Source of the DNA: a virus
DNA length: 30,244 nt
Virus record (IMG/VR): IMGVR_UViG_3300043409_000979
Coordinates: 1-30,244 of that record
Direction: 5' to 3' (one strand)
Positions 1 through 30,244 of this stretch are shown in pieces (positions within the stretch are counted from its first letter, which is position 1; every line of letters starts with the position of its first letter). The notes under the pieces are model-generated. The model was not told the DNA's origin. It did no database searches and saw only the letters and a list, made by a program, of their open reading frames with translations. Position numbers and translations under genes: made by a program.

Positions 1-22
1 CGTCCTTGACCTCACCCCGACG

Positions 23-60
23 AAAAAGCACCCTAGGAGACTCCCTATAGGGGGTAGGGA
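23..60 (-). terminator. possible intrinsic terminator after leftmost gene
   Basis: Just past the stop of the HTH gene, the minus strand reads TCCCTA, a seven-base loop, TAGGGA, then further short complementary TAGG/CCTA segments and a run of five T. This could end the early transcript. The stem is short and a gap separates it from the T-run, so the call is weak. Confidence 0.35.
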
Positions 61-65
61 CACCC

Positions 66-443
66 CTAATCGCCCTCTATAGCCTTCCTCGCCCCCTTAG
101 CACCCACCGTCAGCGCCTGCTGTGTGCAACCTATCGTTTCGGCCGCCTGGTCCATGCTCGTAAAGCCCGCGAGGTGCTCCAGGTCGAACGCGAACAGCAA
201 CCCCACTGCCCTGATCTGGATGCTCGCGCCTTTGTTGCCTCCAAAGATATACCCGAGCAGCCGCACCACGGCCACGCCTCCCGCTGTCTGCGCCTGTCGT
301 CTAGCGGTGACACGGTGCCAGCGCCACACGTCGTCGATCTGATCCTCGTCGAGCCCTATGTCGGCAAGGTCATCGCAGGCGGCGGAATAATCGGCGTCGT
401 CAATCATTGGGTGTTGCCGGTCTCTCCCGGCTGTCACGCCCAT
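66..443 (-). CDS. small helix-turn-helix protein, possibly terminase small subunit-like
   Basis: A 125-residue protein with an acidic N-terminal part and a C-terminal segment (about residues 95-122: SMDQAAETIGCTQQALT followed by basic residues) that reads like a helix-turn-helix. It probably binds DNA. It is the last gene of the leftward array. Small terminase subunits are similar in size and have N- or C-terminal HTH domains, so that role is possible, but it is not adjacent to the large terminase in this window. The start is uncertain: Met at 443 has only a weak AAGAG upstream, and an internal Met at residue 13 is an alternative. A transcriptional regulator is equally possible. Confidence 0.6.
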   Translation of the reverse strand: MGVTAGRDRQHPMIDDADYSAACDDLADIGLDEDQIDDVWRWHRVTARRQAQTAGGVAVVRLLGYIFGGNKGASIQIRAVGLLFAFDLEHLAGFTSMDQAAETIGCTQQALTVGAKGARKAIEGD

Positions 444-465
444 TGACTCTTGGCGGCGTTCCCGA

Positions 466-510
466 GCGGGCGTCCCCGCAGTTTGGCCCGCCGGTTTGAG
501 GCTTAAGCCT
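466..510. repeat. intergenic palindrome and hairpin
   Basis: The gap between the HTH gene and the NUMOD-like gene holds a GCGGG-CGTC-CCCGC hairpin (466-479) and a perfect 12-bp palindrome AGGCTTAAGCCT (499-510). Neither is followed by a T-run on the minus strand, so termination is not indicated. An operator or mRNA structure is possible. Confidence 0.4.
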
Positions 511-528
511 TGGCGAGCTCTGTCTCAG

Positions 529-1062
529 TCAGTGATGCACACTAGGCTGCACCTCGTCAAGGTCTGACATTTTGATGAGGCGCCAGCCTTTCCAATGAGT
601 TCTCGGATATTTTTCTTTTTTTAACTGACGGCAAATCCCCATTGCAGCTCTATGATACAACGGTTTTTTGCATTTGTGTAAATCGGGCGGAAACAAATTA
701 ACATTTACCCTGCACCACTCGAGTAAGTTGTTAAACTCAAATCTTTCTTCTTCTGGCGATTCAATAATCCAATGTTTGCAAAAAATATGATCTTGCAACC
801 CACGCTTCATTTTTCCAAACCCATTGCTCCCGATAACAGCTATCCTGCAAGCAGCTAGCGATTTTGCTATTGTTTCTGCAGTTTTTCGTTTATTTAACTC
901 GTTTCCTTTTTTGAAACCTCCAGCCCTGTTTTCTTTGTGAGCCATTGCTACACTTAAAGAAATTTTTGTTTTTGTTTGTTTTGAAAATGGATTTTGCTGA
1001 TGCCATTTTTTTATAGATTCAGATGTTTTTTGCCTGCTTTGAATTGATCTCATAAAATTCAT
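529..1062 (-). CDS. NUMOD-type DNA-binding protein, homing-endonuclease relative
   Basis: A 177-residue basic protein. Residues 26-75 resemble NUMOD3 repeats found in GIY-YIG and HNH homing enzymes (SKQTKTKISLSVAMAHKE, then a second KRKTAETIAKSLA unit). Residues 96-162 resemble the intron-encoded nuclease DNA-binding module: W98, a SP turn, FEFNNLLEWCR, and a terminal WKGWR. No GIY-YIG or HNH catalytic motif is visible, so it is either a DNA-binding remnant of a homing enzyme or a free-standing NUMOD protein. The gene is visibly richer in A+T than its neighbours, suggesting recent arrival. Its start overlaps the previous stop by four bases (ATGA). Function beyond DNA binding is not supported. 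Confidence 0.65.
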   Translation of the reverse strand: MNFMRSIQSRQKTSESIKKWHQQNPFSKQTKTKISLSVAMAHKENRAGGFKKGNELNKRKTAETIAKSLAACRIAVIGSNGFGKMKRGLQDHIFCKHWIIESPEEERFEFNNLLEWCRVNVNLFPPDLHKCKKPLYHRAAMGICRQLKKEKYPRTHWKGWRLIKMSDLDEVQPSVHH

Positions 1063-1235
1063 TTTGCCCCTTCCACCTCGTCAAGATCCTCCTGTGTCCA
1101 GCCCTCCCTGCGCATCTGTTGTTCCAGTGCTGCTGCTCTGGCCTCGGCCCGCAGTGCTCTAGCTTTGGCCTCCTGCAAGTGCATTTTGAGCGCCTCGATG
1201 AGGTAGTGGTTTTCCAGGCGTTCAATAGGTGTCAT
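1059..1235 (-). CDS. small charged coiled-coil protein
   Basis: A 58-residue ORF beginning MTPIERLENHYLIEALK, with an alanine/arginine/glutamate-rich helix (KARALRAEARAAALEQQ) and an acidic C-terminus ending LDEVEGAK. It is almost entirely predicted helix and may form a coiled coil. Its start overlaps the preceding gene and its stop overlaps the next start (ATGA), which supports it as a real coupled gene. The LDEV ending recurs near the end of the NUMOD-like protein downstream, with a 12-base identity in the DNA. Function unknown. Confidence 0.7.
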   Translation of the reverse strand: MTPIERLENHYLIEALKMHLQEAKARALRAEARAAALEQQMRREGWTQEDLDEVEGAK

Positions 1236-1536
1236 TCCCCTCCTCCCATTTACCCAGCGTGCGAAGGAGCGCCTCTGCCCTATCTTTTGCTGAGATGTGG
1301 ACCTCCATCAGTTTAAAGTCAGTGTCCCAGTCTTTTCTGTTTTTTAGGTGCCAGACGTAGGAGTGGATCTCCTTGTAGCCTTTAAGCACCTTCTCCGCCT
1401 CATGCATCGCGTTGAGGTCGGTAGCAAACTGAGGGCAGTCCACCACCCATCCATCAGGCGTTTTGTAAATCTCGCCGCTCTTGCCCACAATCCCACACGC
1501 CTGCGCAATTGCCGCGTTGATTTGTTCGTCAGTCAT
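1222..1536 (-). CDS. phage ABA-sandwich domain protein
   Basis: A 104-residue protein with the layout of small phage proteins annotated as ABA-sandwich domain: an N-terminal DEQINAAIAQACG helix, a central ATDLNAMHEAEKVL motif, and a C-terminal AEALLRTLGKWEE. These are widespread in environmental phages and their biochemical role is unknown. Its start shares ATGA with the stop of the upstream 53-residue gene. The family assignment rests on recalled motif similarity, not a search. Confidence 0.7.
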   Translation of the reverse strand: MTDEQINAAIAQACGIVGKSGEIYKTPDGWVVDCPQFATDLNAMHEAEKVLKGYKEIHSYVWHLKNRKDWDTDFKLMEVHISAKDRAEALLRTLGKWEEGNDTY

Positions 1537-1694
1537 TCCTGTGGCCCCTCCAGTTCGCGGATGTCATCAATGAGGTCATCAATCTCTTGCTGAGTCCGTG
1601 CGCACGGCGGCCTTAAGTTAGTCAGGTCATCAATCACTGACATTGCTCTGGCGAGCATGTCCCACAGTTGGTCGAGTTCTTGTTGTTGGTTCAT
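1533..1694 (-). CDS. small acidic helical protein
   Basis: A 53-residue protein starting MNQQQELDQLWDML and ending in an acidic helix (QQEIDDLIDDIRELEG). I chose the Met at 1694 because it forms an ATGA overlap with the upstream stop; a longer reading with an N-terminal extension would run into that gene. No recognised family. Likely helical, with possible dimerisation. Confidence 0.6.
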   Translation of the reverse strand: MNQQQELDQLWDMLARAMSVIDDLTNLRPPCARTQQEIDDLIDDIRELEGPQE

Positions 1695-1855
1695 TTCAGT
1701 GTTGCCTCCAGTTCGCTCAAATCGCATTCCAGTTCAGCCGCAACTTCCATGCGGGCCTCAATTTCGCTCTCAGCCTGCACCGTCCAAAATCGGTAAGGCG
1801 TCCAGTCGTGCGAGACTCGGTAGGTCAGTTTTTTTATTTGGTATGCTGTGGTCAT
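1691..1855 (-). CDS. small hypothetical protein
   Basis: A 54-residue protein starting MTTAYQIKKLTYRVSHDW and ending in the acidic helix ELECDLSELEATLK. The beta-then-helix pattern (WTVQAESEIEARMEVAAELE) resembles small phage proteins with an AESEEEA-type segment, and loosely the 59-residue protein at 8941-9120. The start at 1855 avoids a long poorly supported N-terminal extension. Coupled to the next gene by ATGA. Function unknown. Confidence 0.6.
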   Translation of the reverse strand: MTTAYQIKKLTYRVSHDWTPYRFWTVQAESEIEARMEVAAELECDLSELEATLK

Positions 1856-1883
1856 ATTGCTTTCGGTAGTTAGGCCATCAGAC

Positions 1884-2303
1884 TTAGGCTCCCTGTGCGT
1901 TGGTTGGCCGTCTAGCTGCGTTAAGCTCACGCCGGTCGCGGATAAACGATACAATGGAACCGTAGGTTAGCCCCACGGTGTCCACGTCAATCTGGTTGAG
2001 CATTTCGCACGCCCGCTCAAAATGCGCCTCCAGATCCAACCTGCGCTCATGCAGCGCCGGGTGCACTACTTCGCATGCTAGGCAGGGTCGGGATAGCAGC
2101 GCGGTAATCTCGTTTTGCAGTTTGCCAATCTCTTCGTTTGCTCCAGCAAGTTCAATTTCGAGTTTGTGCGCCTCAATACATTCAGCAATCTTTTGATCGC
2201 GGAGTGCTTGGTTGATCTCAATCTGCCGAGCTAGTCGCTCGCCCAGGTCTTGGGCGGCTGCGTACACGTCGGCCTTGGTTACGTTGGCTAAGTCAAGGGT
2301 CAT
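1884..2303 (-). CDS. coiled-coil protein with Cys-X2-Cys motif
   Basis: A 139-residue protein starting MTLDLANVTKADVYAAA. The middle is a long coiled coil (IEAHKLEIELAGANEEIGKLQNEITALL), followed by CLACEVVHPALHERR, a possible metal-binding Cys/His cluster, and another helix. A longer reading would overlap the initiator gene out of frame, so the Met at 2303 was chosen. Its leader is AC-rich (ACCAAAACCAACC) rather than a Shine-Dalgarno sequence. It lies directly after the initiator gene, so a role in replication is possible but unproven. Confidence 0.6.
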   Translation of the reverse strand: MTLDLANVTKADVYAAAQDLGERLARQIEINQALRDQKIAECIEAHKLEIELAGANEEIGKLQNEITALLSRPCLACEVVHPALHERRLDLEAHFERACEMLNQIDVDTVGLTYGSIVSFIRDRRELNAARRPTNAQGA

Positions 2304-2335
2304 GGGTCTGTAGTCGGTTGGTTTTGGTCTGAGCT

Positions 2336-2938
2336 TTAGAGAAATCCTAAGGCGGCTTTCATGCGAGCCAGTCTTGCTATGTCTTTGGGGTCGGTAATCT
2401 CGGCCTCTTCGTTCTTTGAGCCGCTGCCGCGCCTCAAGCGCGAGCAAGCGGGCTCGGGTTCTTCTTTCTCTATATCTCCCGCTGCCGCTTGGGGCGGCGC
2501 GGAGATATTGTTCTCTGTTCTCTTCTTGCACACCTGTGAGGGTTTCACGTCGTGACCCTGTGAGGGTTTCACGTGCTCACCCTGTGAGGGGTTGCCATGA
2601 CCCTGTGAGGGGTGGCTAATCGAGAGCAAACAAAAGGCGTTTCGGGTTGCCCTAAGTGCTCCATTTGCGCCGGAAAAGATGCGGATCAGCCCGGCTTTTT
2701 GAAGGTCAGGAAGGCACCTAGAAACGGTATTTTTAGACGCTCCAATATGGTCGGCCAGCTGCTCGTAGGAGGCTGCAAAACGACGCTTCTGGTCGGTCCC
2801 TGCAGCACTTTGAAAATGGGTCAGTGCATGGTAAACAGCGTAATGATTGGGTCCGTACTGGCCTGCAATCTTGGCAGCCTCGCGGGTCTGCCAGGCAAAA
2901 GGGCCTTCCTGCTTTGGGTTTTCAGAGCGTGCTTTCAT
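2336..2938 (-). CDS. winged-helix replication initiator, lambda O-like organisation
   Basis: A 200-residue protein. Residues 54-90 form a winged helix-turn-helix (SYEQLADHIGASKNTVSRCL, then LIRIF), like the HTH_36-type N-terminal domains of phage and plasmid initiators. Residues 108-137 carry four PSQ(G/V) repeats, encoded by four DNA iterons. The tail (138-200) is charged and probably disordered. Gene order matches lambda O next to its helicase partner: it overlaps the DnaB-N/RecA-fold gene by four bases. I infer that it binds the iterons within its own gene and loads the helicase. It is shorter than lambda O. A transcription factor is the alternative. Confidence 0.7.
   Translation of the reverse strand: MKARSENPKQEGPFAWQTREAAKIAGQYGPNHYAVYHALTHFQSAAGTDQKRRFAASYEQLADHIGASKNTVSRCLPDLQKAGLIRIFSGANGALRATRNAFCLLSISHPSQGHGNPSQGEHVKPSQGHDVKPSQVCKKRTENNISAPPQAAAGDIEKEEPEPACSRLRRGSGSKNEEAEITDPKDIARLARMKAALGFL
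2533..2611 (-). repeat. four iterons, candidate replication origin
   Basis: CCTGTGAGGG (plus strand) occurs at 2533-2542, 2557-2566, 2581-2590 and 2602-2611, spaced 24, 24 and 21 bases. The last three extend to the imperfect palindrome CCCTGTGAGGG, and the intervening DNA is also partly conserved (GGTTTCACGT in the first two spacers). The repeats sit in the inter-domain linker of the initiator gene, as the lambda origin iterons do in O. A pyrimidine-rich AT-leaning tract follows at about 2505-2530. Confidence 0.65.
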
Positions 2939-4281
2939 TTGCGTTTTTTAGGGTCTTTGTCTTCTAAAATCGGCTTTGCGCATGGCTTCCAGATCATGCC
3001 GTCCCGCTCAGGATTTGGGCTGTGTCTAATGTGTATGCGGGCCGAAAACTTGCCGGTGTCCATGCTCATCATCCCCGCGCGTAGTCGCCGCTTAGTCATC
3101 GTCAGTGAGCATGTCGGCGGGTCGCCCTCGGGTGTCTCCACCCGCTGCAATGTGACAACCTCTCTGGCCCAGTTTGTGAGCGCAGAGCTTCCAAAACCAG
3201 CGTAGGCCAAGTCTGAGTCAGTGCGTGTCGTGCCCTCGCGAGGCTTTGGAAGGTGATGGATCAAGGCCATGATGACGCCCGTCTTGCTGCTGATCCTGTT
3301 TAGCGCGTTGCAAAACTGCGTCACCACTGCTTGGTCTGAAATATCGTCTCCAAGGTAACACATCAGCGGGTCGATCCAGACGATGTCAGGAGAGTGCCGG
3401 ATCACAAGAGCCTCTAGCACTCGCAAGAACTCTGCGCCGGCGTGCGTGTTGTCGCGGTAAAAGACCAGCCTCTCGTTGAGTTCGGCACGAACGCGCTCGT
3501 CGCAATTGCCCTTGCCGTATTTGCAAACCACCGATTGCAAGATTTCGGACTGGTCGCCCAGGTCGTTTTCGGCTTGCAGAATCAGGCTTTTCAGCGGTCG
3601 CACCGGCAGGATCCCAAAGGTGAGCAGTTCGCCAAAAGTCGAAAGCTCGGCAGTGTCCCGAGGGATTGCCCAGCCAATCGCAAGTTGCATGGTCAGAGAG
3701 CTTTTGCCGATGCCACTTTGAGCATTTATGAGCACAGAGCCGCCTTTGCAGAGCCAACGGTCGCCTAGTACCGTGTTGGGGTCGTGTTTGGTATCGTATT
3801 CCAGCAACTCGGCAAAGCTAGTCTGCCGCACCTCGCCCAATCCCTGTTCGGCCGCCGCTACCGTCACCGCATCGCCTAGGCTCGCCACAACGTCACCCGT
3901 TGGCTCTCCCGCAGAGAGTGCCTGGGTCGCATGTGTCAGCTTTGCCAGCAATTCCCGACGCCGTGATGCGTCCTGCACCAGTCCGCACCAGTCTGGCAGC
4001 GGGTGCAGGCTTGGCATGGTTGCCGACAGGTCAGAGATTACCCCAAACGGGATTCCCTGGGTCGCTAATCGGTGGAACACCGAAATGGGGTCCAAACTAG
4101 CCCCCTCGTCTGCTGCTGCCCGGATGCCGGCAAAGATTGAAGCCAGTTGTGGATCGTAAAAATCACCAGCTCGAAGCCCGCAACTGGTGACGATCTGAAG
4201 GGCTGTTTGTGGCGCAAAAAGTAGACAGCCCAACACCGCCCGCTCGGCCTGGTCGGCCTGCGGGATCGTGATGTCGCTCAT
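2935..4281 (-). CDS. replicative helicase-like ATPase, DnaB N-domain plus RecA fold
   Basis: A 448-residue protein. Residues 5-125 match a DnaB N-terminal domain (QAERAVLGCLLF, DFYDPQLASIFAGI). Residues 175-400 form a RecA-type ATPase: Walker A AQSGIGKSS (187-195), Walker B DIVWIDPL (299-306), and ALIHH (339-343), as in RepA/AAA_25 phage helicases. It probably unwinds DNA at the adjacent origin as a hexamer loaded by the initiator downstream. The combination of a DnaB N-domain with a RepA-like ATPase core is worth noting. The C-terminus is basic (EDKDPKKRK). Helicase polarity and DnaG interaction cannot be told from sequence. Confidence 0.85.
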   Translation of the reverse strand: MSDITIPQADQAERAVLGCLLFAPQTALQIVTSCGLRAGDFYDPQLASIFAGIRAAADEGASLDPISVFHRLATQGIPFGVISDLSATMPSLHPLPDWCGLVQDASRRRELLAKLTHATQALSAGEPTGDVVASLGDAVTVAAAEQGLGEVRQTSFAELLEYDTKHDPNTVLGDRWLCKGGSVLINAQSGIGKSSLTMQLAIGWAIPRDTAELSTFGELLTFGILPVRPLKSLILQAENDLGDQSEILQSVVCKYGKGNCDERVRAELNERLVFYRDNTHAGAEFLRVLEALVIRHSPDIVWIDPLMCYLGDDISDQAVVTQFCNALNRISSKTGVIMALIHHLPKPREGTTRTDSDLAYAGFGSSALTNWAREVVTLQRVETPEGDPPTCSLTMTKRRLRAGMMSMDTGKFSARIHIRHSPNPERDGMIWKPCAKPILEDKDPKKRK

Positions 4282-4283
4282 GG

Positions 4284-4496
4284 CTACAGCGCCGCCTCAA
4301 AGTCTCGCTGCATCCGAGCAAACGGCGACAACGTCTCTGCCTCAAGGGTCGCCTCGAACATCTGCACGGCTTTGGCAAGCGTCCACGTTTCCATGCTGTC
4401 ACCGTCAATCCCCGCCTGCCCACAGCCTACCAGCGCCTTGTGCGCCTGCTCTAGCTCTGATGCAATCCTCTCTGCCTCTTGGTTTTTGGTTTTCAT
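4284..4496 (-). CDS. small helical protein
   Basis: A 70-residue protein starting MKTKNQEAERIASELEQAHKAL, mostly helical. The start at 4496 is supported by a good GAGGAG Shine-Dalgarno sequence seven to eight bases upstream, one of few in the window; the longer reading would start inside it. It lies two bases from the helicase start, so it is in the same operon. No family recognised. Confidence 0.65.
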   Translation of the reverse strand: MKTKNQEAERIASELEQAHKALVGCGQAGIDGDSMETWTLAKAVQMFEATLEAETLSPFARMQRDFEAAL

Positions 4497-4552
4497 TTGT
4501 CTCCTCAAAAGTGTTGCGCGTTGATCGGATGCGCGCCCCCCGGATGGTCAGA

Positions 4553-4960
4553 TTAGAACGGGATCTCGTCAGAGGCGAGTTCGTCAGACGCACCGGCGCT
4601 CAATGGCAGCCAGCGTTTGATTTCCAAGTAGCCCTTGCCGGTTTTCTCGTTAATGCGGTCCCCTTCGGCCAGTTCTACCTTGGCGATCTTGCCGATGCAG
4701 TCTTCGGTTTCGATGGTCAGCGTTTTCCCTTCCACCACCTTTTTACCGATGGCAGTAGCAAACTCGGACACGTTGCGCGAGTTCTTGGAGGTGAAAACGA
4801 CCCAACTCTTGAAGGTCAGCGGGCCCACTTTAACCTCAAGTTGCAACATCTCGTTTCCGGCTTTGGAAACGGCGTCAATCGCGTGCTCGATGCGTGCCAG
4901 ATGGATGCCTGGGCCAATGTTCTGGGTCTGTTCAGTGGATTCGATTTTCAATGATGGCAT
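4553..4960 (-). CDS. SSB-like / DUF669-like ssDNA-binding protein
   Basis: A 135-residue beta-rich protein with EMLQLEVKVG, FKSWVVFTSKNS and KIAKVELAEG strands resembling phage DUF669-type single-strand binding proteins. The C-terminus ends ASDEIPF, close to the acidic DDIPF tip with which bacterial SSB recruits partner proteins. I infer that it coats ssDNA for replication and for the RecT-like protein upstream. The leader (ACCATCAACCAAAAAC) lacks a Shine-Dalgarno sequence. Confidence 0.7.
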   Translation of the reverse strand: MPSLKIESTEQTQNIGPGIHLARIEHAIDAVSKAGNEMLQLEVKVGPLTFKSWVVFTSKNSRNVSEFATAIGKKVVEGKTLTIETEDCIGKIAKVELAEGDRINEKTGKGYLEIKRWLPLSAGASDELASDEIPF

Positions 4961-4980
4961 GGTGTGTTTTTGGTTGATGG

Positions 4981-5706
4981 TTAGATTCCAAAGGCTGCAA
5001 AGAAACGCTCAGGGAAGGCCACTGCCTGCGTGGCAATGTCTGCCGGGATGTCCAAATAGGTCTGGTCTGGCGTGATCCAGCCCTTTTTCCGTGCTCCTGC
5101 GGTGATTTTTTCACGTTGCGCGTCGGTCTTGTCTGACAGGAGCCGCTGCATCGGGTTAATGCGTTGGATTGGTTCCGGCAGCGGTTGCGAGGTGGCCTCA
5201 ATTTGGATCGGTTCCGGTTCGGTCTGCACTGTCACCGGACCAAACTCTGCCACTTCCTCAGGTGCGTAAAGGCCAGACAGGACGCCAGGGTAAATCCCGC
5301 GCACTGCCTCGGAGATGCACCGGGCTTTGAGCATCTGTCGCGGAAACTTCTTCCAGGTCGGGTTGCCCGTCAATTGAGCGCGCTCGGCGTCCTTAATGGT
5401 CCAGCTTACCTTCAAGCTGCCCCCTTGGGGATGAGTGAACGTCCCTGAGACTGCCTCGTGTGTGTAGTCGTGCCACTCCACGCGGCCTCCAGCCTGCTGG
5501 AACCGTGCAAGCATGGCTTCACTTTTCAAGGACGGCTTGCCGTTGATGATGTGATAATCGCGGGCTGCTTCGGCTGGATGCCGTCCCTCGGCTTGGCACA
5601 GTAAGCCCAGCGCGAGGGCCTGCTCTGCGGTCTGGATGCCAAACAGTTTGGATTTGGCAATGGCTTCCGCCATCAACTTTGTTTGATCGAATGGTATTAG
5701 TTGCAT
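4981..5706 (-). CDS. recT: RecT-family single-strand annealing protein
   Basis: A 241-residue protein with RecT-like features: an N-terminal helix (AEAIAKSKLFGIQTAEQAL), a central AEAARDYHIINGKPSLKSEA segment, then SGTFTHPQGGSLKVSWTI, and the PTWKKFPRQMLKARCIS block followed by EAVRGIYPGVLSGLY. Such proteins anneal complementary ssDNA after 5'-end resection. The C-terminal third is proline-rich and variable. It lies between a RuvC-like resolvase and an SSB-like gene, with a PD-(D/E)XK nuclease further upstream, forming a recombination cassette. It overlaps the end of the resolvase gene by 10 bases. Confidence 0.85.
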   Translation of the reverse strand: MQLIPFDQTKLMAEAIAKSKLFGIQTAEQALALGLLCQAEGRHPAEAARDYHIINGKPSLKSEAMLARFQQAGGRVEWHDYTHEAVSGTFTHPQGGSLKVSWTIKDAERAQLTGNPTWKKFPRQMLKARCISEAVRGIYPGVLSGLYAPEEVAEFGPVTVQTEPEPIQIEATSQPLPEPIQRINPMQRLLSDKTDAQREKITAGARKKGWITPDQTYLDIPADIATQAVAFPERFFAAFGI

Positions 5707-6176
5707 TTGGTTTTCATTTTTAGCCCAGCCTCAAGGATGAGGAGAGCGTCTGCGGTTTTCAGTGTGACTGAAAGTTTTGGATAAAGCGCCTGTGCGCGTC
5801 CTTTAAGGTGAGCCTTCCAGCGGTTCCCGTGCGTTTTCTTGTCACCAAGGCCGAGAACCTGCTGCCATTTCTTGGGCGGCAGATACTCAATCCGGGCCCC
5901 ATAGGCGGCAAGGATGCCTTCAATCCTGCCGTAGTTGCGGAACATGGTTGCCATGCTACTGCCGGACATCTTGCCCGCAAACTTCGGCAGTTCTTCCAGA
6001 AACACTGTAGGTGTGTCTGCGCTGGTCGTGTTGTGCGCAGTGCAAAGGATCATCAGTTGCGTATCCATGTCGTGTAGCGTGCCCGGCATTGGCAGTGCAT
6101 GCACACTCCCGTCGGTGTCGATGTAGGCGATCCCGCCGCCTACGCCTGGGTCGATTGCGATGTAGTTTTGGGTCAT
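5697..6176 (-). CDS. RuvC-like Holliday junction resolvase
   Basis: A 159-residue protein with an RNase H-fold RuvC signature: YIAIDPGVGGGIAY (Asp9), VFLEELP (Glu61/62), and KTADALLILEAGL (Asp143) near the C-terminus. It probably cleaves four-way junctions or branched DNA before packaging. I chose the Met at 6176 because it makes an ATGA overlap with the upstream gene and sits close to the first catalytic strand; the longer reading adds only MGDMG. Length is near that of bacterial RuvC. Confidence 0.85.
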   Translation of the reverse strand: MTQNYIAIDPGVGGGIAYIDTDGSVHALPMPGTLHDMDTQLMILCTAHNTTSADTPTVFLEELPKFAGKMSGSSMATMFRNYGRIEGILAAYGARIEYLPPKKWQQVLGLGDKKTHGNRWKAHLKGRAQALYPKLSVTLKTADALLILEAGLKMKTKCN

Positions 6177-6511
6177 TCCCATATCTCCCAATCAATCGCA
6201 AGCAAGTCTTCTATGGACATGTAAATATCTTCTGTTCCAGATACATAGCCCTCGTCGTCTGTCCATTCTGCCCTACGGATGTAGCTGGCTCCGTTTTTTA
6301 ACTGCTCAAAGGCAAAAAGACATGTGCAGCCTTTCAGATTGCTTTTTCTTCTTGATGGCTTTCCTTCCCAGTCATCTGCAACCAACTCATCCATGCCAAT
6401 TCCAATATCTTGATCGCGGTGAGAAAAAATACCTAGATACCAGGATTTCCTTCGCACCTTCCAACCAGCAGCCAGCTTATCCAGCAGTTCGTTTCTTGGT
6501 ATGTCTTGCAT
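6173..6511 (-). CDS. tandem Tad2/DUF2829-like protein, candidate Thoeris antagonist
   Basis: A 112-residue protein made of two similar halves. Half 1: LAAGWKVRRKSW (13-24) then MDELVADDWE (40-49). Half 2: LKNGASYIRRAEW (71-83) then MSIEDLLAIDWEI (98-110). Each half has the DUF2829 signature of an L..G..(V/I)RR..W start and an (D/E)LLA.DWE end, with 24-25 residues between the two key tryptophans. DUF2829 includes Tad2, which sequesters Thoeris signalling nucleotides. The separation within each half is shorter than the single long insert of classic Tad2, so binding is uncertain. The gene is AT-richer than its neighbours. It overlaps the resolvase by ATGA. Confidence 0.65.
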   Translation of the reverse strand: MQDIPRNELLDKLAAGWKVRRKSWYLGIFSHRDQDIGIGMDELVADDWEGKPSRRKSNLKGCTCLFAFEQLKNGASYIRRAEWTDDEGYVSGTEDIYMSIEDLLAIDWEIWE

Positions 6512-6513
6512 GG

Positions 6514-6717
6514 TTATTTAGTAAGTCGCGCCCAGATACGGGCAAGCACGCTGTGGTTTTCAAGGTGGTTGAGCGACTCACGGAGCAGCCGTATTGACTC
6601 GCCTTGCCACGCGATGATCTGCCTAGCGTCCGTCAGTTTTGCGGATGTTTCTTTGAACTTTGCGCGTTCGTCGCGGAGTTTGCGACGAAGCTCCCAGATT
6701 TGTTTTTGCGTGCTCAT
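6514..6717 (-). CDS. small coiled-coil protein
   Basis: A 67-residue protein starting MSTQKQIWELRRKLRDERAK, helical and strongly charged throughout, with heptad-like leucines (IRLLRESLNHLENH). It shares ATGA with the stop of the basic 50-residue gene upstream and ends two bases before the Tad2-like gene. No family recognised. Confidence 0.65.
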   Translation of the reverse strand: MSTQKQIWELRRKLRDERAKFKETSAKLTDARQIIAWQGESIRLLRESLNHLENHSVLARIWARLTK

Positions 6718-6866
6718 GCTTTTGGCTTACAGCGCTCGCGCAAAGCCCGTGACTTTGCTGCTCGGGCTGCTCGGGCTGCTTTTTTTTGATCCCTGCTTTT
6801 TGGTTCTCTAACCAGTTTATGGTTTCTAAATGGAACTACAGAGTCCCGCAGTTCTATGGTCCTCAT
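6714..6866 (-). CDS. very small basic protein
   Basis: A 50-residue ORF with a highly basic, alanine/arginine-rich C-terminal half (KKAARAARAAKSRALRERCK). Part of it is encoded by a short nine-base tandem repeat (GCTGCTCGG on the plus strand, about 6760-6778). Its start shares ATGA with the stop of the nuclease gene and its stop shares ATGA with the next start, so it fills what would otherwise be an unusual gap. It probably binds nucleic acid. No family recognised. Confidence 0.65.
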   Translation of the reverse strand: MRTIELRDSVVPFRNHKLVREPKSRDQKKAARAARAAKSRALRERCKPKA

Positions 6867-7852
6867 TTTGCAGCAACAAGTGGAGCCTGCCCAATCTTCC
6901 GCTGCACGATTTCATCCGGCAGTACCACACCCGCAGCACTCCAGAGTGCTTGAGCTTTTTTAAGGCTCATCGAGCCCTGCGCCCGGATCGCGTCGCCTGC
7001 ACCAATCACGCCGTTGCTGACAGCCTGGGCGAGGTGCTCGGCCTCGATGTACTCGGATGCCCTAGGCTTTTGCAGCCTCCACCCATGCACCTTGACTCCA
7101 GCTTCCAAGAGCCCGCGCGCCTTCTCTTTTGCGGCGTCGCGAAAGTCGTCCAGCGTTGAGCAGGCTGCCAGAAACTGCCCGAGCCTGTCAGGATCGTTGA
7201 GCAACGCCAGAAACCCCTCGTCCTGCACGGTTGGCGCGAGCCCCGCCACTGTCACCAGTGCGCTGTCTTTGCTGGCAACGCGAGCGGGACAGGTCAGCGA
7301 CTTTGCACACCAGCCGCAGTAGTCGTTTTCCTTTGGCGCGGTCCCGACGTTGGCAAGAATCCCACGAACTAGGTCGCTGGCAGACTTGTAGGTCCAGTGG
7401 TGAGTGACCAGTTTGCGCTGGTCGCAAAACAACAGGTGCGTGCTCCACTCCTGCTCGAATCTCATTTGCATGAGCCCCAGCGCGTAGGCTGCCATCTGTG
7501 CGCTGTAGTCGTAGATCTGCCCGCTCTTGAGATCCATAGACCAATTGGCCCGAGTTGCCACGCCGTCTACGGTGCCAGTGTGCTCTAGCCCCGCCGTCTG
7601 CACCCGACAATCTGCGTCCGCTGTCAGGAGCCCGTCTGCACCGCCACCAAGTTGGATGCACTGGCCGAGTGCCCAGCTAATGGCGGCGGCGTCCTCGTCG
7701 TTAAGGTCCCGCGGGATCTCGCCGGTTGTCCAGGCGTCGCGGAATACGCGGTCAAGCATGGTGCCGCGTTCGGCTGCCGGGCTGCTGCCTGGTGAGCCTT
7801 CGTACTGGCCGCAGAGGGCCAGCTTCGGAAGTGATGAGTGTCTGATTTTCAT
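6863..7852 (-). CDS. PD-(D/E)XK exonuclease with probable Fe-S cluster (DUF2800-like)
   Basis: A 329-residue protein. The PD-(D/E)XK core shows GTVDGVAT (Asp96), SMDLKSG (Asp107, Lys109) and YSAQMAAYALG (Gln119, motif IV), as in RecB/Cas4/DUF2800 nucleases. Four cysteines, Cys14 and then Cys179, Cys182 and Cys188 (CGWCAKSLTC), match the split Cys arrangement that holds a 4Fe-4S cluster in Cas4 and AddB. With RecT it would act as the end-resecting partner, replacing lambda Exo/RecE. The start overlaps the zinc-ribbon gene by ATGA. Polarity is unknown. Confidence 0.8.
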   Translation of the reverse strand: MKIRHSSLPKLALCGQYEGSPGSSPAAERGTMLDRVFRDAWTTGEIPRDLNDEDAAAISWALGQCIQLGGGADGLLTADADCRVQTAGLEHTGTVDGVATRANWSMDLKSGQIYDYSAQMAAYALGLMQMRFEQEWSTHLLFCDQRKLVTHHWTYKSASDLVRGILANVGTAPKENDYCGWCAKSLTCPARVASKDSALVTVAGLAPTVQDEGFLALLNDPDRLGQFLAACSTLDDFRDAAKEKARGLLEAGVKVHGWRLQKPRASEYIEAEHLAQAVSNGVIGAGDAIRAQGSMSLKKAQALWSAAGVVLPDEIVQRKIGQAPLVAAK

Positions 7853-8415
7853 TTGGTTTTTTTGTGTGTTGCGTAAAATCTAGCGTTGCGCGTTTTGCGA
7901 TAAGTTGCCGAGCACTGCGCGCTGCACGTTTTTGCAACCGCGCTGCCTATTCGCTTTTTTGAAATTGAGCCATGGCACACAACGCAACAAGCCACCTTGT
8001 GTTTATAATTGAGCACTTGCAGCAGTTGACTGCACTCCGTAGAGCAGCCGACTTTTTTCTTGTCAACTGAGCGAAACTGTTTGCCACAGTTCCCGCACTC
8101 GAGCATTGGCGTGCGGCACGTCGGGCACTTGGTCAGCGTGCGTTTGTGCCGCTCAAAACTGAGCCCGCACTCGTCACAAGCACTTGTCATCCACTCTGCC
8201 AGAGGGCCGCGCTTAATGATTGGCACTGGCACTAGGCCAGCGGGGTCGGGCCGTTTGATAAGCCCCCTGCGAATGGCGCTTGCCACCAGTGCCGGCAGCT
8301 CGGCCAGCTCCGACTTGATAGTCTCCTTGGCTAGACTGCCCAGTTGTGAGGTGTAGCTCTTTTGGTGCCGGTGCGGTGCCGAGTAATACGGCGCCCCGTT
8401 CATTGTGCCGCTCAT
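7849..8415 (-). CDS. multi-zinc-ribbon protein
   Basis: A 188-residue protein with an unstructured N-terminus and a C-terminal half rich in CxxC pairs: CDECG, CPTC, CGNC, a CSTEC, CVVC and CSAQC. These suggest two or three zinc ribbons. It ends in basic residues (ATHKKTK). It is probably a nucleic-acid-binding protein in the early operon, coupled by ATGA overlaps on both sides. No specific family can be named. Confidence 0.65.
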   Translation of the reverse strand: MSGTMNGAPYYSAPHRHQKSYTSQLGSLAKETIKSELAELPALVASAIRRGLIKRPDPAGLVPVPIIKRGPLAEWMTSACDECGLSFERHKRTLTKCPTCRTPMLECGNCGKQFRSVDKKKVGCSTECSQLLQVLNYKHKVACCVVCHGSISKKRIGSAVAKTCSAQCSATYRKTRNARFYATHKKTK

Positions 8416-8618
8416 CGTGAGTAGCGGTCGAGTGCCCAGAGATTGATGACGGTCAGCCCGACTAGCGTCAGGGACTCCACCAAGTCGCGGGATCCTGCCA
8501 GCGCTAGGATGTCCACCAGCAGGAGCCCGCCAAATCCGGCGAGATACCAGGCTGTCCGTTTGGGGCGGTTAGGCGGGGTCGGCCCTTGGTAGGGGCGAGA
8601 GTAGTGTGAAGTGGACAT
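8412..8618 (-). CDS. small membrane protein
   Basis: A 68-residue protein starting MSTSHYSRPYQGP. A proline-rich N-terminus with RPKR is followed by two hydrophobic segments (WYLAGFGGLLLVDILALA and SLTLVGLTVINLWAL). It is predicted to be a two-pass inner membrane protein with an Nin/Cin topology. The Met at 8618 was chosen over a longer, low-complexity extension that overlaps the upstream gene. Role unknown; superinfection exclusion is one possibility for small early membrane proteins. Confidence 0.6.
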   Translation of the reverse strand: MSTSHYSRPYQGPTPPNRPKRTAWYLAGFGGLLLVDILALAGSRDLVESLTLVGLTVINLWALDRYSR

Positions 8619-8623
8619 GGCGA

Positions 8624-8857
8624 TTAGCGGGCGGCAACGGTGAGTATGACGGTGCGGCCTGTGCCGTCCTTGCGAAAGCTGCGAGCCTGGCGCTCTGCGT
8701 CGCGCTTGTTGCCGTATTCCCACGTCATCGGGCGCTTGTAGAGTTCCAGCGCCTTGCGAATCGGAAATCCCGTGCGCAGCTGAAATCCAAGGAGGTGCTT
8801 GGCAAGCTGCGGCAGTGCGGGGATGGTTTTGTAAACGGAAACGGTGTAGGTGTTCAT
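8624..8857 (-). CDS. small hypothetical protein
   Basis: A 77-residue protein starting MNTYTVSVYKTIPALPQL, with basic residues and the ending GRTVILTVAAR. The beta-helix-beta pattern (RDAERQARSFRKDGTGRTVILTV) looks compact. Its leader is AC-rich (AACCAAAAAACCCAA) with no Shine-Dalgarno sequence, and the three-hairpin cluster lies just upstream. No family recognised. Confidence 0.6.
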   Translation of the reverse strand: MNTYTVSVYKTIPALPQLAKHLLGFQLRTGFPIRKALELYKRPMTWEYGNKRDAERQARSFRKDGTGRTVILTVAAR

Positions 8858-8884
8858 TTGGGTTTTTTGGTTTGTTGTCTCACT

Positions 8885-8934
8885 CTGACGGCCTCGTCAG
8901 CACCCGCCTTACGGGTGGACGCCCCCTCGGGCGT
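8885..8934. repeat. three abutting perfect hairpins
   Basis: On the plus strand: CTGACG-GCCT-CGTCAG (8885-8900), CACCCG-CCTTA-CGGGTG (8901-8917) and ACGCCC-CCTC-GGGCGT (8919-8934). Each has a perfect 6-bp stem and a 4-5 base loop, and they are separated by zero and one base. This occupies most of an 83-base gap. No long T-run follows on the minus strand (three T follow on the plus strand), so ordinary leftward termination is not supported. It may be an mRNA-stabilising structure, a protein-binding site or a small structured RNA. Confidence 0.6.
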
Positions 8935-8940
8935 TTCGGC

Positions 8941-9120
8941 CTAGGCTTTGCGGATGCTATAATCAATTCCTTCCAAGCCACCGTTTTCAATAAGGTGCTG
9001 GCGAGCCAACTTCTTTGCTTCCTCAGCAGAGTTGGCAACCACAGTGAATGTGCCGCTGCCGGAATAAGCAGAGTAGCGGCAGGAGTAGGAGCAGATGAAG
9101 GATGCGGTGTTTGTTGTCAT
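8941..9120 (-). CDS. small hypothetical protein, probably from leaderless mRNA
   Basis: A 59-residue ORF starting MTTNTASFICSYSCRYSAYS, then FTVVANSAEEAKKLARQHL and ending SIRKA. The middle looks like the beta-strand and helix of small phage proteins with an AxSAEEAxxLA motif. No Shine-Dalgarno sequence is present. Instead a TAAGAT box lies seven bases before the ATG, which suggests transcription starts at the start codon. The gene ends seven bases before the hairpin cluster. Confidence 0.65.
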   Translation of the reverse strand: MTTNTASFICSYSCRYSAYSGSGTFTVVANSAEEAKKLARQHLIENGGLEGIDYSIRKA

Positions 9121-9127
9121 GTCGCCT

Positions 9128-9159
9128 ATCTTAGCCAGCCAACCCCGCTTGGCTAGCTA
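9128..9159 (-). promoter_or_regulatory. probable promoter -10 and palindrome (operator) element
   Basis: A -10-like TAAGAT (9128-9133) lies seven bases before the ATG at 9120. A large inverted repeat overlaps it: arms 9132-9142 and 9149-9159 match at 10 of 11 positions. The core CCAAGCGGGGTTGG is nearly the same as the palindrome in the promoter at 10426-10453, and the downstream bases (GGCTAAGAT versus GGCTAGGAT) also agree. No good -35 is visible, so activation or weak activity is likely. Confidence 0.5.
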
Positions 9160-9164
9160 TTTTA

Positions 9165-9479
9165 TCAGTTATTTTTTGCCCTGCGTAACCTATTGAGCTC
9201 GCTAGACTTAGGACGCGATTTGCTGGCATTTTGACGCGCTGCTGCTGTTTTTCTTTCACTCCTTACCTTGCCTCCAAGGCTGGCAATACGACGACAATGC
9301 TCGGCAAGCGTAACAGGATGTTCTGGATCTTCTTTTGGTCTTTCTATAACTGGCTTCTTCTTAACAGGCGCTGGAAAAACATGCATCTCTTCTGATGGCT
9401 CGTCGGGAAACTTAACCAGTCCCTTTTTGAAGGCATCCATCATCAATCTCCGAAACTCTCTAGCGTCAGCGGTTTTCAT
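9165..9479 (-). CDS. small basic protein
   Basis: A 104-residue protein starting MKTADAREFRRLMMDAFKKG, with a charged proline-containing middle and a basic C-terminus containing IASLGGKVRSERKTAAARQN. The GGK.R....AAARQNA pattern is common in small phage proteins that probably bind nucleic acid. An earlier Met in frame exists at 9503, overlapping the previous gene. The gene is a little AT-richer than its neighbours. Function unknown. Confidence 0.6.
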   Translation of the reverse strand: MKTADAREFRRLMMDAFKKGLVKFPDEPSEEMHVFPAPVKKKPVIERPKEDPEHPVTLAEHCRRIASLGGKVRSERKTAAARQNASKSRPKSSELNRLRRAKNN

Positions 9480-9484
9480 GTTTA

Positions 9485-9745
9485 TTAAGTGCTTGAGATA
9501 CAACTGGATCCAGTCTGTGCAGGCTGAATGCGGTTGATCTCACGCTCGATGTACCAGATCGCTTTGCGCAAATCCTGCACGGCGTCGCCTTTGTTGCCTG
9601 CCCTCCATAAGTATTTGATGGCGTTGCCGATGCAAAAATTAAAGTGCTCGGCCACTTGGATGCACTCCACGCCCGATGGGTGAGAAGTGTAGTGCTGCGG
9701 ATGGTTTACCGCTGACCATTCAGCGTGATGTTCGTGTGGACTCAT
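9485..9745 (-). CDS. DUF3310 protein
   Basis: An 86-residue protein with the DUF3310 pattern NHPQHYTSHPSGVECIQVAE followed by FCIGNAIKYLWRAGNKG and a C-terminal DLRKAIWYIEREI helix. Members are common in phages, often annotated as nucleotide kinase-like, but the fold is small and no kinase motif is visible here. The start at 9745 shares ATGA with the DpdA-like gene stop. The family call is firm; the function is not known. Confidence 0.85.
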   Translation of the reverse strand: MSPHEHHAEWSAVNHPQHYTSHPSGVECIQVAEHFNFCIGNAIKYLWRAGNKGDAVQDLRKAIWYIEREINRIQPAQTGSSCISST

Positions 9746-10419
9746 AAAAACGTAAGTTGCTGTTTGTCTGGTTGTTTGCAAACGTAATCGGAAAGCATCG
9801 ACTGCACGGGAATTGGGGTTTGACGCGCCCAAAGTTCCAGCCCTCTGGTTTGCGTCCTATCGCCTCGGTTCCAGCCAGTGCCGTCACAAGACTCAACTCC
9901 GAGCTGGTCCAAATAAGCCAGTTTTTGCGGAGAGTTGACGCGCAAGACGTGTACGCGCGGAAATGATTTTGCCCACATTTCAACGGTCGCCCACTTCCAC
10001 TCCGTTGTTCCTCCCACGCAAATCACATCTGGATTGATGTCTTTCGCCTGCGCAACGCTCATTCCATCTTGCACTGCCAGAGCTTTTGCAAACGGCACTT
10101 CCTTCTTGAACTGATACCAACGCTCAATGGTGCGAGCACCACAGCCGATCCAATCTGGAACGATTGCCCACCGTGGTTGTTGAGCCTGTGCCTGTGCCCA
10201 GCGGATCATTTTGCGCCACGCCTCCACGTCCCACAGATCCTCGCGCCACACGTTGTCGTCCTGATCCCACGCGGAAAAAGCACCGTTGTCGAGTGCATAC
10301 GGAAACCACGGCCACGGACCACGTTGCGCGCCAGGTGAAAACAAATGCCCAATGCGCCCCGTCTCTCTAGCAATACAGTGCCAAAACCATCCTGTGGCGT
10401 TTGCGGGCATGACAATCAT
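9742..10419 (-). CDS. dpdA: DpdA-like 7-deazaguanine DNA transglycosylase
   Basis: A 225-residue TGT-like protein with the phage DpdA motif set: YALDNGAFSAW (41-51), AIVPDW (85-90), LAVQDGM (114-120), VGGTTEWKW (135-143), VHVLRVN (156-162) and SCDGTGW (177-183). DpdA enzymes replace guanine in DNA with 7-deazaguanines such as preQ0 or derivatives, protecting phage DNA from restriction. No folE, queD, queE or queC gene is present here, so the substrate would come from the host or from genes outside the window. The first Met (10419) sits six bases after the -10 box, implying a leaderless message; Met4 is the alternative start. Substrate and target (DNA versus tRNA) are inferred. Confidence 0.8.
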   Translation of the reverse strand: MIVMPANATGWFWHCIARETGRIGHLFSPGAQRGPWPWFPYALDNGAFSAWDQDDNVWREDLWDVEAWRKMIRWAQAQAQQPRWAIVPDWIGCGARTIERWYQFKKEVPFAKALAVQDGMSVAQAKDINPDVICVGGTTEWKWATVEMWAKSFPRVHVLRVNSPQKLAYLDQLGVESCDGTGWNRGDRTQTRGLELWARQTPIPVQSMLSDYVCKQPDKQQLTFL

Positions 10420-10425
10420 CCCCCC

Positions 10426-10453
10426 ATCCTAGCCAAGCCCGCTTGGTTGTCAA
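10426..10453 (-). promoter_or_regulatory. sigma70-type early promoter with palindromic spacer
   Basis: The minus strand has a perfect -35 TTGACA (10448-10453), a 16-base spacer and the -10 TAGGAT (10426-10431). The spacer is almost filled by the perfect palindrome CCAAGC-GG-GCTTGG (10433-10446), a likely operator. The start codon of the DpdA-like gene follows six bases after the -10, so the transcript should be leaderless or nearly so. This is the natural start of the leftward early operon. Confidence 0.65.
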
Positions 10454-10477
10454 ATTAGCGTCGCAAGTGCCTTTGTT

Positions 10478-10516
10478 TCATGAGGTAACATGAGCCCCGT
10501 CGCAGGCTCTCCCTGC
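10478..10516. repeat. inverted repeats upstream of the early promoter
   Basis: TCATG-AGGTAA-CATGA lies at about 10478-10493 and a CGCAGG/CCTGCG hairpin at about 10500-10516. Both are in the 147-base gap between the endolysin and the early promoter. No T-run follows the hairpin in the minus direction, so the end of the late transcript is not clearly marked. The first repeat could be a regulator site. Confidence 0.35.
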
Positions 10517-10566
10517 GCACCATGCGGCAGTTGCGGGGATCGTGGCGCGCCATCCCAACGCCTACG

Positions 10567-11169
10567 CTACTCCCCAGCCGGAATTAGTCCACCTTGGAAT
10601 AACTCGGCCTCCTCTTGCCTCCTGCGCCTAAGTCCCTTGCTGTTAGGCCACAGCCGCACCATCTCGCGGAACTGGTTGGGAATCTCTTTGAGATTGCCCG
10701 TTTTGAGCAGCGCCTGGATGTTTGCCATCTCCCGCCTGCGCTCGCCTGTCAGGCTTGCGCCACGATTAAACACCAAGCTAACCAGCGCCGCAGTGCAGTC
10801 CCCGGGCAGCTCCTCTGCCTGCGGGTAGATTCTAAGCGTCCGCAGATACCAGGTCGGCAGCGTCGTCGCCTCAAATACGGCCAGCGCCGCCGCCCACGGG
10901 ATCGTAAGGTGGCGGACGTAGGGCAACACCGTCTGCGCAGCCTCGCCAGTCCTGCCAGAGACGCCGACAAGCGCGGCCAGCGTCGAGGCTGGCAAGTGCG
11001 GCGCCCACGCCCTAGTTGTCTCGGTCGCGGGAGTCATGCCGAGATCCCAGCCGATGCCGATGGTAACGCCGCTGCTCTCACCAGGCCATTCTGGGTTAGG
11101 GTCGTACTCGGCCTGCCCGCCAGTCTCCCAAGCAATGATTGATTTGATGCCGCGTGCACTAAGATTCAT
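10567..11169 (-). CDS. endolysin, muramidase-like
   Basis: A 200-residue protein. N-terminal AWETGG with Glu15 as the likely catalytic residue, then SGVTIGIGWDLG (33-44), resembles phage lysozymes of the GH24/pesticin-like type. The C-terminal half has SLVFNRGASL and an IPNQFREMVRLW segment, as in related endolysins. It degrades peptidoglycan at the end of infection. The Met at 11169 has an excellent GAGGAGG upstream. The start overlaps the previous gene by 11 bases. No signal peptide is visible, so export depends on the holin. Confidence 0.8.
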   Translation of the reverse strand: MNLSARGIKSIIAWETGGQAEYDPNPEWPGESSGVTIGIGWDLGMTPATETTRAWAPHLPASTLAALVGVSGRTGEAAQTVLPYVRHLTIPWAAALAVFEATTLPTWYLRTLRIYPQAEELPGDCTAALVSLVFNRGASLTGERRREMANIQALLKTGNLKEIPNQFREMVRLWPNSKGLRRRRQEEAELFQGGLIPAGE

Positions 11170-11383
11170 CTTCGTCGTCCTCCTCAATTAGTTCGGCTTC
11201 CGTCGGGTGCTCGGACCAGCGCATCGCCTGGTACATCCGTGCGTAAAGGCTGCCACTGCCCGCCTCAAAAGTCTGGTAAGTGTCTGAGTCTGAGTCGTGA
11301 GCCAGTATCTGCACGCAATCAAAATGCTCGCCTAGGTCAGCGGCCACGCGTTTTAGGTGCGACTGTTTCTCGTCGATTGTCAT
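11159..11383 (-). CDS. small acidic protein in lysis cassette
   Basis: A 74-residue protein starting MTIDEKQSHLKRVAADLGEH and ending in a run of acidic residues (EEDDEDES). The predicted fold is alpha/beta with a central FDCVQILA strand. Coupled to the small membrane gene upstream by ATGA. Its acidic tail-coding DNA supplies the GAGGAGG that serves the endolysin start. Function unknown. Confidence 0.65.
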   Translation of the reverse strand: MTIDEKQSHLKRVAADLGEHFDCVQILAHDSDSDTYQTFEAGSGSLYARMYQAMRWSEHPTEAELIEEDDEDES

Positions 11384-11607
11384 TTTTTCAAAGCGCGTAT
11401 CGTCTCCACGATTTTCAGCGCCGTAAAAATGCCAGCTAGCAAACATCCGGCCACCCGGATCCACTGCTCGACCTCGCTCAACGAGAGCGCTAGTGCGCTG
11501 ACGTTTGCCAGATTAACGGTCGCGAGGTCGAGCAGATGGCGATTAGACACGGGCAAGGAAAGTTGTGCCTGGTCCTGGTACAGTTGGGAGTCGTCCGGAG
11601 GCGTCAT
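11380..11607 (-). CDS. small single-pass membrane protein of lysis cassette
   Basis: A 75-residue protein. The N-terminal half is soluble and probably helical, followed by one hydrophobic segment (RVAGCLLAGIFTALKIV) and a basic end (ETIRALKK). It lies between holin and endolysin, where an accessory holin, antiholin or spanin-like protein is expected. No proper spanin signature or lipobox is visible. Coupled to the acidic gene by ATGA. Confidence 0.6.
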   Translation of the reverse strand: MTPPDDSQLYQDQAQLSLPVSNRHLLDLATVNLANVSALALSLSEVEQWIRVAGCLLAGIFTALKIVETIRALKK

Positions 11608-11776
11608 AAATTCCAGAGTAAGGCATGATTTTATCGGCGGGAAGCCCCACGCCGTCAGTGCTAGCTGGCGGGAGGACTCTTTTTGCGACCGATAGAACTA
11701 CGAGTCCGGCGGGCGGGGTTGCGCCGAGGTAACGCGCTTGCATTGCTGGTATCGTCGAGACGGGGAGCACGGTCAT
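11543..11776 (-). CDS. candidate overlapping small protein
   Basis: A 77-residue ORF starting MTVLPVSTIPAMQARYLG and ending GPGTTFLARV. It overlaps the 79-residue gene before it and the start of the 75-residue gene after it, each in another frame. The amino-acid composition is protein-like (KIMPYSGIYDASGRLP), and it fills a 53-base gap that is otherwise unusual in this tightly packed region. No strong Shine-Dalgarno sequence is seen. It could still be a shadow of its neighbours. Confidence 0.45.
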   Translation of the reverse strand: MTVLPVSTIPAMQARYLGATPPAGLVVLSVAKRVLPPASTDGVGLPADKIMPYSGIYDASGRLPTVPGPGTTFLARV

Positions 11777-11900
11777 AAATTTGTTTTCCAAAAAAGCCCA
11801 CAGCAACGCCAGCGATCCCCGCCACCAACGCCCAGGTGCCAGGGGCAATGGATGATGCGATAGCGAGTAACATGGAGAGGTTGCCGGGGGTGATGGTCAT
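11661..11900 (-). CDS. small membrane protein, possible second holin
   Basis: A 79-residue protein starting MTITPGNLSMLLAIASSI, with one long hydrophobic region (about 9-36, ending GVAVGFFGKQIYDR) and a basic proline/arginine-rich tail. The layout fits a small holin-like or regulatory membrane protein. The start at 11900 shares ATGA with the stop of the three-TM holin; longer readings overlap it. Function is inferred from position and hydrophobicity only. Confidence 0.6.
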   Translation of the reverse strand: MTITPGNLSMLLAIASSIAPGTWALVAGIAGVAVGFFGKQIYDRAPRLDDTSNASALPRRNPARRTRSSIGRKKSPPAS

Positions 11901-12382
11901 TTCTTTTCGCCTCCCTGCGGGAAGTGTGACGCCCCGTAGTAAAAAGCCACAATAGACCCCCATGCGGTTGTCAGTGAGCCCAGCAGCAGCGTCAGCCCCT
12001 CGGAGTTGCCGAGTTCCAGCCGGTGACTCATCAACCCCATTAGGATCGCGAAATAGCCAACGGTGACGCTGCACGCCAGTGCGGAAGGAACCCAGCTGCC
12101 GGTGTTCGTCTGCATCGCCCTAGCGCTTGCCCGGTCTTCTGCGGCCAGTTTCTCGGCGTCGATCCCAAGTTCCGCCATACGGGTCTTGAGCTGCATGTCG
12201 GCAGCCTGCAATGCGGCAATCTGCTCCGCGGTGAGGTTGCCCGAGGTAAGTGCCCGCTGCACTTTGTCCGTAGTCGCCTCGCTCATCCCAAGCGCCTTTC
12301 CAACAGCCTCCACCGCTGCCCCGGCTAACGGTGAGCCGAGACAGCTTGCGATGGTGGGAAGAAGTTTGGCGAGGAAGGACAT
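11897..12382 (-). CDS. holin of the 3-TM (GTA_holin-like) family
   Basis: A 161-residue protein. The N-terminal part (SPLAGAAVEAVGKALG, then a KVQRAL..GNLTAEQIAALQAAD helix and AAEDRASARAM) and the C-terminal segments (WVPSALACSVTVGYFAILMG, LLLGSLTTAWGSIVAFYYG) match the three-TM holin family found in many phages and gene-transfer agents. It would permeabilise the inner membrane to release the endolysin. It overlaps the fibre gene upstream by one base (TAATG). Confidence 0.85.
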   Translation of the reverse strand: MSFLAKLLPTIASCLGSPLAGAAVEAVGKALGMSEATTDKVQRALTSGNLTAEQIAALQAADMQLKTRMAELGIDAEKLAAEDRASARAMQTNTGSWVPSALACSVTVGYFAILMGLMSHRLELGNSEGLTLLLGSLTTAWGSIVAFYYGASHFPQGGEKK

Positions 12383-14055
12383 TAGAAATAGGTCGTAACG
12401 ATCACAATGCCCGGTGCACCGTTACCGCCAGCGCCAGAGTTGTTAACGTTATCAAGCCCAGCACCACCCCCGCCGCCACCGCCACCGTAAAGCCCGCCAG
12501 CGCCGCCGTTGCCCCCATTTGCGGCAGAAGTTGATGACCCCCCGCCCGCTCCTCCACTCCCCGGAATTGCCGTATTGGCGGTTGCCGCCGGTCCGGCCTG
12601 ACCATTGCCTCCACCTGCTGTGCCTGCTGGAGCTATGCCGCCAGTAATAAAAGAGGCGAGCGCGCATCCCCCTGCGCCTCCGGCAATTGGTGTTGGTGTC
12701 GTAAGAGTTAAGCCGCCTCCGCCGCCCCCGCCCGCAGCGCCAGCGATAGAATTGACGCCGTTAGTTCCCGGAGATGCCCCAACGCTTCCGGCGCCTCCAT
12801 TAGCGCCAAGAAAAATGGCACGAGAAGAAGAGGATGCTCCAGCAGGACCGCTGGCTGTTGTTACAGCTTGCGCCCCTCCACCTCCGGTTGTAGCTACCCA
12901 AGATCCAAACGAAGAGTTTCCTCCGGGGCCTCCCAGTAAGCCATTTGCGTTGTTGTTGGTTTGCGCTACACCTCCAGCACCTCCAGGTCCAACGGTGACT
13001 GCTTCGGTTGGGCCGAGTAAAGTTGCAGCAAAACTACGTATTGAGTAAGAGCCGCCGCCGCCGCCACCTCCGCCGGGTGCAACTGTTCCCGCTCCACCTT
13101 TTCGCCCACTGGCACCGCCGCCGCCGCCTGAGATCACATGCACCTCAACAGCAACTGCTCCAGCAGGTTTTGTCCAAGTGCCGTTGCTCGTAAAAATTTC
13201 GACAACAGTTTTTGCGGCTTTTGCCGCAAGGTCAGTAGTCAACCCGCTAATCTTACTTTGCGCAATAGCCGCAGCAGCGTCTACGTCAGCGTTAACAAGC
13301 AGGCTCGCAGGCGATTGCAGCACGCCCGCTACGTTTTTCCAAAGACCCGTCCCTGCCACAAGCCCGAGGGAGGTGTGAACATGGCTCGGAGTGCTGCCAC
13401 CAAACTGCCCAGTGACGCTGTGCCCGTTGCCAGTCGCGTAGGCTTCTAGCGTTACAAAAATGCGATCTGTGACCAGCATCGCGGTTTCCGGCACCAGCAC
13501 CGTGAACCCAACAAGCGCGGCAGTCGTGCCAATCGTCACCGCTGCGGAGGTCGCAAGGAGCGTCGGCGCCGCACTGCCATCATATTTGAAAACCTTAGCC
13601 CGCACGCTGTTGCTGTGGTTGTTGTCAGCCACCCCCACAAGCCACACGTTGAAATCCCACAGCCCCGCCGGGATGTCAGTTGAGCCCGGATCCTGCGGCG
13701 TGGACTCGGTGACAAATCCGGCAAACTGCGTCCACGTTTCCGGGGTCAGCGTGCCGCTAGCTGCTGTTGTCTGGTTCGCGTCTGCACTGCGCCCAAGCTG
13801 TTTTGGAGTGCCTGGCAGGTTGATCGTCGGCGCGTCGGCATCGGTGCCCTGGTTGAGATAATAAGTCAGCCCGTTTGCGCCCCCACCGCCCCCACTAGAG
13901 GGCGTAGCTGGTGCCCACGCTGTGCCATTCCAGACAAGCGTCTGCCCGCTGGTTGGCGCCGTCGCTGCCACCGCGTTGCCCTTGAGCTTGTCCACGCTCG
14001 TCGAGTGCAGCCCGCCGGACACGTCGCCGGTAATGATTGGAGAGTTGAGCGGCAT
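12382..14055 (-). CDS. tail fibre/adhesin with glycine-rich receptor-binding domain
   Basis: A 557-residue protein. The N-terminus (GDVSGGLHSTSVDKLKG, then GQTLVWNGTAWAP) carries the GQxLxWNGxxWxP module common to tail fibres. The middle is beta-rich. From about residue 285 (FTSNGTWTKPAG) to the end it is glycine-rich with repeated GGGGG and GGAGG runs, as in receptor-binding proteins of the polyglycine sandwich type. It is the last fibre gene before lysis and is the best candidate for host recognition. The exact receptor is not evident. Confidence 0.75.
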   Translation of the reverse strand: MPLNSPIITGDVSGGLHSTSVDKLKGNAVAATAPTSGQTLVWNGTAWAPATPSSGGGGGANGLTYYLNQGTDADAPTINLPGTPKQLGRSADANQTTAASGTLTPETWTQFAGFVTESTPQDPGSTDIPAGLWDFNVWLVGVADNNHSNSVRAKVFKYDGSAAPTLLATSAAVTIGTTAALVGFTVLVPETAMLVTDRIFVTLEAYATGNGHSVTGQFGGSTPSHVHTSLGLVAGTGLWKNVAGVLQSPASLLVNADVDAAAAIAQSKISGLTTDLAAKAAKTVVEIFTSNGTWTKPAGAVAVEVHVISGGGGGASGRKGGAGTVAPGGGGGGGGSYSIRSFAATLLGPTEAVTVGPGGAGGVAQTNNNANGLLGGPGGNSSFGSWVATTGGGGAQAVTTASGPAGASSSSRAIFLGANGGAGSVGASPGTNGVNSIAGAAGGGGGGGLTLTTPTPIAGGAGGCALASFITGGIAPAGTAGGGNGQAGPAATANTAIPGSGGAGGGSSTSAANGGNGGAGGLYGGGGGGGGAGLDNVNNSGAGGNGAPGIVIVTTYF

Positions 14056-14058
14056 AAA

Positions 14059-14994
14059 TTATTGGTAAAGAGGCATGTAGTACAATGTGCCATTGAGTGT
14101 GATTGCCATGTACGAAATTACCGTTGAGGGGTCCGTTGGTGACCCCGTCAATGATAGAGCGGCAATTGACAATCCACCTGTGCTTACTGCGTTTTTTCCA
14201 AGCGCAATTCCTTCGCTCGATGCGTTTGCGCTTTTTCCAAGCGCAATTCCTTCGCTCAATGCGGTTGTGTTTTCTCCGATGGCAATTGAGCCAGAGTCAG
14301 TTGCTTGTGCGTAAGGCCCAATTGCAATTGACTGGCTGCTGTTTGCAATCGCAAAAATGCCAATGGCAACGCTCTCGTTGAGCCCCAATGCTCTAGCATT
14401 GTCCCCAATTGCAACGCTGCCTGGACTACATTCGGTATTGCCGCCCAACCGAGCAAGTGTGTAACTACTGCTGCCAGGCGCATAAGGAGATCCAAACTCC
14501 GTTGTGTATTTGGGCTCCCACTCCTCGCCCGTAAACTCCAGCAGCTGACCGGCAACAGGCGCCGCTGCAGATATAGGCTGGCTTTGTAGTGAGGTCGCAT
14601 CCCCGCTACCACCACCCCCAGATCCCGCCACGATGGCCCGAATGCTAATAAGCTCTCCCGCTGTTGGCGCCTCGACAAACGTGATAGTCCCGCCTGCGGT
14701 GCTGCTCACGCTGTACTTACTCGGTGGCTGGTCGATGCCGCCCACGCTTACCAAATAGGCGCCGTCGTCGGTGCTGGAATAGCCGGTAAACGTGAACGCC
14801 GTGGTGGTCCCGTCGCCGGTGCGCTCGGTTGCCGTAGTGCCCGCTGCCGTCGGCGGGTTGAGGAGTAGGACGGATGTGTCACCGCCCAGGAAGAGTTCTC
14901 CTGTGGCGGTGTTTACGGCAAGCTCCCCAACGGTCAGCGAGGTCGGCGAGCCCGTCGCCCCGCTCCTCTTTTTCGGGATGATCGGGAAAGCCAT
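14059..14994 (-). CDS. tail fibre with YadA-like head repeats
   Basis: A 311-residue protein. It begins MAFPIIPKKRSG and then TVGELAVNTATGELFLG, the same N-terminal anchor as the neighbour at 14998-15939. Around residue 155 it has the GQLLEFTGEEWEP module. The C-terminal region holds trimeric left-handed repeats resembling YadA heads (SIAIGENTTAL, EGIALGKSANAS, EGIALGKNAV). It is probably a trimeric fibre. Host-range variation may occur here. Confidence 0.75.
   Translation of the reverse strand: MAFPIIPKKRSGATGSPTSLTVGELAVNTATGELFLGGDTSVLLLNPPTAAGTTATERTGDGTTTAFTFTGYSSTDDGAYLVSVGGIDQPPSKYSVSSTAGGTITFVEAPTAGELISIRAIVAGSGGGGSGDATSLQSQPISAAAPVAGQLLEFTGEEWEPKYTTEFGSPYAPGSSSYTLARLGGNTECSPGSVAIGDNARALGLNESVAIGIFAIANSSQSIAIGPYAQATDSGSIAIGENTTALSEGIALGKSANASSEGIALGKNAVSTGGLSIAALSLTGSPTDPSTVISYMAITLNGTLYYMPLYQ
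14193..14257. repeat. 39-bp direct repeats in fibre gene
   Basis: A 26-base sequence at 14193-14218 recurs identically at 14232-14257, giving a 39-base (13-codon) period. It encodes adjacent EGIALGK units of the YadA-like fibre. Such near-identical units allow loss or gain by recombination. Confidence 0.65.
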
Positions 14995-14997
14995 AGG

Positions 14998-15939
14998 TTA
15001 GTAAGTGCCAGCGGATGCCACGGTTGCAGTGCCGTCGCCTGCGATTTCGATAGAGGCGGATGATTTCACCCCGCCCACCACCGTCGAGGTGCCGGGGATA
15101 ATTTTGGCAGCACCGGCGCCCGAGATCGAAAGGCCGTTCGAGGAGAGCGGGTCAATGCTCAGGATCCCAAGCTGCGCGGTGCTGGCGATTTGCAGCTGGG
15201 CGGTTGCGATCTGCCCGTTGGCGTTGAGTTGGGGGACTTTGCCAGCTTCAGCAAGCTGCGTGATCTCGGCAGTGGAGAGAGCGCCAATGTCTGCCGGAGT
15301 CAGCACCACGTTCCCCGCTGCCGTTGGGGAAACAGAGTTGACACTGCGCACCTCGGACTTCGCACCGTCGATAAAGTCCCATGTCGCGCCGTTGAAGGCA
15401 ATTACATCGCCTGCCTGCACGTATGTCTGCCCGTCAATGGCTGGCGAAAGCGCCGCGCTGTTAGCTGCAACGTAGTAATCGCCTTTTTCAGCGGTGCCGC
15501 CGTCCACACCGCCACCGGATGTAATTACCGGCGAGCTGTTGACGGTCCAGGCGCCCTTGTAAGTCAGCGCGCCAACGGATGCGGGCGGGAGCAACGCGCT
15601 TGGAATTTTGCCGTCCACCCCTAGCTGCGGGACAAGTCCAGCAACAGCGGTCGTCGTCAGGAATGCAACCTGGCTGGTTGTCAGCGCGCTGATCTGGTAA
15701 CTCGAAATAAGCCCGGAGCCAGTGAGTTGCGGGACGCCGTTGGGAGTCGCGAGCGTGGTGAGCTGGGAGGTCTGCACTGCGCCACCGCCAATCTCCACGA
15801 CTGCGGAGTTGTTGCCTTTGACGTACAGCTTATTCGTCTGGGTGTTGACGGCCAGCTCCCCGAGTTGGAGAGCGCCGGAGAGTGGTGCGATTTCGGAAGT
15901 CGCAACAGCGTTGCGGATAGGAATTATCGGGAATGCCAT
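14998..15939 (-). CDS. tail fibre protein sharing N-terminal anchor with downstream fibre
   Basis: A 313-residue protein beginning MAFPIIPIRNAV then LGELAVNTQTNKLYVKG, parallel to the N-terminus of the next fibre. A middle module (KGAWTVNSSPVITSGGGVDG, later YVQAGDVIAFNGATWDF) is also found twice in the 440-residue tail protein. Short VPQL..G.I repeats occur before and after it. It ends ASAGTY, like the collagen-like gene upstream (TAGTY). It is likely a trimeric tail fibre or tip component. Start chosen at the conserved MAFPII. Confidence 0.7.
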   Translation of the reverse strand: MAFPIIPIRNAVATSEIAPLSGALQLGELAVNTQTNKLYVKGNNSAVVEIGGGAVQTSQLTTLATPNGVPQLTGSGLISSYQISALTTSQVAFLTTTAVAGLVPQLGVDGKIPSALLPPASVGALTYKGAWTVNSSPVITSGGGVDGGTAEKGDYYVAANSAALSPAIDGQTYVQAGDVIAFNGATWDFIDGAKSEVRSVNSVSPTAAGNVVLTPADIGALSTAEITQLAEAGKVPQLNANGQIATAQLQIASTAQLGILSIDPLSSNGLSISGAGAAKIIPGTSTVVGGVKSSASIEIAGDGTATVASAGTY

Positions 15940-15947
15940 GGTCGTGT

Positions 15948-16229
15948 TCAGTAAGTGCCTGCGGTGTACGTTGCTGGCACCCACTCGGTGCCGTTAAATT
16001 GAAAAACTTGGTTGGCGGTCGGATCCGTGCCAGAGACTGGTTGCCCTTGAATGCCGGTCACCGTTGCCACGGTCTCAGTCTCACCGGCAGCTAGCGAGAG
16101 GTCGCCGGTGATGCTAGTCAGCGCACCAGGAGGTCCTTGCGGACCTTGCGGACCTGCTGGCCCAGTCATGCCTGGTACGCCGGTGAGAAGTGTGACGACC
16201 AAAGGGCCGCAAGAGTTATCGCAGCTCAT
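15948..16229 (-). CDS. short collagen-like tail protein
   Basis: A 93-residue protein with about six Gly-X-Y triplets (GVPGMTGPAGPQGPQGPPG, 17-35), then the GQPVSGTDPT module and FQFNGTEWVPAT, ending TAGTY. Collagen-like stretches are common as trimerising stalks in phage tail fibres. The start at 16229 makes an ATGA overlap with the upstream gene. It may assemble with the larger fibres that share the GxxVxxxxP/WNG module. Confidence 0.75.
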   Translation of the reverse strand: MSCDNSCGPLVVTLLTGVPGMTGPAGPQGPQGPPGALTSITGDLSLAAGETETVATVTGIQGQPVSGTDPTANQVFQFNGTEWVPATYTAGTY

Positions 16230-16546
16230 GAGATTGTGACGCGGGCCTCGATTAGCCGGATATCCCATCCGTCGGGCCGCTGGACGTTAATGGTTAGCAC
16301 GGCGCCAAATTGCGCCGATAAAAGAGCGGTCTGCGTGTTAGTTAGCCGCACCGCCACCGTCTCGGGCGTTGGCCGCACGATGCTGGGGGTCGTTAGCGAT
16401 GCACCGGCAGATGTCTTAAGCGTCACCGCGACGAACCACGCGGACAGGTCAGCGTACTGGCTGCACGGCCCGTCTTCTTGAAGGGAAAAGGAAAAATCCC
16501 AGTCCGTCCCGCGCTGGATTGTTGAGGATGTTTGGACGGCGACCAT
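16226..16546 (-). CDS. beta-sandwich structural tail protein
   Basis: A 106-residue protein starting MVAVQTSSTIQRGTDWDFSF. It contains alternating beta strands (FVAVTLKTSA, TVAVRLTNTQTALL, VLTINVQRPDGWDIRL), consistent with a small beta-sandwich such as those in tail-tip or baseplate-associated proteins. The leader has the conserved TTGTGAAAACCC motif and no Shine-Dalgarno sequence. A longer upstream reading exists but overlaps the next gene. Specific family unknown. Confidence 0.6.
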   Translation of the reverse strand: MVAVQTSSTIQRGTDWDFSFSLQEDGPCSQYADLSAWFVAVTLKTSAGASLTTPSIVRPTPETVAVRLTNTQTALLSAQFGAVLTINVQRPDGWDIRLIEARVTIS

Positions 16547-16569
16547 GTCTACAAAGAGGGGGTTTTCAC
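16547..16569 (-). promoter_or_regulatory. conserved leader motif (copy 3)
   Basis: The minus-strand sequence starts TTGTGAAAACCC, continues CCTCTTTGTAG and ends two bases before the ATG. It closely matches the leaders of the gpW-like gene and, more loosely, the scaffold gene. The upstream gene's stop codon lies within it. Confidence 0.5.
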
Positions 16570-16784
16570 AAGTAATTCTGGGATGAGTCGCAGCAGCCCG
16601 ACACTGGCTGTGCGTGCGCCGGCCACGCCCTGGCTGCAATCTCCTCCGCAACTGATGGCAGTGCGTTGAGATGGCACGTTGGCGCATCTGCGTAGACCTG
16701 CCACTTAACAACGCACCCAGTGCGCTGATGGCAATTAATGCAGGTCAAAACTCGCTTTTGCACGACCCAGTTCGGCGTTGTCAT
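16566..16784 (-). CDS. small cysteine-rich protein
   Basis: A 72-residue protein starting MTTPNWVVQKRVLTCINCHQ. It has CINCHQRTGC, then a lone cysteine and CCDSS near the end, so it may bind zinc. It lies among tail genes and its start shares ATGA with the 440-residue protein's stop. No family recognised. Confidence 0.55.
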   Translation of the reverse strand: MTTPNWVVQKRVLTCINCHQRTGCVVKWQVYADAPTCHLNALPSVAEEIAARAWPAHAQPVSGCCDSSQNYL

Positions 16785-18103
16785 GATTGGGAAGGAATCA
16801 AAGTGGTCGTGATTGTAAACGTGTTCACAAGCTCGTTGCCGTCGGGGTCTTGTCCCTCTTCCGTAATTGTTGTTACGTTGCCATCCTCTAACGCTTCAAT
16901 CGACAAATAAAGGACTTCTTCCTCTTGCCCGGCTTCAGGTTTCGATTTAAGCACAAATCCCGCGCCAATAAAAGCAAACCCAATTGATGGACGCGCTTTG
17001 AGCCACTCAAAATTGGCGAGGTAATATTTTGACCAGGCGTCGCCAAAATCGTAACGAATGTTTGGCGGAAGCGCGTTGTCCACAACTCCTAATTGCGGAC
17101 TGAGCCAATAAAAGTAAAAGTCAATTGTGTACGGCTCGCTCGGTTCCCCCCCGGGTTCAGGAGGTGGAGGCGTCACCGTAAAAGTGATTGGCATCTCGTA
17201 GTTGATTGGCTGGTAGCCAAAGACCTGTCCCTTGTTCCTTTGGTCTTGCTCCAACAAGGATTCGTAAAGCTGAAGGCTTTGATAATTTATGTCCAGATTC
17301 CGAAACTCATTTCCCCCGCTTTCGGTTTCGTAAACCAGAGGATCACCCAGTTGTTTGCTCCAAACTTGACCGTCAAAAAGCACCCCCTGTCCTTCGTAAA
17401 AATACTGCATTCCGTCAAAGCCGTCGCTTTGTTGCGAGATGTAGTAGTTTGAATCCGCCAGCATTATTGTGCCCGGCAATGCACGATTTCCGTCAACTAG
17501 CCCTCCAGATGCAAGCACCGGGTCTTCGTTTGGCGTCCAAAAGAACGTCCTGTCAGGCTTGGGGAAACGATACTGTGGACGCACGTTCCACTTGCCTCCC
17601 GCAACATAAACGATGTCGCCCTCGTAAACTCGATTGAGATTGTCGATTGGCGGGTCGATTACAATCGGGTCATCAACATTAACAACTGAAACAGGGCGCT
17701 TTACGATATAATAACCACCAGCGTCGTTGCCATCGACCTTACCATCTGCGCTAAGGACTGGCTCAGTATTCACCAGCCAAGTTCCTGTGAGCGGCTTGGA
17801 GTCCAAAAACGCCGGGTTGCGAGGCGGCAACGCTCCAACGTCAACCGTGCCAGACGTGTTGCCAGTGCTGCCTTGTGCGCCAAAACTCAAAAAATATGCT
17901 GGATCTGTTGGCGCAACGCCTTGTCCGCAAGTTTGTTGTTTAATCGTCTCTGTCGATTCCTTTGGAGTTTTAGTCATGGCCCCGCTGATCGTCCAGTCCA
18001 TTGGAATGCCATAGGACGATTGCAGCGGGCTGAATTTTCCGTTGCCAGCAATTTGAATGCCAATGTTTAAGGTGGCAGTTTTGTTGAAGTCGTTTGTGGA
18101 CAT
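16781..18103 (-). CDS. large tail structural protein with duplicated module
   Basis: A 440-residue protein. Two copies of a module (about 105-175 and 184-250) share the pattern W..N..PVL..G..VDGN, G.YY and E(G)D.V...G..W; the same module occurs once in the 313-residue fibre. This type is found in tail fibres as repeated small beta domains. A proline-rich linker (TPPPPEPGGEPSEPYT, about 310-325) separates them from a C-terminal domain. It lies between the tape measure cluster and the fibres, so it is probably a tail-tip or fibre-anchoring protein. Confidence 0.65.
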   Translation of the reverse strand: MSTNDFNKTATLNIGIQIAGNGKFSPLQSSYGIPMDWTISGAMTKTPKESTETIKQQTCGQGVAPTDPAYFLSFGAQGSTGNTSGTVDVGALPPRNPAFLDSKPLTGTWLVNTEPVLSADGKVDGNDAGGYYIVKRPVSVVNVDDPIVIDPPIDNLNRVYEGDIVYVAGGKWNVRPQYRFPKPDRTFFWTPNEDPVLASGGLVDGNRALPGTIMLADSNYYISQQSDGFDGMQYFYEGQGVLFDGQVWSKQLGDPLVYETESGGNEFRNLDINYQSLQLYESLLEQDQRNKGQVFGYQPINYEMPITFTVTPPPPEPGGEPSEPYTIDFYFYWLSPQLGVVDNALPPNIRYDFGDAWSKYYLANFEWLKARPSIGFAFIGAGFVLKSKPEAGQEEEVLYLSIEALEDGNVTTITEEGQDPDGNELVNTFTITTTLIPSQS

Positions 18104-18106
18104 CTT

Positions 18107-18655
18107 TTAGGATGCGGGCGCCAAACTACACGGGCTCGGGAAAGGCTGCTGGCAGATGTTACTGATGCTGCTGATGACTTTAGGCTCTGCCTCCTCGTCT
18201 ACAAACACCCTTGCAATAAGGTTGTATTGAGTCGTTGAAGTGTTTTGGGTGATGCCAGTTTCGACCGAAAACGCAACTGCCGATGGGATCAGCGAATTGG
18301 TGTTGAACGTGATTTTGCTGTAGATGTAGCACGTCTGAGTGACCGTCAATTTCAACGGCGGGTCATTGTCGGGATACATGCCAGTCGGCAGCATTTGCCA
18401 AATCAAGCCCCAAGCAATTTGGACCTTGAGCGTGTTACCTTCGCTTGCGTCGCTTACTTCAAATGGACATGCAACGCCGCCTCCGCCGCTGCCCCCAATC
18501 ATAGATGCCGGGAAAACCAAAGACGTCCCACTGCTGGTCTCTTTCAAGTAATACCCAAGCCCTGGGCGGATGCGATTTTGCCGAATTGCGTTGGAGAGCT
18601 TTTGAATGTGCTCCGCCAAAATTGGCATCCTGCGCTGTGCGTCTGGTAGGTCCAT
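18107..18655 (-). CDS. tail-associated protein
   Basis: A 182-residue protein. The N-terminus is helical (RRMPILAEHIQKLSNAIRQN), followed by a glycine stretch (GGSGGGG) and a beta-rich C-terminal domain with several cysteines. The helix-glycine-beta layout is typical of tail-fibre-attached proteins. It overlaps the previous gene by one base (TAATG). No specific family is recognised. Confidence 0.6.
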   Translation of the reverse strand: MDLPDAQRRMPILAEHIQKLSNAIRQNRIRPGLGYYLKETSSGTSLVFPASMIGGSGGGGVACPFEVSDASEGNTLKVQIAWGLIWQMLPTGMYPDNDPPLKLTVTQTCYIYSKITFNTNSLIPSAVAFSVETGITQNTSTTQYNLIARVFVDEEAEPKVISSISNICQQPFPSPCSLAPAS

Positions 18656-19302
18656 TAACTTCCTCCCCCGTACAAGTAGCTATCCCACTTTCCGTTTGCG
18701 GACGAAAGCCACTCTTTTGTTACGCGGTACAAATTGCCTTCTTTTACCGCATGCGCGCCGGTAAAAAGCCAGTTGAGATCGGTGTTAAAGCTAAAGGGGC
18801 ACCCATCAGGCGTACCGCTGGCATATCCAACGCCCGCCAAACTAGGCGGTGCTGTGTAGACTCTTTGAAGCTTCAAAACAGATCTGGGCGCCAGGTAATC
18901 CGTTTCGCCGCGGTTGAATCTTTTGTAAAGCGCTTGGACAACTGAATTGGTTGAAGTCTTGGGATCCGTTGCAGTTTCCCTTCCCATCTTCCACGCGGTC
19001 CAGTTTCCCATTTCGGCTTCCGACATGAAATTTTTGAACGTCGTGTTGGATTCAATCGGCTCACTGCCGGTTGTGATGTCCAGACTCCAAATGTCAGGGA
19101 AAGTATCTCCCCCGCCACCGCCGGGATCTGGAACCGCCTCGGTGTAGATCTCAGTCAGTGTGTAGATGCCGTCCGCATGTACTTTCGTCCAAGACGACGC
19201 GGAATTGTCGGGAGTTATATCCTCAAACGATTCAGTGACGTTTGTCTGGTATTTATTCCCCCGCGCATCCCGTCCCAGCTCAGTGCGTGTTAGTGTGGCC
19301 AT
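18655..19302 (-). CDS. tail structural protein, function unknown
   Basis: A 215-residue protein starting MATLTRTELGRDARGNKYQT, with a PDPGGGGGD linker (about residue 58-66) separating an N-terminal and a C-terminal beta-rich domain. It follows the tape measure directly (TAATG overlap), a position typically taken by distal tail proteins in siphophages. Not recognised by family. Confidence 0.6.
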   Translation of the reverse strand: MATLTRTELGRDARGNKYQTNVTESFEDITPDNSASSWTKVHADGIYTLTEIYTEAVPDPGGGGGDTFPDIWSLDITTGSEPIESNTTFKNFMSEAEMGNWTAWKMGRETATDPKTSTNSVVQALYKRFNRGETDYLAPRSVLKLQRVYTAPPSLAGVGYASGTPDGCPFSFNTDLNWLFTGAHAVKEGNLYRVTKEWLSSANGKWDSYLYGGGS

Positions 19303-20975
19303 TATTGGTAAATACTTCCAGCGTTGTCAGACGATCCGCTGGTGGTTTTCATTTTTTCAGCTATTTTGGCAGTGTTCTTTGCCGTCTCCTGCTGCGCAAT
19401 TAATTGCGAGCGGGCAATGTCTAGCATCCCAGTCTGTTGAGATCCGCCCTGGTCGCCTCCAATTTTGGCAAGACTCGACACAATCATGCCCACAGGGGCC
19501 TCGGCGGCCGCTGCTTTCATTGTAATGGCCTGCTCGCCAGCGGCAGGAGTCGCAAACTGCTTGCGCATCTCTGTTGCTGTCAACCCGGCGGCTGCCGTTG
19601 CCTTGGCGCTAATCTCTGCCATGCGCTTCCTAGCGTCGTCGGCTTCGGTCTGGTCCTGTTGCGAAATGCCACCGCCTTCGAATTTGGTCCCTAAATTTTG
19701 AACTGCCTGTTGGATTGCCGTTCCTGCGTCCTTGCTGGCTTTGGCCCCTGCGTTTGCCAGTGCCAACACGGTTTCCGGCTTAATGGCATTTTGCAGAAAG
19801 TCAGATGAGTTCCGAAGCGACTGTAAAAGCGTCGCCATGCCTTTCTGAATAATGCCCATTAAAGCGGTTCCTGCCGCTGCCATCCCAGCCTTTAGCTGCT
19901 CAATAAGGTTAGGCATGCCCAAGTAATCCTTGGCCTTTGTGAACGCCTCAGAAAGCCCGTCGGATGCTTGTTGTAGAGCCATCTTGAACTCGACTCCAGC
20001 GACGACCAGTCCCGCCTTTAGAAACTCAATCGCGTCGCCGTTCATTATGGCCTCGGCAATTGCGGCAGCGCCTGCGCCCAACTGTGCACCAACTCCAGCA
20101 AGGTCCATTTTTACCAAAGACTCTACAAGCGCCGCCAGCGGTTCCAGAGCTGGCGAAAACTGCCGAATGGATGCCGCAAGGCTCATACCGCCCGTTGCGC
20201 TGGCCTCCATGATTTTAAGCACCGTCGGAGCCACCCCAGAAGCGATGCCCGTAAAGAGTCCTTGCAGTTTGCCTTTAGCGGCCACTGCCAAGCTGTTAAG
20301 CGACGACCCTTGCGCGCCCATTAGCTGCATGATCCGAGCAAACACGCCAGCGTTGGCTTGCATTATCTGAGCCTGTGATCCCATCGCAGCGGCAGCGCTG
20401 TTGAGTGCTTCCGGCTTCAGAGCCGCAACCATTTTGATTCCAGCTTCCCCAAATGCTGCGGCGGCTGCCTGCGCTTGCTTTGTCGGATGCGAAATCTTGC
20501 CAATCGCAGCGGCCACTTTTTCCATCCGCTCGGCCACTGTCATTTTGGCAAGCACCTCCATTGAGATGCCCGCGTCTTTCAAGATGCCCACAAGCGGACC
20601 AGCGCCTTTTGCGGCATCTTGTAGCCCCTGGTTGAACTTTTGCGTTGAAGGTGCCACGTCGTCAGCAATCCCGCCAACCTCTTGCAAACTGCGCCCCAAA
20701 ATTGAAATGCCTCTCACGGTCAACCCGACGTTGTTGCTGGTGTCAACCATCGTTGCGCCCAGTTCAATGGTGGAAACAACGCCTTTGTACATCGCCACCC
20801 CTAGCGCCGCCACCCCAGCAGCAAGCGCTATAGCCGCCACCTGTAGCCGTGCCATTCCGCTGCCTTCGTCCACCTTGCCAGACTCAGCGCGAAAGCTAGT
20901 AAGCCCTTGCTTGGCAAGGTCCATTCCTGCCAAAAATCCCCGAACGTCTAGTGCGAGTTGTGCGGTTGCGCTCAT
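19302..20975 (-). CDS. tail tape measure protein
   Basis: A 557-residue protein. It has an alanine-rich helical makeup and hydrophobic segments (LQVAAIALAAGVAALGVAM, GIASGVAPTVLKIMEASA), a central region with several hydrophobic helices and a C-terminal IARSQLIAQQETAKNTAKIAEKM, which is typical of tape measure proteins. It sets tail length; at 557 residues the tail would be rather short for a siphophage. The position after the G/GT chaperone pair supports the call, although an extra gene intervenes. It overlaps the preceding gene by ATGA. Confidence 0.8.
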   Translation of the reverse strand: MSATAQLALDVRGFLAGMDLAKQGLTSFRAESGKVDEGSGMARLQVAAIALAAGVAALGVAMYKGVVSTIELGATMVDTSNNVGLTVRGISILGRSLQEVGGIADDVAPSTQKFNQGLQDAAKGAGPLVGILKDAGISMEVLAKMTVAERMEKVAAAIGKISHPTKQAQAAAAAFGEAGIKMVAALKPEALNSAAAAMGSQAQIMQANAGVFARIMQLMGAQGSSLNSLAVAAKGKLQGLFTGIASGVAPTVLKIMEASATGGMSLAASIRQFSPALEPLAALVESLVKMDLAGVGAQLGAGAAAIAEAIMNGDAIEFLKAGLVVAGVEFKMALQQASDGLSEAFTKAKDYLGMPNLIEQLKAGMAAAGTALMGIIQKGMATLLQSLRNSSDFLQNAIKPETVLALANAGAKASKDAGTAIQQAVQNLGTKFEGGGISQQDQTEADDARKRMAEISAKATAAAGLTATEMRKQFATPAAGEQAITMKAAAAEAPVGMIVSSLAKIGGDQGGSQQTGMLDIARSQLIAQQETAKNTAKIAEKMKTTSGSSDNAGSIYQ

Positions 20976-21838
20976 TTGTCGATTATTTGCTGCATAGACT
21001 TTTCGGCAGTTTTCCCAGCGTCTGCCTCGATTCGCTTCAATGCTTTGATGGCTGCGTAATTTAACCGCCGCTGCATTCCCTCAATGCCGCCAGCGTACTG
21101 CACCTGATTCTCTGCGCGGATGTTCAGCTTCTGGTCGGTGCGCCCCACGTTGATAGTTCCCCGCCCGCCCTTGCCAGAAATCCAGCTTGGTATTTCCGCT
21201 TGAAACCGCTCGGAAGCTGCGTTCCAACCGCTTTGAAGATAGCCAATGCGAGACTGTAGCGCGCGCCGGATGTTTGAGAGTCTGCTTGGGTCGATCTCCA
21301 TCCGTTGCCGGCCAGCAAATCGCCCGTTGCGGCGCTGCTTTTCGTACCAGCTTTGGGGGTCTTCATCGGCAGCGCTTTTGATTTCCTGCATGGCTTTTTT
21401 GCCAGCAACTTGAGCGCCGATTTTTACCTGGGCGGCCACATACCGCCCCGCCTTTTTGGCTCGATTAAGGTTCACCACTTTCGCGAGCCTAGACGCCACC
21501 TTGCGCCCCGTTTTAGTCGAGAGCTTGGTGACTGCACCCGCAAGCTTGCCAGCGGCCTTGCTACCGGGAATGGCTGAGACAACGCCCTTTGCCGTCACAA
21601 TAAACGCGCGGCCAAGGTCCACCTCGATGGCAGCCTTTCCGCGAGCAAAGTCAATGGACCCAACTGCGCGCGCGCTTTTAGCTGGAGGGGTCACTCCTCG
21701 GACGTCGGTCATGTAATCCACAAAAGAAAGCGCCATCAGTTCCGGCAGAGCAATACCTCCTGTCGCGACGCCTTCCACGATGCGAGTCAGCGTAGTGGCT
21801 CCCCACTCAGCCTGCGCCTCATTCAGCGTCAGCTTCAT
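20972..21838 (-). CDS. protein between the chaperones and tape measure, function unknown
   Basis: A 288-residue protein starting MKLTLNEAQAEWGATTLTRI, then VDYMTDVRGVTPP, GSIDFARGKAAIEVDLGRAF, a basic alanine/lysine stretch and a C-terminal helical part with NAASERFQAEIPSWI. The start at 21838 lies inside the -1 frame of the T extension, overlapping it by 20 bases. Most siphophages have the tape measure directly after G/GT; the extra gene here has no recognised family. Possibilities are a minor tail protein or a head-tail completion protein. Confidence 0.6.
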   Translation of the reverse strand: MKLTLNEAQAEWGATTLTRIVEGVATGGIALPELMALSFVDYMTDVRGVTPPAKSARAVGSIDFARGKAAIEVDLGRAFIVTAKGVVSAIPGSKAAGKLAGAVTKLSTKTGRKVASRLAKVVNLNRAKKAGRYVAAQVKIGAQVAGKKAMQEIKSAADEDPQSWYEKQRRNGRFAGRQRMEIDPSRLSNIRRALQSRIGYLQSGWNAASERFQAEIPSWISGKGGRGTINVGRTDQKLNIRAENQVQYAGGIEGMQRRLNYAAIKALKRIEADAGKTAEKSMQQIIDK

Positions 21839-22423
21839 CGGGCACCTCCGCAAATGCTAGCAAGCGCGCCAGCTGTTCGGTCGGTGGCGCCTGCTCTTTG
21901 ACCGTCCACGCTCCAGCACTCCACAACGCCGCGTGGTAATACCCAAGCGCTCGCTGCATTGGTAGGTCTAGGATTGTGTCCTCGGTCCATCCTGTTTTTT
22001 CGGCCAGCGTGAAAATAAATCCAATTTCCCACCCTGGCCCAATCAGTTTCCCGGCGCGTCCTTGTCCTCTCCTTCTGTCCTCGGCACGACCTGCACAGTT
22101 GCGTCTTTGATCTCGGACGCCACGCGGTTAATTTCGGCAATCAGTTTTGGAAGTGCAGTCAGCGGCATCGAGTCGGCAAAGCTGTGGATCTCGTCCCAAG
22201 CTGTGCCTGCGTCAATGGCTTTGCGCACTGCCGCAACTGGTTGCGAGCGCTCCCATGCCAGCGCAAGGATCTGCTCCTCAACCTGCAATGGCGACAGCGG
22301 AGCGCCTTCCGTGTCCGTAAAAAGAGTGAGCCCCAGCGCCATGCAGTTTAGGCGGCTGCGCAGGGTAAAGGGCCGCAGTGTGATGCCGTCAATCTCAACG
22401 GGACCAAGGAGGAGATTTGTCAT
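21819..22423 (-). CDS. tail assembly chaperone GT, made by -1 frameshift
   Basis: The fused product of the G frame (22423 to the slip site at 22046-22052) and the -1 frame ending at 21819 would be about 201 residues. The -1 extension reads GPGWEIGFIFTLAEKTGW, then DLPMQRALGYYHAALWSAG, with a helical end (LARLLAFAEVPDEADAE). This parallels lambda gpG/gpGT, where frameshifting yields a minor form that helps tape measure and tube assembly. The extension has no start codon close to its beginning, which supports frameshifting rather than a separate gene. Confidence 0.75.
22043..22423 (-). CDS. tail assembly chaperone G-like protein
   Basis: A 126-residue protein starting MTNLLLGPVEIDGITLRPFT, with helices LQVEEQILALAWERSQ, VAAVRKAIDAGTAWDEIHS and ALPKLIAEINRVASEIKDA. 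The layout and position (after the tube genes and before the tape measure) match lambda gpG-type chaperones. It ends at a TGA directly after a GGGAAAC heptamer. The start forms an ATGA overlap with the 150-residue gene. Confidence 0.75.
   Translation of the reverse strand: MTNLLLGPVEIDGITLRPFTLRSRLNCMALGLTLFTDTEGAPLSPLQVEEQILALAWERSQPVAAVRKAIDAGTAWDEIHSFADSMPLTALPKLIAEINRVASEIKDATVQVVPRTEGEDKDAPGN
22046..22052 (-). promoter_or_regulatory. -1 programmed ribosomal frameshift site
   Basis: Minus-strand G GGA AAC in the G frame, immediately followed by TGA. Slippage gives GGG AAA and opens 76 codons in the -1 frame. It differs from lambda's G GGA AAG only in the last base, matching the canonical X XXY YYZ form. 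Confidence 0.75.
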
Positions 22424-22872
22424 AATTGGGAAATGAGCTTTTGCTTTTGAGCTTCGGGAAGGTCGGGATGCACTACCACATGCCGCTTGCCTTTGCGGAT
22501 GAGTGCGCACGGCTTTTGTTGTTTCAGCCAGTCCTTGAGCGATACCGTGTAATCTCGCTGCGCCTTTAGAATGGTGACCAGGTGCGCCGGGTTCGCCTTG
22601 CGCCACTCCTCGGACAGCCAACGCCGACGAAACTCCTCAAAACTCAACTGCTCGCCATCGCAAGTCGCCTGCACGTCTCCTTTGACGCTCCACACCACTT
22701 GTCTGCGCACGCCCTCGCTCGTTTCCTCTACCGTGTCTTGGAAGTTTTCCTCATCCAGCAACTGCCCGCCAACTGCCAGCCACGCCCCGATCAAGTCAGT
22801 ATTTGGCGACTTGAGCGGGGGCATGTTATCGCGGATAAAGTCAATCCGCATTCCTGCTTTAAGGTGTGACAT
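22420..22872 (-). CDS. tail-region protein, function unknown
   Basis: A 150-residue protein starting MSHLKAGMRIDFIRDNMPPL. Basic-rich with FEEFRRRWLSEEWRK and a C-terminal RKGKRHVVVHPDLPEA. It sits between the second tube-like gene and the G chaperone. No family recognised. It probably has a tail assembly or completion role by position. Confidence 0.6.
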   Translation of the reverse strand: MSHLKAGMRIDFIRDNMPPLKSPNTDLIGAWLAVGGQLLDEENFQDTVEETSEGVRRQVVWSVKGDVQATCDGEQLSFEEFRRRWLSEEWRKANPAHLVTILKAQRDYTVSLKDWLKQQKPCALIRKGKRHVVVHPDLPEAQKQKLISQL

Positions 22873-22892
22873 AATCAGATGCGCCTAAGCGT

Positions 22893-23201
22893 TTAACTCG
22901 CGGCGGTGTAGCCGACGCCGTCGTAGCTCCAGCCCTCCCAGTCCTCATTGGTCTGGCTTTCCGTGATTTTCGTGATGATCACTTTTCCGGTGACTCCATC
23001 CGGTTCGCCGGTGTTACCGCCCAGCGTGATGGAAGGCAGGTCGCCTTTTCCTTTCACGGAAAAAGAAAACTGCGTGTCCACAATGCGAGCCGCAGAGTGT
23101 GTCCCGTCGGCGTTGACAAGTTCCTTGGTCTCGCCCGTCAGCGTACAGTCAACGGACTCAACAAGAGTTCCCGCAATTTTGGTGATTCCAAAGGTAGCCA
23201 T
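22893..23201 (-). CDS. tail tube-like protein (paralogue B)
   Basis: A 102-residue beta-rich protein starting MATFGITKIAGTLVESVDCTL, with FSFSVKGKGDLPSITLGGN and VIITKITESQTNEDWEGW. It shares its opening (M(A/P)TFG) and overall size and order of elements with the 100-residue gene just upstream (23203-23505). Both look like small tube or tube-cap subunits, with one perhaps serving as a terminator of the other. The start is at 23201 after a short leader without a Shine-Dalgarno sequence. Confidence 0.6.
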   Translation of the reverse strand: MATFGITKIAGTLVESVDCTLTGETKELVNADGTHSAARIVDTQFSFSVKGKGDLPSITLGGNTGEPDGVTGKVIITKITESQTNEDWEGWSYDGVGYTAAS

Positions 23202-23202
23202 A

Positions 23203-23505
23203 TTATTCGAAAAGAGTTCCCGTGATTTCCGATGTCGGGAAATCGTCGTTGGTTTCGTTGTACTTGGAGGAGGTCACTGTGAGGCTTGTGAAGTCCGCAA
23301 CGGTGACTGTGGAAAGGGATGCAACGCCTTTAGTGCGCAGCGTTACAGTGGTTTTACTGCGCGGCTTTGCCTGCGCCACAATCACGCGGCCAATTGCGTT
23401 TTTGATTGTTGCAGTTTCAACTTCCTGAGTCCTCTCAGAGCTTTGCGCAAAGCTGCCGCTGGGAACGGTCAGGCCAAATGTGGAGTCGACGCCAAATGTA
23501 GGCAT
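23203..23505 (-). CDS. tail tube-like protein (paralogue A)
   Basis: A 100-residue beta-rich protein starting MPTFGVDSTFGLTVPSGSF, with RTQEVETATIKNAIGRVIVAQ-type strands and the ending EITGTLFE. Tube subunits of siphophages are usually larger (lambda V about 246), so this pair is short; the call rests on position between the neck genes and the chaperone and on beta content. The start at 23505 follows a CCTAAAACACAT leader; the longer reading overlaps the upstream gene. Confidence 0.6.
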   Translation of the reverse strand: MPTFGVDSTFGLTVPSGSFAQSSERTQEVETATIKNAIGRVIVAQAKPRSKTTVTLRTKGVASLSTVTVADFTSLTVTSSKYNETNDDFPTSEITGTLFE

Positions 23506-23512
23506 ATGTGTT

Positions 23513-23893
23513 TTAGGGTTGCGGGCCATAGCCCAGGGTAAATTGGAGGTTGGTAATCCAGTGCCGCTCTGTGTTTTGCGCTTCGGAAGAAGTAGCCACC
23601 ACGCCGTAAATCTGCACCGCGCCACCTGCGCCAGTGCACGCCTTGATCGCGTCGGTCACTTGCTGCACTAGCTCAATGTGTTGCTGCACAGTAGAGTCGT
23701 CGGCTTGGCTCATGGCGGCCACTGTCAGCGCCCCACGTTGCAGCGGACCGCCCACAAGTGCGTCGCCTCGAAGATCCAGCAACACGCAGGGCATGGTGAT
23801 ACTCTCGCCGTCGTGAGGTAGCCCGATGTACACGCCAGTGAAGTCCGGTGCGATCTCGTCACGGATCACCTCGCATGTGAGCAGGTCGATCAT
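23513..23893 (-). CDS. tail completion/terminator-like protein
   Basis: A 126-residue protein starting MIDLLTCEVIRDEIAPDFTG. It has a hydrophobic MPCVLLDLRGDALVGG core and DSTVQQHIELVQQVTDAI, and ends with ITNLQFTLGYGPQP. The length and position match neck/tail completion proteins of the lambda U type. The start at 23893 shares ATGA with the head-tail joining gene. Assigned by position and size. Confidence 0.6.
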   Translation of the reverse strand: MIDLLTCEVIRDEIAPDFTGVYIGLPHDGESITMPCVLLDLRGDALVGGPLQRGALTVAAMSQADDSTVQQHIELVQQVTDAIKACTGAGGAVQIYGVVATSSEAQNTERHWITNLQFTLGYGPQP

Positions 23894-24192
23894 CGGCTCG
23901 GATCCTCCAGAAACAACGTCCACGAAATCGGATCCTCTCCAATGTCGCCGATGCGCAGCTCCCTGTTGTTGAGCGTCAGCTTGGTTCCTTTTACCGGCAC
24001 CGGAAACCCGGCTTTTTCAACGCGAGCAGAACCGGCAAAGTGCGACTCGAAGCCCCCGATGGCAAGGGTCTGGCTTTCCTTTTCACTCGCCACGCCAAAC
24101 ACCGTCACGCCGAGGTAGACAACGGTATCGGCTTGCATGTAGCCAATTGCGTCAGCCATTGCAGCGGCAGTGATGGCAAGAAACTCGGACAT
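23890..24192 (-). CDS. head-tail joining protein, FII-like
   Basis: A 100-residue protein. MSEFLAITAAAMADAIGY, a beta-rich central part with GFPVPVKGTKL, and the C-terminal LTLNNRELRIGDIGEDPISW followed by TLFLEDPSR, a pattern I associate with FII-like and ATP-binding-sugar-transporter-like head-tail joiners. It lies after the capsid gene, as expected. Overlap with the previous gene is one base (TAATG). Confidence 0.6.
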   Translation of the reverse strand: MSEFLAITAAAMADAIGYMQADTVVYLGVTVFGVASEKESQTLAIGGFESHFAGSARVEKAGFPVPVKGTKLTLNNRELRIGDIGEDPISWTLFLEDPSR

Positions 24193-24410
24193 TACAAAAG
24201 CGGTTCAGCCTTGCGCCGAGCAACAGGCTTGGGAGCCTGTAGGATGCCCTTGTTGAGCTTTGATCCATTAGGCATAGGGTTGCACACCAGATAGACGCGC
24301 CCAGGGCTATTGTGAGCCTTGTAAAACTTACGGGCTTCGTCGGGAGAGCCCGTGGAAAGGATTACCTGCGGGCCTGCACCGAGGTCTTCGAGAACGAGAG
24401 AGATTTTCAT
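24192..24410 (-). CDS. small protein after the capsid gene
   Basis: A 72-residue protein starting MKISLVLEDLGAGPQVILST, with EARKFYKAH and the ending KPVARRKAEPLL. It begins only 11 bases after the T-run of the terminator downstream of the capsid gene. Small proteins at this position in other phages include decoration or joining factors, but no family is recognised here. Confidence 0.6.
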   Translation of the reverse strand: MKISLVLEDLGAGPQVILSTGSPDEARKFYKAHNSPGRVYLVCNPMPNGSKLNKGILQAPKPVARRKAEPLL

Positions 24411-24421
24411 GGGATAATCGG

Positions 24422-24458
24422 AAAAAAGCCGGAGCCCCCCGTGAGGGGAACCCCGGCT
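24422..24458 (-). terminator. intrinsic terminator after the capsid gene
   Basis: The minus strand has an AGCCGG...CCGGCT outer stem (24453-24458 pairs with 24427-24432) with an inner CCCC/GGGG stem, followed by six T (24422-24427). The next gene starts only 11 bases beyond the T-run, so there is no space for a separate promoter. This would make the capsid message the shortest and strongest in the late operon, with read-through supplying the joiners. Confidence 0.85.
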
Positions 24459-24473
24459 CTCAAGTTGTTAGAC

Positions 24474-25358
24474 TTAGGCGGGAGTGACGATGCGGACGCC
24501 CATTCCGGTTCCCTTTGCAACGCCCCAAATACAGGAGACGTTGATGCAAGTCTGCCCTAATTCACGGTTATAGTAGGCCCGAAAAGTTAGGGGGAGCCCG
24601 AGGTCAGGCACCACAACTTCGGCAATTTCAATCGAATCCTGCAAAGCGGCTTCGGGATTAACGCGGCGAGCGGCCATGATGAGCGCGCTGGAATGCAACG
24701 CAAAGCCTGCCAGCGCTTCGCCGTTTACATCGCACAAATCGCTCTCGTAGATGTCAAAGCCCGAAACACGGGGCACGGTGCCGTCAGCCTTGAAAGGCGT
24801 GATGCCGGGAATTTCAGCAGAGATAAATGTCTTGGAGATCGCGCCGTAATAGGCGGGATTCATAATAACGCTGCGGCTCATCTTTGGAGCCTTGAGCGTC
24901 TGCGTCAGCGTCACGCCGAGGTCAATCACGTCCTCGCGGTCAAAGTTAGCAGCGGAGGAGGACAAGGGAGTCTGCGCAAAGTTCGCAGCGGTCACCAAAT
25001 TCCAAAGCTGTCCAAACATGTCAGCTCCCAATGCCTGAATCATCGGAGCCAGAAACAGGTTGCGGAAGTTAATCGAAGACTGAAGGACTTGAATGTCCGT
25101 GAAGCCCAGCGTTACGCCGCGATGCTGGTCGAGCGAGATCGTGCGAGCAGTCGTGTCACCGGCGACAGGAGCGTACCCTTCGGAAGTGATGTCTACAACG
25201 GACGGGACCGTAGCAAAGCGAGTTGTTACGGAAGACCCTGCCGATGCAATGTCGGTAGAAAAGTCCGTTGTAATGCCCCGGAGGGGAGCAAACGCGTTGG
25301 TAAGGTAGGCCAATGAAGCCTGTGAAATTTGGCTGAGGAAAACGCCATTGAGGGCCAT
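24474..25358 (-). CDS. major capsid protein
   Basis: A 294-residue protein starting MALNGVFLSQISQASLAYLT. It has HK97-fold features: a central FTDIQVLQSSINFRNLF segment, an alpha-helix followed by DREDVIDLGVTLTQTLKAPK and the PRVSGFDIYESDLC and FALHSSALIMAAR strands typical of P-domain/A-domain elements. It lies after scaffold and protease genes and is followed by its own terminator, as expected for a highly expressed capsid protein. No N-terminal delta domain is fused to it. Specific subfamily not assigned. Confidence 0.8.
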   Translation of the reverse strand: MALNGVFLSQISQASLAYLTNAFAPLRGITTDFSTDIASAGSSVTTRFATVPSVVDITSEGYAPVAGDTTARTISLDQHRGVTLGFTDIQVLQSSINFRNLFLAPMIQALGADMFGQLWNLVTAANFAQTPLSSSAANFDREDVIDLGVTLTQTLKAPKMSRSVIMNPAYYGAISKTFISAEIPGITPFKADGTVPRVSGFDIYESDLCDVNGEALAGFALHSSALIMAARRVNPEAALQDSIEIAEVVVPDLGLPLTFRAYYNRELGQTCINVSCIWGVAKGTGMGVRIVTPA

Positions 25359-25379
25359 ATGATTTTAGGTAGGTGAGGG

Positions 25380-25784
25380 TTAGAGCTGCATTGCTTTCTT
25401 GTTAGCGGCGTAAAACTCATTGCGCTCGCTGAATCCAAGAGTCGTATAGTGCGCCCAAAGCTGTTCTTTGGTTTTAGGCGCGGAAAGTTCTTCGGGCTGA
25501 ATGGCAACAGGAGCCACTCCCAAGTTGGCGACAATGGCGTTTGCTTTCGCAGAAGCGTCAGCTTCGGATGCCTTCATGGCGTCGAGTGCTGCGGCCAGAT
25601 CAAGATTGTTTGCGTTTGCAAGGTCCAGCGCTGCGGACAGTTCCACGGCGCGGGATTTCAAAGCGTCGAAAGTTGCCACCAGTGCGGTGTGCTCGGCGCT
25701 TAGTGCGTTGAGCGCTGCCACGTCTGCCTGCGCGGCAGAGAGCGCGGCCAGCGCGTCGGTCAGGGTGTTGGGTAAATGATCCAT
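25380..25784 (-). CDS. scaffold-like coiled-coil protein
   Basis: A 134-residue protein with an alanine-rich long coiled coil (residues 8-85, AAQADVAALNALSAEHTAL and similar) and a C-terminal KTKEQLWAHYTTLGFSERNE segment. Its place between the head protease and the capsid gene fits an internal scaffold. Its leader has the TTGTGGAAATCC motif and begins directly after a terminator. Confidence 0.7.
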   Translation of the reverse strand: MDHLPNTLTDALAALSAAQADVAALNALSAEHTALVATFDALKSRAVELSAALDLANANNLDLAAALDAMKASEADASAKANAIVANLGVAPVAIQPEELSAPKTKEQLWAHYTTLGFSERNEFYAANKKAMQL

Positions 25785-25806
25785 CTACCTAACTGGATTT
25801 CCACAA
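25785..25806 (-). promoter_or_regulatory. conserved leader motif (copy 2)
   Basis: The minus-strand leader TTGTGGAAATCC...GTAG is the same 22-base length as the copy before the gpW-like gene and matches it at 15 of 22 positions. It abuts the terminator T-run on one side and the ATG of the scaffold gene on the other. Confidence 0.45.
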
Positions 25807-25807
25807 C

Positions 25808-25842
25808 AAAAAGCCCGCCGGAGAAACCAAACTCCGGCGGGC
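25808..25842 (-). terminator. strong intrinsic terminator after the protease gene
   Basis: A perfect 11-bp stem (25813-25823 with 25832-25842: GCCCGCCGGAG/CTCCGGCGGGC), an eight-base loop and five T at 25808-25812. It lies between the protease stop and the scaffold start, only 23 bases before the ATG. Confidence 0.9.
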
Positions 25843-25866
25843 AAGAGACAAATAAACCTTAAACCA

Positions 25867-26682
25867 CTACATGCCCACCATACCAAGGAGAGCCTGATAT
25901 GCAAGCTCTTCCGTTCCGACGTCGTCAATCAGATTGCCCAACCTCGCACGCGGCGCGAGATAGGCTGCGCCGGTCATGTACTCATCGGCAACGCGCCGGT
26001 TGCGAAGGACGTTGCCTTTGAACTGCTCAAAGCTGTCGTCCACGAGCTGTTGCAAACTAGCGCGCTGTGCGGGACTTAATGATGGCCCCATGCCTGCGCC
26101 TTTGAGCGGGCCGCTGGTAATAGGCTCCCAGCTAAGTCCCTGCGCCTCGTAGGCTGCGGACTGATCGAGCCAGGGAATAATTGTGCCAATGCTGCCCCAC
26201 GTTGAACCAACGGAGCCAATCAGCCGGTCGCAACTCACGGCGATGTTGTACGCGGCCGAGCAAGCGGTGTCGTTGCTGTAGGCCACGATGGGCACCGTCA
26301 ACGCTTGGATCAGATCCACGACCTCGGAGCAGCCGGTGCAGTTGCCCCCGGGCGAGTTAACCATCAGCATGATCCCGCGCACGTTAGCCTCTACGGCCTC
26401 TTCAATGTCCTCGGAAATCCATTCGTAATCCCAAGCGCCGCAGCAAGCTTCCAGCGCGGAAATGCCCTTGGCAAGCGTGCCGTCGATGCAAATGTGAGCA
26501 ATCCCTTGCCCGTCAATCTCCATCGGTTCCCGCTTGTTCATCATCCCCGCCATCTTTTCGTATTCGTCACCGTTGGCGCGGACCAGCCGCCCCTCCACCA
26601 GCTGCCGGACTGCTGCGTACCCGCCGGGAGTGATAAGCCACGGGCGGTAGAAAACTTGCTCAATAACGCGCTGGAACTTCAT
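25867..26682 (-). CDS. S49-family head maturation protease
   Basis: A 271-residue protein. NSPGGN (109-114) and TACSAAY (139-145, Ser142 as the likely nucleophile), then GSTWGSIG (159-166), match SppA/S49 serine peptidases of the lambda gpC type. These cleave scaffold and portal in prohead maturation. Unlike lambda C/Nu3, the scaffold is encoded separately downstream. The gene overlaps the portal gene by ATGA. Confidence 0.85.
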   Translation of the reverse strand: MKFQRVIEQVFYRPWLITPGGYAAVRQLVEGRLVRANGDEYEKMAGMMNKREPMEIDGQGIAHICIDGTLAKGISALEACCGAWDYEWISEDIEEAVEANVRGIMLMVNSPGGNCTGCSEVVDLIQALTVPIVAYSNDTACSAAYNIAVSCDRLIGSVGSTWGSIGTIIPWLDQSAAYEAQGLSWEPITSGPLKGAGMGPSLSPAQRASLQQLVDDSFEQFKGNVLRNRRVADEYMTGAAYLAPRARLGNLIDDVGTEELAYQALLGMVGM

Positions 26683-28181
26683 TCGGTGGGGATGGTTGTC
26701 GGCGGGTTGCCGTTGGGGGTCAAAAGTCCAAACACGTCGCGGCTGAGTCCTGAGCGTTGGACGCGCTTGTTAATTTCAAGCTCCTCGCGCTCCACCTCAT
26801 CAAGGTGCTCCTCTAGGGTTTTGGATCCGCTCGCTAGGATGTCAGTCATGCTGCGCATTCCGGCGCGGTACGCCTCAATTGCGTCGCGGCTGGCGTAGCC
26901 GCTGTCGGCGGTCAGCCTGGCAGGCTCGGTAAACCGGAACTGGTAAGCTCCACCGCGTGATGCATCTGCGCCTGTGTAAGGCGGGAGGATGCCAAGTTTC
27001 ACGAAATTTGCCACGGCGTAGGCGCACCGGCGCTTGCAAAATGCGGACAGGTAAGCGTGCCGCTCGGACGTAATCCGGTTTACCTGCTCTAGGATGATAC
27101 GAGCGGATGCGCCTCCCAATTTGCTCATGTCCCACCCAAACTCAGGCGGCCATTGCGCGGCCAGCAGAGCGTTGCGGATGAGCCTTTCCTGTAGGCGGTC
27201 CTGCGCCTCGGTCGGGATTTTGGCGTCAATCTGGTTGATGGACTCGCCAGCGTTGGCGGTCAGATACTCTATGCGCCCGCCCTGCATCGGCGTGTAGCGC
27301 AACCCCGGTGAGCAGTTGCCCGTAGCGGTTTCGGTCAATGCCTGGTACGCGTCGCTGGCGTCAGCCATGCCCTGTTGGTTGGTGACAAGCAGCCCTATTT
27401 TGGCAGCCATCCGGGAAGCGCTTTGGATGTCGTCGCCCAGATCCTTAAGGCTCATCAAGTCGCGGATAGCAGGAGCAAACGCGGAAATGCCCCGCACCTG
27501 GTCCACCTCGCGCGGATCCATCGTGAGCATGCACGCCTGGGCGGGAATGTCTCTGTCTTGGCTGCCGTCAGGCTCCTCGCCTAACACTCGGTAGGCAATG
27601 GGGCGGTTGGTTTTGGACAGGATCACCCCGTTGTAAATCTTGAGCCCTGCGTATCGGCCAGTGGTTAGCGGACCCTCGTCGCCACGAGATCCGATCTGGT
27701 GCCACGGCACCTGTTGCAATTGCGGGTAGCCGCTGGCGCTCGTCGTCAGGATCGTGAGCAGATCGCCTTCACGGTCGATGGCGGTGGACTCCAAGCGAAG
27801 TCCCTCCCACCAGCTTTTCCCGTCAAGGTAGCAAATTTGGTACCAGTCGAGCAGGACGGCCTCGGCCTGCTTGCCCCACTCACGGTCTGCGCCGGTGAAA
27901 ATCGGCCGCATCGCCATCCCTACGGACAGCATGCTTTTTTGATCTATTGCGGCATTGACCATGCCGTTATTCCAGTACAGTTTCCTAGCCGCGCTGTTGA
28001 CCGTGCGCCATTCGCCAACTGTCAACTCTTTGGAAATGCTCTGGGTGTGGTTGCGCCACCACGGCTCGCCCCAGACGCCGCCCTCCACAAGCCGTTGCCG
28101 ACGGTAGGCGCCGCTGTTGTTGGCGCCCACCTTGGGTGTGCCCACGCCCATGAGATTCTTAATTTTGTCTAGGAAACTCAT
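26679..28181 (-). CDS. portal protein, lambda-type
   Basis: A 500-residue protein beginning MSFLDKIKNLMGVG, with features of lambda-type portals: TAIDREGDLLTILTTS, the RAMKIYNG/VILSKTNRP-like region (YAGLKIYNGVILSK) and AARIGLL-like helix (SRMAAKIGLLVTNQQ), then PEFGWDMSKLGGASAR. It forms the dodecameric ring at the packaging vertex. A proline-containing acidic C-terminus follows. It is coupled by ATGA at both ends and sits in the canonical order terminase, gpW, portal, protease. Confidence 0.85.
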   Translation of the reverse strand: MSFLDKIKNLMGVGTPKVGANNSGAYRRQRLVEGGVWGEPWWRNHTQSISKELTVGEWRTVNSAARKLYWNNGMVNAAIDQKSMLSVGMAMRPIFTGADREWGKQAEAVLLDWYQICYLDGKSWWEGLRLESTAIDREGDLLTILTTSASGYPQLQQVPWHQIGSRGDEGPLTTGRYAGLKIYNGVILSKTNRPIAYRVLGEEPDGSQDRDIPAQACMLTMDPREVDQVRGISAFAPAIRDLMSLKDLGDDIQSASRMAAKIGLLVTNQQGMADASDAYQALTETATGNCSPGLRYTPMQGGRIEYLTANAGESINQIDAKIPTEAQDRLQERLIRNALLAAQWPPEFGWDMSKLGGASARIILEQVNRITSERHAYLSAFCKRRCAYAVANFVKLGILPPYTGADASRGGAYQFRFTEPARLTADSGYASRDAIEAYRAGMRSMTDILASGSKTLEEHLDEVEREELEINKRVQRSGLSRDVFGLLTPNGNPPTTIPTE

Positions 28182-28444
28182 ATGAAATACGCCTGAGTCC
28201 TGCGCACCGGAGCGGAAATACCTGCGGCTTTGTAATTAAGAGCCTGCTGCGCCAGCATGACAACATCTAGCGGCGACAGTGTGCCGCCCACGTTAAACTG
28301 GAACGCGGCCCCGTCAATTGACGACGACACCAGCGAACTCTTGCCTGCCAGCACCAGGTCAAACTTGCTCGCTACAATGGCGCGCAACTCGGCCACGTCC
28401 CTAGTTAGGAAAACTTGGAGGAGGAGTCTGGTGTCGGGAGCCAT
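28178..28444 (-). CDS. gpW-like head completion protein
   Basis: An 88-residue protein with an N-terminal helix, SSLVSSSIDGAAFQFNVGG, LSPLDVVMLAQQALN and a C-terminal AAGISAPVRRTQAYFI. Size, order (terminase, here, portal) and composition match gpW, which stabilises packaged DNA at the connector. The leader carries the TTGTGAAAACCC motif right after a terminator. Confidence 0.75.
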   Translation of the reverse strand: MAPDTRLLLQVFLTRDVAELRAIVASKFDLVLAGKSSLVSSSIDGAAFQFNVGGTLSPLDVVMLAQQALNYKAAGISAPVRRTQAYFI

Positions 28445-28466
28445 CTACAAGAGAGGGTTTTCACAA
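28445..28466 (-). promoter_or_regulatory. conserved leader motif (copy 1)
   Basis: The minus-strand leader is TTGTGAAAACCC then TCTCTTGTAG directly before ATG. It is nearly identical to the copy at 16547-16569 and related to the copy at 25785-25806. It has no Shine-Dalgarno sequence. Confidence 0.5.
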
Positions 28467-28467
28467 G

Positions 28468-28501
28468 AAAAAACCCGGACATCTGCACACGCAGAGCCGG
28501 G
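28468..28501 (-). terminator. intrinsic terminator after the terminase gene
   Basis: The minus strand folds as a CCCGG/CCGGG stem extended by CTCTGC/GCAGA(T)G around a GTGT loop, followed by six T (28468-28473). It lies between the terminase stop (28556) and the gpW-like start (28444), 23 bases before that ATG. Confidence 0.8.
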
Positions 28502-28555
28502 CGTTCTTTCGTTGTCCTTGCCAGCAGCCCCTTTCGAGGTTGTTGAGCGGTCAAT

Positions 28556-30244
28556 CTACTCTGTGACGGCAGGCTCGTCAACCTCTGGTGCGGTACTGGC
28601 CATATCCGGCAGGATGCCAAGGATCTGCGCGGCGAGCACGTTCATTGCCTCGGCATCCCACATGTGATTTGGGCGGCCTGTAGCGGTCCACCGGAGGCGG
28701 GTTTTTTTGGTGCGCTTGTCCACAGTCGCCCGCTTGCGCTCGCTGTTAAGGTGCCGCACGTATTCCGCGGGCGCGTCCTGCGGGAACTCCCAGACTGGTG
28801 ACCCCGTGTTGCGCAGGTTAGCGAGGATGTCTTTGATTGGATCCGACGCCCAATAGAAAAACGTGACAAACACCCGCTTGCCCGCAGCGTCCCGCGTTGT
28901 CGGCGCCACCACGCGGTCCGGCGCGGAGTAATATCGCCGGATCGCCTTTCCATCCTGCCCGCGCACCGTGAAATGATCCTCCGCGCGCCCCACGAGCGCG
29001 GTCCACCCGTATTTGGCGCACGTATCGTAAACCCGCCCGTGAAACGAGTTGCCAGCGTCCAGTAGGGTCCGCTTGTCGGGCACCTTAAGCCTGGTCTGGA
29101 TCTCGCGGAGCTGGTCTACGGTCAAGATTTTGCCAGCCCACAAAAGGCGGCTGTGCCCGTTTTTGAGCCACACTCGGCAGATGCCCCAGTAATGGTCTTG
29201 CTGGCAATCCACCGTGAAAACACGAGCAGCCTCGTCTGGCATTGGCCGGCCATCCTGCCATTCGTTTGTAAAATACTCGCTGGCCTCCAGTTCAAGAGCG
29301 GGCAGTTCCTCCTCCTGTTTCCACGGTTCAGCCAAGCGCTGCATTCGGAAGTCCTTGGTGGGCTGCAGCACCCCGAGGTGTCGAGCGTCGGACGCTTGGC
29401 ACCACTGGATCACGAGGTCGGCCCACCGGATCCAGTAAACGGACTGGGCGGACACGCGCCGGGAGCGGTAGCCTTCGACGTGGTCATTGCCCTCAGTGCG
29501 CCACTCGCTGCGCTGGGTCAGTGCACGCCGTGCCGCGGTTGTGTCAGGAGTGATGTGTCCGCAGTGCGGGCACTCATGGCGCACCGTTTTAACAAGCGCC
29601 CCCCAGTTCCACTCTCCGTTTTCGTTTTTTGCCTCCTCATATTTGATGTCGACCCATGCCGGTTTGACCCATTCGCTGCACCCGGGACAGGAGTGACACC
29701 ACTGGAACTCCTCGCCAGATCTCCACTCCTCGGTGAGCTGGTGCGGCTCCTCAAAACTCTGCGAGGTCAGGAGCGCGTAGCCGTTCCATCGGTCATGGAG
29801 TCGCTTTTTGAACTGCGTGATCAGGTCACTGTACTGCCAGCACTCGTCGAGAAACAGAACCTGCACGGACTTTTCCTGCGCATTGCTGGTGTTCGCGCCC
29901 CCAAGCATCAGCGGCATGTGCGCGAAATAGATGCCGTCTTTTTTGGTGTGGTGCCTGTTCGTCGGCATCAATCCCCGCAGCGGTTCGCACGCGTTGAGGA
30001 CTGGCAGGAGCCTGGTCGCCATCCATTCGGCACTGGTCGCGTCGGTCTGAGTGATGCTCAACATCGGCCCAGGCTGTTGAGCCACGGCCCAGCACACTAG
30101 CGCCTCCAGTGCGGTGGACTTGCCTGCGCCAGTGCACGCTTGGACGAATGTTTGACGGCAGGAAGGGTCGGCAAAGTCGGCAAACACCGCGTTCCACCAA
30201 GGGGCGGTCGAACGGTCGAAGTGCGTGGATCTGGAGCTGTGCGG
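28556..30244 (-). CDS. terL: terminase large subunit, GpA-like (5'-truncated by window)
   Basis: At least 543 residues from the GTG at 30187, and the frame stays open to the window edge with FDRSTAPWWNAVFADF in frame, so the true start is outside. Walker A is ACTGAGKST. GpA-family features include paired zinc CxxC motifs (CHSCPGCSEWV, ECPHCGHITPD), a VFTVDCQQDHYW segment starting the nuclease domain and a late HMWDAEAMNVLAA. It cuts concatemers and drives packaging. About 30-50 N-terminal residues appear to be missing compared with GpA relatives. Confidence 0.9.
   Translation of the reverse strand, partial: PHSSRSTHFDRSTAPWWNAVFADFADPSCRQTFVQACTGAGKSTALEALVCWAVAQQPGPMLSITQTDATSAEWMATRLLPVLNACEPLRGLMPTNRHHTKKDGIYFAHMPLMLGGANTSNAQEKSVQVLFLDECWQYSDLITQFKKRLHDRWNGYALLTSQSFEEPHQLTEEWRSGEEFQWCHSCPGCSEWVKPAWVDIKYEEAKNENGEWNWGALVKTVRHECPHCGHITPDTTAARRALTQRSEWRTEGNDHVEGYRSRRVSAQSVYWIRWADLVIQWCQASDARHLGVLQPTKDFRMQRLAEPWKQEEELPALELEASEYFTNEWQDGRPMPDEAARVFTVDCQQDHYWGICRVWLKNGHSRLLWAGKILTVDQLREIQTRLKVPDKRTLLDAGNSFHGRVYDTCAKYGWTALVGRAEDHFTVRGQDGKAIRRYYSAPDRVVAPTTRDAAGKRVFVTFFYWASDPIKDILANLRNTGSPVWEFPQDAPAEYVRHLNSERKRATVDKRTKKTRLRWTATGRPNHMWDAEAMNVLAAQILGILPDMASTAPEVDEPAVTE

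Follow-up and report, generated by a model that had tools for sequence, protein, structure and literature searches.

A compact DpdA-like gene without preQ0 synthesis genes in a viral record, and its relatives within preQ0 operons

DpdA-only phages, in which dpdA is found without preQ0 gene homologues, are the largest group in the survey of Hutinet 2019, where 76 of them are listed and host supply of the base was suggested (PMC6884629). It was shown that the DpdA of phage 9g alone puts preQ0 from the E. coli pool into plasmid DNA (PMC6884629). Two DpdA-only phages were assayed; the modification was not found in Mycobacterium phage Orion, and Salmonella phage 7-11 contained 50 dADG per 10^6 nucleotides (PMC6884629). 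Mycobacterium makes no preQ0 (PMC6884629). The same survey asked whether singleton DpdAs have diverged in function and described their modification as not predictable (PMC6884629). Since DpdA-only phages are a published class, an orphan dpdA is not in itself new.

In this paper we looked at a dpdA-like gene in a stretch of viral DNA. The window, meaning the whole stretch that was analyzed, covers one IMG/VR record in full (30,244 bases); it is linear and probably incomplete as a genome, with TerL cut by its right end, and our statements of absence are therefore limited to this fragment. The gene and its surroundings are:

9742..10419, minus strand: predicted compact DpdA-like 7-deazaguanine transglycosylase (P0001), 225 amino acids, assigned by ORF, PHROG, fold and motifs
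9485..9745, minus strand: DUF3310 protein, its start overlapping the dpdA stop as ATGA
10567..11187, minus strand: lysozyme-like endolysin gene just upstream of dpdA
10426..10453, minus strand: TTGACA-16-TAGGAT, a promoter-like site preceding dpdA, at chance level

The open reading frame starts with ATG at 10419 and stops with TGA ending at 9742, giving 225 codons on the minus strand, and the plus strand of the same interval is interrupted by stops. Comparison with the genes of L002 and L003 (94 and 93% identical) gave dS of 0.49-0.50 and dN of 0.028-0.035 by the Nei-Gojobori method, a dN/dS of ~0.06 that indicates strong purifying selection. Relatives are encoded in 237-257 IMG/VR stretches, and these, together with differences that are mostly synonymous, show that dpdA is a selected protein and not a chance frame; the 225-residue frame of the first-pass annotation is thus real, on the minus strand. 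That annotation also had the gene leading an early operon. It is indeed the first gene after the lysis genes, but it lies on the late-gene strand and the promoter-like site in front of it is at chance level (one found, 1.1 expected). A hammerhead type II ribozyme is found ~0.8 kb downstream of dpdA (8883-8941, minus strand; 40 bits, Rfam gathering cut-off 37), and a weak Tad2-like (Thoeris anti-defence 2) match lies at 6173-6511 on the minus strand (23.8 bits, below the cut-off of 25).

The window protein has its superfamily and co-linear active-site motifs in common with phage DpdA (9g, CAjan, Rosebush; phrog_887/phrog_7068). Like it, 9g DpdA lacks the CxCxxC zinc motif, and both families can sit in preQ0 operons. 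Yet 9g DpdA is a 317 amino acid protein with a C-terminal region, whereas the window protein lacks this region, belongs to phrog_15826 and matches the DpdA PHROG weakly. Salmonella phage 7-11 also has an orphan dpdA without preQ0 genes and a compact product (234 amino acids), but this is a clear phrog_887 member (E 7e-74) and the window protein belongs to a separate subfamily. Some actinophage members of the compact family are already annotated as DpdA-like; the SEA-PHAGES 'DpdA-like tRNA-guanine transglycosylase' of Phegasus, Majeke and relatives is a 203 amino acid PHROG 15826 protein as well, but it is distant from the window protein (31% identical) and its phages infect Mycobacterium. TGT (PF01702) shares the barrel and the catalytic residues, whereas the window protein has neither a PF01702 match nor the zinc motif and is ~150 residues shorter. 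In Foldseek the fold is also common to the bacterial DpdA of the dpd island (7ui4) and to Cap10 of type IV CBASS (9ntn), but with 413 and 326 residues these proteins are larger, and the multi-gene defence systems to which they belong are not seen in the window; no CdnD/Cap9 partner gene was found among those window genes that were scanned with Pfam. Neither an orphan dpdA nor a compact product is without precedent, and the window gene is a known kind of orphan, in a DpdA variant that is compact and poorly annotated.

As a single sequence, the window protein matched phrog_15826, annotated as 'unknown function', with E 4e-22; its match to phrog_887 (queuine tRNA-ribosyltransferase) is weak (E 1.4e-4) and covers residues 42-104 only. 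All of 15 diverse relatives matched phrog_15826 and 14 of the 15 matched phrog_887, weakly; phrog_15826 is the better-fitting family. Sequence searches of Pfam, NCBIfam and PDB with the window protein alone gave nothing useful, and PF01702 was matched neither by the window protein at E 10 nor by the 15 relatives at E 1. Comparison by hhalign against single sequences was too weak, but profile against profile it gave a usable result, a match of 95.5% (E 1.4e-8, one comparison) between 28 compact proteins and 10 phage DpdAs.

The AlphaFold model of the window protein, built with 44 sequences, has a pLDDT of 91.3 and a pTM of 0.88. The best 50 rows of its VIA-align search are all TGTs (Z 12.0-12.6, 187-197 residues, rmsd 3.2-3.9) and a TGT-type TIM barrel is predicted (Z 12.5), the TGT-like part being residues 1 to ~203. 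Foldseek matches of the model were Cap10, TGTs and the bacterial DpdA 7ui4, with Cap10-CdnD (9ntn) as the top match, tied with TGTs. The CxCxxC zinc-site motif is absent from the sequence. The weak phrog_887 match (E about 1e-4), the profile match to phage DpdA and the modelled fold support a DpdA/TGT-type enzyme and with it the label DpdA-like.

Conservation was counted over 145 relatives, none of them identical, with identities reaching down to roughly 26-30%. P88, D89, Q117, G136, G137, K142, H157, D179 and G180 are unchanged in all 145. The codons of the predicted active site are:

10288..10290, minus strand: D44, DNGAF motif, putative counterpart of the phage DpdA DSGAF aspartate; D in 143 of 145
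10153..10155, minus strand: D89, VPD motif, predicted base recognition; D in 145 of 145
10069..10071, minus strand: Q117, AVQDG; Q in 145 of 145
10009..10014, minus strand: G136-G137, VGGTTEWK, putative GG base-binding loop; invariant in 145
9949..9951, minus strand: H157; invariant in 145 relatives
9883..9885, minus strand: D179, ESCDGTGW, putative counterpart of the 9g DpdA SCDSSSW nucleophile; D in 145 of 145

Direct alignment to 9g DpdA covers D44, D179 and the GG loop, with LDNGAF/LDSGAF and SCDGTGW/SCDSSSW co-linear. The conserved residues make up the TGT/DpdA active-site set, with two catalytic aspartates, a base-recognition Asp and Gln, and the GG loop. We take D44, D89 and Q117 to be of the D102, D156 and Q203 type of TGT (Zymomonas numbering). 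H157 is likely the counterpart of H196 of phage 9g, which is conserved in DpdA and missing from DpdA2 (PMC6884629), and its invariance probably speaks against membership in DpdA2, as judged from the published description of the latter. Loss of both catalytic aspartates had been named beforehand as a finding against a DpdA; D44 and D179 are instead retained. The gene is real and conserved, and its DpdA-type product is apparently active.

In the 30,244-base record the Pfam models of QueC, QueD, FolE and FolE2 found no match, and tblastn, the only search made for it, found no QueE; the earlier statement that 7-deazaguanine synthesis genes are missing nearby is borne out for this record. DpdA-only phages are defined by dpdA in a genome that has no homologues of preQ0 or G+ synthesis; the window shows none in 30 kb of a probably incomplete record. 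Relatives with 39-45 kb of sequence also have no match to the Pfam QueC, QueD, FolE and FolE2 models, and the ~29 nearest tree neighbours have no preQ0 genes within the sequence examined. Because of these, the orphan state looks like a trait of the clade and not a gap of the fragment, among records that are not certified complete. Weak partial matches to the QueC model in four records were not counted as QueC and are probably PAPS-reductase-like proteins.

Genetic linkage to preQ0 synthesis, absent in the window, is present in the wider compact family. By tblastn for QueC, QueD, QueE, FolE and FolE2 in 173 non-redundant compact-dpdA loci, at least one preQ0 gene was found in 26, with 53 matches that are all on the same strand as dpdA and within 3 kb of it; 860 kb was searched within this distance, and the farther flank held none in 784 kb. 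The 26 loci are not all independent and represent about ten different gene orders, among them:

L066, L067, L069, L071: dpdA-queC-queD-queE-folE2, complete set, dpdA overlapping queC; dpdA ~53-56% identical to the window protein
L123: queD-dpdA-queE-folE-queC, complete set
L080: dpdA-queD-queE-folE, near-complete set
L189: queD-queC-dpdA, near-complete set
L082: queC-dpdA, 58% identical to the window protein

The last is the closest relative linked to preQ0 genes, and the window's own clade has no such linkage. QueC is the sole preQ0 gene detected in L082 and L172. The Pfam QueC model confirmed the tblastn calls and, in whole records, scored above its cut-off in 5 of 40 and in 8 of 47; QueD was present in 6 of 40 records, and FolE2 in 5. 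Those QueC-type neighbours that were tested gave good matches to the Pfam QueC model. The small size had earlier been read as a minimal catalytic version. The predicted protein is indeed a TIM barrel only, but its size is not unique. Nor is it obviously degenerate, as related phages have this compact protein beside complete preQ0 operons and no other transglycosylase was found there. A DUF4406/nucleoside deoxyribosyltransferase-like protein, named by eye, lies just upstream of dpdA at L045:5554-6000 and in ~20 related loci of one phage lineage; this neighbour and a DNA cytosine methyltransferase are recurrent, which looks like shared phage lineage, and they were not taken as partners.

Another gene lies directly 3' of dpdA in 11 loci, usually with a 4-nt overlap, and encodes a protein of ~80 amino acids that belongs to phrog_37496, annotated as 'unknown function':

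L157:6636-6878, L172:6609-6851, L072:10708-10950: 80 amino acid phrog_37496 protein
L094, L096, L141, L149, L173, L175, L182, L191: the same protein in further loci

Its invariant residues are C12-P, D19, V33-E34 and Q49-E50. QueF-Like was first guessed from the spacing of a Cys and an Asp seven residues on, and profile and structure searches came after. With E 0.002, archaeosine synthase QueF-Like is the best PDB match of the phrog_37496 profile. The protein was modelled as a T-fold (pLDDT 92.5), and all 13 Foldseek matches of this model at E <= 0.001 are QueF-Like. By profile and model, the protein matches archaeosine synthase QueF-Like in predicted fold and in its catalytic Cys, Asp and Glu. 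The window has no gene for this mini QueF-Like protein. In L092, L093, L097-L099 and L103, the small genes next to the plasmid and phage relatives were checked and do not encode it either.

Based on these data we suggest that the window protein is a minimal, TIM-barrel-only enzyme of the TGT/DpdA superfamily that would carry out base exchange. By analogy with these enzymes, D179 would act as the aspartate nucleophile and, with D44, cut selected guanines at their glycosidic bond; D89, Q117 and the GG loop would hold the free 7-deazaguanine base that is inserted instead. The substrate would most likely be DNA, not tRNA, and the phage's own, again by analogy. The base would be preQ0 (or preQ1), drawn from the host queuosine pathway because the phage and its nearest kin have no preQ0 genes, and the expected benefit would be resistance to host restriction enzymes. 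The supply of preQ0/preQ1 by the host, which the first-pass annotation had considered, is plausible: among the bacterial genomes that carry a relative, QueC is present in 7 of 8 and TGT in 8 of 8, so that host preQ0 would be generally available to such phages. The relatives inside preQ0 biosynthesis operons also support the reading of the window enzyme as a 7-deazaguanine transglycosylase. We consider it probable that this compact enzyme inserts host-made preQ0 (or preQ1) into phage DNA.

One other option is that the phage makes its own preQ0 from genes in the missing part of the genome, as preQ0 operons do contain relatives of the enzyme and the record is linear, 30 kb long and cut through TerL. 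Yet the linked genes are always within 3 kb of dpdA and this stretch is present in the window without them; the 39-45 kb relatives and the ~29 tree neighbours lack them as well in the sequence examined, which makes this option distinctly unlikely. Somewhat less so, but still unlikely, is that the orphan protein has drifted to another use, be it with another base, in regulation or in binding, or that it is in effect idle, as in mycobacteriophage Orion. Orion DNA has no 7-deazaguanine, that of 7-11 only a trace, and functional divergence of singleton DpdAs was raised before (PMC6884629). However, the Orion case is no test of the enzyme because its host makes no preQ0, and the active-site residues kept (near-)invariantly, together with a dN/dS of ~0.06, argue that a catalytic role is probably kept.

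A TGT that acts on tRNA and alters host or phage tRNA instead of DNA would fit the fold, which matches tRNA TGTs best. Against this stand the missing CxCxxC motif, the ~150 residues by which the protein is shorter than TGT, the hhalign match of 95.5% to phage DpdA versus 1% to E. coli TGT (the latter as a single sequence) and the full TGT that the hosts examined already encode, and we regard such a function as very improbable. Protein deazaguanylation, as by Cap10 of type IV CBASS, has in its favor the top Foldseek rank of Cap10-CdnD, tied with TGTs, and the loci L082 and L172 with QueC alone. But in other relatives the pathway to free preQ0 is complete, or dpdA is accompanied by a QueF-Like protein whose step comes after preQ0. 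The good Pfam QueC matches of the QueC-type neighbours tested also speak against it, and the window genes that were scanned with Pfam included no recognisable CBASS gene; of this role there is hardly a chance.

Turning from these alternatives to the insertion of 7-deazaguanine into DNA, we suggest that PHROG 15826 and its kin may be a distinct, barrel-only class of phage DNA 7-deazaguanine transglycosylases beside DpdA and DpdA2. The class (200-240 amino acids; many phages, prophages and Pseudomonas plasmids) would work as a plug-in module: alone on host preQ0 as in the window clade, together with a preQ0 operon that is partial or complete, or in a pair with the 80 amino acid mini QueF-Like protein that would turn preQ0 into archaeosine or preQ1. 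For this wider proposal the chances seem to us evenly divided. In the literature, of which our coverage was partial, we found no description of PHROG 15826 as a compact transglycosylase subfamily with genetic linkage to preQ0 operons and to a mini QueF-Like partner. The same compact family occurs with no, some or all preQ0 genes, and host dependence therefore looks like a variable trait and not a loss of function. These predictions give a role to two PHROGs annotated as unknown function, 15826 and 37496, and make the window protein a candidate for a very small enzyme that could write 7-deazaguanine into DNA. The linkage gives a concrete, testable answer to the singleton-DpdA question of the 2019 survey (PMC6884629).

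The dpdA genes are up to 94% identical between loci that have few other genes in common, and dpdA therefore appears to travel between phages. The best phage match of the window TerL is 25% identical, to Verrucomicrobia phage P8625, a weak pointer to the host. A second seed brought in more distant relatives, and such relatives also occur in bacteria, among them Verrucomicrobia, Planctomycetota, Armatimonadetes and cyanobacteria. The genome of Verrucomicrobia bacterium LW23 encodes one TGT and two QueC and has relatives in two contigs (L084, L085). The same 57% match as in these contigs is seen in L068, a viral record of 37 kb in which dpdA lies at the extreme end. Relatives that are ~30% identical are found on 167 plasmid records, 146 of them from Pseudomonas. 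L092 and L093 are the Pseudomonas plasmids pPME5 and R716, the plasmid relatives are annotated as hypothetical, and in pPME5 a PAPS-reductase-like gene lies close to the dpdA relative. A short second DpdA-like protein near a full-length DpdA and preQ0 genes is seen in Vibrio phage R29Z (L103:4767-5351), and Escherichia phage SHIN8 has the same arrangement near 24407-24736 of its record.
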